NCBI RefSeq assembly: GCF_041415945.1
Contig: NZ_JBGCUS010000001.1
Coordinates: 4,124,501 to 4,188,500, forward strand
DNA: 64,000 nucleotides
Direction: 5' to 3'
From: Ancylobacter sp. IITR112
GTDB taxonomy: Bacteria > Pseudomonadota > Alphaproteobacteria > Rhizobiales > Xanthobacteraceae
Part shown: positions 1-64,000 of the stretch, piece by piece
Numbering within the stretch: the stretch's first letter is position 1
Layout: each line of letters starts with the position of its first letter
The notes under the pieces: generated by a model
Database searches by the model: none
What the model was told of the DNA's origin: nothing
Seen by the model: the letters and a program-made list of their open reading frames with translations, nothing else
Made by a program: the position numbers and the translations under genes

Positions 1-375
1 CTGGCCCGCCATGCCGCGCGCGAGGCCGGCCCGGCGGAGATCGCCCGCATCGGCGACGCGCTCGCCCGCAACCGGCGCGACCTCGGCGACATGACGGCGT
101 TCGGCGCTTCCGACATCGCCTTCCATTACGAGATCGTGCTGGTGGCGCAGAACCCGCTGTTCAATGGGCTGCACCAGGCGGTGGTGCAATGGCTCTCCAA
201 GCAGCGCCAGGTGACGCTGCAGGTCGCCGAGGCAAAGGAACTGGCCCTCGCCTTTCACGAGCGCATCTATGCGGCGATCGCCGCCCATGATCCCGACGCG
301 GCGGAAGCGGCGATGCGCGCGCATCTGGAAGCGGTGGAATCGTTCTACTGGGAGCGCGAGGGCGCAGCGGGCTGA
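1..375 (+). CDS. GntR/FadR-type regulator, C-terminal fragment
   Basis: The reading frame is open from the first base of the window and ends with TGA at 373-375, so the gene starts to the left of the window. The visible 124 residues match the all-alpha FCD ligand-binding domain of FadR-subfamily GntR regulators: a FHYEIV helix with a conserved His, an NPLF segment, then HERIYAAIAAHDPDAAEAAM near the end, which is the usual last helix pair. Such proteins bind a small acid and repress a nearby catabolic operon. The DNA-binding winged helix is not visible. The next gene is convergent, so the target is probably to the left. Confidence 0.85.
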   Translation: MARHAAREAGPAEIARIGDALARNRRDLGDMTAFGASDIAFHYEIVLVAQNPLFNGLHQAVVQWLSKQRQVTLQVAEAKELALAFHERIYAAIAAHDPDAAEAAMRAHLEAVESFYWEREGAAG

Positions 376-424
376 ACGCCCGGCCGGCGGCGGCCGAGCC
401 AGCCCCGTGCCTCAGCCCCTCGCC

Positions 425-1681
425 TCAGCCCCGCGCCTGCTCCAGCAGCCGGCGCAGCACCGATTCCATCTCGGCGAGGTCGCTATAGACCACGGCGTAG
501 CGCGGGAGCCGCTCCAGCGTGTCGAAGAAGGCGTCGAGCTCGGCGGCGCCGGCGGGCTCGGCGAGGCCGAATTCGGCGTCCATCAGTTCCAGCAGCGCCC
601 GCGCCGGCCCGATGGGCTCGACCTCGGTGGGGCGGCCGGCCTCGAAACGGGGAAAGACCAGGCAGGCGAGGCGATTTTCCGGCCCGGCAGGTGGCATGTG
701 GCACGCCAGCGGCACCGGGAGATAGCAGCCACGCTTCTCGCCCGCGCCGATGCGCGGCTGGTCGGCGAGGCCGGGATAGAACGGCGCCAGCACATCCAGG
801 CTGCCGGACTTGAGATTGATCGCGCCCGGGCAGGGCAGCACCACCGCCTCGCCGCCGGCAAAGGCGATGGCCGGGCAATCATCCGTGCCGAAGCGCCAGC
901 CGCGCGCCACCAGATAGGCCGACAGGGTGCTCTTTCCCGCGCCGGAAATGCCCGCCATCATCAGCGTGCCGTCGGCGGTGGACAGCGCGGCGGCATGAAC
1001 GAACATCGCTGGCGGCGGGTCGCGATAGACGAGATCGAGCAGCCACAGATGCGACTTGCCCACCGCCTGCGACGCCTCGTCGGTGAACAGCCGGCGGGTG
1101 ACGGCCCCGCCCTCGACGCAGCGCAGGGTGAAGCCTTCTTCCTCGACGATGACATCGAGCGTGGCGGCAACCGGGTGGCGGGCGGGAGCGGGATCGAGAA
1201 AACCGCTGAAGAAACCCATCAGCCTTTCGCCGGTGGCAAGGCGCGATTGCATGCAGCCGGGGACGCTGGTCCCGCCGCGTCGGCGTCCGGTGGTGAGCAG
1301 GCGCAGGACGACGGAGGTTTCCGCCAGCCGGACCTGGCATTGCTGCAGCAGTTCCGCTGGACGGCTCTCCGGCAGCGGGGCGGCGGGGGGAGGCGCGGTC
1401 GCGCCGGCCGGAGCGGGGCGCAGCCGCACCCGGCCGGCGCCGTCGCGCTCGATCCAGCCGAGGTCTTCCCAGGCGCCGAGGCAGGCATGGACATCCTGCG
1501 CATCGAGCGCTGCCGTGCCCTCGCCGAGGGCGGCGGGCGCGGTGAACTGCTCCGGCAGCGACAGGAAGAGCCGCGCGGCGGGCGCGTTGAGCGCATGTGC
1601 CATTTCGGCGATCTGGTCGAAGACGAACAGCACGTCATCGAGCACGCGGAAATAGAAGCGCGGTTCGGCGGCGGAAATCAT
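425..1681 (-). CDS. PqqD-like / HPr-kinase-like fusion protein
   Basis: 418 residues. Residues about 7-85 resemble a PqqD-type peptide-binding domain (FVFDQIAEMAHALNAPAARL, then a helix ending in LGWIERDG). Residues about 165-410 resemble the HPr kinase/phosphorylase catalytic core: a P-loop GISGAGKST at 244-252, then GWRFGTDDCPAIA at 261-273, matching the paired Asp that follows the P-loop in HprK. HprK-related kinases of this type (as I recall, TIGRFAM HprK-related kinase A) occur next to separate PqqD-like and NTP_transf_5 genes; here the PqqD part is fused. Homologues ThcoK and PadeK phosphorylate the C-terminal Ser of lasso-peptide precursors. It lies downstream of five small peptide genes on the same strand, so they are the likely substrates. 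The start is the first ATG; the frame is open back to about 1765 but has no better start. Confidence 0.85.
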   Translation of the reverse strand: MISAAEPRFYFRVLDDVLFVFDQIAEMAHALNAPAARLFLSLPEQFTAPAALGEGTAALDAQDVHACLGAWEDLGWIERDGAGRVRLRPAPAGATAPPPAAPLPESRPAELLQQCQVRLAETSVVLRLLTTGRRRGGTSVPGCMQSRLATGERLMGFFSGFLDPAPARHPVAATLDVIVEEEGFTLRCVEGGAVTRRLFTDEASQAVGKSHLWLLDLVYRDPPPAMFVHAAALSTADGTLMMAGISGAGKSTLSAYLVARGWRFGTDDCPAIAFAGGEAVVLPCPGAINLKSGSLDVLAPFYPGLADQPRIGAGEKRGCYLPVPLACHMPPAGPENRLACLVFPRFEAGRPTEVEPIGPARALLELMDAEFGLAEPAGAAELDAFFDTLERLPRYAVVYSDLAEMESVLRRLLEQARG

Positions 1682-1800
1682 GTCGGGGTCGGTCGCCTCG
1701 TTCCTGCGGAACGCGCGCGGCGCGTGCCGATGCCTGCGGCGGCCCGGCCGTCGCGCAGCGTGTCATGGAAGCTGAATGTCATGGCAAAGGAAGCTGTCGC

Positions 1801-1860
1801 CTAGGGCGTTTTCGAGCGAAGCGGATACCGGTTCGCCTGCAGAAAACGCGACGAAACAAG
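1801..1860 (+). repeat. Rhizobiales-type intergenic repeat, copy 1
   Basis: The stretch begins CTAGGGCGTTTTCGAGCGAA, passes through a central GGTTCGC and ends in AGAAAACGC. Its reverse complement is closely matched at 62803-62880. I recognise this as a dispersed element common between genes in Rhizobiales. It sits between the last small peptide gene (E) and the kinase gene. Two arms (GCGTTTTC and GAAAACGC) are complementary, so it could fold as a hairpin within the peptide-kinase transcript. Confidence 0.65.
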
Positions 1861-1902
1861 GAATGAGATCACTGCATTTTTTCCGTGAAACGGTGAAATG
1901 AT

Positions 1903-2112
1903 CTAGCTGTCGGCGGCGGCGCGCCGGATCGACATGAGGCTGAGCGTGGCCGGCAGGCCATAGGCCGCGGCCTTGCCGAGCTGGCGCAGCGCGGCGCGGC
2001 GGCGTGTATCGGCCGTCAGCGGGGCGCTCGCGGGAGCCTGGCACATGGGAGCCTGGTCGGGCCGCGCATCGCGGTTCGGCTCGACGGGGCGACGGTCGGC
2101 GTCGGCGGACAT
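1903..2112 (-). CDS. Small conserved peptide E of the five-peptide array
   Basis: 69 residues. The ATG at 2110-2112 is preceded by GGAGA at good spacing and is preferred to an in-frame ATG 15 codons upstream. The N-terminal 35 residues are hydrophilic and variable. The last 34 residues carry the array consensus: RRRAALRQLGKAAAYG, then LPATLSLM, then RRAAADS ending in Ser followed by TAG. It is the last of five paralogues before the kinase gene. It diverges from A-C at several positions but keeps the RRR, LG, AA-Y, P-TL-LM and final Ser. No known family is recognised. It could be a modified peptide precursor or a small membrane-active peptide. Confidence 0.8.
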   Translation of the reverse strand: MSADADRRPVEPNRDARPDQAPMCQAPASAPLTADTRRRAALRQLGKAAAYGLPATLSLMSIRRAAADS

Positions 2113-2224
2113 ATCAGTCTCCGTTCGACAGGCGGCGGCGCCGCTGTCGGCCATCAATTATCGGCCGACCTTCACGGGTCGGGATGGAGCGCCCGCCGCC
2201 CGTGCCGCCGTGAGGCGGGGGAGG

Positions 2225-2419
2225 TCAGCTCGCGCGGGCTGAGCGGGGCATCATCATCAGGCCGAGGGTGACGGGCACGCCATAGGCGGCCGCCCGGCCG
2301 AGCTTCGCCAGCGCCGCGCGCCGGCGCGGATTTGGCGGCGCGCCACAGCCGGACGCGGCAGCCTCGTCGCCTTTGGCCGCCGGATCGCGTTCCGGGGTCG
2401 TATCACCGCTCGCTGCCAC
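2225..2419 (-). CDS. Small conserved peptide D of the five-peptide array
   Basis: 64 residues, most likely starting at GTG 2417-2419, which has GGAGG six bases upstream; a longer frame back to 2524 has no good ribosome site. The variable acidic N-terminal part contains one Cys (SGCGAPP). The conserved part is RRRAALAKLGRAAAYG, VPVTLGLM, then MMPRSARAS ending in Ser. It is the most divergent copy (MMMPRS replaces MSVRRA) but keeps the same spacing from the RRR to the Ser. It has its own ribosome site and lies 139 bases after C and 112 before E. Function unknown. Confidence 0.8.
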   Translation of the reverse strand: MAASGDTTPERDPAAKGDEAAASGCGAPPNPRRRAALAKLGRAAAYGVPVTLGLMMMPRSARAS

Positions 2420-2438
2420 GCCACGCCTCCATTGCCGG

Positions 2439-2455
2439 GCCCTCCGCCGGAGGGC
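2439..2455. repeat. Perfect inverted repeat upstream of peptide D
   Basis: GCCCTCC and GGAGGGC are 7-base perfect arms around a 3-base GCC centre, about 20 bases upstream of the peptide D start codon. There is no T-run, so it is not a typical intrinsic terminator. It could slow transcription, protect the mRNA end or control access to the D ribosome site. Confidence 0.5.
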
Positions 2456-2558
2456 GGGCGGATCCGCAAGAAGGTAGTACTGAACCATCAACGACCTTGC
2501 GTCAATCGCAGCGGCGCCGGCCACGCATATGCGGGTGTTTGGCGCCGCATTGTCAGCA

Positions 2559-2726
2559 TCAACTGGCAGCGGCGGCGCGGCGTACCGACATCAGCGCCAG
2601 CGTGGTGGGGACGGCATAGACGGCGGCGCGGCCGAGCTTGCGCAGCGTTTCGCGGCGGCGCTCGTCGGTTTCCGGCGCGGTGGCGGGCGTGCGCGTGCCG
2701 GCCGTGCCACCGTTTTCGCTGTTCAT
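2559..2726 (-). CDS. Small conserved peptide C of the five-peptide array
   Basis: 55 residues. The ATG overlaps the stop of gene B in an ATGA (2723-2726), so the two are translationally coupled. After a variable 19-residue N-terminus (MNSENGGTAGTRTPATAPE) comes DERRRETLRKLGRAAVYAV, PTTLALM and SVRRAAAAS, ending exactly at Ser. From DERRR to AAA the sequence is identical to A and B at the protein level, so the three are recent duplicates. The hydrophobic 13-residue core is flanked by basic residues on both sides, resembling a membrane-active or membrane-spanning helix. No known family is recognised. It is too short for routine gene callers and could be missed. Confidence 0.85.
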   Translation of the reverse strand: MNSENGGTAGTRTPATAPETDERRRETLRKLGRAAVYAVPTTLALMSVRRAAAAS

Positions 2727-2899
2727 CCCGGAATGCTCACGGCGGCGGCGCGGCGCACCGACATCAGCGCCAGCGTGGTCGGCACCGCATAGACGGCGGC
2801 GCGGCCGAGCTTGCGCAGAGTCTCGCGGCGGCGCTCATCCGTTTCGGCGGCCGTCGCGGGCGCGGCTTCCCCAGCCTTGTGTTCGATATCGTGGCTCAT
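2723..2899 (-). CDS. Small conserved peptide B of the five-peptide array
   Basis: 58 residues. It starts in an ATGA overlap with gene A (2896-2899) and ends in an ATGA overlap with gene C. The N-terminal 20 residues (rich in Glu, Ala and Thr) differ from A and C. DERRRETLRKLGRAAVYAV and PTTLALM are then identical to them. After SVRRAAAVS there are three extra residues, IPG, so the aligned Ser is not terminal here. The near identity of the conserved part with its neighbours shows recent tandem duplication, while the divergent N-termini argue for selection on the C-terminal block. Confidence 0.85.
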   Translation of the reverse strand: MSHDIEHKAGEAAPATAAETDERRRETLRKLGRAAVYAVPTTLALMSVRRAAAVSIPG

Positions 2900-3060
2900 G
2901 GCTCAGGGCTCGCAGCGGCGGCGCGGCGTACCGACATCAGCGCCAGCGTGGTGGGCACGGCATAGACGGCGGCGCGGCCGAGCTTGCGCAACGTCTCGCG
3001 GCGGCGCTCGTCGGTGGCGGGGGCCTTGTCGGTTTCGGGATTTGAGGGGAGCTGGGACAT
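2896..3060 (-). CDS. Small conserved peptide A, first of the five-peptide array
   Basis: 54 residues. This is the first gene of the minus-strand peptide unit; its ATG is at 3058-3060, preceded by a GAGATGGAT stretch. The variable N-terminus MSQLPSNPETDKAPAT leads into DERRRETLRKLGRAAVYAV, PTTLALM and SVRRAAAAS, followed by PEP before the stop. The stop overlaps the start of B. The aligned Ser of the family is present but followed by three residues. The basic-hydrophobic-basic pattern also resembles a Tat signal (RRxxL, hydrophobic run, Ala-rich end), but nothing follows for export, so an export signal alone is unlikely. Confidence 0.85.
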   Translation of the reverse strand: MSQLPSNPETDKAPATDERRRETLRKLGRAAVYAVPTTLALMSVRRAAAASPEP

Positions 3061-3259
3061 ATCCATCTCGTACTGACCGCAGGAAAGGCAGACGCGCAGA
3101 AATCACCTTCCTATGATACCTAAAAGGTTCTATGGCACCAGCGTTATTTGCGGCCACGAGAACATTGGGGCGGCTTGCCGGTCGCGACCTGGCCCCTTAC
3201 CGTCGCGTGGGCGCCGGCGACATTGGAGATGGCGCCCGCGCGTGGGCCCTGGAGGCGTG
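3061..3259. promoter_or_regulatory. Divergent intergenic region between peptide A and nucleotidyltransferase
   Basis: These 199 bases separate the minus-strand peptide genes from the plus-strand nucleotidyltransferase. Bases 3100-3150 are clearly richer in A and T than the surroundings. On the minus strand a TATCAT hexamer (3112-3117) could be a -10 element for the peptide operon; I see no convincing -35 partner. The nucleotidyltransferase has a strong GGAGG at 3251-3255. A shared bidirectional promoter would fit one joint system. Confidence 0.45.
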
Positions 3260-4330
3260 ATGTCACACCCGAATTCGGTCGACGCCCTGCGGCGGCTCTG
3301 CGTGCTGCTCTCGCCCTTTTCCACCACCGAGGCGGCGCGGGCGGCGGCCGCGACCATGCCGTCCTGGCCGGCGGCCCTCGCCCAGGCCGATATGCACCGG
3401 CTCATCCCCGCTTTCCATGTCGCCCTCGCGCGCCATGGCCTGGCCGATGCTGTGGACGCGGAGCTGGCCGAGGTGCTGGCGGCGGTGGCGGACTGGAACA
3501 CCGAGCGCAATACGGGCTTCCGCCGCCAGATGCGGGTGGTCAGCGCCGCCTTCAACGCCGCCGGCCTGGAGCCGGTCTGGCTCAAGGGGGCGCTCACCCT
3601 GCTGCCGCCCGATGGCCCGGCCGCCGGGCGCCAGATGATGGATCTGGATGTCTGGCTGCCGGAGGAGAGCCGGCAGCGCGCGGCGATGACTGTGCTGAAC
3701 GGCCTTGGCTACGGCTTCCAGGACGGCCTTGGTGGCTGCGCGCGGCATTACCCGCCCTTTTTCCATCCTGAGGAAATGGCGCGGATCGAACTGCATCGCA
3801 CCATTGTCGACCCCGACGAGACGCTCCTGCCGGTCGACGAGGCCGCGGCCGGCCTCGTCATGGAGGATTGGGAGGGGCTGCGGATCGCGCAGCTCGATCC
3901 GCTGTCGCGCGCCCTCTGCTCGCTGGCGCAATGCACCGACCGCCGGCCCGACCGGCTGGGCACGGCCGAAGTACCGCTCATGAAGGCGCTCGATTTCGTC
4001 GGGCGCATCCATGCCGATTTCGGCGGCGTCGTCCCGCCGGCGCTGGTCGAGCGCGCCGTGCGGGCGGGATGGGAGCGCTCGACCCAGCGCTTCCTCACGC
4101 TCACCGACAGCTATTTCGGCCTGCCGAACCCGTTTCCCTCCGATCCGGAACTGGTGCGGCTGCTGGAGCGCTTCACGCGCCGGCCGCGCTGGCACCACAC
4201 GCTCAAGGCTGCCCGTTCGCTGTTCGGCACGGGCGGGTGGGCGGCGCTGCGAGCGCCGGGCAAGGCGGCGAACATGGCGGCCTATTTCGTCGGCCGGCTG
4301 TTGGCGCCGGACAGGCCGGCCAAGCTTTAG
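3260..4330 (+). CDS. NTP_transf_5-type nucleotidyltransferase
   Basis: 356 residues starting at ATG 3260, four bases after GGAGG; the longer frame back to 3113 encodes low-complexity Arg/Gly sequence and is rejected. The signature is at residues 106-131: VWLKGA, then R124-QMMDLD with Asp128 and Asp130, matching the KGA...R..D.D metal-binding motif of the NTP_transf_5 family (Pol-beta superfold nucleotidyltransferases). The donor and acceptor are unknown for this family. As I recall, members accompany HprK-related kinases and PqqD-like proteins, and also occur in some lasso-peptide clusters. Here it is divergent from the peptide-kinase unit. It may nucleotidylate or otherwise modify the same peptides, or a phosphorylated product. 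Confidence 0.8.
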   Translation: MSHPNSVDALRRLCVLLSPFSTTEAARAAAATMPSWPAALAQADMHRLIPAFHVALARHGLADAVDAELAEVLAAVADWNTERNTGFRRQMRVVSAAFNAAGLEPVWLKGALTLLPPDGPAAGRQMMDLDVWLPEESRQRAAMTVLNGLGYGFQDGLGGCARHYPPFFHPEEMARIELHRTIVDPDETLLPVDEAAAGLVMEDWEGLRIAQLDPLSRALCSLAQCTDRRPDRLGTAEVPLMKALDFVGRIHADFGGVVPPALVERAVRAGWERSTQRFLTLTDSYFGLPNPFPSDPELVRLLERFTRRPRWHHTLKAARSLFGTGGWAALRAPGKAANMAAYFVGRLLAPDRPAKL

Positions 4331-4455
4331 CGTGTTTCGCTCGACATTGCTTCAGCCCGCGGCGCGGCAGTCTTCTCAGTCGGGGAAGCTCCCGCGACGA
4401 TCCAGCGCGAAAGGTAGCCGGCGGGGGTGGACCCGCCTGCCATTTCGCAGGAAGT

Positions 4456-4487
4456 AAGCCGGGTGCGCCGGGCGCCCCGCCCGGCTT
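4456..4487. repeat. Inverted repeat after the nucleotidyltransferase gene
   Basis: AAGCCGGG (4456-4463) and CCCGGCTT (4480-4487) are perfect 8-base arms with a 16-base GC-rich centre. It lies in the 226-base gap before the permease gene. There is no T-run, so it would be at best a weak or Rho-assisted terminator. Confidence 0.45.
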
Positions 4488-4556
4488 CCCTGCTGCCGGC
4501 GGTGCCGGGCGCGGCCTCGCGCCTGCCGCCGGCCCGTTTGGCGGAGCGCGCGGCCG

Positions 4557-5795
4557 ATGGCGCTGACCCTGATCATCTTCGTCCTCGTCTATGTCGCCAT
4601 GGGCTTCGGCAAGCTGCCGGGCTTCCGGGTGGACCGTACCGGGGCGGCCATTATCGGCATGCTGGCGGTGATCGTGACCGGCGGCATCAGCCCCAAGGCG
4701 GCGTGGGACTCGATCGACTATGCCAGCGCCGGCATGCTGTTCGGACTGATGGTGGTCTCTGCTGCCTTCGTCGTCTCCGGCTTCTACGCCTGGACCGCCG
4801 CGCGGGTGGCGCTGCTGCCGGTGAGCCCGCCGGTGCTGCTTGCGGCGCTTGTGGGGGTCGGCGGCGCGCTCTCGGCGCTGCTGACCAATGATGTGGTGGT
4901 GGTGGCGATGACGCCGCTGCTGGTCCAGCTCACCCTGGCGCGCGGGCTGAACCCGGTGCCGTTCCTCCTCGCCTTCTGCTTCGCCGCCAATACCGGCTCG
5001 GCCGGCACGCTGATCGGCTCGCCGCAGAACATGATCGCCGCCCAGCAGCTTGGCCTGTCCTTCACCGGCTTTCTCGCCCTCGCCGGCCTGCCGGCGCTGG
5101 CCTCGCTGCCGCTGGTGTGGGGGATCGTGACGCTAGTCTATCGCGGCCGCTGGACGCTGCCGGCCGGCGCCGCGCCGCCGCGGGATCCCGCCGCGCCGCC
5201 GGTGCGGCTCGACAGGGCGGAAACGGCGAAGGCGGGGGTGGTGACGGTGCTCGTGGTCGCGGCCTTCATCGTCAGCGACTGGCCGCGCGAGCTGATCGCG
5301 CTCGGCGCCGCCGGCGTGCTGCTGATCAACCGGCAGATCGCCTCGCGCGACCTGCTGGCGCATGTCGATGGCGACCTGCTGGTGCTGATCATGAGCCTGT
5401 TCGTCGTCAATGCCGCCATGGCCGCGACCGGCCTGCCGCAGGAATTGCTGGGCGGGCTGCGCGCGCTCGGACTCAATCTCGACGCGCCGCTGGCGCTCTA
5501 TGTCGCCGGCGGCGTGCTGAGCAACATCGTCGGCAACAACCCCGCCGTGATCCTGCTGGTGCCTTTCCTTGACCCTGCGGGCGACGCCGAGGCGCTGGGT
5601 GCGGCGCTGGCGCTCGGCACCGGCTTTTCCAGCAACCTCATCGTCTTCGGCAGCCTCGCCGGCATCATCGTGGTGGAACAGGCGGCGGCCTGCGGGGTGA
5701 AGATCTCGTTCGGCGAATTCGCCCGCGCCGGCGTGCCGGTCACACTCGCCTGCATGGCGATGGCGGCCGGCTGGATCGCGCTGATCGCCGCCTGA
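4557..5795 (+). CDS. SLC13/ArsB-superfamily anion permease
   Basis: 412 residues, almost entirely hydrophobic, with about ten to twelve predicted membrane segments. Two halves each carry a re-entrant-loop-like motif: GGALSALLTNDVVVVAMTPL in the first half with NTGSAGTLIGSPQN after it, and LSNIVGNNPAVILLVPF in the second. These are typical of the ion-transporter superfamily that includes ArsB, NhaD, CitM and SLC13 carriers. The TrkA-C domains found between halves in many SLC13 family members are absent; only a short loop of about 25 residues (RGRW to ETAKAG) joins them. The substrate cannot be told; dicarboxylate, sulfate or arsenite are all possible. It has no evident operon partner. Confidence 0.8.
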   Translation: MALTLIIFVLVYVAMGFGKLPGFRVDRTGAAIIGMLAVIVTGGISPKAAWDSIDYASAGMLFGLMVVSAAFVVSGFYAWTAARVALLPVSPPVLLAALVGVGGALSALLTNDVVVVAMTPLLVQLTLARGLNPVPFLLAFCFAANTGSAGTLIGSPQNMIAAQQLGLSFTGFLALAGLPALASLPLVWGIVTLVYRGRWTLPAGAAPPRDPAAPPVRLDRAETAKAGVVTVLVVAAFIVSDWPRELIALGAAGVLLINRQIASRDLLAHVDGDLLVLIMSLFVVNAAMAATGLPQELLGGLRALGLNLDAPLALYVAGGVLSNIVGNNPAVILLVPFLDPAGDAEALGAALALGTGFSSNLIVFGSLAGIIVVEQAAACGVKISFGEFARAGVPVTLACMAMAAGWIALIAA

Positions 5796-5807
5796 AGCGT
5801 CGGCGTC

Positions 5808-8153
5808 CTACCGCCGCTTGAGCGCGTCCATCAGCGCGGCGCCGAGCGCGCCCTGCGGCGCCTTTTGCGGCTCGCGCGCCGGCGGACGGGGCCCGCGCGG
5901 GGGCGGGGAGGCATCGCGGGGCCCACGCTCGCCCTGCGGCTTCGCCCCGCCGGCGCCGGCATCGCGGCGCATGGAGAGCGAGATGCGCTTGCGCTTGAGA
6001 TCGACCTCCAGCACCCGCACCTTCACCACATCGCCGACCTTCACCACCTCATGCGCGTCCTTGATGAAGCGGTCGGCGAGCTGGGAGACATGCACCAGCC
6101 CGTCCTGATGCACGCCGATATCCACGAAGGCGCCGAAGGCCGCGACATTGGTGACCGTGCCTTCCAGCTCCATGCCGGGCTTCAGATCCTTCATGTCGTC
6201 GATGCCGTCGGTGAAGGTGGCGGTCTTGAAGGCGGGGCGCGGGTCGCGGCCGGGCTTGTCGAGTTCGGCGATGATGTCGCGCACGGTCGGCAGGCCGAAG
6301 CGCTCATCGACAAAGGCGGCGGGGTTGAGGCCGGAGAGCGCGGCACTGTCGCCCATCAGGCTGCGCAGGTCGCGCCCGCAGGCGGCGACGATCTTGCGCG
6401 CCACGCCATAGGCTTCCGGGTGAACGGCGGAGGCGTCGAGCGGCTCAGCGCCGTCGCGGATGCGCAGAAAGCCCGCGCATTGCTCGAAGGTGCGCGGCCC
6501 AAGGCGCGGCACGTCTTTCAGCTGCTTGCGGCTGGCGAAGGGGCCGTTGGCGTCGCGATGGGCGACGATGGCCTCGGCCAGCGAGGAGCCGAGGCCGGAG
6601 ACGCGCGCCAGCAGCGAGGCGGAGGCGGTATTGAGATCGACGCCCACCGCGTTCACTGCGTCTTCCACCACCGCGTCGAGCGCGCGGGCGAGGTGGTACT
6701 GGTCGACATCGTGCTGGTACTGGCCGACGCCGATCGACTTCGGGTCGATCTTCACCAGTTCCGCCAGCGGGTCCTGCAGCCGGCGGGCGATGGAGACGGC
6801 GCCGCGCAGCGACACGTCGAGGCCGGGGAATTCGGCGGCCGCGAGTTCGGAGGCGGAATAGACCGAGGCGCCGGCTTCCGACACCACCACTTTCAGCGGC
6901 TTGTTGCCGGCGGCGGACGGAGGGAGGGCGGCAAGGAGTTCGGCCACCAGCTTCTCGGTCTCGCGGCTGCCGGTGCCATTGCCGATGGCGATGAGATCGA
7001 CATTGTGCGCGCGGATGAGGCGGGCGAGTTCCGCTTGCGTGCCGCGCACATCGTTCTTCGGCTGGAACGGATAGACGGTGGAGGTGGCCAGCAGCTTGCC
7101 GGTGCCATCCACCACCGCGACCTTGACGCCGGTGCGGATGCCGGGATCGAGCCCCATGGTGGTGCGCGAGCCGGCCGGGGCGGCGAGCAGCAAATCCTTC
7201 AGATTGCGGGCGAAAACGTCGATGGCTTCCTTTTCTGCCCGCGCCCGCAGCTCGGTCATCAGATCGAGCGAGAGGTGGAGCGAGAGCTTGACCCGCCAGG
7301 TCCAGCCGGCGATCTCCAGCAGCCAGATATCGCCGGGCAGCTTGTCGCCGATGGCGTAGGCGTCCGCAATCATCCGCACCACGGGCTTGATCGGGCGGGT
7401 ATCCTCGGCGTCGACCTCGATCTCCAGCGCCAGCACGTCCTCGTTGCGCCCGCGCAGCATGGCGAGCGCGCGGTGGCTCGGAACGCCGGACCAGCGCTCG
7501 ACATGGTCGAAATAGTCGGAGAATTTGGCGCCTTCTTCCTGCTTGCCCTCCACCAGCTTGGCGCGCAGGAAGGCATTGGCGTGGAGATAGGACCGCAGCC
7601 GGCCGATCAGCTCGGCATTCTGTGCGAACTGCTCGGAGAGGATGTCGCGCGCGCCTTCCAGCGCCGCCTTCACATCCGCCACCTCGGCCGTGACATAGCC
7701 GGCCGCCAGCTCCGCCGGCACCAGTGCGCGGTCCGCGAGGATGGCGTCGGCCAGCGGGCCGAGGCCGCGCTCGCGGGCGATTTCCGCCCGGTTGCGGCGC
7801 TTGGGCTTGAAGGGGAGATAGATGTCCTCCAGCTCCGCCTTGGTGGTGGCGGCGGCGAGCGAGGCTTCCAGCTCCGGGGTGAGCTTTTCCTGCTGGCGGA
7901 TCGAGTCGAGGATCGCCGCGCGCCGGGACTCCAGCTCGCGCAGATAGACCAGCCGCTCATCCAGCCGGCGAAGCTGCGTGTCGTCCAGCCCGCCCGTCAC
8001 TTCCTTGCGGTAGCGCGCGATGAAGGGAACGGTCGCGCCCTCGTCGAGCAGGGCGATGGCGGCTTCCGCCTGCTGCGGGCGGGCGCCGATCTCTTGCGCG
8101 ATCGTCTGCGCGATCTGCCGGGCGGTGGCGGTGGCGAGGCTGCTGTCGGTCAT
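5808..8153 (-). CDS. tex: Tex family RNA-binding protein
   Basis: 781 residues. Order of domains: Tex N-terminal helical region ([20 protein letters not shown] at the start, [19 protein letters not shown]), YqgF/RNase H-like fold ([20 protein letters not shown]), helix-hairpin-helix region ([20 protein letters not shown]), and a C-terminal S1 domain ([20 protein letters not shown]). A Pro/Arg-rich disordered tail follows. Tex binds single-stranded nucleic acid and influences transcription; it is conserved in most bacteria. The ATG at 8151-8153 is chosen over a TTG twelve codons upstream because homologues begin near there. Single gene, convergent with the permease (12-base gap). Confidence 0.95.
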
Positions 8154-8260
8154 GCGGGCTATGGAATCGCGTGAAGGGAGGCGCGACAATATTCACTCGC
8201 AGACCGCAAGGCCACGCCGCGCACGGGCGGCGGCGTGGCTTGTGGATGAACTCGCCGTGT

Positions 8261-9979
8261 TCAGCCGATGAGCGGGAGGTAGTGATGCGGCTGGCGCATC
8301 GTCACCAGATCCTTGCGCCGCACCACATTGGTCGGGTAGGGCGTGTCAAGATTGGTGGTGTCGATCTCCGCCACCGCCACGCCTTCGCCGGCGGGAAGGA
8401 TGGCCTCGCGGCGCGGGAATTCGAAGGTGTCCGGCCCGAACACGCCGCTCTTGCCGCCATAGCCGGCGGCCTCATCCAGCACATTGGCGAAGGCGAGATG
8501 GACATTGTTCTCGCCCGCGCGCGCCCGCATCAGGTGCCAGTGATGCGGATCGGCGCCGGTGGGGATGGGGTAGTTCTGGGAAATCGCCGTGCCCGCATGG
8601 GCGGAGGTGAGGTTTCCGCGCAGCGCCGCCGGGCAGAGCACGAGGTCGCAGCCGCGCAGCGCCAGCACGCGCCCGGCCTCGGGGAAGGCGGCGTCATGGC
8701 CGATGAGCAGGCCGATACGGCCGAAGGTGGTGTCGAACACGCCCCACTCATTGCCGGGCGTCGCCCAATTATGGTCGGAGGCGTCGAGATGGGTCTTGCG
8801 GTAGCTGCCGATCACGCCCTGCGGACCGACCAGCACCGCGCTGTTATAGAGCGTGCCGCCCTCATCCTCGGCGAGGCCGGCGCAAAGATGCAGGCGGTGG
8901 CGTGTGGCGATGGCGATGAGCCGGGCGACCGCTTCCCCGTCCAGCGGCACGGCGGCGGGAGCGTCGAGGCCGGTGACGGCGCGCTCGGGGAAGACGACCA
9001 GCTCGGCGCCCGCCGCCCGCGCCTGCGCGGCCAGTTCCTCGATGCGGCCGAGATTGGCGTCAATGTCGCCGGTGGGGGCGAACTGCGCCACCGCCACCTG
9101 CGAGCGCCTTCCCTTGGGCAGCGGGCGGTGACCGTAGAGGCTGAAGAAGTCGAGCGGGTTCCAGGTGAAGGTGTTGGTCGGCAGCTCCATATAGAGCTCC
9201 GGCCGGCGCTGTTCGAACACCGGTTCGCCCAGCATGCGGCGGGCGCGGGCGCGTTCAAGGTCGATGTCGACGCAGGCGACGCCGTCGCCCGTGTCGATCA
9301 CCGCTTCGATGGCCCCGTCCGGGCCGATGACGCAGCTGCCGCCGGAGAACTGCACCGTGCGCTCCAACCCCCAGCGGTTGGATTCGATGAGGTAGCAGGA
9401 ATTCTCCATCGCCCGCGTGATCCAGTAGGGCGCGGGCGCGCGCTCGGCCAGCCAGTTGGAGATGTGGCAGATGATGTCCGCCCCGGCGAGGCCGACGAGG
9501 CGCGCGGTCTCGACGAAATGGATGTCCATGCACACCAGCAGGGCGATGCGGCCGATCGGCGTGTCGAACACGGCGTGGCCTCGGTCGCCCGGCGCCGACC
9601 ATTTCGGCTCGGCAATATAGGGGTGGGTCTTGCGGTGGGTGCCGACCACGCCCTGCGGCCCGATGAGCACGGCCGAATTGTAATAGAGGTTGGTGGTGGC
9701 ATCGACCTCAGGCATGCCGACGACGATGTAGCAGTCCTGCGCGCGGGCGATGGCCGCGAAGCGCTCCGTGGTCGGGCCGGGGATCGCCTCGACAAAGGGG
9801 GCGACCTCGGCGCGGTCGACCCAGCAATAGCCGGTCGTGCCCATTTCCGGCGTGACGATGAGCTTCGCGCCGGCGCCGGCAGCCTCGCTCACCAGCGCTT
9901 CCAGCCGGGCGATGTTGCGCTCCTTCTCGAACATGGTCGGCTCGAACTGGACGGTCGCGACCTTCAGCGTGGCGGTCAT
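8261..9979 (-). CDS. Tandem-domain carbon-nitrogen hydrolase (nitrilase superfamily)
   Basis: 572 residues made of two nitrilase-fold domains, about 5-280 and 290-565. The first has the full Glu-Lys-Cys triad: TPEMGTTGYCW, THRKTHPYI and LLVCMDIHFVE. The second keeps Glu (FPERAVTG) and Lys (YRKTHLDAS) but has LLIGHDAAFPE, so His stands where the catalytic Cys should be, and it is probably inactive or structural. The family cleaves amides, nitriles or carbamoyl groups. As the last gene of the amiC1-to-formamidase operon it most likely hydrolyses an amide imported by the neighbouring transporter. Start ATG with GGAG upstream. Confidence 0.88.
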   Translation of the reverse strand: MTATLKVATVQFEPTMFEKERNIARLEALVSEAAGAGAKLIVTPEMGTTGYCWVDRAEVAPFVEAIPGPTTERFAAIARAQDCYIVVGMPEVDATTNLYYNSAVLIGPQGVVGTHRKTHPYIAEPKWSAPGDRGHAVFDTPIGRIALLVCMDIHFVETARLVGLAGADIICHISNWLAERAPAPYWITRAMENSCYLIESNRWGLERTVQFSGGSCVIGPDGAIEAVIDTGDGVACVDIDLERARARRMLGEPVFEQRRPELYMELPTNTFTWNPLDFFSLYGHRPLPKGRRSQVAVAQFAPTGDIDANLGRIEELAAQARAAGAELVVFPERAVTGLDAPAAVPLDGEAVARLIAIATRHRLHLCAGLAEDEGGTLYNSAVLVGPQGVIGSYRKTHLDASDHNWATPGNEWGVFDTTFGRIGLLIGHDAAFPEAGRVLALRGCDLVLCPAALRGNLTSAHAGTAISQNYPIPTGADPHHWHLMRARAGENNVHLAFANVLDEAAGYGGKSGVFGPDTFEFPRREAILPAGEGVAVAEIDTTNLDTPYPTNVVRRKDLVTMRQPHHYLPLIG

Positions 9980-10089
9980 GGCAGGTCTCCGGGCATGGAG
10001 GAGCGTGCGGCGCCCGGCCGGTTGCGGCGGCGGGTCCGGGAATGTCGCTCGGATGGCGGGTGTTGCGTCTCAGGCGGTGGTGTCAGGCG

Positions 10090-10118
10090 CTCATGGCCGG
10101 GGCTGGCCCGGCCATGAG
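10090..10118. repeat. Palindrome between formamidase and nitrilase genes
   Basis: CTCATGGCCGGG and CCCGGCCATGAG form perfect 12-base arms around GCTGG. The same core (GGCCGGG...CCCGGCC) occurs at 14831-14851, so it is a dispersed palindromic unit. Its place inside an operon could stabilise the upstream transcript or reduce expression of the last gene. Confidence 0.65.
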
Positions 10119-10129
10119 GGTAGGGGCGC

Positions 10130-11122
10130 TCAGGCCGTGAGGTACGACTTCAGGATCGAGGCGCCCATCGTGTATTTGGGGTCGACCATGTTGCCGAGCC
10201 GCACGCGGCCGCACTGGGTGAGCAGCATATAGGCCTCCACCTCGTCGAAGCCGTAGTCGGACGCCATCCAGCGGATGAGGTCGCGATAGGCCATGCGGGT
10301 GGCGTCTTCCATCGGCCGGGTCGAGCCGATGGACATGATGAACTCTTCCGTCTCCAGCCGCGGCGTGTGAATCGTCCAGCCCTTGATCAGGTCGATCTGG
10401 ATGGTGGTGACGGTCGGGTGCTCCAGCGCCACGCCGCACAGTTCGCCATCGCCCTGGGTGGCGTGGCAGTCGCCGAGATAGAGCAGGCCGCCGGCAATGT
10501 TGACGGGGAGATAGATCACCGCGCCGACGCCGACATCCGGCAGGTCCATGTTGCCGCCGTAATAATCCGGCTGCAGCGAGGTGATGGCCTCGATTTCCGG
10601 CGAGGTGCCGATGGTGCCGATGAACGGCACATAGGGCAGGGTGATCTTGTCGTTCCACTTGGTGCCGGTCTCGGCATCGACATGCAGCTTCTTCACCTTG
10701 ATCGGCAGCGGCGCGTTCAGCATCGCCGTATCCTTGGTCGGCACCAGCCCGCCGAAATCAGGCATGATCAGCGTCGTGCCCACCGGCTGCGGCCCGCGCG
10801 GGACGATGGACTTGATGTAGACCGCCAGCGTGTCGCCCTTCTCCGCGCCATTGACGTAGATCGGGCCGTTCTGCGGGTTGAGATAGGGGAAGTTGAGAAT
10901 TTCCAGCGGGTTGTCGGTCTCGTGCTTGATCGCGCCCTCGAAGGCGTCATGCGTCTCCGCCGCCACCACCGCGCCGGGATCGACCTTCAGGACCGGATCG
11001 ACATAGGGGCCGTAGACATAGTGATACTTGCCCTGCTCCGCCTCGGTGAGGGAGTGGGTGGCGCCCGCCTGGCCCTTGGCGAGGCCTTTGCGAGCCATGA
11101 GGGAATTTTCGAGCCAGGACAT
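10130..11122 (-). CDS. fmdA: Formamidase/acetamidase family amidase
   Basis: 330 residues. It matches the FmdA/AmdA family, zinc-dependent cytoplasmic amidases that release ammonia from formamide or acetamide. Recognisable parts are the GDCHATQGDGELCG motif with family His and Asp residues, the GPIYVNGAEKGDTLAVYIKSI strand region, and an EAYMLLTQCGRVRLGNMVDP C-terminus. Length is somewhat short compared with the roughly 400-residue fungal and methylotroph enzymes but usual for the shorter bacterial branch. AGGAGA precedes the ATG. It follows the five transporter genes by 29 bases and provides the catabolic step for imported short-chain amides. Confidence 0.9.
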   Translation of the reverse strand: MSWLENSLMARKGLAKGQAGATHSLTEAEQGKYHYVYGPYVDPVLKVDPGAVVAAETHDAFEGAIKHETDNPLEILNFPYLNPQNGPIYVNGAEKGDTLAVYIKSIVPRGPQPVGTTLIMPDFGGLVPTKDTAMLNAPLPIKVKKLHVDAETGTKWNDKITLPYVPFIGTIGTSPEIEAITSLQPDYYGGNMDLPDVGVGAVIYLPVNIAGGLLYLGDCHATQGDGELCGVALEHPTVTTIQIDLIKGWTIHTPRLETEEFIMSIGSTRPMEDATRMAYRDLIRWMASDYGFDEVEAYMLLTQCGRVRLGNMVDPKYTMGASILKSYLTA

Positions 11123-11151
11123 GGGGTTCTCCTTGATTTCTGGCTGTGCGA

Positions 11152-11865
11152 TCAGACGGCGAGATGGCGGCGCATCGCCTCGCCATCGGCGAGGTCCTCG
11201 CGGGTGAGTTCGGCGACGACGCGGCCCTTGTCCATGACATAGCAGCGCTGGGCCATGGCCCGGATCATGTCGATGTTCTGTTCCACCAGCACCACGGTGA
11301 CGCCGGTATCGGCGTTGAGCTGCACCATGATGCGGGCGATGTCCTGCACGATATTGGGCTGGATGCCCTCCGAGGGTTCGTCGAGCAGGATGAGCTGCGG
11401 ATTGGCCACCAGCACCCGGCCGATGGCGAGCTGCTGCTGCTGCCCGCCGGACATGGTGCCGGCGCGCTGGCTCCAGCGCTCGCGCAGGATGGGGAAATAG
11501 CCGAGCACGCGCTCGCGGTCGGCCTCGCTGACGCGGCCCGCGCGCATGCCGCCGACCGCGATGTTCTCGCCCACGGTCAGGCGGGGGAACACGTCGCGGC
11601 CCTGCGGCACATAGCCGATGCCGAGCCGCGCCCGCCTGAAGGCGGAGAGGTGCTCCACCGGCCTGTCGCCGAAGACGATGGAGCCTTCCATCGCCGGCAC
11701 GAGGCCGATGAGGCTCTTCATCAAGGTGGACTTGCCGACGCCGTTGCGGCCGATGACGGCGACGATCTCGCCCTGGCGCACCTCGATGTCGAGCCCCTGC
11801 AGCACCGGCTTGCCGCCATAGCCGGCGCGCAGGCCGAGGGTGGACAGCATCACTTCCTTACGCAT
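11152..11865 (-). CDS. urtE: Urea/short-chain amide ABC transporter ATPase (UrtE-like)
   Basis: 237 residues from ATG 11865, which has GAGG upstream and overlaps the end of the previous gene by 8 bases; an extended frame upstream is rejected. Walker A is GRNGVGKST, the Q-loop region YVPQGRDVFPRLTVGEN is LivF/UrtE-like, the signature is MSGGQQQQLAIGR (rather than the usual LSGGQQQ), and Walker B is LILLDEPSEGIQPN. SEGIQPNIVQDI is typical of UrtE proteins. It is one of two cytoplasmic ATPases energising the importer encoded by the same operon. Confidence 0.9.
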   Translation of the reverse strand: MRKEVMLSTLGLRAGYGGKPVLQGLDIEVRQGEIVAVIGRNGVGKSTLMKSLIGLVPAMEGSIVFGDRPVEHLSAFRRARLGIGYVPQGRDVFPRLTVGENIAVGGMRAGRVSEADRERVLGYFPILRERWSQRAGTMSGGQQQQLAIGRVLVANPQLILLDEPSEGIQPNIVQDIARIMVQLNADTGVTVVLVEQNIDMIRAMAQRCYVMDKGRVVAELTREDLADGEAMRRHLAV

Positions 11866-12604
11866 GGGCGGCCTCGTGAGCGGTTTCGTGCGCCGTGGTC
11901 TGGCCGAGATAGATGGCGGCGACATCCTCATTGGCGACGATCTCGTCGATGGAGCCCTGCGCGAAGACGCGGCCGAGATGCAGCACCGTCACCTTGTGCG
12001 CGACCTGGCGGACGAAGGCCATGTCGTGCTCCACCGCCAGCACGGTCATGCCCTCGGCATTGAGCCGCTTGACCATTTCGCCGGTGGCATGGGTCTCTTC
12101 CGGCGACATGCCGGCGGTCGGCTCGTCGAGCAGCAGCAGACGCGGCTTGAGGCTGACCGCCATGCCGATTTCCAGCCACTGCTTCTGGCCGTGCGAGAGA
12201 TTGCCGGCGAGGCGCGTGGCATCGGTGGTCAGGTTGAGGAAGTCGAGCAGCGTGTCGATCTCGCCTTCCAGCACCGCCGGCGGGTAATGGTGCTGCATGG
12301 CGATTTCGAGGTTCTGCCGCACGCTCAGCGCCTTGAAGATGCCGGGCACCTGGAATTTCACGCTCATGCCGCGGCGGATGCGCTGGAACGGCTTGAGGCC
12401 GGTAATGTCCTCGCCACCGAACAGGATGGCGCCGCTGCTCGGCACATGCTCGCCAAGGATCAGCCGGAACAGCGTCGACTTGCCGGCACCGTTCGGCCCG
12501 ATGAGGCAGTGCACCTCGCCGGCCTGAAGCGTCAGGTCGACATTGTTGGTGACGTGCAGCCCGCCGAAGCGCTTGTTGAGGCCTTTGGTTTCGAGCATCG
12601 GCAT
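11858..12604 (-). CDS. urtD: Urea/short-chain amide ABC transporter ATPase (UrtD-like)
   Basis: 248 residues. The start ATG at 12602-12604 shares its A with the TGA of the permease gene, so translation is coupled. Walker A GPNGAGKST, signature LSHGQKQWLEIGMA (the SHGQKQWLEI form is characteristic of UrtD), Walker B LLLLDEPTAGMSPEET, and the switch His in VLAVEHDMAFV. The tail TTAHETAHEAAHA is His/Ala-rich with no known role. The fifth residue block and length fit the LivG/UrtD family. Confidence 0.9.
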   Translation of the reverse strand: MPMLETKGLNKRFGGLHVTNNVDLTLQAGEVHCLIGPNGAGKSTLFRLILGEHVPSSGAILFGGEDITGLKPFQRIRRGMSVKFQVPGIFKALSVRQNLEIAMQHHYPPAVLEGEIDTLLDFLNLTTDATRLAGNLSHGQKQWLEIGMAVSLKPRLLLLDEPTAGMSPEETHATGEMVKRLNAEGMTVLAVEHDMAFVRQVAHKVTVLHLGRVFAQGSIDEIVANEDVAAIYLGQTTAHETAHEAAHA

Positions 12605-13668
12605 CAGGCGTCTCCCGGCTGCCGCTTGGAGAAGGGACGGGCAACGAGCCGCGCCAGCGCATAGATGAGGCCGCGCGGCGCCAAGAGCACGGTGAGCACC
12701 AGCATGATGCCCATCACCACAAGCGCGTACTGGCTGCCATGGATGGTGAGCGCCTGGAACACGGCGAGCACGGTGAGCGTGCCGACCAGCGTGGTGGTGA
12801 GGTCCGAACGCCCGCCGACCGCGACCCAGACGATGGGCAAGGCGGCGGCCGTCATACCCATGGAGGAGGGCGTGATGTACTGGCCCCAGCTCGTGTAGAG
12901 CACGCCCGAAAGCCCCGCCAGCGCCGCGCCGATGACGAAGGTGCCGAGCTGGTATTTGCGGATGTCGTAGCCGAGCATCTCCGCCCGCTCGGGATTTTCG
13001 CGGATGGCGACGAGGACGTTGCCGAAGGGCGAGTTCACCAGGATGCGCAGGCCGAGATAGACCAGCACCAGCATGCCGAGCACGACGTAATAGAGCTGCA
13101 CGTCGGGGAACAGCACGATGTCGCCGCCGGGCCAGGGCACGGTGAGCGGGGGCATGTTGCTCATGCCGTTGAAGCCGTTCAGCCGGGCGGCGCCGATCTT
13201 CCATTCCGGCCCGGCCGTCTGCGCCATGAAGCGTTCCAGCACCAGCGTCACCGAAAGGGTGACGATGCCGAGGAACACGCCGGAGATGCGGCCGAAGAAC
13301 AGGAAATAGCCGAGCAGCGCCGCGAACAGCGCGGCGATGCCGATGGCGAGCAGCAGCGCCACGAAGGTGAAGCCATAGGCGGCGCCGAAATTGATGGTGA
13401 GGATGCCATAGCTATAGCCGGCAATGCCGAAAAAGGCAGTCTGGCCGAAGCTGAGCGCGCCGCCATAGCCCCAGATGAGGCAGAGGCCGAGCGCCATGAA
13501 GATCCAGGTGAAGAAATACACGGTGTTGCCGACGGTGTAGCCGTCGGAGAACAGCGGGTAGGCGCAGGCGCCGGCGAGCACGACGAGGAAGCCGAGCCAG
13601 AAGCCGGGGCCCCGGCCCAGCGTCTGCGGGCCTTCGAGGCGGGAGAAGAAGCGGGAGAGCGCGTTCAT
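12604..13668 (-). CDS. urtC: Urea/short-chain amide ABC transporter permease (UrtC-like)
   Basis: 354 residues, starting at ATG 13668; the frame upstream encodes no sensible protein. Seven to eight hydrophobic segments, with GYGGALSFGQTAFFGIAGYSYG near the first third and the cytoplasmic coupling segment VAIRENPERAEMLGYDIRKYQL, both hallmarks of LivM/UrtC permeases. A late segment TTTLVGTLTVLAVFQALTIH precedes the Lys/Arg-rich tail. It pairs with the UrtB-like permease encoded 20 bases upstream. Confidence 0.9.
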   Translation of the reverse strand: MNALSRFFSRLEGPQTLGRGPGFWLGFLVVLAGACAYPLFSDGYTVGNTVYFFTWIFMALGLCLIWGYGGALSFGQTAFFGIAGYSYGILTINFGAAYGFTFVALLLAIGIAALFAALLGYFLFFGRISGVFLGIVTLSVTLVLERFMAQTAGPEWKIGAARLNGFNGMSNMPPLTVPWPGGDIVLFPDVQLYYVVLGMLVLVYLGLRILVNSPFGNVLVAIRENPERAEMLGYDIRKYQLGTFVIGAALAGLSGVLYTSWGQYITPSSMGMTAAALPIVWVAVGGRSDLTTTLVGTLTVLAVFQALTIHGSQYALVVMGIMLVLTVLLAPRGLIYALARLVARPFSKRQPGDA

Positions 13669-13688
13669 GGCTGTGTCTCGTGTCCGGG

Positions 13689-14561
13689 TCAGGCGCGCTC
13701 GCGCAGAAGGAAGCCGGAAATGCCGCGCGGCAGCACCCGGATGACGACGATGACGGCGATCAGCAGGCCGATCTGGCCGGCAAGCTGGCCGTACCAGGAG
13801 GTCATGGTCGCCTTGACCACGGCGAGCACGGCCGCCGCCGGAGCGGTGCCGAGGAACACATCGGCGCCGCCGACCACCACGGTGACGAAGGCTTCCATGA
13901 TGAAGGTGGTGCCCATGGTCGGCACCAGCGTCATGGTCGGGGCGTAGAGCCCGCCGGCAAGGCCAGCCAGGCCCGCGCCGAGCGCGAAGGTGAGGCTGTA
14001 GACGAGGCGGGTGTCGATGCCGAGCGCGGCGGCCATGTGCGGCACCTGGATGGTGGCGCGGGCCATGACGCCGAAGCGCGTCCAGTTGAACAGCGCGTAG
14101 AGACCGGCGATGACCAGCACCGCCATGCCGCACAGAACGAGGCGATAGAGCGAATAGGAATAATCGCCGACGGTAAAGCTGCCGAAGGGGGTGCCGACGC
14201 CGGCCATGGTGGAGCCGAGCACGATCAGCGTGCCCTGGGTGAAGATGAGGCTGAGGCCCCATGTGGCGACGATGGTGTCGAGCGGGCGGTCATAGAGATG
14301 GCGGATGACCAGTATTTCCACCAGCGCGCCCACGGCGGCGGAGACCAGCGCCCCGATGAGGATGGCAAGCGGCAGCGGCACGCCGGCATGGGCGGCGGAG
14401 ACGGTGACATAGGCCCCGCACATGATGAATTCGCCATGCGCCAGATTGATCACGCCCATCATGCCGAAGATGACGGCGAGGCCGCAGGCGGACAGAACCA
14501 GAAAGGCGAAGGCGTCGCCGAACTGGTAGAGCGCGGAGAAGGCGAGTGTTCCGACATCCAT
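13689..14561 (-). CDS. urtB: Urea/short-chain amide ABC transporter permease (UrtB-like)
   Basis: 290 residues with about eight membrane segments. The segment MGVINLAHGEFIMCGAYVTV near residue 35-55 is the LivH/UrtB signature, and TRFGVMARATIQVPHMAAAL is the coupling-helix region. It is shorter than cyanobacterial UrtB, which has a periplasmic N-terminal extension, and matches LivH-sized homologues. It follows the binding-protein gene after an unusually long 306-base gap that contains two palindromes. Confidence 0.88.
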   Translation of the reverse strand: MDVGTLAFSALYQFGDAFAFLVLSACGLAVIFGMMGVINLAHGEFIMCGAYVTVSAAHAGVPLPLAILIGALVSAAVGALVEILVIRHLYDRPLDTIVATWGLSLIFTQGTLIVLGSTMAGVGTPFGSFTVGDYSYSLYRLVLCGMAVLVIAGLYALFNWTRFGVMARATIQVPHMAAALGIDTRLVYSLTFALGAGLAGLAGGLYAPTMTLVPTMGTTFIMEAFVTVVVGGADVFLGTAPAAAVLAVVKATMTSWYGQLAGQIGLLIAVIVVIRVLPRGISGFLLRERA

Positions 14562-14770
14562 GTGCGGTGGGGCCTTTAGCGTTTGAGCGGGTCGGTCAGA
14601 AAGGACGGCGGGCGGGCGGTTCAGGCGATCGCCCCGGCCAAAGCTGGGGGGTCGGGCCGGGGCGATGCCTTCGGGTGCCGCCGAGGGGGGACAGGGCGGC
14701 AGCCGGATGGGGTGGATGAAGCGATGCGTTGTTATGTCGGGCCGTCATCCTGAAAACCACTTACCCCCTC

Positions 14771-14851
14771 ATCCCCGGGGCCTGACCCGGGGATCCAGCC
14801 CTCGTGCCGATGACGGCCCGAAAGCCTGGGTGGCCGGGTCAAGCCCGGCCA
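14771..14851. repeat. Pair of CCCGG palindromes in the 306-base gap between urtA-like and urtB-like genes
   Basis: Within the gap 14562-14867 there are two hairpins. The first is ATCCCCGGG (14771-14779) with CCCGGGGAT (14786-14794). The second is TGGCCGGG (14831-14838) with CCCGGCCA (14844-14851). The units resemble dispersed alphaproteobacterial intergenic palindromes. Between binding protein and permease they are well placed to protect the upstream mRNA and give excess binding protein. Nothing coding is seen in this gap. Confidence 0.65.
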
Positions 14852-14867
14852 TGAGGGAGCGGAGAGA

Positions 14868-16106
14868 TCAGTTCTTCGGCGGCGGGTTGGAAGGCGTGTA
14901 CTGCGCGCTCGGGTCGCTCTTGGTCAGGTCGCAGCCGGCCTCGCCCAGCCAGTAGGGCTTGATGTCCTCCCACACCTTCGGGAAGGTGATGGAGTGATCC
15001 GCGCCGACCTTGGCGAGATAGATGGTGTGCGACATGTGCTGGCTCTTCGGGTCGAGGCAGACCTTGCCCTCGGGAGCGTCCATGCAGACATCGCCCTTGG
15101 CGATCTCCTTGCGCAAATCGTCGCGCTTGGTCGACTTCGCCCGCTCCACCATCTGCTTGTAGAGATAGACCGCGAGATAGGAGTTCTCGGCTTCCTGGTT
15201 CACATAGGGCTCGTCGGGGAACTTCGCCTTGAACTTGGCGAAGAACTCCTTCGAAGCCGGGGTGTCGATTTCCTCGATGTAGTTGGTGGTGACGTACATG
15301 TCCTTGAGCGATGGCGGCTTGAAGCGCTTGTGCTCATAGCCCTGGCCGACGTTCACCGAAGAGGCCATCGGCAGGTTGACGTTGGCGGCGGCGGCCTGCT
15401 CGTAATAGGAGGCCTGGGCGGTGCCGACTAGCAGCGTCACCACGAAATCGGGCTTGGCCTTCTGGATGTTCTGGATGTTCTGCGAGAACTGCGACACGCC
15501 GAGCGGGATGAAATCCTCGCCGACCATTTCGCCGCCATTCTCCTTGACGATATTGCGCACCCATTCGGCCGAGATCTGGCCGAAATTATAGTCGGCGGCG
15601 AGGGTGTAGACCTTCTTGCCGTACTTTTCCATCATCCACGGGATGAGGGTGGAGAACTGCTGCTCGGGCACCGCGCCGGTGACGATCATATTGGCGTCGC
15701 AGACGCCGCCCTCATACTGGTTGTTGTAGAAGGCAAGGCCGTCGAACTGGTTGACGATCGGCCGGTAGGCTTCGCGCGAGGCGGAGGAGAAGCCGGCGAA
15801 CACCACGTCCACCTTGTCGCGCTGCAGCACGCGGCGCATGAACTCCTGGTAGCGAGTATTGTCGGACTGGGTATCGTAGATCACCAGTTCGAGCGGGCGG
15901 CCGTCAATGCCGCCAGCCTTGTTGATCTCCTCGGCGGCGAGCTGGATGGCGTGCACCTTGCCGATGGTGGCGGCGGCGAAGTCGCCGGACTGGTCTTCGA
16001 GCACGCCGAGCTTGATCGGATCGGCAGCGAAAGCGTGGGCGACGCTGAGCAAAAGCGTTCCCGTGAGGGCTGCGGCACGCAGCCCCCGCATGGTCTTCCC
16101 GTTCAT
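14868..16106 (-). CDS. urtA: ABC transporter substrate-binding protein, UrtA/FmdD-like
   Basis: 412 residues from ATG 16106, which has AGGAGA five bases upstream; the 23-codon upstream extension is rejected. The signal peptide is MNGKTMRGLRAAALTGTLLL to AFA-ADP. The mature protein is a type I periplasmic-binding fold of the Peripla_BP_5 group: KLGVLEDQSGDFA, GGIDGRPLELVIYDTQSD, and VFAGFSSASREAYRPIV. It has two Cys near CDANM and a CMDAPEGKVC segment, a spacing seen in urea/amide binding proteins. It captures urea, formamide or another short amide for the UrtBCDE-like transporter and belongs to the same fold family as AmiC encoded two genes upstream. Confidence 0.88.
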   Translation of the reverse strand: MNGKTMRGLRAAALTGTLLLSVAHAFAADPIKLGVLEDQSGDFAAATIGKVHAIQLAAEEINKAGGIDGRPLELVIYDTQSDNTRYQEFMRRVLQRDKVDVVFAGFSSASREAYRPIVNQFDGLAFYNNQYEGGVCDANMIVTGAVPEQQFSTLIPWMMEKYGKKVYTLAADYNFGQISAEWVRNIVKENGGEMVGEDFIPLGVSQFSQNIQNIQKAKPDFVVTLLVGTAQASYYEQAAAANVNLPMASSVNVGQGYEHKRFKPPSLKDMYVTTNYIEEIDTPASKEFFAKFKAKFPDEPYVNQEAENSYLAVYLYKQMVERAKSTKRDDLRKEIAKGDVCMDAPEGKVCLDPKSQHMSHTIYLAKVGADHSITFPKVWEDIKPYWLGEAGCDLTKSDPSAQYTPSNPPPKN

Positions 16107-16125
16107 CTTACTCTCCTGTGAAAGG

Positions 16126-16782
16126 TTATCTTTTTCCCGCGCTGGGCTCCGCCGGGCGGAACTGCACGGGTTCATCGAGGGGGCCAGCCCTCGCCGTCAC
16201 GAACGCTTCGCAATAGGCCTCGAGGGTCTGCCGCGAGCGCATGCTTTCGCGCCGAAGCCATTCATAGGCCTCGTCGTCATCCACGCCCGCTTCCGTCATG
16301 CGGGCGATGATGGCCTTGACCACCGCGCGGCGACCCCGCCGGCGGCGATCCATGTCGTCGAGGCGGGCCCGGAGGTCGCCCCGCAACAGGAACTGGTTGA
16401 TGCCGAGGAACAGCGCCGTATAGACCGCGCCGCCCTGCACCGGCTTGCGCAGGAAGGCGGAGGCGCCGATCTGCACCAGGTGCTTCAGCCGGCTCGGCGC
16501 CTCGACGCCGACAAGGCCGATCACCGGAACGGGGGGATGATGCGCCCCCGCATCGGTGTCGAGCGCCACCGGGTTGTCGAGATCGCCGTCGATGAACAGG
16601 ATGTCGCGCTCGGGCTGCAGCGCCGCGAGGTCGATCTGAGCCCGCCCGTCGATGAGGGCGGGATAGGTCGCGGCGACGCCGAGCTTGCCCAGCGTCTTTT
16701 CCAGCGCTTCCACCGCCGTGAGGCTGGACGTGACGATGTGCGCCCGCCCGCCATTGAAGTTCTGCAGCAGCCGAGGTGCCAT
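16126..16782 (-). CDS. amiR: AmiR-type ANTAR antiterminator
   Basis: 218 residues. The start ATG (16780-16782) shares its A with the amiC stop codon. Residues about 10-125 are a receiver-like fold with ILFIDGDLDN but no standard phosphorylation pattern, as in AmiR. Residues about 140-205 are the ANTAR RNA-binding domain: a coiled-coil lead-in, then VKAIIARMTEAGVDDDEAYEWLRRESMRSR. ANTAR proteins bind paired hairpins in leader RNA and prevent terminator formation. AmiC would sequester this protein until an amide is bound. An intrinsic terminator lies in the leader of this operon at 17964-17997. Confidence 0.9.
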   Translation of the reverse strand: MAPRLLQNFNGGRAHIVTSSLTAVEALEKTLGKLGVAATYPALIDGRAQIDLAALQPERDILFIDGDLDNPVALDTDAGAHHPPVPVIGLVGVEAPSRLKHLVQIGASAFLRKPVQGGAVYTALFLGINQFLLRGDLRARLDDMDRRRRGRRAVVKAIIARMTEAGVDDDEAYEWLRRESMRSRQTLEAYCEAFVTARAGPLDEPVQFRPAEPSAGKR

Positions 16783-17930
16783 CACTTCACCACTCTCAGT
16801 GTCGCGTTGCGGGCAGCGACCGCGTAACGCGGCGAGGACTGGACGAGATAGGGGTCGGGCCGGACCGGGCCGGGCGCTTCGACCAGAATGTCGAAGCGCG
16901 CCTGCGCATTGGAAATGCCGATTCGTGGCGTGAGATAGGCGTGCAGCGTCTGCGGGTCGATCCGCACCTCGCCCTGCGGCGCCAGCAGGTGCTGGCGGGT
17001 GGCGGCCTCCTTCACCGCCTCCACATCGTCGGTGCCGGTTTCCGCCAGCGACAGGATGAGCAGCTTCATCGCGATGTAGGAGGCTTCCGCATCCGCCGAG
17101 GTGGCGGGGCCTTCGGGGAAGGCCTGCGTATAGGAGCGGGTGAAGGCGGCATTGGCCGGGGAGGCGAGGGAGGAGAAATAGACCGAGGAGGACAGGTGCC
17201 CGTCCACCGCTTCCCGCCCGATCTCCTCCAGCTCCGGCTCGGAAAGCGTGCAGGAAACCACCGGGATCGTCCGGGCCTGGTCGATGCCGCGCGCCACGCA
17301 GGCGGCGCGGAAGGCGCGGAAGAAGGCGTAATTGCTGGTGCCGATGAGATTGTTGAACACGAAGGCGGGGCGGGCTTCCAGAATGGCCTCGACCACCTGG
17401 TCGATTTCGGTGTCGCCCACCGGCACATAGCGTTCCGCCAGCACGCGGGCGCCGCGCGCGGTCATCGCTTCGCGGAAGATGCGGGTGTTCTCCCACGCCC
17501 AGATATAGTTGGAGCCGACGCAGAAGGCGGAAGCGCCCAGCGTCGCCAGCGCGTGATCGACCAGCGGCAGCACATGCTGGTTCGGCGAGGCGCCGGTGTA
17601 GATGACATTGCCGGAACTCTCGAAGCCCTCATAATGCGAGGGGTACCAGAGCAGGCCGTCATGCTTCTCGAAGCAGGGAATGACTTCCTTGCGGCTTGAC
17701 GAGGTGTAGCAGCCCACGACATGGCGGATGCCGTCATGCAGCAATTCGCGGCTGAGCGCGGCATAGCGGCCGAGCTCGCCGCCGGGATTGACCACGACGG
17801 GCTCGATGGTAATTCCGGGCGCCGGGCGCTCCGCCACCGCCAGCAGGGCGCCGTTCAGCATCGAGCGCGCGACCACATTGTACGGTCCCGTGGTCGAGAA
17901 CATGACGCCGATGCGGAAGTGCTTCGCCAC
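16782..17930 (-). CDS. amiC: AmiC-like amide sensor, negative regulator of AmiR
   Basis: 382 residues, close to the 385 of Pseudomonas AmiC. The best start is GTG 17928-17930 with GGAG six bases upstream; a longer frame to 18071 would read through the leader terminator and is rejected. The fold is a periplasmic-binding-protein type I without a signal peptide, as expected for a cytosolic sensor. Typical segments are VGCYTSSSRKEVIPCFEKHD, LLWYPSHYEGFESSGNVIYT and YIWAWENTRIFREAM. Apo AmiC holds AmiR inactive; amide binding releases it. First gene of the operon, so the system is autoregulated. Confidence 0.9.
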   Translation of the reverse strand: MAKHFRIGVMFSTTGPYNVVARSMLNGALLAVAERPAPGITIEPVVVNPGGELGRYAALSRELLHDGIRHVVGCYTSSSRKEVIPCFEKHDGLLWYPSHYEGFESSGNVIYTGASPNQHVLPLVDHALATLGASAFCVGSNYIWAWENTRIFREAMTARGARVLAERYVPVGDTEIDQVVEAILEARPAFVFNNLIGTSNYAFFRAFRAACVARGIDQARTIPVVSCTLSEPELEEIGREAVDGHLSSSVYFSSLASPANAAFTRSYTQAFPEGPATSADAEASYIAMKLLILSLAETGTDDVEAVKEAATRQHLLAPQGEVRIDPQTLHAYLTPRIGISNAQARFDILVEAPGPVRPDPYLVQSSPRYAVAARNATLRVVK

Positions 17931-17963
17931 GTATCGCTCCAATGCCGGGCCGAAGCCCAAAAT

Positions 17964-17997
17964 AAAAAACGCCCGCCGGCCGTCAGGCCGTGGGCGT
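17964..17997 (-). terminator. Leader terminator upstream of amiC (attenuator)
   Basis: On the minus strand the sequence reads ACGCCC-A-CGGCC, TGA, GGCCGGCGGGCGT-like arms followed by six T. It lies 33 bases before the amiC start and downstream of a likely promoter, which is the place expected for an AmiR-controlled attenuator rather than the end of a gene. The lysR gene ends about 120 bases further upstream. Confidence 0.85.
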
Positions 17998-18065
17998 CGT
18001 TGCCACCAACCAGCCAGCGTTGACACGCCGTCGTTGGAAATGTTGACCGAAAGTGCCGCGACAAT

Positions 18066-18122
18066 GGGCATCCTTGCCCGTCGCTCGTTTTCTAGGCTCG
18101 CGTGAAGTTACCGTCTTGTCAA
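18066..18122 (-). promoter_or_regulatory. Probable promoter and first leader hairpin of the amiC1 operon
   Basis: A TTGACA (18117-18122, minus strand) could be the -35; the -10 is unclear. Downstream at 18066-18079 is GGGC-AAGGAT-GCCC, a stem with a six-base loop having A at position 1 and G at position 4, as described for ANTAR-binding hairpins. A second such hairpin next to it is not evident, so the assignment is tentative. The -35 overlaps the stop codon of lysR. Confidence 0.45.
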
Positions 18123-19060
18123 GAACCTTTTTCGCGCGCGAGGAGGGGCATGCCCTCCGGTACCGTCGCGGCCCGGGCCTCGGCGCCGATCCACTCGATC
18201 AGGTCGCGCGCGGCCTCCGAAACCGTGCTGCCCGGCGACAGCCAGTAGCCGGTTTCGCGCCGGCTTAGCGGCGGGCCGATTGCGACCAGCGTGCCGTCGG
18301 CCAGCGCACCGTCGATCAGCCCGGCCCAGCCCAGCGCCACGCCCTGGTCCGCCATCGCCGCCTGCACCACGAGGCCATAGGTGTTGAGGCTGAGATCGCT
18401 CGCCGCCGGGCCGCGCGCCAGCCCCATCGCCGCGAACCAGTCGCTCCAGCCGAACCAGCGCGGGTGCGGCGTGCTTTCCAGATGCAGCAGCGGCAGGTTG
18501 ACGATGCGCGCCGGATTGCCGCCGAGGCCGTGGCGGGCGGCGAAGGCCGGGCTGCACACCGGCCAGATGCGCTCTTCCACCAGTTGCACGCTCTCGGGCG
18601 GGAAATCCCGCCGGGCGCCGAACAGCACCGCGACATCCTCGGCGCCGTCGAGGCCGGGGTCAGCACTGGCGGAAGCGATGATGTGCACATCCGTTTCGGG
18701 CCGCACCTGCCGGAAGGCGGCGACGCGCGGCATCATCCAGAACGAGGCGAAGCCGTAATCGGTGAACAGCCGCACCACCGGGCGGCGGCTGAGCCGGCGC
18801 ACCGCGCGGGCGGCGCCGTCGATTTCCGCCACCGCCGCCGCGCTGGCCCGGTGCAGCATCTCGCCGGCCGGCGACAGAGTGCTGCCGCGATGGCCGCGCA
18901 CCAGAAGCGGGGTGCCGAGCTGGGTTTCCAGTTCACGCACGACATAGCTCACCGCCGGTTGTGACAGGCCGAGCGCGCGCGCCGCGGCGGTGAGCGAGCC
19001 GAGCCGCCCCACCGCCTCGAACACGCGCATCCAGCCGAGATCGAGCTGCCGTTCAGACAT
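18119..19060 (-). CDS. LysR-type regulator of choline-sulfate utilisation
   Basis: 313 residues. N-terminal winged helix-turn-helix (MRVFEAVGRLGSLTAAARAL, LSQPAVSYVVRELE), then a LysR substrate domain. Length and internal segments such as LFTDYGFASFWMMPRVAAFR resemble the LysR proteins found beside betC (choline-sulfate utilisation transcription factor). It is divergent from choX-betC with a 151-base intergenic region, the usual layout for a LysR activator that controls its neighbour. Confidence 0.85.
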   Translation of the reverse strand: MSERQLDLGWMRVFEAVGRLGSLTAAARALGLSQPAVSYVVRELETQLGTPLLVRGHRGSTLSPAGEMLHRASAAAVAEIDGAARAVRRLSRRPVVRLFTDYGFASFWMMPRVAAFRQVRPETDVHIIASASADPGLDGAEDVAVLFGARRDFPPESVQLVEERIWPVCSPAFAARHGLGGNPARIVNLPLLHLESTPHPRWFGWSDWFAAMGLARGPAASDLSLNTYGLVVQAAMADQGVALGWAGLIDGALADGTLVAIGPPLSRRETGYWLSPGSTVSEAARDLIEWIGAEARAATVPEGMPLLAREKGS

Positions 19061-19211
19061 AGAGAGGGCTTATGTCTTTCATCGAAAATATCAGGCTTCA
19101 CAGCCTTGCACATTTAACCGCCTGATACCCCACGAGGCAAGGAAAGCCGCCGCGCGACAAGGCGGCGCCTTGACCATCCCGCGCGTCTCGCTCCTTCCAG
19201 AGGTGATCCTG
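19061..19211. promoter_or_regulatory. lysR-choX divergent control region
   Basis: 151 bases, AT-richer near 19070-19110. TTTC (19077-19080), ATC, GAAA (19084-19087) is a small palindrome, a candidate LysR half-operator close to the lysR start. choX has AGAGGTGAT upstream of its ATG. No clear -35/-10 pair stands out. Confidence 0.4.
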
Positions 19212-20153
19212 ATGACCCGTAGCCTGCTGGCCGCTTCGGCCCTGTCCCTCCTGCTTCTCGCCGGCCCCGCTGCGGCGGCCGACGCCCCCGCCTGCAAGAC
19301 CGTGCGCATGTCGGACCCCGGCTGGACCGACATCACCTCCACCAATGCCATTGCCGGCGTGCTGCTCGACGGCCTCGGCTACACCCAGGACGTGAAGACG
19401 CTGTCGGTGCCGATCGGCTACGAGTCGATGAAGAACGGCAATATCGACGTGTTTCTCGGCAACTGGATGCCGGCGCAGCAGAAATTCATCGACGCGCTGA
19501 ACGAGGCGAAGGCGGTGGATGTGCTCGCCACCAATCTCCAGGGCGCCAAGTTCACCCTCGCCGTGCCGACCTATGTGGCGCAGGCTGGCGTGAAGGACTT
19601 CAAGGACCTCGCCGCCCATGCCGACAAGTTCGACGGCAAGATCTACGGCATCGAGCCCGGCGCGCCCGCCAACCAGAACATCCTCAAGATGATCGACGCC
19701 AATGATTTCGGCCTCAAGGGCTGGAAGGTGGTGGAATCGGGCGAACAGGCGATGCTGGCGCAGGTGAAGCGGGCGCAGAACGGCAAGGGCTGGATCGTCT
19801 TCCTCGCCTGGGCGCCGCACCCGATGAACGAGACCTTCGACCTTACCTATCTCTCCGGCGGCGACGCCTATTTCGGCGCCAATTTCGGCGGCGCCGATGT
19901 GCGCACCCTCGCCCGCGCCGGCTGGGCGGCGGAGTGCCCCAACGCGGCGACGCTGTTCAAGCAGCTCACCTTCGACCTCGCCATGGAGAACGCCATGATG
20001 GGCAAGATCCTCGATGACGGGCAGGACCCCAAGGCCGCCGCCAAGGCGCTCTTGAAGGCCAAGCCCGACGTGCTCGGCCCCTGGCTTTCGGGCGTGACCA
20101 CGATCGACGGCAAGCCGGGCCTGCCGGCGGTGAAGGCCTCGCTCGGCCTGTGA
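19212..20153 (+). CDS. choX: Choline ABC transporter substrate-binding protein
   Basis: 313 residues from ATG 19212 with a good ribosome site; signal peptide MTRSLLAASALSLLLLAGPA to AAA-ADAP. It matches the OpuAC/ChoX family: VRMSDPGWTDITSTNAIAGV, DVFLGNWMPAQQKF, WIVFLAWAPHPMNETFDLTY and a C-terminal tail DVLGPWLSGV. Aromatic residues of the choline cage appear in these segments. ChoX delivers choline (and acetylcholine) to the ChoW-ChoV permease, which is not in this window. Placing it upstream of betC couples choline uptake to choline-sulfate cleavage. Confidence 0.93.
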   Translation: MTRSLLAASALSLLLLAGPAAAADAPACKTVRMSDPGWTDITSTNAIAGVLLDGLGYTQDVKTLSVPIGYESMKNGNIDVFLGNWMPAQQKFIDALNEAKAVDVLATNLQGAKFTLAVPTYVAQAGVKDFKDLAAHADKFDGKIYGIEPGAPANQNILKMIDANDFGLKGWKVVESGEQAMLAQVKRAQNGKGWIVFLAWAPHPMNETFDLTYLSGGDAYFGANFGGADVRTLARAGWAAECPNAATLFKQLTFDLAMENAMMGKILDDGQDPKAAAKALLKAKPDVLGPWLSGVTTIDGKPGLPAVKASLGL

Positions 20154-20247
20154 CCCCACGCGGAGGCCGGCGGCGGTGCTGCCGGCCTTCCCTCTCGCCC
20201 AAGCTCTCGCCCAAACCCTCGCCCAAGCCTGCCGCGTGGACCGTGCC

Positions 20248-21786
20248 ATGACCGCGACGCCGACGCCTTCGCCCGCCCGCCCCAATATCCTCATCCTGAT
20301 GGTCGACCAACTCAACGGCACGTTCTTCCCCGACGGGCCGGCGGATTTCCTGCACGCGCCGCATCTCAAAGCACTGGCGGCCCGCTCCGCGCGCTTCGCC
20401 AACACCTATACGGCGAGCCCGCTCTGCGCCCCGGCGCGCGCCTCCTTCATGTCCGGGCAATTGCCCAGCCGCACGCGGGTCTATGACAATGCCGCCGAGT
20501 TCACCTCGGACATTCCGACCTTCGCGCATCATCTGCGACGCGCCGGCTACCACACGGCGCTGTCGGGCAAGATGCATTTCGTCGGGCCGGACCAGTTGCA
20601 CGGCTATGAGGAGCGGCTGACCACCGACATCTATCCCGCCGATTTCGGCTGGACGCCGGACTACACCAAGCCGGGCGAGCGCATCGACTGGTGGTACCAC
20701 AATCTCGGCTCGGTGACCGGCGCCGGGGTGGCGGAGATCACCAACCAGCTCGAATATGACGACGAGGTGGCCTATCACGCCGCCCGCAAGCTCTATGACC
20801 TCGCGCGCGGCCATGACGCCCGGCCCTGGTGCCTCACCGTGAGCTTCACCCACCCGCACGACCCCTATGTCGCCCGCAAGCGCTTCTGGGACCTCTATGC
20901 GGACTGTCCGGCGCTCGACCCCGTGGTGGCGCCCATTCCCTTCGAGGCGCAGGACCGGCACAGCCAGCGCCTGATGCTGGCGAGCGACCATGCCAAGAGC
21001 CATGTGACGCCCGAGGATGTGCGCCGCTCGCGCCGGGCCTATTTCGCCAACATTTCCTATGTCGACGAAAAGATCGGCGAATTGCTCGACGTATTGGAGC
21101 GTTGCCGGCTAAGCGATGACACGATCATCGTCTTCGTCTCCGACCATGGCGACATGCTGGGCGAGCGCGGCCTGTGGTTCAAGATGAACTTCCTCGAAGG
21201 CTCGGCCCGGGTGCCGCTTGTCATCGCCGCCCCCGGCCTGCCCGTCGGCCGCGTTGAGCGCGCGGCGTCCACCCTCGACGTGCTGCCGACGCTGGCGGAA
21301 CTTGTCGGGCTCGATCTCGGCGGGGTGATGCCGTGGACCGATGGCGAGAGTCTGGTCGGGCCGGCGCGGGGAGAGGGGGAGCGCTCCCCGGTGCCGATGG
21401 AATATGCGGCGGAGGGTTCCTATGCCCCGCTGGTGGCGCTGCGCGACGGGCCGTGGAAACTCATCCTGTGCGAGCTCGACCCGCCGATCCTTACCAACCT
21501 CGACGAGGACCCGCAGGAATTGGTCAACCGGGCGGGCGATCCCGCCTGCGCCGGGGTGATGGTGGCGATGACCGCGGCAATGACGGCGCGCTGGGACCTC
21601 GCCCGGTTCGACGCCGAGGTGCGCGCCAGCCAGGCGCGGCGGCATGTTGTCTATGAGGCGCTGCGCAACGGAGCCTATTACCCCTGGGATTTCCAGCCAC
21701 TGCAGAAAGCCTCGGAGCGCTACATGCGCAACCATATGGACCTGAATGTGCTGGAAGAGAACCAGCGCTTTCCGCGCGGCGAGTGA
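20248..21786 (+). CDS. betC: Choline-sulfatase
   Basis: 512 residues from ATG 20248; an upstream ATG would add 24 residues including a LAQ repeat and is rejected by comparison with BetC proteins. Sulfatase signature C60-APAR at SPLCAPARASFMSG supplies the formylglycine. Metal ligands are in LMVDQLNG near residue 18-24 and VSDHGDMLGERGLWFKMNF. The enzyme hydrolyses choline-O-sulfate to choline and sulfate, feeding glycine-betaine synthesis or carbon/sulfur use. Three imperfect CTCGCCCAA repeats lie just upstream at about 20194-20228. Confidence 0.95.
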   Translation: MTATPTPSPARPNILILMVDQLNGTFFPDGPADFLHAPHLKALAARSARFANTYTASPLCAPARASFMSGQLPSRTRVYDNAAEFTSDIPTFAHHLRRAGYHTALSGKMHFVGPDQLHGYEERLTTDIYPADFGWTPDYTKPGERIDWWYHNLGSVTGAGVAEITNQLEYDDEVAYHAARKLYDLARGHDARPWCLTVSFTHPHDPYVARKRFWDLYADCPALDPVVAPIPFEAQDRHSQRLMLASDHAKSHVTPEDVRRSRRAYFANISYVDEKIGELLDVLERCRLSDDTIIVFVSDHGDMLGERGLWFKMNFLEGSARVPLVIAAPGLPVGRVERAASTLDVLPTLAELVGLDLGGVMPWTDGESLVGPARGEGERSPVPMEYAAEGSYAPLVALRDGPWKLILCELDPPILTNLDEDPQELVNRAGDPACAGVMVAMTAAMTARWDLARFDAEVRASQARRHVVYEALRNGAYYPWDFQPLQKASERYMRNHMDLNVLEENQRFPRGE

Positions 21787-22035
21787 CCCGCCGCGCCGCC
21801 GCGGAGCCACGGCTCTGCTGCGTTGCCGCATAGATGAAGCGCGGTGCATCACGCGCTTGCGATCCGATGAGTGCGATACGCCGGAAACAATGCCGGCCGG
21901 TCCACGTTGTCCCCACAGATTCACCGGCCGGGCCGTTCGGTACCTGCCAGGTGAATGCGAGTTGAAACAGACATCGTGGCACTTTCGACGCCGGATATTG
22001 TGTCAAAGTGTCGCTCTCTTCAAAGGATGTTGATT

Positions 22036-22365
22036 ATGAAGAAGACCGTTTCCATTCCGATGCTGGGTGCCGTTCTTGCCGCCGCGTTTGTCGGCCCCGC
22101 CCTTGCCGACACCAACCGCCCGGTGATCGGCTCTAATTCGGGCTGGTCGCCGCAGACCCAGCAGGGGCAGAATTACGCCGCGCCCCATCGCGGTGGCTGG
22201 TCGCAGCCGGGCACGGTCTATGAGGGCCGCAACGCCGCCACCATGTATGACGGCCGCACCATGTATGACGGCCGCAGCGCCGGCGGGATGTATGGCCCCA
22301 ACACCCAGGGCGTCGAGCCCTACATCGCCAACCAGATCGAGCAGAACGCGCGCAGCACCGACTGA
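22036..22365 (+). CDS. Small secreted protein, unknown
   Basis: 109 residues from ATG 22036 with AAGGA upstream. A signal peptide MKKTVSIPMLGAVLAAAFVG to ALA-DTNRP is clear. The mature 85 residues are polar, rich in Gly, Asn, Tyr and Met, with a short internal repeat (TMYDGR-TMYDGR then GMYGPN). No domain is recognised. It stands alone: a 249-base non-coding stretch lies upstream and a strong terminator follows 36 bases after the stop. A periplasmic or extracellular accessory role is likely but not defined. Confidence 0.75.
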   Translation: MKKTVSIPMLGAVLAAAFVGPALADTNRPVIGSNSGWSPQTQQGQNYAAPHRGGWSQPGTVYEGRNAATMYDGRTMYDGRSAGGMYGPNTQGVEPYIANQIEQNARSTD

Positions 22366-22401
22366 GTGCGACCTTAAGACAGCGTTTCTCGATGCGACTT
22401 C

Positions 22402-22432
22402 GCGGCGGCTCCTTCCGGGGCCGCCGCTTTTT
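22402..22432 (+). terminator. Intrinsic terminator of the small secreted protein gene
   Basis: GCGGCGGC and GCCGCCGC arms with a TCCTTCCGGG centre, directly followed by TTTTT. A textbook Rho-independent terminator on the plus strand. Confidence 0.9.
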
Positions 22433-22465
22433 CGTCTTCGGTCAATCGGGCCGGCTGCCGTCGCC

Positions 22466-22573
22466 GATTTCTCAGGTTAGGCGTCGGCCGCCGCCGCCGC
22501 CGATTTCTCAGGTTAGGCGTCGGCTGCCGCCGCCGCCGATTTCTCAGGTTAGGCGTCGGCTGCCGCCGCCGCC
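22466..22573. repeat. Three tandem 36-base repeats at the end of the DUF1028 gene
   Basis: Units begin GATTTCTCAGGTTAGGCGTC at 22466, 22502 and 22538 and end in a GCC run; they differ by single bases. The DUF1028 stop codon (22544-22546) lies in the third unit on the minus strand, so the other two are downstream of it. The period is 12 codons, so duplications leave the protein unchanged. There are no spacers, so it is not a CRISPR array. Confidence 0.9.
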
Positions 22574-23278
22574 CGGCCGATCCGGCGGGGCGAGCGCCAG
22601 CATCGAGGTGACGCTCTCCGGCGCCGGCCCGGCGGCATGGCCGCGCCGGGGCATGCCGTCGATGAAGGGCACGAGCTGCAGCCGGGCGATTTCCAGCACA
22701 CGCCGCAGCTCGGTAACGGGCTGGGCGTGCTCGTCCACCCGCAGGTCCAGCGCGCAATAGTCTTCCTCCCCCTGCACCCTGAGGCTGGCGGACTGGCGCC
22801 CGCGCCTGTCGCCGCCGGCCGCGTCGCCCGCCTCCAGCGCCCGCATCAGCCGCTCGTCGAGTGGCTGGCTGTCGCTGGCGCGGAAGGCGCTCACCATGGC
22901 GTCGATCACCTCCGGCCCGGTGAGCATGTTGCCCTGCACGGCGAAACCGTCGCCGATTTCCTGTCCGCACCAGGGTGTGCAGTCGGCGCCGGTGAAGGCG
23001 CCGGCCTCACCCGCGGCATCGACGACGCCGATCTGGCGCAGCTCGCGCGCGCCGTCTTCCGCCAGCACGGCGGATAGCGCGGCGCGGGCGGTGGCGCCGC
23101 CGGCGATGGCGTCGAGCACGCCCAGCGCCAGATAGGGATTGACCCAGGACTGGGTCGACACCGCCCCCAGCTTCGGCCGCGTGAACGGGCAAAGGGAGCC
23201 GACCGCCGGCACGGCGGTGGCCACGGCGACGCCGAGACGGCCGGTGGCGGGGCAGCGGGCGACGATCGAGAAGGTCAT
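22544..23278 (-). CDS. DUF1028 family protein
   Basis: 244 residues. It begins MTFSIVARCPATGRLGVAVATA, the typical N-terminus of DUF1028 proteins, which are related to N-terminal-nucleophile hydrolases; GDGFAVQGNMLTGPEVIDAM is the second conserved block. The biochemical role is not established. It is the last gene of the second amide-type operon, 10 bases after the LivF-like ATPase gene, so it probably acts on the imported compound or a derivative. The last residues GGGGSRRLT come from a tandem repeat that overlaps the stop. Confidence 0.88.
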   Translation of the reverse strand: MTFSIVARCPATGRLGVAVATAVPAVGSLCPFTRPKLGAVSTQSWVNPYLALGVLDAIAGGATARAALSAVLAEDGARELRQIGVVDAAGEAGAFTGADCTPWCGQEIGDGFAVQGNMLTGPEVIDAMVSAFRASDSQPLDERLMRALEAGDAAGGDRRGRQSASLRVQGEEDYCALDLRVDEHAQPVTELRRVLEIARLQLVPFIDGMPRRGHAAGPAPESVTSMLALAPPDRPGGGGSRRLT

Positions 23279-23288
23279 GCCTTTGGCC

Positions 23289-23983
23289 TCACACGCTCAA
23301 ATGCTGCAGAACCCGCGCGCGGGAATCCGGTTCGGAGGTGGCGCCGGTCTCGGCAATCTCGCCGCGATCCAGCACCGCCCAGCGGTCCGCCACCGCCAGG
23401 GCGAAGGGCAGATGCTGCTCCACCAGCAGAATGGTGGTGCCGTGCCGCTCGCGCGCGCTGCGGATGACGCCGGCAAGCCGGTCGATGACCGAAGGCTGCA
23501 AACCTTCCGTGATCTCGTCCACCAGCAGCAGCTTCGCCCCCGTCGCCAGAGAGCGGGCCATGAGCAGCATTTTCTGCTCGCCGCCCGACAGCGTGCCGGC
23601 GCGCTGTTTCAGGCGTTGCAGCAGGAAAGGGAAGGAGGCTTCCACTTCGGCGAGAGCCGCCTCGAAATCCGGACGGCGCACGGCGAGGCGGAGATTTTCC
23701 TCCACGCTCATATCCTGGAACAGCGCCTTCTCCTGCGCGACATAGCCGACCCCGAGCCGCGCCACGCGGTGCGGGGAAAGGCGTGTGGCGTCGCCTCCGG
23801 CAATGGCCACCGTTCCGGTCATCTTCGGCAGGAAGCCCATCACGGCTTTCAGCAGGGTGGACTTGCCCATGCCGTTCTTGCCGAGAACGGCGAGGATTTC
23901 GCCCGGCGCGAGGGAGAGGCTGACCTCGCGCAGCACCACGGCGCCGGCATAGCCGCTGGAGAGGTTGTCGACCGAGAGGGCGT

Positions 23984-23987
<4 letters not shown>
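23289..23987 (-). CDS. Branched-chain/amide ABC transporter ATPase (LivF-like)
   Basis: 232 residues. Walker A GKNGMGKST, signature LSGGEQKMLLMARSL, Walker B LLLVDEITEGLQPSV with Ile in place of the usual Pro after Asp-Glu, and His in LLVEQHLPFALAV. The Asp-Glu pair is intact, so it should be active. It starts in an ATGA overlap with the fused LivM-LivG gene. Together with that protein, LivH and the binding protein it forms a complete importer. Confidence 0.88.
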
Positions 23988-25805
<1,818 letters not shown>

Positions 25806-25813
<8 letters not shown>

Positions 25814-26642
25814 GGGCGAACCCCTGCGGGCGAATGCGCAGAATGATGGCGGCGAGCACGGCGATGGTGAGGCCTCCGAGAACCGGGCTGAAATGGGTGG
25901 CGACCAGCACCTGCGCCCCGCCCAGCACCAGGCAGGCGAAGAGCAGGCTGACCAGCGAGGCGCCGGAGACCAGCACCAGCATGAAGGCGTTGACCAGCCA
26001 GGGCACGCCCATGGCAGGATCGACGCTCGACAGGGGCGTGATCAGCGCGCCGGCGATGCCGGCCAGCGCCGAGCCCAGGGTGAAGGTGAGGAAGCGCACC
26101 AGCCCGCTATTGATGCCGAGCCCGCGCGCCAGATCCTCGTTCATGATCACCGCCCGCGTCTCCAGCCCCAGCCTTGTGCCCTGCAGCAGGGCGGTGAGGG
26201 CGAGGCCGAGCAGGGCGGCGATGCCGACAAGGGCGAGGCGATAGGCGGAATAGCCCTCGCCGAGAATGTCGATGGTGCCGCTGAGCGGCGACTGGGTGAA
26301 CTGCACGCCGCGCCCGAAGGCGAGGGTGATGAGCTGGCCGATGATGATCGACAGGCCCCAGGTGGCGAGGATGGCGTCGAGCGGGCGGGAATAGAGCGGG
26401 CGCACCACGAAGCGCTCGATGGCCATGCCGACCACGCCGCCGAACAGCGCGGCGAGCGGAATGGCAAGCCAGGGGTTGAGCCCGGCCTGAGTGGTGACGA
26501 GCGCGGCATAGCCGCCGAGGGTCATCAGTCCGCCATGGGCGAAATTGATGATCTTCATGACGCCGAACACGAGCAGCAGCCCGGTCGCCACCGCATAGAG
26601 GATGGCGGCGGTCGTCACGATGTCCAGCGTCTGGGCGATCAT
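25806..26642 (-). CDS. Branched-chain/amide ABC transporter permease (LivH-like)
   Basis: 278 residues, about eight membrane segments. FGVMKIINFAHGGLMTLGGYAA is the LivH signature and TRLGLETRAVIMNEDLARGL the coupling region. Partner of the fused permease-ATPase encoded immediately downstream. The binding-protein gene lies 117 bases upstream, separated by a CCCGG palindrome. Confidence 0.9.
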
Positions 26643-26699
26643 GCGAAGTCCTTTGGGTTTTCAGGCGACGTCCGGCAAGGAGGCGCCACAAGGAACGTG

Positions 26700-26724
26700 C
26701 CATCCCCGGCGCGGCCGGGGATGG
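26700..26724. repeat. Palindrome between binding-protein and livH genes
   Basis: CCATCCCCGG (26700-26709) and CCGGGGATGG (26715-26724) are perfect 10-base arms around CGCGG; a partial third arm GGCCGGGGATGG follows. Same family as the units near 10.1, 14.8 and 56.3 kb and in the same operon position as the pair after the first binding-protein gene. Confidence 0.65.
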
Positions 26725-26759
26725 CGTGGCCGGGGATGGTGTGGCGAAGCGTCAGGCGC

Positions 26760-27914
26760 TCACTTCAGCTTCGGGCACTGCTCGCCGGGATCCACGTCCT
26801 TGAAGGTGGAAATGATCTCGACCGAGCCGTCGCCCTTCACCTGGCCGAGATACATGGTCAGCGGCGCGTGGCGCTGCTTGTTCATCACGATGGTGCCGCG
26901 CGGGCCTTCCACCGCGACTTCCGCCAGCGCCGGAATCACCTTGGCGGCGTCCGTCGTGCCGGCCTTCTCCACCGCCGCCTTATAGGCGTAGACCGCCTCA
27001 TATTCCGGCACGGAGAGGTCGTTCGGGGTCTTCAGGTCCTTGCCGAACTTCTTCTCCATCGCGGCGAGGAACGCCTTGTTGGCGGGGGTGTCGATATTGG
27101 TGAAGTAGGAACCGGCGATATAGATGCCTTCGGCATCCGGGCCCATGGCCTTGGCGGTGCCCTCATCCACGGCGAGGTTGCCATAGAGCGACTTGATGCC
27201 CGCCGCGCGCATCTGCTTGGTCAGCGTCACATTCGGCGCGCCGCCGGCGGTGGAGGTGATGATGGCGTCGGGGTTGGCCGCCTTCACCTTGGAGAGGATG
27301 GCGGTCCAGTCGGTGGCGTCCATCGGGGCGTATTCATCGCCGACGATCTTGCCGCCGGTCTTCTCGATATAGGCCTTGGTGAAGGCCAGCATGCCGCGGC
27401 CAAAGGCGTAGTCCGAGCCGATGAGGAAATAGGTCTTGGCGCCTTCCTTGTTGAAGAAGTCGACAATGGGGGCGACCTGCTGGTCCGGCACCCAGGCGTT
27501 CACATACATATAGGGGCTGCAGGAACGGCCCTCATAGAACGAGGTGTAGATGTAGGGCACCTTGCCGCGATTGACGATCGGCAGGCCGGCATTGCGCGCC
27601 GCCGAGGTCTCCATCGAGATCAGCACGTCGACCTTCTTCTGGAAGATCAGTGAATCGAAGGCCTTCTGCGCCCCGGCCGCGCCGGAGGCGTCGTCGGCGA
27701 CCTCAAGCACCACCTTCTTGCCGAGGATGCCGCCCTTGGCGTTGATCTCCTCGACCGCCAGCTCGGCGGACTGCACGACGGAAGGCGCGACCACGGAATT
27801 GGCGCCGGATAGGCCGACGGGAATGCCGATGGTGATGGTGTCGGCGGCGAGCGCCGGCCCAGTGAGAAGGCCGGCGGCGAACACGCCGGCCATCAGCAGT
27901 GAGGTACGGGACAT
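26760..27914 (-). CDS. ABC transporter substrate-binding protein, Peripla_BP_5/6 type
   Basis: 384 residues with signal peptide MSRTSLLMAGVFAAGLLTGP to ALA-ADTI. It begins ITIGIPVGLSGANSVVAPS and has GGILGKKVVLEVADDASGAA, DVLISMETSAARNAGLPIV and a paired-Cys C-terminal end (EQCPKLK) with CSPYMYV earlier. It delivers the substrate to LivH and the fused permease-ATPase. Because it is flanked by an amidase and AmiC/AmiR regulators, an amide or urea-like substrate is more likely than a branched-chain amino acid. Confidence 0.88.
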   Translation of the reverse strand: MSRTSLLMAGVFAAGLLTGPALAADTITIGIPVGLSGANSVVAPSVVQSAELAVEEINAKGGILGKKVVLEVADDASGAAGAQKAFDSLIFQKKVDVLISMETSAARNAGLPIVNRGKVPYIYTSFYEGRSCSPYMYVNAWVPDQQVAPIVDFFNKEGAKTYFLIGSDYAFGRGMLAFTKAYIEKTGGKIVGDEYAPMDATDWTAILSKVKAANPDAIITSTAGGAPNVTLTKQMRAAGIKSLYGNLAVDEGTAKAMGPDAEGIYIAGSYFTNIDTPANKAFLAAMEKKFGKDLKTPNDLSVPEYEAVYAYKAAVEKAGTTDAAKVIPALAEVAVEGPRGTIVMNKQRHAPLTMYLGQVKGDGSVEIISTFKDVDPGEQCPKLK

Positions 27915-27968
27915 AGGCTTTCTCCGGAAGGTTATGGGTTTTTGGCAGCGGTGGGGAGAAGCGGGGCT

Positions 27969-28838
27969 TTAGTACCAGCCCCGGGAAATGGGCGCGCCGA
28001 GCATCTCGGCATAGACATCGGTGCGGCGGTCGCGCAGCACCTGGTTGAAGTCGTTCCAGTTGCGGGCGCGGCGGGCGGCGCCGAGGTCGATCTCGGCGGA
28101 AACGATCTCCTCACCGTCGCGGCTGGCCGGGCCGGCGGCGGGCCAGCCGGTGTAGCTGAGGATGAGGCTCTGGCCCTCGAAGGGCTGGCCGCGCTCGGTG
28201 CCGATGCGGTCGGCGCAGGCGATATAGAGCGAGTTGGAATGGGCGGCGGCCATGGCGAGGATGTTGGCCATCGCCTCGCGCCCCTCGGCCTGGCCGGGGA
28301 TCGGCACCCAGTTGGTCGGCACGCAGACGATGTCCGCGCCCTGCAGCGCCTGCAGCCGGTAGGTTTCGGGGAACCAGCCATCGTAGCAGATGGCGACGCC
28401 GATGCGGCCGAGCGCGGTGTGGAACACCGGGAAGCCGTTATTGCCGGGCTCGAAGAACAGGTTCTCGTTGCCCCACAGATGCATCTTGCGATAGGTGCCG
28501 ATATGGCCCTCCGGCCCGATCACCACAGCGCTGTTGTAGAGCGCCGTGCCCTCGCGCTCGGTGATGCCGGCGACGATGTGCAGGCCCCGCTCGCGGGCGA
28601 TCTGCGCCCAGGCCTGGCAGCTTGGCCCGTTGGGAATGGTCTCGGCGAGGCCGAAGGCTTCCTCGCGGGTCTCGAACACATAGCCGGTATTGGCGAGTTC
28701 CGGCAGCACGATGAGCTTGGCCCCGCCCTCGGCCGCGCGGGCGATGAGAGTGAGCGAGTGCGCGACATTGGCGCTCGTGTCGCCGAAGCGCGGCTCCATC
28801 TGGATGCAGGCGACGCGGACAAGGCTTGAGACCGGCAT
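27969..28838 (-). CDS. Carbon-nitrogen hydrolase (aliphatic amidase/nitrilase family)
   Basis: 289 residues from ATG 28838 with AGAGG upstream; the longer frame runs through the leader terminator and is rejected. The Glu-Lys-Cys triad is complete: LPELANTGYVF, TYRKMHLWGNENLFF and GVAICYDGWFPETYR. It is a cytoplasmic amide or nitrile hydrolase. As the first gene after an AmiR-type leader, it occupies the position of amiE in Pseudomonas, although AmiE itself belongs to a longer branch. Substrate unknown. Confidence 0.9.
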   Translation of the reverse strand: MPVSSLVRVACIQMEPRFGDTSANVAHSLTLIARAAEGGAKLIVLPELANTGYVFETREEAFGLAETIPNGPSCQAWAQIARERGLHIVAGITEREGTALYNSAVVIGPEGHIGTYRKMHLWGNENLFFEPGNNGFPVFHTALGRIGVAICYDGWFPETYRLQALQGADIVCVPTNWVPIPGQAEGREAMANILAMAAAHSNSLYIACADRIGTERGQPFEGQSLILSYTGWPAAGPASRDGEEIVSAEIDLGAARRARNWNDFNQVLRDRRTDVYAEMLGAPISRGWY

Positions 28839-28884
28839 GGAGGCACACCTCTGCGATCGCCGCGGCGCGCCGCGGCGTGAAAAC

Positions 28885-28924
28885 AAAAAGCCCCCGGCAG
28901 TGCCTTTCGGCACCATCGAGGGCT
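28885..28924 (-). terminator. Leader terminator upstream of the nitrilase gene (attenuator)
   Basis: On the minus strand AGCCC, TCGAT, GGTGCC, GAAA, GGCAC, TGCCGG, GGGCT then TTTTT: a bulged hairpin with a T-run, 46 bases before the nitrilase start. Its 5-prime arm shares bases with the preceding small hairpin at 28921-28932, so the two structures exclude each other. Confidence 0.88.
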
Positions 28925-28959
28925 GCATAGCCTGGATGTAGGGCGGCAACGCTGCCGCC
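28921..28959 (-). ncRNA. Two-hairpin ANTAR target in the leader RNA
   Basis: Minus-strand hairpin 1 is GGCGGC-AGCGTT-GCCGCC (28942-28959), a perfect six-pair stem with a hexaloop having A at position 1 and G at position 4, the known ANTAR recognition pattern. Nine bases later hairpin 2 is GGC-TATGCA-GCC (28921-28932), hexaloop with G at position 4 but T at position 1. Hairpin 2 overlaps the terminator stem, as antitermination requires. Confidence 0.7.
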
Positions 28960-28982
28960 ACGCTCACGAAGCGCTGGGTCAA

Positions 28983-29011
28983 AGCAAAGCGCAGGCGGCC
29001 CCTCCTGTCAA
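28983..29011 (-). promoter_or_regulatory. Promoter of the nitrilase-transporter operon
   Basis: TTGACA (29006-29011) followed after 17 bases by TTTGCT (28983-28988) on the minus strand, about 25 bases before the first leader hairpin. It lies between amiR2 and the nitrilase gene, so the structural genes can be transcribed separately from amiC2-amiR2. Confidence 0.65.
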
Positions 29012-29069
29012 GCGCAAATGCCGAGGATAGAGGCAGCGGCAATTATGCCTATGGGTTAGGCATACTGCC

Positions 29070-29684
29070 TCATTTGTCGCTGTCGCCGTCGCGGTCCAGC
29101 TCGGCCAGCATCGCATGGGCATTGATGATCGAGCCGGCGATGGTGCCGATGGGCACGCGCTTGGCGGTCGCCTGCTTGCGCAGGAACTGGTAGGCCTCGT
29201 CCTCGGAGAGGTTGCGTAGCCCCATCAGCAGCCGGGTCGCCTTCTCGACATCGCGGCGCGTGCGCAGCGTGTCTTCCAGCTTGCCGATCTTGGCGAGTAG
29301 CCGCCCTTCATAGCCGCGCTGCGACAGCGCCAGCACCAGGCTGGAGAGCACGCCGGAGGCGCGGATGGGGCGCACCAGCACGCCATGGGCGCTGGAATCC
29401 AGCAACGCCTTCAGCACGGTGGGGTTCTCGTAGTCGACGATGGCGATATGGGCGATGGCGAGATCGGCCATGCGCCACGGCATCGAGCTCTTCGTGTCGC
29501 GGTCGAGCAGGAAGAACACCGCGTCGAGCGGCAGCGGGAGCTGCGAGGGCGGCGGCCACACCACCTGCACCTGACAGCCGATGCGCTGGAGCTGGCGCAC
29601 GAGGTCTTCGCCGTCCTGGTCGCGCGGATGCACCACGGCGACGCGCATGTTGCGCAGGTTCTGGATGAGCTGCGACGCGCTCAT
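29070..29684 (-). CDS. amiR: AmiR-type ANTAR antiterminator, second copy
   Basis: 204 residues. Residues about 12-125 are a degenerate receiver-like domain (MRVAVVHPRDQDGEDLVRQL, AIVDYENPTVLKALLDS); about 130-190 are a coiled coil and ANTAR domain (LEDTLRTRRDVEKATRLLMG, LRNLSEDEAYQFLRKQATAK). MGLRN-SEDEAYQFLRKQA is a textbook ANTAR motif. It follows amiC2 by 30 bases. Its target is almost certainly the two-hairpin leader that starts just downstream. Confidence 0.92.
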   Translation of the reverse strand: MSASQLIQNLRNMRVAVVHPRDQDGEDLVRQLQRIGCQVQVVWPPPSQLPLPLDAVFFLLDRDTKSSMPWRMADLAIAHIAIVDYENPTVLKALLDSSAHGVLVRPIRASGVLSSLVLALSQRGYEGRLLAKIGKLEDTLRTRRDVEKATRLLMGLRNLSEDEAYQFLRKQATAKRVPIGTIAGSIINAHAMLAELDRDGDSDK

Positions 29685-29714
29685 CGGCGGCGCCCGCTGG
29701 CGTGCGGCCGGCGC

Positions 29715-30872
29715 TCACGCATGGTCGTAAATATGATCGACGAGATAGGGGTCGGGCTTCACCGGCGCCTTCGCCTCCCACACCACGTCGAACTCGCCAT
29801 GCTCGTTCACCATGCCGATGCGCGGCAGCAGATAGGTGTGGTTGTTGTCGGGGTCGATGCGGATGCGGCCCTGCGGCGCGTCATATTCAGTGCCGAGCGC
29901 GGCATCCACAAGGCGCTGCGTGTCGAGCGACTTCGCGCGCGTGAGCGCGTCGGCGAAGAGGTGGATCTGGAAATAGGCGGCTTCCGCATACATCGTCACC
30001 GCCGCGTCGCGGCCGAAGCGGGCGCGGTAGGCGGCGACGAAGCGGTGATTGGCCGGGGTGTCGACGGTAGAAAAATAGGGCGCCGAGGTGATGTGGCCGA
30101 TGCACAGTTCCGGCCCGATGGCGCGGATCTCGCCTTCCGACATGGTGAGGCTGGCGATCGGCAAGATGCGCGGGTCGAGCCCGGCCTCGCGGAAGCTGCG
30201 GTAGAGCAGATGCGCGCCCTCACCGACGACGGTGGAGAACACCACCGAGGGCGCGCGGCGGCGTATGTCTTCCACCACGCGGCGGATCTGGTCCTCATGC
30301 GGCTGTTCCGGCACATAGGTTTCCGCCACCACCTCGCCGCCCTCGCGCGAGACGAGGTCGCGCATGATGCGGTTGGATTCGTGCGGGTAGATGTAGTCGG
30401 AGCCGACGAGATAGAAGCGCGGGCCGAAGCGGGCGAGCAGATGGCGGGCGAGCTGCAGGCTGTTCTGGTTCGGCGCCGCCCCGGTATAGATGACGTTGGG
30501 CGAATATTCGAAACCCTCATAGAGCGAGGGATACCAGAGCAGGGCGTTGCGTCGCTCCACCGTGGCGAGGATCGCCTTGCGGCAGGAGGAGGTGCAGCAG
30601 CCGAAAATGGTGCTGATGCCGTCCTCGGTCAGCAGCCGCTCGGCGTAGCGGCGGTAGAGTTCCGGGCTCGATTCCGGATCGTAGCACACCGGTTCGATCG
30701 GCCGGCCCAGCACGCCCCCGGCGAGGTTTATCTCCTCGATGGCGAGGGCGGTGCCGCGGAAATGCTCGGTTTCCGGCTCGCGCATATGGCCCTTGCGGGA
30801 GAACAGCACGCCGACGCGCCAGACGGCTCCCGCCGCGCCCGAAGGCTGCCCTGCGCTGCCACTCTCCGCCAC
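29715..30872 (-). CDS. amiC: AmiC-like amide sensor, second copy
   Basis: 385 residues, the length of Pseudomonas AmiC, with a GTG start. No signal peptide, so cytosolic. Fold segments: WRVGVLFSRKGHMREPETEH, GVLGRPIEPVCYDPESSPEL, FGCCTSSCRKAILATVERRN, LLWYPSLYEGFEYSPNVIYT, SDYIYPHESNRIMRDL. It aligns well with the first AmiC-like protein of this window in the same blocks. It would bind the second AmiR and release it when the inducer amide is present. Upstream, 30873-31000 holds no visible gene. Confidence 0.92.
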   Translation of the reverse strand: MAESGSAGQPSGAAGAVWRVGVLFSRKGHMREPETEHFRGTALAIEEINLAGGVLGRPIEPVCYDPESSPELYRRYAERLLTEDGISTIFGCCTSSCRKAILATVERRNALLWYPSLYEGFEYSPNVIYTGAAPNQNSLQLARHLLARFGPRFYLVGSDYIYPHESNRIMRDLVSREGGEVVAETYVPEQPHEDQIRRVVEDIRRRAPSVVFSTVVGEGAHLLYRSFREAGLDPRILPIASLTMSEGEIRAIGPELCIGHITSAPYFSTVDTPANHRFVAAYRARFGRDAAVTMYAEAAYFQIHLFADALTRAKSLDTQRLVDAALGTEYDAPQGRIRIDPDNNHTYLLPRIGMVNEHGEFDVVWEAKAPVKPDPYLVDHIYDHA

Positions 30873-31000
30873 CGGCGCCTGCCTGTCTCACCTGTTGCCG
30901 TGCCGTGCGCGCCCGCCGCGCCGGCCGGGTTCCGCCGAACCCGCCGGCCCGTTTTGGCGCGCCCGCGCCCGGCAGGTCAAGAGCGCGCCGTCGAGGTCGT

Positions 31001-32875
31001 TCAGCGCCCCCCGCCGGCGGCGGCGGGAAAGGCGACGACATTGCCCGCGCGCTGCGCCAGCCGGCCGGCCATCTCGACGAGCTGCTGCGGCATGAACGGC
31101 TTGCTGACCACGGGGGCCTGCGCGAAGGCGGGCGGCAGGTTCTCGCGCCCATAGCCGCTGACGAAGGCGAAGGGAATGCCGCGCCGGGTCAGCGCCGCCG
31201 CCACTGCGTCCACCGGCTTGCCATGCAGATTGCCGTCGAGCAGGGCGGCGTCGAACGCGCCGGTCTCGATCGCCTCCAGCGCCTCCTCCACCGTGCGGGC
31301 CGGGCCGTGCACGCTGGCGCCGGCATCTTCCAGCACGGCGATGAGTTCGAGCGCGACCAGCGCCTCGTCCTCGACCACAAGCAGGCGGCGGCCGTCCAGC
31401 GCCGGCACCTCGCGGGCGGGCTCGGCCGGGGCGGGGGCGGCGGGGCGGGCGGCAATGTCCGCCATCGGGTCCGGCGTGCGGTCGAGGCGCATGACGAGGT
31501 CCCACACCACGCCGTCATTGCGGTAGGAGACGGAGGCGGTGCCGCCATCGGACTTCATGCTGCTGTCGATGAGCGTCGAGCCGAAACCGCGCTTGACCGG
31601 GGCCTGCACCGGCGGGCCGCCGCTTTCCTGCCAGCGCAGTTGCAGCCGGTCGCCCTCCACCGACCATTCCAGCGCGACGCGGCCGGTGGGGCGGGAGAAG
31701 GCGCCGTATTTCAGCGCGTTGGTCGCCAGTTCGTGCAGGATGAGCGCCAGCCGCAGCGCCGGCTGCGGCAGAAGCTGCACGCGCGGGCCGCTGGCTTCCA
31801 GCCGCGCCGGGTCGATGGTGCCGAGCCTTAGCTGGTCGTGCACGAGGTCCATCAGGTCGGCGCCCTGCCAGGTGCGGTCGCTCAGCATGCCATGGGCGCG
31901 CGCCAGCGCCTGGATGCGGCCGGAAAAGGTGGCGGAAAACTGGTCGGGATGACGGGTGTAGCGCAGCGTCTGGGTGGCGATGGCCTGCACGCTGGCGAGC
32001 GTGTTCTTCACCCGGTGGTTCAGTTCGCCGATGAGCAGGGTCTGGGTTTCCTCGGCCCGGCGGCGGTCGGTGATGTCGAGGATCTGCACGCTGAGCGAGA
32101 CCGGCTGGCCGTTGGGCCGGCGCAGCACCGAACTGTACCATTCGCAGTCGAGGACCGTGCCGGCGCGGGTGCGGCAGCGAATGGTGTGGTGCCCGCGCTG
32201 ATGCGCCGTTTCCGCCAGCGAGCCGGACAGCATCTCCGCGAGTTCGCCGATGCTGCCGTCGCAGATCCAGCCGAGATCGGCGAGCGACTGGCCGGTCATG
32301 TCCGCCGCCGTCCAGCCGAACAGCCGCTCGGCGCCCTTGGACCAGCCGAGCAGGCGCATTTCCGGGTCGAACTCGACAATGGCGAGCGGGGAATTGTCGG
32401 TGTGCGCCTGCAGCCGGTCGAGCGCGGCCTTCAGCTCGGCGGCGGCGGTGGCGAGCGCGTCCTTCTGCCGGGCCAGCTGCTCGTGCTGGCGTGCGATGGA
32501 GAAGAACACCTCCGCCTTGCTCTTGAGGATCAGCGGGTCGATCGGCTTGTAGATGAAGTCGACCGCCCCGGCCTCATAGCCCTTGAAGCGGCGGCCTTCA
32601 TCGGTGGAGGCAGCGGTGACGAAGATGATCGGCACGCGCCGCGTGCGCTCGGTGCCGCGCATCATCTCCGCCAGTTCGAATCCGTCCATGTCCGGCATCT
32701 GCACGTCGAGCAGAGCGAGGGCGAAGTCGTGCTCCAGCAGCAGTTCCAGCGCCTCGACGCCGGAGCGGGCCTTGTAGAGGGCGAGACCGTCGCGGCGCAG
32801 CAGCGCTTCCAGCGCGCGCAGATTCTCCTCGATGTCGTCGACCAGCAGGAACTTCACCGGCTCAGGCGACGCCAT
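31001..32875 (-). CDS. HWE-family sensor kinase with two receiver domains
   Basis: 624 residues from ATG 32875 with GGAGG upstream. N-terminal receiver about 7-125 (phospho-acceptor Asp57 in ALLDVQMPD), short coiled coil, PAS domain about 150-275, HWE-type kinase core with phospho-acceptor His287 in GELNHRVKNTLA, N-box LILHELATNALKYGAFS and the family RWQESGG with its Trp-x-Glu, then a C-terminal receiver about 500-615 with ALLDGNLHG. Soluble. HWE kinases often phosphorylate single-domain receivers in Rhizobiales. Overlaps cheR by 14 bases, so it belongs to a three-gene sensory unit. Confidence 0.92.
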   Translation of the reverse strand: MASPEPVKFLLVDDIEENLRALEALLRRDGLALYKARSGVEALELLLEHDFALALLDVQMPDMDGFELAEMMRGTERTRRVPIIFVTAASTDEGRRFKGYEAGAVDFIYKPIDPLILKSKAEVFFSIARQHEQLARQKDALATAAAELKAALDRLQAHTDNSPLAIVEFDPEMRLLGWSKGAERLFGWTAADMTGQSLADLGWICDGSIGELAEMLSGSLAETAHQRGHHTIRCRTRAGTVLDCEWYSSVLRRPNGQPVSLSVQILDITDRRRAEETQTLLIGELNHRVKNTLASVQAIATQTLRYTRHPDQFSATFSGRIQALARAHGMLSDRTWQGADLMDLVHDQLRLGTIDPARLEASGPRVQLLPQPALRLALILHELATNALKYGAFSRPTGRVALEWSVEGDRLQLRWQESGGPPVQAPVKRGFGSTLIDSSMKSDGGTASVSYRNDGVVWDLVMRLDRTPDPMADIAARPAAPAPAEPAREVPALDGRRLLVVEDEALVALELIAVLEDAGASVHGPARTVEEALEAIETGAFDAALLDGNLHGKPVDAVAAALTRRGIPFAFVSGYGRENLPPAFAQAPVVSKPFMPQQLVEMAGRLAQRAGNVVAFPAAAGGGR

Positions 32876-33724
32876 GGCGGGCCTCCTTCTGCGGCACGCC
32901 GGCGAGCCGGCGATAAATGCGCTCTTCCGGGGCGAAGCTGGCGAAGGCGTCGGCATGTCCGGAAAAGCGCAAGCTCTCATTCATGCCGAGGCCGAGGAAG
33001 CCGCCGCGCGTCAGCGATTCCCGGAACAGCCGCAGCGCGCGGTCCTGCAGTGTCGAATCGAAATAGATCAGCACATTGCGGCAGGAGATCAGGTGCATTT
33101 CGGAGAACACCTCATCGGAAGCGAGGCTGTGCTCGGCGAACACGGTGCGCGCGCGCAGCGACTTGTCGAACACCGCTCCGCCATAGGCGGCGGTGTAGTA
33201 GTCCGACAGCGAGGAGCGCCCGCCCGATTTGCGGTGGTTTTCGGTGAACAGCGGAATGCGGTCGAGATCGTAAATGCCGAGTTCCGCCCGCGCCAGCGCC
33301 ACCGGGTTGATCTCGGTGGCGTAGAACAGGGTGCGGGATTCCAGCCCCTCTTCGCGGAACAGGATGGCGAGCGAATAGAGTTCCTCGCCGGCGCTGCAGC
33401 CCGCCACCCATACTTTCAGCGAGGGGAAGGTGCGCAGATGCGGGATGACCTCCTCGCGCAGGGTGCGGAAATAGGCGGGATCGCGGAACATCTCGCTCAC
33501 CTGCACGGTGAGGCAGTCGATCATGACTGGCAGCAGCTCCGGCTCGCGCAGCAGCCGCGCCTGCACATGCGAAAGGGTAGGGCAGTCGAGCCGCTGGCGC
33601 AGCAGTTCCGCCCGGCGGGCCAGCGAGGCACGGGAATAGGCGCGGAAATCATAGTGGTAGCGGCGGTGGATCGCCTCGACCAGCAGGTCGAGCTCGATCT
33701 TCTCGCTGACGCTGGCGGGGCTGG

Positions 33725-33728
<4 letters not shown>
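32862..33728 (-). CDS. cheR: CheR-type protein-glutamate methyltransferase
   Basis: 288 residues from ATG 33728, which overlaps the stop of the hybrid kinase gene (ATGA). N-terminal helical CheR domain (LVEAIHRRYHYDFRAYSRAS, LARRAELLRQRL), then SAM-binding fold with VWVAGCSAGEELYSLAI, FYATEINPVALARA and MHLISCRNVLIYFD. CheR methylates Glu residues of chemoreceptors; here no chemoreceptor or CheB is adjacent, so it may act on a kinase or in a non-chemotaxis pathway, as in other CheR-hybrid-kinase clusters. Confidence 0.93.
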
Positions 33729-36835
<3,107 letters not shown>

Positions 36836-37001
36836 CTTGAGCTGCACGCCGCCACGACTCCCGGGAAAGGCGACAAGGGAAGCCGGAAGGCGCGGGACGC
36901 GCGGCAGGGGCCGGCGCGTCCACGGTTCCCCGGCGCCCATAAACCCGCGACGGCCGGGAAGGTTCCCGCAATCGGCAGAAAAAAGCTGCTGCCGCCGCGC
37001 C

Positions 37002-38741
<1,740 letters not shown>

Positions 38742-38781
38742 GATGGCTCGCTTATAGCCGTCTCAATCCACGAGATCGACC

Positions 38782-39861
38782 TCAATCGGCGAGATCGACA
38801 TCCGTGTGGCCGGCGCGCCAATAGGCGGCGATGGCGCAGCGGGATTTGGCCAGGCCGCGCTCGCGGGTCATGAGCCGGCGAAGCGCCCGCGCGGTCCGCT
38901 GTTCACAGCCGGCGAAGACATGCACCTCCGCATGGTCGGCCGGAAGCGGGACGGCGCGCAGCGCCCGTTCGAGCCGGTCGCTCATGCCGGGGGCGGTGCC
39001 GTCACGGGTGAGCCATTCCACATCGAGGCGGGCGGGTGAGGGAAGCGGCTGGCACTCGCGCGCATCCGCCACTTCCAGCCGCACCACCGCCTGCGCGTCC
39101 GCCGGCAGCGTGGCCACCATGCGGGCGATGACGGGCAGCGCCGTCTCGTCGCCGGCGAGCAGGTACCAGCGGGCGGGCGGCAGGCCGGCCCCGCCCGGGC
39201 CGAGCAGCCCGACCGGATCGCCGGCGCGCGCCTCGCGCGCCCAGTCGGCGCCGGGGGTGGAGCCGCCGGGATGCTGGACGACATCAATCGCCAGGGTACC
39301 GGCAGCGGCATCGACCTCGCGCAGCGTATAGACGCGCGGGATCAGCGTGTCCGCCCCGCCGGGCCATATGGTGCGTCCGTCTGGCGCGGCATAGGGCCAG
39401 ACGGGGGTGCGGCCGGCGGGTGGGATGAGCACCCGCACATGCAGCCCGCCGCTGGCGAAATGCGCGGCGTCGCCTTCCAGCACCACGCGGCGCATCAGCG
39501 GGGTCAGCGCGTGCGAGCCGACGACGCGCAGGGCGCGGAAATAGGGCAGCGCCGGGTTGCCGGCGCCGTGGCCTTCCCAGGCGAAGGCGGGCGCGGCGCC
39601 CTCCATCGCGGCGTAGACATGCTCGGCCAGTTGCATGCGCAGCACGGACAGCCGGTCCTCGCGGTGGCTGCGGGCCTCAATGGCGAGATAGCCGGCGGAG
39701 TCGACGGACAGGGTCGCCTCGCCGCACCAGTTTTCCAGCCGGGCGGAAGCGGGCGTGCGCTCGCGCAGGCTCTCCGGCTCCAGCCGCGCGCACAGCCGGG
39801 CGAGCAGCGCCGCCGGGGCGGGACAGGCGAGACGCGCCTGGGCGGTGAAGGGCTCAGCCAT
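38782..39861 (-). CDS. Siderophore-interacting protein with N-terminal DUF2218 domain
   Basis: 359 residues. Residues about 5-95 look like DUF2218 (LARLCARLEPESLRERTPAS, AEHVYAAMEG); residues about 110-355 are the FAD-binding siderophore-interacting (ViuB/YqjH) type, with ALTPLMRRVVLEG, RVYTLREVDA and HPGGSTPGADWAREARAGDP for flavin and phosphate binding, and LAGDETALPVIARM. These flavoproteins reduce ferric siderophore in the cytoplasm to release iron. Coupled to fhuB by an 8-base overlap. Confidence 0.9.
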   Translation of the reverse strand: MAEPFTAQARLACPAPAALLARLCARLEPESLRERTPASARLENWCGEATLSVDSAGYLAIEARSHREDRLSVLRMQLAEHVYAAMEGAAPAFAWEGHGAGNPALPYFRALRVVGSHALTPLMRRVVLEGDAAHFASGGLHVRVLIPPAGRTPVWPYAAPDGRTIWPGGADTLIPRVYTLREVDAAAGTLAIDVVQHPGGSTPGADWAREARAGDPVGLLGPGGAGLPPARWYLLAGDETALPVIARMVATLPADAQAVVRLEVADARECQPLPSPARLDVEWLTRDGTAPGMSDRLERALRAVPLPADHAEVHVFAGCEQRTARALRRLMTRERGLAKSRCAIAAYWRAGHTDVDLAD

Positions 39862-41833
39862 GCCGGCCTCCTCTCTGCAGCAGCCAGATCAGATACGGGC
39901 CGCCGACCAGCGCGGCGAGCAGGCCGGTGGGGAGCTGATAGGGAAAGGCGACCATGCGGGCGAGCCAATCGGCCACCAGCAGCACCAGCGCACCGATCAG
40001 CGCCGAGGCGTAGATGAAGGCGACGCCGCGCGAAAAGCCGCTCTGGCGCGCGAGATGCGGCCCGATCAGCCCGACCAGGCTGAGCGGACCGACGAAGAAG
40101 GCCGCCACCCCGGTCATCGCCGCCGCCAGCAGGGTGAGCAGGAACTGGCTCATCGTCACCGGCAGGCCGAGCGCGGCGCTGACCCCGCGCCCGAGCGGGA
40201 GAAGGTTCAGCCAGCGGCCGGCGAGGGCGACGGGGAGCAGCAGCACCAGCGCGCAGGCGGCGAGGATGCCGGCCTGCATCATGTCCACCCGGTCGGTGGT
40301 GCCGGCCAGCCAGGCCAGCAGCAGGAAGCTGCCCGGTCCGCCGGCGGCGAAGAATGCGGAGAGAATGGCGAGCCCCATGCAACCGAGCGCGATGCCGGCG
40401 AGCAGCAGCTTTTCCGCGCCGAAGCCAGTGACGGCGGCGATGGCCAGCACCAGCAGCAGCGCGACCAGCGCCCCCGCGGCGCTGGATGCGAGCAGCAGGC
40501 CCGGCCCGGCCGCTGGCGCCAGCAGCAGCGCCACCGCGAGCCCGACGCCGGCCCCGGCGCTGATGCCGAGCACTTCCGGCCCGGCCAGCGGGTTGCCGGT
40601 GAGCCGCTGCATGATCGCCCCGGCGGCGCCGAGCAGCCCGCCCGCGGCCGCGCCGGCCAGCACGCGCGGCGCCCGGAACGGCAGAAGCTCGGCCAGCAGC
40701 GGGCCTGTAGCGAGGCTCCAGCCGTCGAGATCGCGCCCGGCGACAAGGGCGAGAAGCGCCGCCAGCCCCACCGCCACGGCCAGGCCGGCAAGGGCGAGGC
40801 CCGGGCGGTGCAGTCGGCGGGACGGGGCGGCCGGCGCCAGGACCGGCGCGGCGCTGCGCAGGCGCGGCAGCAGCCACAGCAGCAGCGGCCCGCCGAGCAG
40901 GCCGACCGCCGCGCCGGTGGGAATGAGATCGCTGCCGTCCCCAGCGGTTAGCTGGACGAGCGAATCGGTGATCCACAGCAGAAGCGCGCCGATCAGCGGG
41001 GCGGCGACGAGCATCTCGCCCGGCCGGCGCGCGCCGGCGAGGCGGGCGAAGGCGGGGGCGGCGAGGCCGACAAAGCCGATCACGCCGACCTGCGACACCA
41101 CGCTGGCCGCCAGCCACACGGCGAGCGTGATGACCGCGAGGCGCATGGCCGCGACCGCCATGCCGAGGCTGAGCGCCGCCTCGTCATCCAGCGCCAGCAG
41201 GCCGAGCGGCCGCAGCAGCAGGGCGGCCGCCGCCGCGCCCAGCGCCAGCCTCGTGCCGATCAGCGCCGCCGGCTGCCAGTTCTGCTGGTGCAGTGAGCCG
41301 GCGCCCCAGATGAACAGCGAGAACACATATTCGCCGCGCGCGAGAATGAGTGCCGCGCTGAGCGCGCCCGCCATCAGCGACAGCGTCATGCCGGCGACGA
41401 CGACGGTGACCGGCTCGAAGCCGCGCCGCCAGCTAAGCCCCAGCACCAGCGTCGCCGCCGCCAGCCCGCCGGCTAGGGCGGTGCCCTCGCGCGAGAAGGC
41501 GAGCAGCGCCGGTGCGAAGGCGAGCGCCAGCGTCAGCGCCAGCTGCGCCCCGGCGGCAATGCCGAGTGTCGAGGGGTCGGCGAGGGGGTTGCGCAGCACG
41601 CGCTGCAGCAGGGCGCCGGAAAGACCCAGCGCCGCGCCCGCCAGCAGCGCGGTGGCCGCGCGCGGTATCAGGCTGTGCCAGAACAGCAGGTGGCGCAGAT
41701 CCGCCCCGGCGCCGGGGATTTCCGGCTGGCGCAGCAGCACCAGCGCGAACAGGGCGAGGGCGAACAGGCCAAGGGCGAGGCCGAAGGGCACCGGCCGCAG
41801 GCTGGCGGGGCGGGAAAGGGCGAGATCAGCCAA
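39854..41833 (-). CDS. fhuB: Ferric siderophore ABC permease, double-length (FhuB-type)
   Basis: 659 residues, two FecCD permease repeats in one chain (about 5-325 and 340-655), each with about ten membrane segments. Coupling regions are ALLQRVLRNPLADPSTLGIA in the first and AIMQRLTGNPLAGPEVLGIS in the second, both matching the conserved Gly-rich loop of FhuB/BtuC. Double-length FhuB is typical of hydroxamate siderophore transport. No dedicated ATPase (fhuC) is present in this operon. Confidence 0.92.
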   Translation of the reverse strand: MADLALSRPASLRPVPFGLALGLFALALFALVLLRQPEIPGAGADLRHLLFWHSLIPRAATALLAGAALGLSGALLQRVLRNPLADPSTLGIAAGAQLALTLALAFAPALLAFSREGTALAGGLAAATLVLGLSWRRGFEPVTVVVAGMTLSLMAGALSAALILARGEYVFSLFIWGAGSLHQQNWQPAALIGTRLALGAAAAALLLRPLGLLALDDEAALSLGMAVAAMRLAVITLAVWLAASVVSQVGVIGFVGLAAPAFARLAGARRPGEMLVAAPLIGALLLWITDSLVQLTAGDGSDLIPTGAAVGLLGGPLLLWLLPRLRSAAPVLAPAAPSRRLHRPGLALAGLAVAVGLAALLALVAGRDLDGWSLATGPLLAELLPFRAPRVLAGAAAGGLLGAAGAIMQRLTGNPLAGPEVLGISAGAGVGLAVALLLAPAAGPGLLLASSAAGALVALLLVLAIAAVTGFGAEKLLLAGIALGCMGLAILSAFFAAGGPGSFLLLAWLAGTTDRVDMMQAGILAACALVLLLPVALAGRWLNLLPLGRGVSAALGLPVTMSQFLLTLLAAAMTGVAAFFVGPLSLVGLIGPHLARQSGFSRGVAFIYASALIGALVLLVADWLARMVAFPYQLPTGLLAALVGGPYLIWLLQRGGRHG

Positions 41834-42758
41834 TGTCGCCTCCCGCCTTGCCCGCCAGTTCGCCCGCCCGCGCGCCGCTGTCCGGGTTCAGCAGCGCGCC
41901 GGTGAGCAGCCGGGCGAAGCGGGCGGCGGTGGGCAGGCCGCCGAACGGATCGACACTGGCGAGCACGGCGAGCCGTCGGGCGCGGATCTGCGGCAGCGCG
42001 TTCCACAGCGCGCTGGTGCCCAGCACGCGCGCGGCATCCGGCGGCACGGGCCGCAGGACGACGAGGAAGGCCTCGGGGAAGCGCGCCAGCGCCTCGATGC
42101 CGATGGGGGCCGAGGCGGAATAGAAGGTCCGCTCGCCCCAGGCATTGGCGAAGCCGAGCCGGGCAAGCACCTCGCCGAACAGGCTGTCGGCGCCGAAGAC
42201 GCGGAAATGCCGGGCATCGCCGAGATTGAGCACCAGCAGCGGCCGCCCGGTTTCGCCGGCGAGGCGGTGCCGGCACGCCGCGATCTCGCCGGCCACGGAG
42301 GCGATCAGCGATCGCGCCGCTTCTTCCTTGCCGGTGAGGGCGCCGATTCGCGTCGCCGCCGCTTCCGCCTCGTCATAAGGCGGCCGGCCGGTGCGGTAGA
42401 TCGAGATCGTCTCCACCGGGGCGATGCGGGCGAGCTGGGATTCCATGCCGGCGTAGAAATTCGAGGAGAAGATCACGCTCGGCCGGGTGAGGCGCAACGC
42501 CTCGTAATTGAGCGCGCCGCGCAGGCCGATATCGACCACCGAGGCCGGCACGGGCGGCTCCACCGCCACCTGGCGGAACAGCACGAGCTCGGTCGCCGCC
42601 ACCGGGGTGAGCCCCATGCCGAGCAGCGTCTCCAGCAGCGCCCAGTCAATGGCCGCGGCGCGCAGCCCTTCCGCCCGGGCCGGCGCGCCGGGCTGCACCA
42701 GCGCGGCGAGCCCGCCGCCGATCAGGGCGCGGCGGGAGAGGGTCGTCGCTGCGCTCAC
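41826..42758 (-). CDS. fhuD: Ferric siderophore-binding periplasmic protein (FhuD-type)
   Basis: 310 residues. A Tat-like signal (SRRALIGGGLAAL) ends near ARA-EG. The fold is a rigid-helix class III binding protein: AIDWALLETLLGMGLTPVAA, VVDIGLRGALNYEALRLTRP and FGADSLFGEVLARLGFANAW are FhuD blocks. It overlaps fhuB by 8 bases. Together with FhuB and the TonB receptor it forms the hydroxamate uptake route. Confidence 0.9.
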   Translation of the reverse strand: MSAATTLSRRALIGGGLAALVQPGAPARAEGLRAAAIDWALLETLLGMGLTPVAATELVLFRQVAVEPPVPASVVDIGLRGALNYEALRLTRPSVIFSSNFYAGMESQLARIAPVETISIYRTGRPPYDEAEAAATRIGALTGKEEAARSLIASVAGEIAACRHRLAGETGRPLLVLNLGDARHFRVFGADSLFGEVLARLGFANAWGERTFYSASAPIGIEALARFPEAFLVVLRPVPPDAARVLGTSALWNALPQIRARRLAVLASVDPFGGLPTAARFARLLTGALLNPDSGARAGELAGKAGGDIG

Positions 42759-42819
42759 GTCGGGCCGCCCGCCGCACGCGCATTCCGAATCGCGCCGCCC
42801 GGCGCGGAAGGCGTGCCCT

Positions 42820-44955
42820 CTACCATTTGTAGGACAAGGTTCCGATCACGGTGCGCCCGTCGCCATAGTAGCAGCCGAAGAAGCCGCAGCTGGCGACATA
42901 GGTTTCGTCCGCGATGTTGTTGACGTTGAGCTGGGCCTTGAACGGGCCCTTCTCGTAATGCAGCGCCAGGTCGAACAGCGTGTTGGAGGACAGGAAGATG
43001 CTGTTGTCGTCGAGCGCGTAGCGGTCGCCGACGAAGCGCACGCCGCCGCCAAAGCCGAAGCCGGCCCACTGGCCCGAGGGGATGGTGTAGTCGAGCCAGA
43101 GATTGGCCATGTTCTCCGGCACATTGGCCGGCCGGTTGCCGGCATATTCGCCCTCGGTGATCTCTGCATTCATGTAGGTGTAGTTGGCGATCAGGTTCAG
43201 CCCTTCCGCCAGCCCCGCCACGGCGGTGAACTCGAAGCCCTTCACCCGCACCTCGCCGATCTGCGTCTCATAGCTGACGCCGTCGATGAACTGGGTGGAG
43301 AGCACGTTGGACTGGGTGATGTCATAGGCCGCGACGGTGAAGAAGCCGTTCCAGCCCACTGGCTGGTACTTCACGCCGATTTCGACCTGCTTGCCCTCCA
43401 TGGGCTGGAAGGCGGCGCCGCCGAGCTGGGTCGGCATGTTGCCGATGACCGGCTCGAAGGAGGTGGAATAGTTGAAATAGGGGGCGATGCCGTTGTCGAA
43501 CAGATAGGTGAGACCGACGCGACCGGTGAAGGCGCTGTCGTCCTGGTCCTGCGCGGTGTCGCCGAAATTGGTCAGGCTGGTGGAATCGGTGGTCGCCCAG
43601 TCATGCCGCAGGCCAACGGTGAGCAGCCAGTTCTGCAGCTTGATCTGGTCCTGCGCATAGATGCCGGTCTGGGAGATGGTGCCGTTGACATCGGCCGTGT
43701 ACCAGGCCGCGCCGCTGACCGGCTGGTTGTAGATGGGGAAGAGGACGTTGATCGGCGAGGCGGTGCCGAATTCGGTGACGTTGGATTCGGTGTAGCGGCG
43801 GTAGTCGAGGCCGATCAGCACCTCATGGGCGAGGGCGCCCGTTTCGAAGCGGCCATGCATCTGGCTGTCGATGGTGAAGGTCTGCTGCGATTCGGAATTC
43901 TCCGAGGAGCCGCGATTGGCGACGAGCGGATTGGTCGAACTCAGCGAGCTGTAATAGAGGCTGTTATAATCCCAGGCGAGCACGGCGTAGCGGGCGTTCT
44001 GCCGGAACTCCCACGTATCGTTGAAGCGGTGCTTGAACTCGTAGCCGACGCTGCCGAAGGTGCGATTGGAATTGTCGTAATCAGGGTCGCCGAGAAACCG
44101 GCTGCGGGGCAGGCGCAGGCCGCCATCGGCGTCTACCGTGTACTGAACCGGCAAGCCGACCGGGGTGCCGGACTGGTCGTACTGAATGTTGGCCAGCACG
44201 GTCAGCGAGGTGTCGGTCGTCGGTTGCCAGGTCAGCGCCGGGGCGAAGAACAGCCGGTTGTCGTCGATATAGTCGGTCTGGGTGTCGCTGTCGCGGGCGA
44301 GGCCGGTGAAGCGGTAGGAGATGTCGGCATTGTCGGGCAGCACGCCGCCAATGTCGAAGCGGCCGACATAGCGGTCGAAGCTGCCGGCTTCCACCTGCAC
44401 CTCGCCGAAATTGGTGAAGGTGGGGCGTTTGGAAATGAAGTCGAGCAGGCCGCCGGGATTGCCCTGGCCGTAGAGCACCGAGGCCGGTCCGCGCACCACG
44501 TCGATGCGCTCCATGCCATAGGGGTCGAGGGCGGGGGTGCCGGCCTCGCGCATCAGCTTGAGCCCGTTGAGATACATGCTGTTGTCGGCGGAGAAGCCGC
44601 GAATGATCGGCGAATCGAAGCGCGGATCGGTGCCGAAGGGCTGGGAGACGACGCCGGCGGTGTAGTCGAGCGCCTGGCCGACATTCTGCACCGCCCGCGC
44701 ATCCATCTGGTCGCGGGTGACGACGGAGATCGACTGCGGCACCTCGACCAGCGGCGTGTCGGTCTTGGTGCCGGCGGTGGTGGAGCGGGCGACATAGCCC
44801 TGCGTGTCGTCGGTTCGCTGACCCTCGACATCAATCCGCTCGAGCTCGATGGGCGCCGCGCTTTGCTGGGCCCGCGCGACCGAGGCCGAGACAAGGATCG
44901 CCGCGCTGCCCATCAGCAGCGACATCGTTGAGAGGCCCAGCCGTTCGCGCATCAT
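42820..44955 (-). CDS. TonB-dependent ferric siderophore receptor (FhuA family)
   Basis: 711 residues from ATG 44955 (44952 is an equal alternative). Signal peptide ends near ARA-QQS; plug domain with TPLVEVPQSISVVTRDQMDA and VRGPASVLYGQGNPGG; then a beta-barrel ending in the typical aromatic terminus GTLSYKW. Two Cys in ASCGFFGCYYGDGR near the end match FhuA-family receptors of alphaproteobacteria. Outer-membrane importer of ferric siderophore, first gene of the operon, divergent from the AraC regulator. Confidence 0.93.
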   Translation of the reverse strand: MMRERLGLSTMSLLMGSAAILVSASVARAQQSAAPIELERIDVEGQRTDDTQGYVARSTTAGTKTDTPLVEVPQSISVVTRDQMDARAVQNVGQALDYTAGVVSQPFGTDPRFDSPIIRGFSADNSMYLNGLKLMREAGTPALDPYGMERIDVVRGPASVLYGQGNPGGLLDFISKRPTFTNFGEVQVEAGSFDRYVGRFDIGGVLPDNADISYRFTGLARDSDTQTDYIDDNRLFFAPALTWQPTTDTSLTVLANIQYDQSGTPVGLPVQYTVDADGGLRLPRSRFLGDPDYDNSNRTFGSVGYEFKHRFNDTWEFRQNARYAVLAWDYNSLYYSSLSSTNPLVANRGSSENSESQQTFTIDSQMHGRFETGALAHEVLIGLDYRRYTESNVTEFGTASPINVLFPIYNQPVSGAAWYTADVNGTISQTGIYAQDQIKLQNWLLTVGLRHDWATTDSTSLTNFGDTAQDQDDSAFTGRVGLTYLFDNGIAPYFNYSTSFEPVIGNMPTQLGGAAFQPMEGKQVEIGVKYQPVGWNGFFTVAAYDITQSNVLSTQFIDGVSYETQIGEVRVKGFEFTAVAGLAEGLNLIANYTYMNAEITEGEYAGNRPANVPENMANLWLDYTIPSGQWAGFGFGGGVRFVGDRYALDDNSIFLSSNTLFDLALHYEKGPFKAQLNVNNIADETYVASCGFFGCYYGDGRTVIGTLSYKW

Positions 44956-45023
44956 GCTACCCGTTTTCCAGCAGTTGAGATGAATTATAAAGAAGCGCCT
45001 CCCGCCGGCCCCGGGAAACATCG

Positions 45024-45165
45024 CTTCATATCAATCATCATTCTGCCGTTCTTGTCGTATTCTCTTGTATTTTGAACGATCGTGTTTTCTATTGGGCCTT
45101 GATCGAACGGATTTGGCCCGAGATCAAGATGGATTTCCACTTCATATTGATTCTAATCTATGAAG
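45024..45165. promoter_or_regulatory. Divergent control region with repeated CTTCATAT motifs
   Basis: The gap 44956-45185 is distinctly AT-rich. CTTCATAT occurs at 45024-45031 and again at 45140-45147. The second copy forms a perfect inverted repeat CTTCATA (45140-45146) with TATGAAG (45159-45165) around a 12-base centre. These are candidate operators for the adjacent AraC regulator or an iron regulator. The second copy is only about 20 bases upstream of the araC-type gene start, so autoregulation is likely. Confidence 0.55.
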
Positions 45166-45185
45166 TGTCGTCCTGATCTTGGCGA

Positions 45186-46088
45186 ATGGCGTGCCGCATG
45201 ACCTTTCAACCCCGCATGACCTCCAGGGTAGAGGGCATCACCCTCCTCGATGATCTGCGCTGGCGTAGCTGGAACGGGATCATCGCCGATGTCTGGCATG
45301 TCGCCTGCGCGGCCGGGGCGGGCGGGCACTATGTTTCGCGCGACGCCCGGCTGTTCGTGGTGCTGGAGCGCGAGGGCGGGCGCTCGGATGTGCAGCTTTC
45401 CGCCGACGGGCGGCGGCGCCGGGTGCCGCGCGCGCCGCACCGCATGAGCTTCGTGCCGGCCGGGATGCAGGTGTGGTCGCATGTCGACGAGTCGGTGCGG
45501 GTGCGCCATCTCGACCTCCACTTCCACGCGCCGACACTGAGCGAGCGCCTGGGCGAGGACCTTGACGATGAGCGGCTGACGACGCCGCGGCTCGATTTTC
45601 TCGACGAGCGGCTGTTCACCCTGGCGCAGCTTATCGCCGAGGAGTGCACCGCGCCGCAGCCGCGCCACGACCTCTATGGCGACGGGCTGACGCTGGCGCT
45701 GTTCATCGACCTGCTGCGGCTCGGCCGGGCGGCGCCGGAGGCGGCGGGCAAGGGTGCCGCGCTTTCGCCGCGCCAACTCCGGCGGGTGACGGAATTCATC
45801 GAGGCCAATTGCGCGCGCAATATCCGCCTGCAGGAACTGGCGGAGCTGACCGGCCTGTCGCAATCCTATTTCAGCCACGCCTTCAAGGCGGCGACCGGGG
45901 TGCCGCCCTATCAGTGGCACCTCAAGGCGCGGCTGCGCAAAGTGCAGGCGCTACTCGCCGGCTCCGACCTGGCGCTGACCGAGATCGCGTCCGCCACCGG
46001 CTTTACCGATCAGGCGCACCTCACCCGCAGCTTCCGCCGGCTTATCGGAGCTACCCCGGCGGCATGGCGCCGCGCGCAGGGGCGCTGA
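45186..46088 (+). CDS. AraC-family regulator of the siderophore operon
   Basis: 300 residues from ATG 45186; an ATG at 45198 is possible. N-terminal cupin-like sensor about 20-170 (DVWHVACAAGAGGHYVSRDA, MSFVPAGMQVWSHVDESVRV), C-terminal double helix-turn-helix about 195-298 with LRLQELAELTGLSQSYFS-type and ALTEIASATGFTDQAHLTRS helices. Divergent from the TonB receptor gene. AraC proteins in this position usually activate receptor genes when the cognate siderophore is present. Confidence 0.9.
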   Translation: MACRMTFQPRMTSRVEGITLLDDLRWRSWNGIIADVWHVACAAGAGGHYVSRDARLFVVLEREGGRSDVQLSADGRRRRVPRAPHRMSFVPAGMQVWSHVDESVRVRHLDLHFHAPTLSERLGEDLDDERLTTPRLDFLDERLFTLAQLIAEECTAPQPRHDLYGDGLTLALFIDLLRLGRAAPEAAGKGAALSPRQLRRVTEFIEANCARNIRLQELAELTGLSQSYFSHAFKAATGVPPYQWHLKARLRKVQALLAGSDLALTEIASATGFTDQAHLTRSFRRLIGATPAAWRRAQGR

Positions 46089-46101
46089 CCGGCGATCGGG
46101 T

Positions 46102-46848
46102 TCACAGCGCGGCGGGCGCGAAGAGCGCGCCGAAGCCGGCGAGCGGGGCGGTGGGTATCTCCAGCGCTCGCAGGCAGCCCCACAAGGTCGCGCTGACGGA
46201 ATCAATGATGGGAATGCCCAGCGCGCGTTCCACCTGCGCCCCCACCAGCGCGCCGCGCATATTGGTGCAGACGATGGCAATGGCGTCCGGCGCCGCGCCG
46301 GCGACGTCAGTGCACATCCGGCCGATGCGATCCTCGTCAATGTCGGCGAAGGAGAAATTGTCGGACAGGCCGCCATGGGCGCCGGCCACCACCTCGACGC
46401 CGAGCGTGGCGTAGTTGGCGGCGATGCGCGCGCCGACATCGCCCGTATAGGGCGTGACGATTCCAAGGCGGCGGATGTCGCGCTCGGCGATGAGCCGGTT
46501 GAGGCCGAGAATGCAGCTTGTCGCCTTCACCCCCGTTCGCGCCTCGATCGCCGCGCAGAGCCGCGCATCGGTCTCGAAGCCGAGCCAGCTCGCGGAGGTG
46601 CCGTTCCAGGCGATGATGTCGGTGCGGGCGTCGGCGAGCAGCTCCGCCGCCGCCAGGATCGGCTCCTGGCGGAACTGGTTGGAGGCGCTGTCGTCGAGCG
46701 CGATCCGCGTCACCCGGAAGCGGGCGAAATGCGCCGTCACCTCGGGGAAAAGCGGTTCCAGCATCCGCGCCGTATAGGGCTCCAGCACGGTGTTGGAGGA
46801 CGGCGTCAGCATGCCGATCCGCCGGGGGGAGGGGAATTCGTTCTGCAT
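46102..46848 (-). CDS. Asp/Glu racemase-superfamily protein (maleate isomerase/arylmalonate decarboxylase-like)
   Basis: 248 residues. It starts RIGMLTPSSNTVLEPYTARM, the signature of the maleate isomerase branch. At the first active-site position (AWNGTSAS, Gly83) there is Gly rather than Cys, while the second Cys is kept (IVCTNMRG, Cys194). This Gly/Cys pair is that of arylmalonate decarboxylase rather than a two-Cys racemase. It is separated from gamma-glutamyltransferase by a terminator, so it may be partly uncoupled from that operon. Substrate unknown. Confidence 0.8.
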   Translation of the reverse strand: MQNEFPSPRRIGMLTPSSNTVLEPYTARMLEPLFPEVTAHFARFRVTRIALDDSASNQFRQEPILAAAELLADARTDIIAWNGTSASWLGFETDARLCAAIEARTGVKATSCILGLNRLIAERDIRRLGIVTPYTGDVGARIAANYATLGVEVVAGAHGGLSDNFSFADIDEDRIGRMCTDVAGAAPDAIAIVCTNMRGALVGAQVERALGIPIIDSVSATLWGCLRALEIPTAPLAGFGALFAPAAL

Positions 46849-46865
46849 GCGAGGGTTCCGGCATG

Positions 46866-46893
46866 AAAAGCCCGGCGCACCATGGCGCCGGGC
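46866..46893 (-). terminator. Intrinsic terminator after the gamma-glutamyltransferase gene
   Basis: Minus strand: perfect 9-base arms GCCCGGCGC and GCGCCGGGC with a 6-base centre, followed by TTTT. It lies 15 bases after the transferase stop and 17 bases before the racemase start, so the last gene either depends on read-through or has its own promoter. Confidence 0.8.
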
Positions 46894-46908
46894 GTCGAGG
46901 AAGTCGCC

Positions 46909-48513
46909 TCAGAAGCCCAGTGCGCAGCCATCCTTGCGCGGGTCGGAGCCGGCGAGCAGGAAGCCGCTGGCGGGATCGCGCAGGATGATCTGCGCTCCGC
47001 CGAACGGCTCGATGGCGGAGGTGACGGTGTGGCCGCGTGCCTCCAGTTCCGCTCGCAGGCTTTCGGGCCAGGTCGGCTCGATTTCCAGCACGCCGTCATG
47101 GGCGAAGGAGCGTGGCGCGTCCACCGCCATCTGCACGTCGAGGCCGCGGTCGAACAGGCCGGAAAGCAGCGCCGCCTGGCCGGAAGCCTGGTACTGCCCG
47201 CCCATCACGCCGAATACGCCGACGGCTTCGCCCTCCCTGCGCAGCAGGCCGGGGATGATGGTGTGCATCGGCCGCTTACCACCGGCGATGGCGTTGGGAT
47301 GGTCCTCGATCAGCCGGAAGGAGGCGCCGCGCGAATGCAGCAGCACGCCGGTTTCCGGGTCGATGCGGGTCGAGCCATAGCCGTGGAACAGCGAATTGAT
47401 GAACGACACCATGTTGCCGTCGCGGTCGATCACGCTGATATAGACCGTGTCCTTGTGCTCCGGCTCGTCCCACAGCGCCGGCGGCAAAGCGCGGCCCATG
47501 TCGATGCGGGCGGCGAGGCGGCGGGCGGTCTCGCGCGAGAGCAGCTCTTCCACCGGCACCGTCATCGCCGAGGGATCAGCGAGCAGCGCGTCGCGGTTGA
47601 AGTAAGCGAGCTTGCCGGCCTCGGCATGGAGATGCACCCGGTCGGCCAGCGACAGACCCTCGCCGAGATCGAATTCGCGCAGGATGTTGAGCAGCATCAG
47701 CGCCGCGAGGCCTTGGCCATTGGGCGGGCACTCTTCCACGGTGTAGCCGCGATACTCGGTCGCGATCGGCGTGGTGTAGAAAGCGCCCTCCTTCATCGCC
47801 GCGAAGTCCTCCACCGTGTGCAGCCCGCCGAGGCTGTTGAGATAGCGCACCATTGATTGCGCGGTTGCGCCCTCATAGAAGGCGGCCGCGCCATGGGCAG
47901 CGATGTCGCGCAGGCGCTGGCCGAGGAGCGGCTGGGCATGGCGGTCGCCGGCCACCAGCGGCTTGCCGTCCTTGAGGAAGAAGGCGCTGGCGTTCGCATC
48001 CTGCGCCAGCAGCGGGGCGTCGTCGGCCCAGTCGAAGGCGACGCGCTGGGCGATGGGGTAGCCGTTCTCGGCATAGTCGATGGCGCGGGCGAACAGCCGC
48101 TCAAGCGGCAGGCTGGCATAGTCCGCGTGCAGCCGCGTCCAGGCGGAAATCGCGCCCGGAACAGTGACGGCGTGCGGGCTGGTGCGGGGAATCTCGGTGG
48201 TGAGGCCGGCGGCCTTCAGCGCCGCGACGCTCGCCGCCATCGGCGCGCGCCCGCTGCCGTTCAGCGCCACGGTCGGTTGGCCCTTGGGCGCGTAGAGCGC
48301 GAAGCAGTCGCCGCCAATGCCGGTCATCGCCGGCTCCACCACGCATTGCGCCGCCACCGCCGCCAAAGCCGCGTCGATGGCGTTGCCGCCGGCCTGCAGC
48401 ACCTCAAGCCCCGCCGCCGTGGCCAGCGGGTGGGAGGTGGCGATCGCCGCGTCGCGGGCGAACAGGGTGGGGCGGGAGGGGCCGAAGAAATCGGTGCGCT
48501 GGGTTGTGATCAC
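46909..48513 (-). CDS. ggt: Gamma-glutamyltransferase family hydrolase
   Basis: 534 residues; GTG start overlapping the stop of the amidohydrolase gene in GTGA. It lacks a signal peptide, so the enzyme is predicted cytosolic, unlike E. coli Ggt. Conserved blocks: ATSHPLATAAGLEVLQAGGN, VVEPAMTGIGGDCFALY, NGQGLAALMLLNIL, the self-cleavage Thr in EHKDTVYISVIDRDGNMVSF, and GVFGVMGGQYQASGQAALLS. A gamma-glutamyl amide intermediate or a lactam could be its substrate in this catabolic operon. Confidence 0.92.
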   Translation of the reverse strand: MITTQRTDFFGPSRPTLFARDAAIATSHPLATAAGLEVLQAGGNAIDAALAAVAAQCVVEPAMTGIGGDCFALYAPKGQPTVALNGSGRAPMAASVAALKAAGLTTEIPRTSPHAVTVPGAISAWTRLHADYASLPLERLFARAIDYAENGYPIAQRVAFDWADDAPLLAQDANASAFFLKDGKPLVAGDRHAQPLLGQRLRDIAAHGAAAFYEGATAQSMVRYLNSLGGLHTVEDFAAMKEGAFYTTPIATEYRGYTVEECPPNGQGLAALMLLNILREFDLGEGLSLADRVHLHAEAGKLAYFNRDALLADPSAMTVPVEELLSRETARRLAARIDMGRALPPALWDEPEHKDTVYISVIDRDGNMVSFINSLFHGYGSTRIDPETGVLLHSRGASFRLIEDHPNAIAGGKRPMHTIIPGLLRREGEAVGVFGVMGGQYQASGQAALLSGLFDRGLDVQMAVDAPRSFAHDGVLEIEPTWPESLRAELEARGHTVTSAIEPFGGAQIILRDPASGFLLAGSDPRKDGCALGF

Positions 48514-49394
48514 GGGAGGCGTTCCTGCTCGGGCGGTACTGCGGGGAAGCCATACAGCGCCGCCGCATTGTCTGTCATGATTTTAGCGGCAAGGGCCTCA
48601 CTGCCGCACCAGTCGCGGAACAGGTCGACCAGCGCCGCGTCGTCCGGCGGATTGCCGGGCTTGGACGGGTGCGGCCAGTTGGTGGCGAACAGGCAGCGCT
48701 CGGGCGCATGGGCGATCAGCGCGCGGGCGAGCGCGGCGACATCGTCGTAACCGGGTGCTCCGACGCGCGAGGTCTCGTAGACGCCCGAGGTCTTCACATA
48801 GGTGCGGCCGCTGTCGAGGAGGCGCTGCAGCGCCTTGAAACCGGGATGATCGAGCCCGACGGGCTCCAAGAACTTGCCATTATGGTCGATCACCAGCCGG
48901 CCGGGCAGGCGGGCGAGGCGCCCGGCTTCCTCGTGCAGAAGCCGCCCGTCCATCTGCATCTGCACATGCCAGCCAAAGGCGGCGGTCTTGGCGGCCAGCG
49001 TTTCCAGATCCTCCCAGCCGAGCGCGCCGCCGCCGATCATGAAGAAGCGGATGCCGCGTATGCCGAGGCCGGTAAGTCGCTCCAGCTCCGCGTCGCTCAC
49101 GTCGGGGGGCACGACGGCGACGCCGCGCGCGTCTTCCCCGAGGATCGCCATCGCGTCCAAGGTGGCGCGGTTGTCGAAGCCATAGACCGAGGGCTGCACA
49201 ACCACAGCGCGCGTGAGGCCGAGCGTGGCGCGCACCTTGAGATAGGCGGCGATATCGCCCCCCGCGACCGGCGGGAAGGGCGAGGCGGGTGCCGGCGGAT
49301 AGGTCTCCGCCGGGCCGTAAATGTGCATGTGGCAGTCGCACGCGCCCGGCGGCGGCGTGAAGGCCGGTGCCCGTGCCGGCAGCAGCGCGTTCAT
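48510..49394 (-). CDS. Amidohydrolase (PDC hydrolase/lactonase-like TIM barrel)
   Basis: 294 residues. Begins PPGACDCHMHIYGPAETYPP, the His-x-His metal-binding start of the amidohydrolase_2 family; HNGKFLEP and FATNWPHPS supply other ligands. Closest in style to 2-pyrone-4,6-dicarboxylate hydrolase and sugar-lactone hydrolases. Coupled both sides: ATGA overlap with the dehydrogenase gene and GTGA overlap with ggt. It probably opens a lactone or cyclic amide in the same pathway. Confidence 0.9.
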   Translation of the reverse strand: MNALLPARAPAFTPPPGACDCHMHIYGPAETYPPAPASPFPPVAGGDIAAYLKVRATLGLTRAVVVQPSVYGFDNRATLDAMAILGEDARGVAVVPPDVSDAELERLTGLGIRGIRFFMIGGGALGWEDLETLAAKTAAFGWHVQMQMDGRLLHEEAGRLARLPGRLVIDHNGKFLEPVGLDHPGFKALQRLLDSGRTYVKTSGVYETSRVGAPGYDDVAALARALIAHAPERCLFATNWPHPSKPGNPPDDAALVDLFRDWCGSEALAAKIMTDNAAALYGFPAVPPEQERLP

Positions 49395-50389
49395 CGCGAC
49401 CGCCAGTTCGGGATGCGATGCGGGTTCTTGGCGTGGATCGGCAGCCGGCCTTCCAGCATCGCTTTCACCTGCTCCACCGTCTCCATCGCCTGGAATTCCG
49501 AGGGCTCGATCATCAGCGCCGCCGAATGCGGCGTGGCGACCACATTGGGCAGGCGGGCGAGGCGCAGCGAGGGCTGCTGGTCGCGCCCGTCGCCGACATC
49601 GAGCCCGGCGCCGGCGATGGTGCCCGAGGTGAGCGCTGCCTCCAGCGCGTCCTCATCCACCAGAATGCCGCGCGAGATGTTGATGAAGAAGGCGTCGCGC
49701 CGCATCTTGCCGAAAGCCTCCGCATTCATCATCCGCTCCGTTTCCGGCGTCGCATAGGCGGCGCAGACGACGAAATCCGGCTGGGACAGCACCTCGTCGA
49801 GGCCGACCGGGATGACCGCGCCATTGTCGAAGCGCGCATAGGGGTCGTAGACCGTCACCTTCATCTTGAAGGCCAGCGCCAGCTCGACGATGCGCCGGCC
49901 GATCGAGCCATAGCCGATGACGCCGACATGGGCGCCGGCCATCTGCCGGCCGAACACCATGGGATGGGAGGCGTCGCCGGCATGATAGCGCTCGGCATCT
50001 CGCGTGATGTTGCGGGCGAGATCGAGCATCAGGGCCAGCGTGTGCTCGGCCACCGCGTCGGCATAGCCGGACGAGCAGTTGCAGACGAGGATGCCGGCCT
50101 CGGACGCCGCGTCCACATCGATATTGCGCATGTCGACGGCGCAGCGGGTGAACAGCCTCACATCTTTCAGCCGCTGCATCACCTCGCGCGGGCCGGCTGC
50201 GAGGCGGTCTGAAATGACCACCTCGCAGCCCTCCGCCGCCTTCACGAGGGTGTCTCCCGACAGGGGCTCATGACTGTCGTTCATCACCAGCTCGATCGGC
50301 AGTGCCTTCAGGGCCTCGACGGCCCTGTAGCCGTAGAAATGTTTGAGCAGGTCGCGGTTATGGGTGAGCAGTACACGCATAGGTTTCAT
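49391..50389 (-). CDS. D-2-hydroxyacid dehydrogenase
   Basis: 332 residues from ATG 50389 in ATGA overlap with the Rieske gene. Rossmann motif GVIGYGSIGRR, catalytic Arg in FINISRGILVDEDALE, Glu in the AGAGLDVGDG region and His in VVATPHSAAL. The catalytic Glu position is unclear: GLDVGDGRDQQ does not show the usual DVFE motif, so substrate handling may differ from standard glycerate or phosphoglycerate dehydrogenases. Cytoplasmic, NAD(P)-dependent. Confidence 0.88.
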   Translation of the reverse strand: MKPMRVLLTHNRDLLKHFYGYRAVEALKALPIELVMNDSHEPLSGDTLVKAAEGCEVVISDRLAAGPREVMQRLKDVRLFTRCAVDMRNIDVDAASEAGILVCNCSSGYADAVAEHTLALMLDLARNITRDAERYHAGDASHPMVFGRQMAGAHVGVIGYGSIGRRIVELALAFKMKVTVYDPYARFDNGAVIPVGLDEVLSQPDFVVCAAYATPETERMMNAEAFGKMRRDAFFINISRGILVDEDALEAALTSGTIAGAGLDVGDGRDQQPSLRLARLPNVVATPHSAALMIEPSEFQAMETVEQVKAMLEGRLPIHAKNPHRIPNWRSR

Positions 50390-51543
50390 TCGGTGCCCTC
50401 GGCCATGCCGGCGACGATGTCCGCCGGCAGCTGGGCCATCACCCAGCGGTTCATCGCCAGCACCATGTCGTCGCGCCAGGAGAGCGGGCCGGGGCGGGCG
50501 AGGCAGGAGGAAAGGCCGATCTGCTGCTTCTGCAGGATGTCGACATCCTCCATCGCCACCGCTTCCCAGCGCTTGTAATAGGGCGCGGCGCGCTCCTCGA
50601 AATCGGGCAGTTCGGTATAGGCCCTGGGGAAGCAGCCGCCGACGGAAAGCACGGAGCGGTCTACGGAAATCGGCCGCACCGCCAGCCACCAGGCGCAGTC
50701 CTGGGCAAAGACGAACTGCACGGTTGGCTCGATCACGGTGAAGAAAGTGCCCTTGCGCGCCTGCTCGGACAGGCCCTCGATCGGCGGGAAGGGCGGCTCC
50801 TGCCCGAGCACGGCGATGGAACGGTTTGACTGCACCTGGATGACGTGCCAATTGCCCTGGGTGGGGAAACTCACCGAGCGCTGGGCGCCGACGGTGGCGG
50901 CGTGGACGATGCCGGTGTGGTAGGTCTCCATGGCGTTTTCGAGCAGCAGCTTCCAGTTGCACCGCGTCTCGATCTCGTAGTGCCAGGTCTTGACCATGTC
51001 GCCGAGCTTATGGCTGCCGACCAGCTCCGGCATGTTGCCGAGATGGGTCATCAGGCCGGGGGCGCTGTCGTCGTAATTGAGGAACACCGAGCCCTCCCAC
51101 ACCTCCATGCGGATGGGGATGAGGCCATGCGGCGGCTTCTCGAATTTCGGCACTTCGCGCATGCCCGGCGCACCCGCCAGCGTGCCGTCCAGCCGGTAGT
51201 TCCAGGCGTGATAGGGGCAGGTGAGGTTCCTGGCATTGCCGCAGCCTTCCATAAGGATGGAGGCGCGGTGGCGGCAGACATTGGCGAAGGCGCGCAGCAC
51301 CTCGTCCTCGCCGCGCACCAGCAGCACCGGCCCGCCGACGCTGTCGAGCGCCTTGAAATCACCGGGCTTGGCCACTTCTTCCACCCGGCCGGCGAAGAAC
51401 CAGCTCTTCATGTGGATGTGGGCGACCTCGGCCTTGAACACCTCCGGGTCGGTGTAGAAGCGGGTCGGGGCGCTCTTGGCGTCGCCGAGCGGCGGCTCGG
51501 ACCAGACATAGGGTTCGGGAACCAGCGTCGTTTCGAGGCTCAT
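50386..51543 (-). CDS. Rieske non-haem iron oxygenase, alpha subunit
   Basis: 385 residues from ATG 51543. Rieske cluster ligands CRH (NVCRHRASILMEGC) and CPYHAW; mononuclear iron site ENAMETYHTGIVH (Glu/Asn, His, His) with Asp in MEDVDILQKQQ. Short alpha subunit of the type that demethylates or hydroxylates small nitrogenous compounds such as betaines, carnitine or stachydrine. No reductase or ferredoxin gene is adjacent, so electron donors must be supplied from elsewhere. The initial oxidative step of this operon's pathway is probably here. Confidence 0.9.
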   Translation of the reverse strand: MSLETTLVPEPYVWSEPPLGDAKSAPTRFYTDPEVFKAEVAHIHMKSWFFAGRVEEVAKPGDFKALDSVGGPVLLVRGEDEVLRAFANVCRHRASILMEGCGNARNLTCPYHAWNYRLDGTLAGAPGMREVPKFEKPPHGLIPIRMEVWEGSVFLNYDDSAPGLMTHLGNMPELVGSHKLGDMVKTWHYEIETRCNWKLLLENAMETYHTGIVHAATVGAQRSVSFPTQGNWHVIQVQSNRSIAVLGQEPPFPPIEGLSEQARKGTFFTVIEPTVQFVFAQDCAWWLAVRPISVDRSVLSVGGCFPRAYTELPDFEERAAPYYKRWEAVAMEDVDILQKQQIGLSSCLARPGPLSWRDDMVLAMNRWVMAQLPADIVAGMAEGTE

Positions 51544-51559
51544 GACCGGGGCCTTTCGT

Positions 51560-52507
51560 TCAGCGATGCCCGGCATTCAGGCGGTGTTCCGCCTGGCCGA
51601 GCTGGACGAGATGAAGGGCGATGACGGCGACATGGCCGGCCAGCATGGCCGACATGCCCTGCACGTCATGGGGCGGGCTCAGCGTGTTGATGTCGACGCC
51701 GACGAGGTCCAACCCCTTGAGTCCGTGCAGAAGATCGAACACTTCCGCCACTGGCGGGCCGCCCCAGGTGGGAGTGGCGACGCCCGGCGCGGCGGAGGGG
51801 TCGAAATAATCCATGTCGAAGGACAGGTGCACCGGGCGCGTGCCGACCACCTCGCGCACCTCGGCGGCGATCGCCTCCGGGCCGCGCCGGCGCACTTCGT
51901 CGCCCGGGATCAGCCGGTAGCCAAGGCCGCGCGTATAGTCATAGGCGCCGCCGACCAGCATGGTGCCGCGCGCGCCGATGTGGAAGGAGCGCTTGGTGTC
52001 GATCAGCCCTTCCTGCGCCGCCAGGGTGAAAGTGGTGCCGGTGTTGAGCTCCTCGCCGGGATAGGCGTCGGTATGGGCGTCGATATGGATCAGCACCAGC
52101 TCGGGGTAACGCTTTGCCAGCGCACGCAAAACCGGCAATGTGACGGTGCCGTCGCCGCCGACGCAGAGGGGCACCGCGTCCGCCGTCACCACCTCCTGCA
52201 CCACGGCCTCCATCGCCGCCATAGACGGGCCGATATCGGAGGCGACGACATCGACATCGCCGAGGTCCACCACCCGCCCGCCTTCGCGCGGATCGGTATC
52301 GGCGAGCGGGGGATAGAACGGGCGCACCTCGCTCGACATGGCGCGGAAAGACGCCGGGCCCTGACGCGAGCCGATGCGGGTGGCGTGGGTGCCGCAGTCG
52401 AAGGGCAGGCCGATGACGGCGATCTGCCCCGCACGGACGGATGTTGCCGGGGGCACCCCGAGAAAGGTTCCGAGCCGCATGCGTGGGGCTCCAGAAGTAT
52501 CGGTCAT
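51560..52507 (-). CDS. Ureohydrolase (agmatinase/arginase superfamily) with altered metal site
   Basis: 315 residues. Family motifs: IDAHTDAY (residues 142-149) and SFDMDYFDP supply Mn ligands, but the first motif is CVGGDGT (117-121) instead of GGDH, so the His ligand is replaced by Gly120; the DNA codon there is GGC. SRQGPASFR and GVDINTLSPPHD are also family segments. Activity as a di-Mn hydrolase is therefore uncertain; a one-metal or altered-substrate enzyme is possible. ATGA overlap with the LivF-like gene and 16 bases before the Rieske gene. Confidence 0.85.
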   Translation of the reverse strand: MTDTSGAPRMRLGTFLGVPPATSVRAGQIAVIGLPFDCGTHATRIGSRQGPASFRAMSSEVRPFYPPLADTDPREGGRVVDLGDVDVVASDIGPSMAAMEAVVQEVVTADAVPLCVGGDGTVTLPVLRALAKRYPELVLIHIDAHTDAYPGEELNTGTTFTLAAQEGLIDTKRSFHIGARGTMLVGGAYDYTRGLGYRLIPGDEVRRRGPEAIAAEVREVVGTRPVHLSFDMDYFDPSAAPGVATPTWGGPPVAEVFDLLHGLKGLDLVGVDINTLSPPHDVQGMSAMLAGHVAVIALHLVQLGQAEHRLNAGHR

Positions 52508-53280
52508 GCGTCGGCTCCAAGATAGAAAGACTTCACGCGCTCCGGGTCGATATTCGCACCGCTGTCCTCATGGACGATGCGGCCGAGGCGCATGATGTAG
52601 ACGTGATCGGAGAGGCGCATGGCCTCCACCGCGTTCTGCTCGACCAGCAGGATGGTGGTGCCCTGCTTGCGAATCTCCAGCACCGTATCGAGGATCAGGT
52701 CGATCATCTGCGGGGCGAGGCCCATGGTGGGCTCGTCCATGATGAGCAGGGAGGGGCGCGACATGAGGCCCCGGGCGATGGCGAGCATCTGCTGCTCGCC
52801 GCCGGACATGGTGCCGGCCTGCTGGCCCATGCGTTCGCCGAGGCGCGGGAACAGCGCCACCATGCGCTCAACATCGCTTGCGATATCAACGGCATCGCCG
52901 CGCGCATAGGCGCCGAGCACCAGGTTTTCACGCACGCTCATGCCGGCGAAGACGCGGCGGCGTTCCGGCACATGGGCGATGCCGCGCGCCACCCGCAGCT
53001 CCGGCGCCAGTACGGTAATGTCTTCTCCGGCAAAGCGAATCCGGCCGGAGCCAAGCGGCAGCAGGCCGGACAGCGCCATCAGCGTCGTGGTCTTGCCGGC
53101 GCCGTTGGAGCCGACCAGCGAGACGATGCGGCCGGGCTCCACCGCCAGATTGACGCCGTCCACGGCGCGGATGCGGCCATAGGAGACGGCCAGATTTTCA
53201 ACCTGGAGTAGCGGCGGCGTCGCCGCATCGGCGTGACCAGTGAGTGCGGTGTGGTGGACGATGTGTCCAGTCTGGCTCAT
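52504..53280 (-). CDS. livF: Branched-chain amino acid-type ABC transporter ATPase (LivF)
   Basis: 258 residues from ATG 53280 (GAGGTGAGC upstream). It has an extra N-terminus of about 25 residues rich in His (HIVHHTALTGHADAA) before the standard fold. Walker A GSNGAGKTT, signature MSGGEQQMLAIARGL, Walker B LLIMDEPTMGLAPQ. Membrane-associated energising subunit of the importer in the catabolic operon. Confidence 0.93.
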   Translation of the reverse strand: MSQTGHIVHHTALTGHADAATPPLLQVENLAVSYGRIRAVDGVNLAVEPGRIVSLVGSNGAGKTTTLMALSGLLPLGSGRIRFAGEDITVLAPELRVARGIAHVPERRRVFAGMSVRENLVLGAYARGDAVDIASDVERMVALFPRLGERMGQQAGTMSGGEQQMLAIARGLMSRPSLLIMDEPTMGLAPQMIDLILDTVLEIRKQGTTILLVEQNAVEAMRLSDHVYIMRLGRIVHEDSGANIDPERVKSFYLGADA

Positions 53281-53285
53281 CGCGC

Positions 53286-54068
53286 TCACCTCGCCCGGCC
53301 GAGATAGGCGGCCTGCACCGCCGGGTCGGACAGCACCTCTTCCGGAGGGCCGTCCGCCAGCTTGCGGCCGTATTCCAGCACCGTGAGGTGGTTGCACAGC
53401 CGGCGGACCACCTGCATGTCGTGCTCGATCAGCAGCACGGCGATGCCCTGCGCCCGCACCTGCCGCACGAGATCGGCGATTTCGGCCTTCTCCACCGCGT
53501 TCATGCCGGCGAGTGGCTCGTCGAGCAGCAGCAGCTTGGGTGAGGAGATGAGGGCACGGGCGATCTCGACCCGGCGCTGATGGCCATAGGACAGGGTGGT
53601 GGCGACGCGGTCGGCGACTTCCGCCCCCAGCCCGACAAAGGCGAGCAGCTCATAGGCGCGGGCGATCATCGCCGCTTCCGCCGCGCGGGCGGCGCGCCGG
53701 CCGAAGACGAGGGAGAGCGCATTGGCGGAAAAGCGCTGATGCGCGCCGACCAGCACGCTTTCCAGCACCGTCATGGCGCCGAACAGCCGGATGTTCTGGA
53801 AGGTGCGGGCAAGGCCGCGCCGGGCGAAACCGTTGACGCCCAGCCCGCCGATTTCCGCGCCGTCGAACACCAGTTTGCCCTCGGTCGGGCGGACGAAGCC
53901 GGTCAGCACATTCAGCACGGTGGTCTTGCCGGCGCCGTTCGGGCCGATCAGCCCGTGAATGGCGTTGCGGTCGATGGCCATGTCGAGGTCGCCGACGGCC
54001 TGCAGCCCGCCGAAACGCACGGTGATGGCGCGGGCTTGCAGCAGCGGCGCGGGGGTTGGGGCTCTCAT
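53286..54068 (-). CDS. livG: Branched-chain amino acid-type ABC transporter ATPase (LivG)
   Basis: 260 residues. Walker A GPNGAGKTT, LARTFQNIRLFGAMTVLESV (LivG Q-loop), signature LSYGHQRRVEIARAL, Walker B LLLLDEPLAGMNAVEK with Leu for the usual Thr/Ala-Ala, His in LLIEHDMQVV. ATGA overlap with the fused permease gene. Partner of LivF. Confidence 0.93.
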   Translation of the reverse strand: MRAPTPAPLLQARAITVRFGGLQAVGDLDMAIDRNAIHGLIGPNGAGKTTVLNVLTGFVRPTEGKLVFDGAEIGGLGVNGFARRGLARTFQNIRLFGAMTVLESVLVGAHQRFSANALSLVFGRRAARAAEAAMIARAYELLAFVGLGAEVADRVATTLSYGHQRRVEIARALISSPKLLLLDEPLAGMNAVEKAEIADLVRQVRAQGIAVLLIEHDMQVVRRLCNHLTVLEYGRKLADGPPEEVLSDPAVQAAYLGRAR

Positions 54069-56098
54069 GCTGCCTCCTTCGCGCGGGCTGGCCGGGAGCC
54101 TGGCATGGTGAGGGCGACGCGGGCGCTGGCGGCGAGCCCCTGCGGGCGGAACACCATCAGCACGATGAGCACCACGCCGAGCAGGGCGAAGCGGGTTTCC
54201 GGGTACGCCTGCACGAAGGGCAGGTCGAGCGCGAGCTGCAGGAACACGATCCAGATCAGCGCGCCGACAAAGGGCCCGATGAAGGTGCCGAGCCCGCCGA
54301 GCACCACCAGCATCAGCAGCAGGATGTTCTCGAACAAAGAGAAGTTCAGCGGGCTGATATATTGCTGGGTGTGGGCGTAGAACACGCCGACGAAGCCGCC
54401 AATGAAGCCGCTGGCGGCATAGGCATAGAGCTTGTAGCGCGCGGTGGGCACGCCCATTGCCTCCGCCGCCTCCTCATCTTCGCGGATCGCCACCCAGGCG
54501 CGTCCGACATAGGAGCGCACCAGCCGGGCGATGGCGAAGACGACGACGACGGCCAGCGCCAGCGCGAAGAAGAACTGCGCGCGCGGCGAGCCGAGCGCGA
54601 TGCCGAACAGGTTCGGCGCCGGAATGCCGCGAATGCCCATCGGCCCGTTGGTCAGGTCCATCCAGTTGATGGCCACCACGCGGACGATCTCGCCGAAGCC
54701 GAGCGTCATGATGGCGAGATAGTCGCCGCGCAGCCGCAGCGTCGGCGTGCCGAGCATCACGGCGAAGCCGGCGGCGAGAAGGCCGGCGAGCGGCAGGTTG
54801 AGATAGAGCAGCCACCAGATATCGGCCGGGGCGACGCCGAACTGGTCCTTCAGCACCAGCACGAACAGGATCGAGGTGAGATAGGCGCCCACCGCCCAGA
54901 AGGCGACGAAGCCGAGATCCAGCAGGCCGGCAAAGCCGACAATGACATTGAGCCCGCTCGCCAGCATGCCGTAGATCACCACGAGGGTGAGGATGCGCAG
55001 CCAGTAATCGGAGGGCAGCAGCACGCCGACGACAAGCGCCAGCGCCAGCAGGCCGAGCGCGGCGGGCGTGCCGGCGGAAGCGGCGCGCGCCAGCACGCCG
55101 TCGAAGCGGGCGAAGGAGGCGCGCAGCCAGGCTGCGCCGAACTCCGAGGCGCCGCCGAGCAGGCTGCCGCGCCCGGCGGAATTCAGCTCCGGCTTTCCGA
55201 GCAGGCCCTGCGGACGCAGATAGAGCAGACCGACCAGCAGCACGAAGCTGATCGCGTCCTTCCAGGCGGTGCCGTTGGGCAGATAGCCCGACCCCAGCGC
55301 CTCGACGAGGCCGAGGATCAGCCCACCCAGCGCCGCGCCGGGAATGGAGCCGATGCCGCCCAGCACGGCGGCGGTGAGCGCCTTCAGCCCGGGCAGAAAG
55401 CCCATGCTGGAATGGGCGAAGCCATAGGTCTGCGCATAAAGCAGCCCGGCGAGCGCGGCAAAGCCCGAGCCGATGGCGAAGGCGGCGGCCACCACCCGGT
55501 TGACCGGGATGCCGACCAGCGTCGCGGCCATCTGGTCTTCCGCGCTCGCCCGCATCGCCCGGCCGAGCGAGGAGCGGGCGATGAAGGCGGACAGGCCGAG
55601 CATGGCGGCGAGCGCGGTCGCCATCACCACGAGGTCCATCACCGAGAGATAGATGGAATCGAACAGCACCACCGGCGGCAGTGTGGCGAGGGCGAATTCC
55701 GGGAAACGCAGCTCCTCCGCGCCCCAGATGGTCTGGGCGAGGCTTTGCAGCACCACGGAGACGGCGATGGAGGTGATGAGCGGGGCAAGGCGCGGGGCGT
55801 TGCGCAGCGGGCGATAGGCGATGCGGTCTACCAGCACGCCGAGCGCGGCGGTGAGCGCGATCGCCCCCGCCGCCGCCACCGGGAGCGAGAAGCCCGGCAT
55901 CGGCACGATGGCGCCGAGCAGGCGTACTTCGGGCAGCATCAGCGACGCGGTGAGGAAGGCGCCGAGCATGAACAGTTCGCCAAAGGCGAAGTTCACCAGC
56001 CGCACGACGCCATACACCAGCGTGAAGGCGACGGCGGCGAGGGCGTAGATCGCCCCCAGCACCAATCCGTTCGCCAGCAACTGTCCGAGATAGTCCAT
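54065..56098 (-). CDS. livHM: Fused branched-chain amino acid-type permease (LivH-LivM)
   Basis: 677 residues from ATG 56098. First half about 1-295 is LivH (VRLVNFAFGELFMLGAFLTA; GRAMRASAEDQMAATLVGIP). After a linker of about 50 residues, the second half about 345-670 is LivM (VGFAGLLDLGFVAFWAVGAY; WVAIREDEEAAEAMGVPTAR). LivHM fusions are known in alphaproteobacteria. The whole translocation path is encoded in one chain, so stoichiometry is fixed. Confidence 0.92.
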   Translation of the reverse strand: MDYLGQLLANGLVLGAIYALAAVAFTLVYGVVRLVNFAFGELFMLGAFLTASLMLPEVRLLGAIVPMPGFSLPVAAAGAIALTAALGVLVDRIAYRPLRNAPRLAPLITSIAVSVVLQSLAQTIWGAEELRFPEFALATLPPVVLFDSIYLSVMDLVVMATALAAMLGLSAFIARSSLGRAMRASAEDQMAATLVGIPVNRVVAAAFAIGSGFAALAGLLYAQTYGFAHSSMGFLPGLKALTAAVLGGIGSIPGAALGGLILGLVEALGSGYLPNGTAWKDAISFVLLVGLLYLRPQGLLGKPELNSAGRGSLLGGASEFGAAWLRASFARFDGVLARAASAGTPAALGLLALALVVGVLLPSDYWLRILTLVVIYGMLASGLNVIVGFAGLLDLGFVAFWAVGAYLTSILFVLVLKDQFGVAPADIWWLLYLNLPLAGLLAAGFAVMLGTPTLRLRGDYLAIMTLGFGEIVRVVAINWMDLTNGPMGIRGIPAPNLFGIALGSPRAQFFFALALAVVVVFAIARLVRSYVGRAWVAIREDEEAAEAMGVPTARYKLYAYAASGFIGGFVGVFYAHTQQYISPLNFSLFENILLLMLVVLGGLGTFIGPFVGALIWIVFLQLALDLPFVQAYPETRFALLGVVLIVLMVFRPQGLAASARVALTMPGSRPARAKEAA

Positions 56099-56248
56099 CC
56101 GCCTGCCTGCGTTGCCTCTGGGAATGCGCCGGCCCGGGCGAGCCGGGACGGGTGGGTTGTGCGCGGAGCGCCCGCCTTTGCTCTTCCCGTGGGGAGAGGT
56201 GGCCCGCGCCAAGCATCAGACCTGTTTGGAGACCTTTCCGCCGGCGTC

Positions 56249-56336
56249 ATCCCGGAATGACCGAAGGTCATATTCGGGATCGCTTCGGTTTCACGGTGGG
56301 CGATCCCGGCCCTCCGCCTTCGGCTGCGGCCGGGAT
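56249..56336. repeat. Two nested palindromes between binding-protein and permease genes
   Basis: First: ATCCCG (56249-56254) with CGGGAT (56275-56280) enclosing TGACC and GGTCA. Second: ATCCCGGCC (56303-56311) with GGCCGGGAT (56328-56336). They resemble intergenic palindromes near 10.1, 14.8 and 26.7 kb and again follow a binding-protein gene. The rest of the gap 56099-56382 shows nothing coding. Confidence 0.65.
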
Positions 56337-56382
56337 GACGGTTAGCCGCGTGGTTTTCCAGAAAGGGCTCTCGCCGCCGCGC

Positions 56383-57504
56383 TTAGGGCTGCTTGGGGGC
56401 GAGGCCGAACTTGCCGTCCTTCACTTCGAGGAAATACAGCGCGCCGGCGCGGTCGCCCGAGGCGTCGAAGGTGGTGGGGCCGGTGACGCCGGGCACGTCC
56501 TTGAGCTTGCCGAAGGCGGCGTTGAGGCTCTCCCGGGTGACGGGGCCATCCTTGGCGGCGAGGTCCACCGCCGCGCCGAGCGCCATGCCGGCGTCATAGC
56601 CCAGCGCCGCCCAGGCGCTCGGGTCTTCCTTGTAGGCGGCCTTGTAGGCGGACAGGAAGCTCTCCGTCGCCGGGGTAGCGACCGCCGGGTCGAACATGCC
56701 GTAGACGATCATGCCTTCCACGGCGCCGCGGCCGAGCTTCATCAATTCGACATTGAGCGCGCCATCGGTGGAGAGAAGCTGCGCCTTGATGCCGAGCGCG
56801 CGCGCCTGCTCGGCGATCTTCGCCGCCTCGGTGTAGAAGCCGCCGATGAAGATGGCGTCCGGCTTGGCGGCGCGCACCTTGGTCAGCAGGGTGCGGAAAT
56901 CCTTGGAGCCGAGCAGATAGGATTCGCTGCCGACGATCTTGGCGCCGTCCTTTTCGGCGGCGGCGGAGAACGCCTTGGCGACGCCGATGCCGTAGTCGTC
57001 CTGCTGGTTCAGCACATAGATCGACTTGAGGCCGAGCGTCTTGGCGGCATAGTCGCCCATCATCGCGCCCTGCACCGCATCGGTCAGCACGTTGCGGCGG
57101 AAATAGGGGCTGACATTGGACAGCGCCGGGCTGGTGACGGCCGAGGCCAGCACCGGGAGCTTGCACTCGTTGAACACGGGCACGGCGGCAAGGGCGATGG
57201 AGGAGAAGGAATAGCCCATCACCACATCGATCTTCTTGTCGGAGCAGAAGCGCTGGGCGATCAGCACGCCCTCGCGCGCCTCGCCGCGATCATCCACCGC
57301 GTCGATCGTGTAGGTGTTGCCGCCCTTCTTGTTCAGGGCCTCTACCGCGAGGTCGAGGCCCTTGCGCATGTTGAGGCCGAAGGCGGCGAAATCGCCGGAC
57401 AGCGCGGCGGTGAAGCCGATGGTGATCTCCTCGGCCCGGGCAAAGCCGGGGGAGGCGAGAAGGCCGATGCCGAGCACGGCAGCGGCAAGGCGATGGATCG
57501 TCAT
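56383..57504 (-). CDS. ABC transporter substrate-binding protein, LivJ/LivK type
   Basis: 373 residues. Signal peptide MTIHRLAAAVLGIGLLASPG to ARA-EEI; mature start ITIGFTAALSGDFAAFGLNM. Typical Peripla_BP_6 blocks: GLDLAVEALNKKGG, DVVMGYSFSSIALAAVPVFN, YVLNQQDDYGIGVAKAF and WAALGYDAGMALGAAVDLA. GAGGAGA precedes the start. It determines the specificity of the importer in the catabolic operon; the ligand is unknown but is likely an amino acid or an N-containing derivative. Confidence 0.92.
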   Translation of the reverse strand: MTIHRLAAAVLGIGLLASPGFARAEEITIGFTAALSGDFAAFGLNMRKGLDLAVEALNKKGGNTYTIDAVDDRGEAREGVLIAQRFCSDKKIDVVMGYSFSSIALAAVPVFNECKLPVLASAVTSPALSNVSPYFRRNVLTDAVQGAMMGDYAAKTLGLKSIYVLNQQDDYGIGVAKAFSAAAEKDGAKIVGSESYLLGSKDFRTLLTKVRAAKPDAIFIGGFYTEAAKIAEQARALGIKAQLLSTDGALNVELMKLGRGAVEGMIVYGMFDPAVATPATESFLSAYKAAYKEDPSAWAALGYDAGMALGAAVDLAAKDGPVTRESLNAAFGKLKDVPGVTGPTTFDASGDRAGALYFLEVKDGKFGLAPKQP

Positions 57505-57593
57505 GCGAAGTCTCCTCTGGAAGAGATGAGCCGTGCGGCCTGCTGCGGAAGGTTCCGGCCTTGGGGCCGTGTCGTGTTGGGTCGGCGTGCGGG

Positions 57594-58103
57594 TCAGTGG
57601 AGTTCCACCGTCACCCAGGTCTCGAAGCAGTAGTCATCGGCCAGCGACATCACGCCGATGGAGGCGCGCCCGCCGACCCCGATTTCCGGGCCGAACACCT
57701 GCTCGAACAGATCGGTGAGCCCGCTCGCCACCAGATGCGGCTGGGTGAAAGAGGGGTCGCAGGCGATGAAATTGAGCGAGCGCACCAGCCCCTTCACCAG
57801 GTCGAGATCGCCGACCGCGTCCTTGATGCAGGACAGGCAGTTGAGCCCGGTGAGGCGGGCGGCCTCATAGCCCTGTTCCACGGTGACATCGCGCCCCAGC
57901 CGGCCGGGAAACAGCGCCTTCCCCTGCGCATCGACGCCCGCCGTCTGGCCGGAAAGGAACAGCAGCCTGTCGCTGAGATAATGCGGCTTCATCTTGCCGT
58001 AGCGCGTGCCGTAATAGCCCGCCCCGCCGCCAGCGCCGGGCAGCACGAGGCCGAGTTGCTCCACGCGCCGGGTTGCGGAAGCGGTGCTTGCCGGAATGTT
58101 CAT
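57594..58103 (-). CDS. RidA/YjgF/YER057c/UK114 family protein
   Basis: 169 residues, longer than the 125-135 usual for RidA because of an N-terminal extension and an insert (GAGYYGTRYGKMKPHYLSDR). Core segments: LFLSGQTAGVDAQGKALF, YEAARLTGLNCLSCIKDAVG, LVRSLNFIACDPSFTQPHLV. Archetypal RidA hydrolyses reactive enamines/imines; the catalytic Arg of the archetype is not clearly present, so another RidA subfamily is likely. First structural gene downstream of the LysR gene; GGGAG precedes its ATG. Confidence 0.85.
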   Translation of the reverse strand: MNIPASTASATRRVEQLGLVLPGAGGGAGYYGTRYGKMKPHYLSDRLLFLSGQTAGVDAQGKALFPGRLGRDVTVEQGYEAARLTGLNCLSCIKDAVGDLDLVKGLVRSLNFIACDPSFTQPHLVASGLTDLFEQVFGPEIGVGGRASIGVMSLADDYCFETWVTVELH

Positions 58104-58256
58104 GGGGCTCCCTCACGCGGCTGATGACTGCACCCGATTTCCCGTCGATTTCGCGTCGGCGTCAAACAGGAATTAGCGGGAAGTCCATAAGGCAAAGTTA
58201 TACACTCGGCTGCGCCGGCTACCGCTGCCCGAAGTTTGAGCGCGCGGCGGGGGCTT

Positions 58257-59153
58257 TCAGCGCGGGGCGGCGAGGTCCGGGGCGACAGTGCGGCGGAAAC
58301 GCTCCATGAAGGCGACGGAAATGCGCGAGGGCGGCCTTGTGCTGGGCCGGAACATGCCGAAGCGGTAGGGCACGAGCGGGCGGAACGGCACCGCCACCAG
58401 GCCCATCGTCGCGAAGAAGCGGGCGGTGGCGGGATCGACCAGCGTCACCGCGCCGAGCTGCTGCACCAGCACGCAGGCGGTGCCGAAAAATTCTACCTCC
58501 GCCACCACGTTCCAGTGCGCCTGCGCCTCGAAGAAGGCCTCCGCGGCGGCGATATGGGTGATGTGCTCGGGAAACAGGGTGACGAAGGGCAGGGCGTCAA
58601 GCTGTTCCGGGCCGATGCAGCGCTCCCCGGCCAGCTTATGGTCGGCGCGCATCACGCACATGCACGCCACCTCGAACAGTTCGAGCGAGGCGACATGGAT
58701 GTCGATCGGCAGCTCCGCGAATCCGACATCGAAGGCGCCGATGGTGCCGAGATCGCGTACCGCATAGGAGGAGCGGGTGATGAAGCGGGCGGTGGCCCCC
58801 GCATTCTCCTTCAGCACATCGGCGATGATGGGGGGCAGCAGATAGGTGGCGAGGCCCGGCGGGCTGGCGATGAGCAGCGTCGCCGAGGACAGGCCCTTGA
58901 GATTGCGCGAGACGGCGAGGGTGCGGTCCATCGCGTCGAGCGTGCGCACGATGGCGGCGAAGAAAGTTTCCGCCTCCGGCGTCGGCTCCAGCCTTCCATG
59001 GGCGCGGTGGAACAGTTTCAGCCCGATCTCGTCCTCCAGCCGGGCGATGAGATTGCTGATCGCCGGCTGCGACTTGCCCAGCAGCACGGCGGCGGCGCTC
59101 ATCGAGCCGTTCTCATAGACGGCGCGGAAGGCTTCGAGATGGCGGGTGTCCAT
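58257..59153 (-). CDS. LysR-type regulator
   Basis: 298 residues. N-terminal helix-turn-helix (MDTRHLEAFRAVYENGSMSA, LLGKSQPAISNLIARLEDEI) and a LysR substrate-binding fold. Encoded on the same strand, 153 bases upstream of the RidA gene, so it is the probable regulator of the Liv-Rieske catabolic operon. Ligand unknown. Confidence 0.9.
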   Translation of the reverse strand: MDTRHLEAFRAVYENGSMSAAAVLLGKSQPAISNLIARLEDEIGLKLFHRAHGRLEPTPEAETFFAAIVRTLDAMDRTLAVSRNLKGLSSATLLIASPPGLATYLLPPIIADVLKENAGATARFITRSSYAVRDLGTIGAFDVGFAELPIDIHVASLELFEVACMCVMRADHKLAGERCIGPEQLDALPFVTLFPEHITHIAAAEAFFEAQAHWNVVAEVEFFGTACVLVQQLGAVTLVDPATARFFATMGLVAVPFRPLVPYRFGMFRPSTRPPSRISVAFMERFRRTVAPDLAAPR

Positions 59154-59262
59154 CGCTGGCGCTCACTCCCTCGGGCGCCCGGCCCGGCCGCGCGATTCGT
59201 GTCATTGTCGGGGGCGATCCCCGCCGGCGCAATGGCGGGGCGTGGGGGCCGGCGGTTGCCGC

Positions 59263-59859
59263 TCACGCGGCCGGCGCGCGCGCGGGAAAGCTCGCCAGCG
59301 CCAGCGCGGCGACGGCTTCCAGCCGGTCGCGGCTGAAGCCGGCCTTGGCCTGTACGCCGATGCCGTGCAGCACCGCCATGAGAAAGGCCGCCAGAGCCTC
59401 GGGCCGGGCGTCCGGAGGGAGGTCGCCCTCCGTCCTCGCGCGCTCGAAGCGCTGGCGCAGCGCCGCTTCGCCCTCGGCGCGGGCGGCGATCAGCGCCTGC
59501 CGCACCGGCTCCGCCGCGTCCGAGCCGGCGAGCACGCCATTGAGGTAGAGGCACCCGGTATGGTCGGGGCAGCGCGTGTTCAGCTCCACCGCGCGGGCGA
59601 GCATGTGCGCCGCCACCTCCCGCGCCGAGGGCAAAGCGAGGGCTTCGGGCACATAGGCGAGTTCCCGCTCGGTATAGCGGGCGAGGACGCGGCGAAACAG
59701 CGCCTCCTTATTGCCGAAGGCGGCATAGAGCGCCGGGCGCTCCACCCCCACCGCCGCGGTGAGGTCGGCATAGGAGGTGCCCTCATAGCCCTTGCGCCAG
59801 AACAGGGCGAGCGCCGCGTCCAGCGCCTCGTCCACATCGAAGCCGCGCGGGCGTCCCAT
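59263..59859 (-). CDS. TetR-family repressor
   Basis: 198 residues. N-terminal TetR DNA-binding domain: MGRPRGFDVDEALDAALALF, GTSYADLTAAVGVERPALYA, FGNKEALFRRVL. The rest is an all-helical ligand domain. Divergent from the SDR gene with two matching operators between them, so it most likely represses the SDR gene and itself. The inducer is unknown; a carbonyl or quinone substrate of the SDR enzyme is likely. Confidence 0.92.
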   Translation of the reverse strand: MGRPRGFDVDEALDAALALFWRKGYEGTSYADLTAAVGVERPALYAAFGNKEALFRRVLARYTERELAYVPEALALPSAREVAAHMLARAVELNTRCPDHTGCLYLNGVLAGSDAAEPVRQALIAARAEGEAALRQRFERARTEGDLPPDARPEALAAFLMAVLHGIGVQAKAGFSRDRLEAVAALALASFPARAPAA

Positions 59860-59880
59860 CAGGCGGTTCCCTTCGTTTTC

Positions 59881-59960
59881 ATAACGAGCATTATAAAACG
59901 CCTTGACAGGCGACGTCCATATTTCATACCCATCGTTACATAACGAGCGTTACAGAACGC
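59881..59960. promoter_or_regulatory. Twin TetR operators and SDR promoter
   Basis: ATAACGAGC followed by a TTA-A-AACGC half occurs at 59881-59901 and at 59940-59960, differing at three bases. TTGACA (59903-59908) is a -35 element; a weak CATACC (59925-59930) is 16 bases later. Operator 1 lies just before the -35 and operator 2 after the -10, so a repressor on both would block the plus-strand promoter. Confidence 0.75.
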
Positions 59961-60003
59961 TTCCATCGTACCGGCGCCTCCGCGCGCCGCGAAAGGATTT
60001 TTC

Positions 60004-60765
60004 ATGTCGAAACCCCTCACGGGCCAGGTCGCCCTCGTCACCGGCGGGTCGCGCGGGCTGGGCGCCGCCATCGCCACGACCCTGGCCGAGCAGGGCGCCG
60101 ATGTCGCGCTCACCTATGTCGCATCAGTGGAGAAGGCCGAGGCGGTGGCCGCGACATTGCGGGCGCAGGGCGTGCGCGCGCTCGCCCTGCGCGCCGACCA
60201 GGCGGACGGGGCGGCGGCCAAGCCGCTGGTCGAGGCGGTGCTGGCGCATTTCGGGCGGCTGGACATTCTCGTCAACAACGCCGCCATCGCCGTGCAGGGC
60301 CGCACCGTCGACGATCCGCTTCTCGACACCGCAGGTCTCGACCGGCAATGGCAGGTCAATGTGCTCGGCGCGGTGGCGACCACGCGGGCGGCGGCGCCGG
60401 TGCTGTCGGATGGCGGGCGCATCATCTTCATCGGCTCGCTGATGGGCAGCCGCGTGCCCTTCGCCGGCGCGGCCGACTATGCCGGCAGCAAGGCGGCGAT
60501 CGCCGGCTATGCGCGCGGTGTCGCGCGCGATCTCGGGCCGCGCGACATCACCGTCAATGTGGTGCAGCCCGGCATCATGCCGACCGATATGGCGGTGGAC
60601 GCGCTGGGCGAGGACGGCCCTCCGGCGGCGCTGATGGACCAGCACCCGATCCGCCGCATCGCGACGCTGGAGGAGGTCGCCGCGCTGGTGGGCTTCCTCG
60701 CCGGGCCGCAGGGCGGCTACATGACCGGGAGCAGCTTCGACGTGGCGGGTGGGCTGCAGACCTGA
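60004..60765 (+). CDS. Short-chain dehydrogenase/reductase
   Basis: 253 residues. Cofactor motif TGGSRGLG (TGxxxGxG), NNAAIAV, catalytic Ser in IFIGSLMGSRVPFA, Tyr-x3-Lys in YAGSKAAIAGYARG, and PG in VVQPGIMPTD. AAAGGA precedes the ATG. Classical SDR using NAD(P)H. Its pairing with the TetR gene is typical of quinone or aldehyde detoxification, but the substrate cannot be read from sequence. Confidence 0.93.
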   Translation: MSKPLTGQVALVTGGSRGLGAAIATTLAEQGADVALTYVASVEKAEAVAATLRAQGVRALALRADQADGAAAKPLVEAVLAHFGRLDILVNNAAIAVQGRTVDDPLLDTAGLDRQWQVNVLGAVATTRAAAPVLSDGGRIIFIGSLMGSRVPFAGAADYAGSKAAIAGYARGVARDLGPRDITVNVVQPGIMPTDMAVDALGEDGPPAALMDQHPIRRIATLEEVAALVGFLAGPQGGYMTGSSFDVAGGLQT

Positions 60766-60817
60766 GGCAGCCGGGCCGGCGGCGTCGCTCCGCCCGTTCC
60801 GCCAGCGAACGTTTAGC

Positions 60818-60834
60818 GCCTGATCGGATCAGGC
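60818..60834. terminator. Palindrome between convergent SDR and transglycosylase genes
   Basis: GCCTGATC (60818-60825), one G, GATCAGGC (60827-60834): perfect 8-base arms. It sits between the ends of two convergent genes and could terminate in both directions, though it has no T-run. Confidence 0.5.
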
Positions 60835-60835
60835 T

Positions 60836-61957
60836 CTAGGGGGCGGCGGGCTCGGCGGCGTCGCCGGTCTGGGCGGGGGTGGCGCTGGCGGTGCGGATCA
60901 GCGAATCCAGCATCTTCTTGCGCTTGGCCTCGTAATAATAGCCGCGCGCATAGAGCATCACCGCCCGCTTCTCGTCGCGCCCGGCCACCCGGTAGGCATT
61001 GGCGAGATAGGCGACGGCGTAGGTGAGGTTGGTGTCGGCGTCGAGCAGGTCCTTCGGCGCGCCACGGAAGCCCAGGGCGCGGGCCGTGTCGACGCGGATC
61101 TGCATCAGCCCCCAATAGGGGCCGTTGCGGCGGCTCGGCTCGAACTTGCTCTCGCGCCAGGCGACGCGGCGCACCAGCCACACCGGCACGTCGAAGCGCT
61201 GGGCATGGCGCTCCAGCAGCGCCTCGATCGCCGCGGGCGCGCGGTCGGCGGTGGCGCGGGTCGCCACCGGCTCGGGCGCGTCGTCGATGGGGCGCGCGGC
61301 GTCTTCCCCGGCGGGCAGCGGCTCGACCTCCGCCTCGGCCACCGCTTCGGCCGGCACCTTGGCGGACGCGGCCGCCTTGGCCTCGGCGGCCGGGAAGGCG
61401 GGGGAGTCAGCCGATGGCGGCGCGGCGAAGGCGAGAGGCTCACTCGGGCGGCTCGGCGGCAGCGGCACCAGCGAGGCGAGGACGAGGCCGCGCTTCTCCG
61501 CCAGGCGCTTGGGCGGCACGGGAATGGCGGGCAGGTCGGGCGCGCCCGTGGGAGTGTCGGCCGCTTCGGCCACGGAGGCGGGCGCTGATGGCGCGGTCGT
61601 CGTCGGAGCGGTTTCGCGCGGCGTCACGGGGACAAGGGCCACTTCTTCCGTGTGCACCACCAGCCGCTCGCCGGTGAGCGCGCCGCGCGCGGGGTCGGTG
61701 ATCCAGGCACTGTAGGACGGCGCGACGAGATCGGCCGGGCAGCGCGGCACCGGGGCCAGAACCGGCGGCGGCACGACGCGGGCGAGCGTGACGGCCACCA
61801 CGCGCACGCTGCGCACGGGAGCGTTCTTCTTGGTCGTGGCCGCGTTGGTCGCGGCCGAGGCCGGGGTCGCCACGAGCATGCCGCCCGCCAGCAGCGCGAG
61901 GCTGGCGAGGGTGAGCGGCCTTGCCGCCGGGACAGGTCTTGCTGCGCGTCGTTTCAC
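60836..61957 (-). CDS. Lytic transglycosylase (SLT domain) with long Pro/Ala-rich region
   Basis: 373 residues; start is GTG. Signal peptide ends near ASA-ATNA. Residues about 60-240 are Pro/Ala/Glu-rich, probably a flexible envelope linker. Residues about 245-345 form the SLT domain: AWRESKFEPSRRNGPYWGLM with the catalytic Glu in the WRESKF segment, GLMQIRVDTARALGF, and YAVAYLANAYRVAGRDEKRA. It cuts peptidoglycan in the periplasm. Stand-alone gene. Confidence 0.9.
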   Translation of the reverse strand: MKRRAARPVPAARPLTLASLALLAGGMLVATPASAATNAATTKKNAPVRSVRVVAVTLARVVPPPVLAPVPRCPADLVAPSYSAWITDPARGALTGERLVVHTEEVALVPVTPRETAPTTTAPSAPASVAEAADTPTGAPDLPAIPVPPKRLAEKRGLVLASLVPLPPSRPSEPLAFAAPPSADSPAFPAAEAKAAASAKVPAEAVAEAEVEPLPAGEDAARPIDDAPEPVATRATADRAPAAIEALLERHAQRFDVPVWLVRRVAWRESKFEPSRRNGPYWGLMQIRVDTARALGFRGAPKDLLDADTNLTYAVAYLANAYRVAGRDEKRAVMLYARGYYYEAKRKKMLDSLIRTASATPAQTGDAAEPAAP

Positions 61958-62104
61958 GCCCGATGGCGTAGCATATTTATTAACGCGCTGAAAATCCCGG
62001 CCGGGAGGCGGGGACGGGCCGCTTCGCCCGCCCGGGTGGCGGTCGGGGCGGGCGTTGACGATGTGCCGGCTAAGTGGCCGGTTCGCCGGCCTCAGCTTTG
62101 GGCT

Positions 62105-62743
62105 TCAGCTCTTCATGGCGCGCAGTTCGGCGATCTCGCCCTCGGTGAGGTAGCGGATCTTCTCGCCGCGCAGGAGGAAGGCGAGGCGGGCGGTCTCTTC
62201 CAGCTCCTCGGCATTGTTGACCGCGTCTTCCAGGTCCTTGCCCAGCACCACCACGCCATGCGAGGCGAGCAGGAAGGCGTTGACCGGGTGCGCCTTCGCC
62301 GCCACCGCGAGGTCGCGGGCGATCTCCGGCGCGCCGGGGCGGTAATAGGGAATGACCGGCATATAGCCGGCGCGCATCACGTAATAGGGCGTGAACGGGC
62401 GCAGGGCGTTGTCGGTCGGCAGGTCTTCCAGGCAGGACAAAGCGGTGAGATAGGTCGAGTGCAGATGCACGATCGCCCCCGCCTCCGGCCGCGCCGCGAA
62501 CAGAGCGAGGTGGAAGGCGAATTCCTTCGACGGCTTCGGCCCCGGCACCGGCCGGCCTTCGCCGTCGATCCGCGCCAGCGCGCCGGGGGAGAGACGGCCG
62601 AGGCTGCCGCCGGTGGGGGTGACGAGGAAGCCGCCTTCCTCCAGCCGCACCGACACATTGCCGGCGCCGCCGACGCTGTAGCCCCGGTCGAACAGGCTCT
62701 TGCACAGGGCGCACAGCAGTTCGGCCTTGGAGTTCGCGCTCAT
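62105..62743 (-). CDS. otnC: Class II aldolase/decarboxylase (OtnC-like)
   Basis: 212 residues with GAGGAAGAAG before the ATG. Class II aldolase fold: GGAGNVSVRLEEGGFLVTP, Zn ligands in IVHLHSTYLTAL and a third His in NAFLLASHGVVVLG; PSKEFAFHLALFAARPEAGA. Closest to 3-oxo-tetronate 4-phosphate decarboxylase (OtnC), which acts on acid sugar phosphates. It follows a TRAP transporter gene on the same strand, a combination seen in four-carbon acid-sugar catabolism; the kinase and isomerase are not in the window. Confidence 0.85.
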   Translation of the reverse strand: MSANSKAELLCALCKSLFDRGYSVGGAGNVSVRLEEGGFLVTPTGGSLGRLSPGALARIDGEGRPVPGPKPSKEFAFHLALFAARPEAGAIVHLHSTYLTALSCLEDLPTDNALRPFTPYYVMRAGYMPVIPYYRPGAPEIARDLAVAAKAHPVNAFLLASHGVVVLGKDLEDAVNNAEELEETARLAFLLRGEKIRYLTEGEIAELRAMKS

Positions 62744-62802
62744 CTTCTTCCTCCATGCGATGGATGAGGCCGGCGCGTCCGCCGCGCCGGCCCCGCATTC
62801 TC

Positions 62803-62880
62803 TCGAAAATGCTCTAGGCTTTTGTTTTTACGCATTTTCTTCACGCGAACCGGAACCCACTTCGCTCGAAAATGCCCTAG
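62803..62880 (-). repeat. Rhizobiales-type intergenic repeat, copy 2
   Basis: On the minus strand it begins CTAGGGCATTTTCGAGCGAA, has the central GGTTCGC and ends AAGAAAATGC, matching copy 1 at 1801-1860. A second partial arm (AGAGCATTTTCGAGAG) follows. It overlaps the last codons of dctM and fills most of the gap to otnC. Confidence 0.65.
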
Positions 62881-64000
62881 TTCGACAGCGCCCAACTGGT
62901 GAAGCCGGGCACATAGGTGACCAGCGCCAGCACCGCCAGCATGATGCCGATGAAGGGCAGCATGGCCGTCGACAGCCGCATGACAGGCACGCCGGAAATG
63001 CTGCTGGCAAGGTACAAGGCGGTTCCCACAGGGGGCGTCAGCAGGCCGATGGTGAGGTTGATCACCATGACGAGGCCGAACTGCACGGGATCGACGCCGA
63101 GATGCGCCGCCACCGGGCCGAGGATCGGCGTCATCAGCAGGATCGCCGGGCCGCTGTCGAGGAACATGCCGACCACGAGCAGCATGACATTGATCAGCAG
63201 CAGCAGCAGGATCTTGTTCTCGGTGAGCCCGAGAATGGCGCCGGCGATGGTCTGCGGCAGGCGGGCATTGGTGAGCAGCCAGCCGAACAGCGAGGTAGCG
63301 GCGATGATGGCGGCGATCACAGCCGTCGCGATCGCCGCTTCCATGCAGATTTTCGGAATATCGGCGAGGGTGAATTCCTTGTAGACGAACAGGCCGATCA
63401 CGAAGGCATAGACCGCGACCACGGCGCCGCCCTCGGTGGGGGTGAACACGCCCATGCGGATGCCGCCGATGATGATGACCGGCATCATCAGCGCCCAGCT
63501 TGCCTCCTTGAGCCGCTTCCACTTCTCCGCCCCGCTCACGCGGCCCTCGGTCGGGTAGCCGTGGCGGACGGCGTAGAGATAGGAATAGAGCGCGAAGCCG
63601 AGGCCGATCACCACGCCCGGCGCGATGGCGGCGAGGAACAGGTCGCCGATCGAGGCCTGGTTGGAGACGCCATAGATGATGATGGCGATGCTCGGCGGCA
63701 GGATCAGCGCCAGGCTGCCGGAGGAAGCGACGAGCGCGGCGGAGAAGCCGGCGTCGTAATTGCGCTTCTTCATCTCCGGGATCATCACCGAGCCGAGCGC
63801 GGCGACATCGGCGACGCCCGAGCCGGAGACGCCGCCCATGATCACGCCGCTGGTGGTGACGACATGGGCGAGGCTGCCGCGGATATTGCCGACCAGCGCC
63901 AAAGCGAGATTGATGATGCGCCTTGTGATGCCGCCATGGCCCATCAGCGAGCCGGCGAGCATGAACAGCGGGATCGCCATCAGCGGGAAGGAATCCACCG
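62877..64000 (-). CDS. dctM: TRAP transporter large permease (DctM), C-terminal part
   Basis: The frame is open to the right edge, so the N-terminus is missing; about 374 of the usual 425 residues are visible. Signature segments: PLFMLAGSLMGHGGITRRII, SGVIMGGVSGSGVADVAALG, LILPPSIAIIIYG, GVFTPTEGGAVVAVYAFVIG and NLTIGLLTPPVGTALYLASS. The protein spans the membrane 10-12 times and uses the sodium gradient to import organic acids with a DctP binding protein and DctQ, both outside the window. Stop TAG overlaps a repeat. Confidence 0.95.
   Translation of the reverse strand, partial: VDSFPLMAIPLFMLAGSLMGHGGITRRIINLALALVGNIRGSLAHVVTTSGVIMGGVSGSGVADVAALGSVMIPEMKKRNYDAGFSAALVASSGSLALILPPSIAIIIYGVSNQASIGDLFLAAIAPGVVIGLGFALYSYLYAVRHGYPTEGRVSGAEKWKRLKEASWALMMPVIIIGGIRMGVFTPTEGGAVVAVYAFVIGLFVYKEFTLADIPKICMEAAIATAVIAAIIAATSLFGWLLTNARLPQTIAGAILGLTENKILLLLLINVMLLVVGMFLDSGPAILLMTPILGPVAAHLGVDPVQFGLVMVINLTIGLLTPPVGTALYLASSISGVPVMRLSTAMLPFIGIMLAVLALVTYVPGFTSWALSN

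Follow-up and report, generated by a model that had tools for sequence, protein, structure and literature searches.

In the window, the whole stretch of 64,000 nucleotides of Ancylobacter sp. IITR112 DNA that was analyzed, we read one locus as encoding a linear, non-lasso alphaproteobacterial phosphopeptide RiPP, made by a pathway resembling that of the linear polyphosphorylated peptides (LPP) of Bacillota but with the recognition domain placed within the kinase. A PqqD-HprK fusion would hold the five small peptides by a YxxP segment and phosphorylate the Ser 15 residues after its Pro (P+15), after which a PF14907 nucleotidyltransferase would probably act on the phosphate; we give this explanation a probability of about 0.7. 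At the sequence level, the genes themselves, the conservation of their coding frames, the repeated adjacency of peptides and kinases, PqqD fusions in two domain orders, and the YxxP...S spacing are observed directly. The peptide genes, the fusion kinase gene, and the nucleotidyltransferase gene proposed in an earlier sequence-only reading were all confirmed at the following positions:

2896..3060, minus strand: small peptide 1, 54 aa, ending ...YAVPTTLALMSVRRAAAASPEP; alternative start possible at 3066
2723..2899, minus strand: small peptide 2, 58 aa; ATGA overlap with gene 1
2559..2726, minus strand: small peptide 3, 55 aa, C-terminal Ser; ATGA overlap with gene 2
2225..2419, minus strand: small peptide 4, 64 aa, C-terminus RSARAS; GTG start preceded by GGAGG
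1903..2112, minus strand: small peptide 5, 69 aa, C-terminus RRAAADS; ATG preceded by GGAG
425..1681, minus strand: PqqD-like/HprK fusion kinase, 418 aa; TIGR04352 E=1.8e-22, below cut-off; structure model
1406..1681, minus strand: PqqD/RRE-like N-terminal domain, residues 1-92; from profile comparison, predicted fold, and PF05402 in relatives
428..1024, minus strand: HprK catalytic core, residues 220-418
926..952, minus strand: P-loop GISGAGKST, residues 244-252; G244 and S246-T252 invariant in alignment A3
878..883, minus strand: paired Asp267-Asp268; invariant in alignment A3
3260..4330, plus strand: NTP_transf_5 nucleotidyltransferase, 356 aa, divergent from the peptide array; PF14907 E=1.5e-23

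The five peptides (54-69 aa) are paralogous, and their alignment contains 19 invariant columns, including RRR, LxxLG, AAxY, PxTLxLM, and RxAxxS, which bears out the shared block proposed for the tandem array. The RxAxxS motif had been described as final; it is invariant, but its Ser is the last residue in only three of the five peptides, the other two being extended by three residues (PEP or IPG). YxxP is present in all five, each with Ser at P+15 (equal to Y+18), and the gene for peptide 5 is the closest to the kinase gene. We compared 27 core segments of 31 residues, taken from the window and from relatives: in the coding frame, pN fell below pS for 341 of the 351 pairs, versus 111/351 and 40/351 in the two shifted-frame controls, the pairs not being independent of one another. 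Three near-identical window copies showed pN of 0.00-0.02 versus pS of 0.18-0.32. Judged by these substitution patterns, the window peptides evolve as coding genes.

The kinase part of the fusion carries the P-loop GISGAGKST, His229, and Asp267-Asp268, all invariant across alignment A3 (15 sequences, window kinase included) except for the second P-loop residue (I or V). Its match to HprK_rel_A (TIGR04352, E=1.8e-22) reached 79.7 bits, below the 200-bit cut-off. The structure model of the fusion protein had a pLDDT of 88 and a pTM of 0.86. The N-terminal domain of the window protein gave no PqqD match in Pfam (PF05402) at E<=1 and matched PqqD_rel_X at E=0.12 only, while the TIGR04353 PqqD score of the protein was 13.3 bits, below the cut-off of 35. 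The PqqD-like assignment made in the sequence-only reading is nevertheless supported by relatives and by profile comparison. PF05402 was found above its cut-off N-terminal to the kinase in four relatives (L017, L018, L019, and L143) and C-terminal to it in two others (L147 and L162). In hhalign, the N-terminal domain of the window family matched stand-alone PqqD proteins of HprK_rel_A loci with E 4e-5 and a probability of 70%, versus 0.7% for the kinase part of the family (12 stand-alone proteins were used; 10 were scanned, and all 10 were over the TIGR04353 cut-off). Residues 1-92 are predicted to fold as beta-beta-beta-alpha-alpha-alpha, which fits this assignment; Foldseek placed the lasso RRE-leader complexes 5v1u/5v1v at ranks 1, 2, 4, and 5 (E 6e-3 to 3e-2), RRE and other wHTH domains being inseparable by fold alone. 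A PDB sequence search with the PqqD domain of a relative returned no match at E<=1. In L031, the PqqD domain is joined to a precursor-like segment and a collagen repeat. The stand-alone PqqD protein of L079 is typed by NCBIfam, while Pfam alone does not type it. By analogy with the recognition domains of lasso and LPP systems, the PqqD-like domain is predicted to grip each peptide at the YxxP segment.

In Ancylobacter, as in several further groups of proteobacteria, an HprK-related kinase gene is immediately preceded by a gene for this type of peptide. Within a family set of 198 genomes, the peptides are present in 5/5 kinase-bearing and 0/7 kinase-free genomes of the genus (Fisher 0.0013; 0.003 without the own genome); the distribution is patchy (5/12). 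In a class set of 385 genomes, with a kinase threshold of E<=1e-20, a kinase was found in 16 of 17 peptide-positive genomes versus 37 of the 368 others; excluding the own genome, the count was 15/16 (p=2e-13), and among genomes whose kinases did not build the kinase model it was 8/9 (p=2e-7). A peptide lay within 4 kb at 24 of 25 tabulated kinase loci, which were chosen from the kinase and peptide searches and are not a random sample; 20 of these 24 share the kinase strand, 19 of them within 200 bp of the kinase as measured between open frames. In a separate set of 27 kinase loci, the peptide was directly upstream in 11 (L012-L022), L031 had its fused precursor-like form on the opposite strand, and no peptide was found at 15, mostly weak kinase-core matches. 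Nine class-level peptide loci had no kinase in the fetched stretch, and eight of those genomes carry one elsewhere, whereas the ninth, G684, has none. Two observations that the sequence-only reading would have taken as refuting, kinases lacking the peptides throughout and peptides frequently lacking the enzymes, were not made in close relatives; both situations occur at distant loci. Co-occurrence, adjacency, and fusions among relatives sustain the earlier view that the peptides belong with the enzymes. The weak peptide match G684/L159 (E 7e-4) was set aside as a likely false positive because the genome has no kinase at E<=1e-5 and the reading frame is odd. PF27840 was precomputed for some relatives, and a Pfam scan of two of these gave no match.

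Of 30 Ancylobacter-type peptides, 25 carry Ser at P+15, all five from the window among them; this count is biased because the search was seeded with five Ser-bearing peptides. Canonical HprK_rel_A loci have a small twin-Arg protein upstream, with Ser at P+15 in 23 of 29 anchored precursors (58 loci, 29 anchored by a pattern that excludes the Ser); the background in these 29 precursors was 29/348 in the remaining columns of P+9 to P+21. Ser was in the majority in 2/4 canonical clusters at 40% identity and 12/17 at 50%. Among 26 more divergent precursor-like rows, Ser stood exactly at P+15 in seven and Thr in one; the remainder mostly had Ser/Thr somewhere in P+14 to P+20, with three having neither there. 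The window-type peptide profile did not convincingly find canonical precursors (best E 0.01, L085), so the link between the two consists of motif and gene order only. The LPP motif YxxPxVLxHQxIxFETxxS contains a proven phospho-Ser3 (accessible text of PMC13381572), which by our count also sits at P+15. Searching 20 Bacillota PF14907 loci with the YxxP pattern yielded no LPP-type precursor, only paeninodin-like precursors recognized by eye (L241, L249) and unclear matches; the LPP spacing is therefore taken solely from PMC13381572.

Given its P+15 position and the LPP spacing, the aligned Ser is the best candidate for the phosphate acceptor, as the sequence-only reading had it, and the HprK-like core is predicted to phosphorylate it. 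The Ser is not universal, however: Cys is the last residue of several related peptides (SARAC) and Arg that of one, two terminate in GPCSFC, and a Bosea paralogue has a final Tyr. A simple rule of C-terminal Ser in all was rejected. Since LppK failed to phosphorylate S3T or S3Y (accessible text of PMC13381572), the paralogues ending in Cys, Tyr, or Arg may be non-substrates, or the proposed acceptor may be only part of the picture.

The divergent nucleotidyltransferase was recognized by PF14907 (NTP_transf_5) with 84.1 bits (E=1.5e-23), over the cut-off of 31.2, in agreement with the first assignment; a PDB sequence search with it gave no match at E<=1. NTP_transf_5 was missing at 7 of the 25 tabulated kinase loci, and an HprK-like gene was present in the fetched stretch of 14 of the 20 Bacillota PF14907 loci. 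Reviews, in their accessible parts, pair a kinase with a nucleotidyltransferase on a peptide Ser: in pseudomycoidin, PsmK phosphorylates the C-terminal Ser and PsmN adds one or two hexoses onto the phosphate (PMC8498205, PMC9266682). Nucleotidylation as the second step could not be retained as originally worded, given this hexose precedent and the report that the LPP heterologous host showed no visible change when lppN was deleted (PMC13381572, accessible text). The PF14907 enzyme may attach either a hexose or a nucleotide to the phosphate.

Somewhat short of even odds is a pseudomycoidin-like route in which phospho-Ser formed by the kinase receives a sugar from the PF14907 enzyme, giving a phosphoglycosyl peptide that might prime or anchor a surface polysaccharide. 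Besides PsmK and PsmN, this is favored by XrtA/PEP-CTERM exopolysaccharide genes in representative canonical HprK_rel_A loci, by an HldE-typed gene (typed on one representative) recurring in 7/49 such loci, and by LPP genes, which in the accessible text often lie within capsule loci. On the other hand, no polysaccharide gene was found among the six scanned genes adjoining the locus (FCD regulator, CitMHS permease, Tex, CN_hydrolase, FmdA, and ABC ATPase), and the LppN result speaks against it. In the literature searched, which covered few subscription papers and no bioRxiv, nothing linking exosortase to HPr kinase was found, and a term search of the accessible parts of PMC7470986 and PMC12710340 gave no hit for kinase.

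That the peptides are mainly Tat-like or membrane-inserting signals, with the enzymes acting elsewhere or as export control and the Ser merely following a signal-peptidase-like AxA, appears unlikely. The window segments do have a suitable layout (RRR...LxKLG, a hydrophobic stretch, basic residues, and an AxA-like end), and canonical HprK_rel_A precursors resemble Tat signals (RRxLLKGL...ALA, then xxS) with tails of ~100-150 aa, their P+15 Ser being residue 3 past AxA. However, the five window peptides had no match in Pfam or NCBIfam (TIGR01409) at E<=1, only one of ten related precursors scanned reached TIGR01409 (0.028, below cut-off), and the three or fewer residues after the Ser leave hardly any cargo for export. 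The LPP leader, moreover, keeps the YxxP...S spacing without a twin Arg (accessible text of PMC13381572). The signal and phosphopeptide readings are compatible and can both be true. A regulatory or conflict module of five short hydrophobic peptides, toxic or signalling and held inactive by phosphorylation, would suit the patchy distribution and tandem diversification but is highly improbable, as no sensor or immunity gene was recognized among the six neighbors checked and a toxin family would hardly tolerate precursor tails ranging elsewhere from one residue to ~150 aa.

Under the preferred phosphopeptide explanation, we read the core of the window peptides as reduced almost to the acceptor residue, and the product is likely a stripped-down relative of the Bacillota phosphopeptides. 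More tentatively, and with the balance tilted against it, the locus could be the smallest version of a widespread, unrecognized Pseudomonadota phosphopeptide class: an RR..LG..YxxP leader would both dock the PqqD domain and act as an export or membrane segment, the fixed-distance Ser would be phosphorylated and sugar-capped, and HPr-rel-A systems, which 60 of the 398 genomes sampled contain, would represent the same machinery equipped with large tails. The window peptides would then be gene-encoded anchors carrying nothing but a single modified Ser, at or close to the C-terminus. The phosphopeptide explanation names a candidate substrate for the HprK-related kinase A/PqqD/NTP_transf_5 set, for which the literature searched, with the same coverage, offered none. 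A rule placing Ser 15 residues past YxxP or an equivalent Pro would join alphaproteobacterial arrays, canonical HprK_rel_A loci, and Bacillota LPPs. If this is right, phosphopeptide RiPPs of this sort extend beyond Bacillota, and the RRE-kinase fusion represents a single-enzyme route to phosphate on a peptide tail.

Among known systems, the PqqD family PF05402 is similar in domain position in relatives and may be similar in its predicted wHTH fold; the window domain itself lies below Pfam detection. The TIGR04352 kinase, TIGR04353 PqqD, and PF14907 are what we take to be one HPr-rel-A system. The window shares with it the HprK-related core, a PqqD-like domain, and NTP_transf_5; the small twin-Arg precursor encoded upstream in HPr-rel-A loci, in which we located a Ser at P+15, is a further point of similarity. 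HPr-rel-A has separate kinase and PqqD genes and long-tailed precursors, whereas the window has a fusion, scoring below the cut-offs of both TIGR04352 and TIGR04353, and peptides without a long tail. The lasso peptides paeninodin and pseudomycoidin, in the accessible text of PMC8498205 and PMC9266682, combine a kinase acting on the C-terminal Ser with a [Y/W]xxP leader and, in some clusters, a nucleotidyltransferase. Unlike them, the window has no macrolactam cyclase (the genome has six Asn_synthase matches, all outside the window), as previously noted; lasso identity was rejected, and the product would be linear.

The description of the system as undescribed was too strong because LPP, a non-lasso HprK-kinase/RRE/NTP-transferase family of Bacillota, was already published in May 2026 (PMC13381572), the only HprK and RiPP paper that looked relevant from the titles listed. 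In its accessible text, to which the following comparison is limited, the authors regard the pathway as restricted to Bacillota. LPP and the window locus have in common an HprK-like kinase, an RRE-type domain, an NTP transferase, and linear YxxP precursors, and neither needs a lasso cyclase; the LPP phospho-Ser at Y+18/P+15 corresponds to the Ser position in all five window peptides. The LPP leader has HQ..FET, whereas the window leader has RRR..LG and none of the five peptides contains the HQ..FET part. LPP clusters contain a SipW-like leader peptidase, while no leader peptidase of this or another type was found among the six neighboring genes scanned. They also contain an MsbA-like transporter; none lies directly at the window locus, and one ABC ATPase gene is at 11155-11931, ~7 kb past the nucleotidyltransferase gene. 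The LPP NTP transferase is uncharacterized, and that of the window belongs to PF14907. The locus was filed under neither HPr-rel-A nor LPP, whose defining features it lacks. LPP clusters encode one to three precursors with variable tails, versus five in the window with 0-3 residues after the Ser, and the LPP RRE is a discrete protein, whereas the window recognition domain forms the N-terminus of the kinase. The kind of system is thus already known; new here are the lack of a detected local leader peptidase, the almost absent core, the five precursors, the alphaproteobacterial host, and the recognition domain fused to the kinase.

The positions proposed in the sequence-only reading proved correct for all five peptide genes, for the kinase fusion and for the divergently oriented nucleotidyltransferase. 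The five peptides share 19 invariant alignment columns; ATGA overlaps couple peptide genes 1-3, and the last two genes carry GGAGG before GTG and GGAG before ATG. When 27 core segments, taken from the window peptides and those of relatives, were compared pairwise, pN was lower than pS in 341/351 pairs in frame and in 111/351 and 40/351 pairs in the shifted frames, which makes it very likely that the peptides are protein-coding and under purifying selection. None of the five had a Pfam match above the cut-off or an NCBIfam match at E<=1. By sequence comparison the system is real and conserved, its coding status being judged by statistics. The six neighboring genes typed (FCD regulator, CitMHS permease, Tex, CN_hydrolase, FmdA and ABC ATPase) were ordinary.

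The same genome (contig G000:C1) contains three further HprK-like stretches at about 2.00, 3.715 and 3.755 Mb (L260, L261 and L262), each with an asparagine-synthase-like gene within about 5 kb, followed by a sulfotransferase gene in L260 and L262. The L261 synthase matched the lasso cyclase model below the cut-off. These are likely lasso-type clusters with kinases.

The expected co-occurrence of peptides and kinase held in most peptide-positive genomes but not at every locus. In the family set the kinase was found in 9/198 genomes (A3 alignment model, E<=1e-20; 5/12 within the genus) and the peptides in 10/198 (E<=1e-3); within the genus, peptides were present in 5/5 kinase-bearing genomes and in 0/7 of the remainder. 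In the class set, 17/385 genomes had peptides, 53/385 had the kinase (A6 model, E<=1e-20, best five candidates per genome scored) and 16 had both. With the own genome left out, the kinase was encoded in 15/16 peptide-positive versus 37/368 other class genomes (p=2e-13), the A6 model having been built with kinases from 8 of the 17 peptide-positive genomes. A cleaner comparison comes from the remaining nine, whose kinases did not feed the model: 8/9 encoded the kinase (p=2e-7). At these nine peptide loci no kinase lay inside the fetched stretch; it was located elsewhere in eight genomes, and G684 was without any. Kinases without a detected peptide were found in 37 class genomes and at locus L145 of genome G097.

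Of 27 kinase loci from one search, 11 (L012-L022) had a peptide directly upstream and L031 had a fused form; no peptide was detected in the other 15, mostly weak core matches. In a table of 25 kinase loci picked from both kinase and peptide searches, a peptide was found within 4 kb in 24, on the same strand in 20, and within 200 bp (between open frames) in 19 of these 20. Among the loci are those of Ancylobacter, Bosea, another Hyphomicrobiales bacterium, Methylococcaceae (two near-identical contigs), Mariprofundus and Thalassotalea. Both the co-occurrence and these kinase-adjacent genes support the proposal that the peptides are the enzyme substrates. NTP_transf_5 was present at 18/25 loci, one copy being truncated by a contig end. 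In A. polymorphus (G022, L012) it is a 123-residue fragment; in L012/L165 of this genome the kinase retains an open frame while the peptides appear degenerate (Tyr replaced by Asn, Ser by Arg), so joint decay of nucleotidyltransferase and peptides is possible.

The constant part of the peptides across relatives is a leader-like segment, RR..LxxLG..YxxP, while the tail differs. The window peptides have zero or three residues past the Ser; tails in relatives are collagen-like, PSRPSGPS, SKESKPS, KPTKPT, GGGSGG or Cys-rich. Precursor tails in L148 and L152 are KPTKPT or SKPSKES repeats with many potential acceptor residues. Six alphaproteobacterial loci (L149, L150, L151, L153, L155 and L157) encode peptides with tails such as PSPC and CPPPxGxC near HldE-clustering genes (typed from L153 only), four of them without a kinase in the fetched stretch. 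In L031, an acidobacterial contig, tandem precursor-like proteins (7396-7980 and 7984-8826, minus strand) lie near an HprK-like gene; the first has a PqqD domain, then an RR..P..AxA-Ser segment, then a collagen-like repeat (PF05402 and PF01391 both above cut-off), and the second resembles it by eye.

Canonical HprK_rel_A kinases (TIGR04352 over cut-off, PqqD in a separate gene) occurred in 60/398 phylum genomes. Loci from 58 of the 60 (18 + 40) were inspected, two being contig-end fragments. Upstream there is often a small protein, RRxLLKGL..P..TL..GAALAxxS plus a long tail, for example:

L079, 6873-7361: precursor at a canonical locus (L078-L095)
L083, 2505-3101: precursor at a canonical locus (L078-L095)
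L174, 2183-2755: precursor at a canonical locus (L170-L208)

A pattern leaving out the Ser matched a precursor within 800 bp upstream in 29/58 loci (29/227 ORFs in this zone versus 11/2774 elsewhere), and further loci had variants, judged by eye. Ten precursor-like proteins (nine canonical and one from L097) had no NCBIfam match above cut-off, and nine had no Pfam match at E<=1. At canonical loci, the small twin-Arg protein encoded ahead of PqqD and kinase, unnamed in these models, is a candidate substrate of the orphan HprK_rel_A system. Since the window-type profile reached only E 0.01 at best against these precursors, the two groups are linked by motif, spacing and gene order. XrtA/PEP-CTERM genes lie near canonical loci, where each neighbor-gene cluster was typed from one representative; relatives of a gene typed as HldE in this way were found in 7/49 loci.

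The spacing concerns P+15, the position 15 residues after the Pro of YxxP or its equivalent. According to excerpts of PMC13381572, precursors of the linear polyphosphorylated peptides (LPP) of Bacillota carry the motif YxxPxVLxHQxIxFETxxS, with Ser3 a proven phosphorylation site; counted on this motif, Ser3 sits at P+15. Ser occupied P+15 in 5/5 window peptides, in 25/30 Ancylobacter-type peptides (of the other five, one has Cys, one Arg and two Pro, and one falls a residue short) and in 23/29 anchored canonical precursors (otherwise Ala 3, Ile 1, Thr 1, Glu 1), whose remaining columns from P+9 to P+21 had Ser in 29/348. Clusters with a Ser majority at P+15 numbered 18/23 at 60% identity, 12/17 at 50% and only 2/4 at 40%. 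Among 26 additional divergent rows, Ser stood exactly at P+15 in seven and Thr in one; the rest mostly had Ser/Thr within P+14 to P+20, three having neither there. The shared spacing favors the aligned Ser as phospho-acceptor, as had been suggested.

In the favored reading, the PqqD-like domain would hold the peptide by YxxP while the tethered HprK core would phosphorylate its P+15 Ser; modification of this phosphate would then fall to the PF14907 enzyme. Pairing of PF14907 with a kinase is supported by Bacillota, where 14/20 PF14907 loci (21 genomes with a match) carried an HprK-like gene inside the fetched stretch. Nucleotidylation, the second step first envisaged, gained no support: in the pseudomycoidin pathway PsmK/PsmN place hexoses on phospho-Ser (excerpts of PMC8498205, PMC9266682), and in LPP, where LppK provides the kinase precedent, lppN deletion had no visible effect (excerpts of PMC13381572). 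For pseudomycoidin, one review (PMC8498205 or PMC9266682, in part) still allows for nucleotidylation followed by a host glycosyltransferase.

LPPs frequently co-localize with capsule loci, as stated in the same excerpts of PMC13381572. A surface-glycan role for the machinery is at most plausible, since related machinery elsewhere sits in polysaccharide contexts. The window locus appears to encode the same kind of pathway as LPP; however, LPP has a discrete RRE, which this locus lacks, and a peptidase, none being found among the six neighbors checked, and the window peptides do not match the full LPP precursor motif. On these three differences, the locus would represent a distinct form of the known LPP-like pathway.
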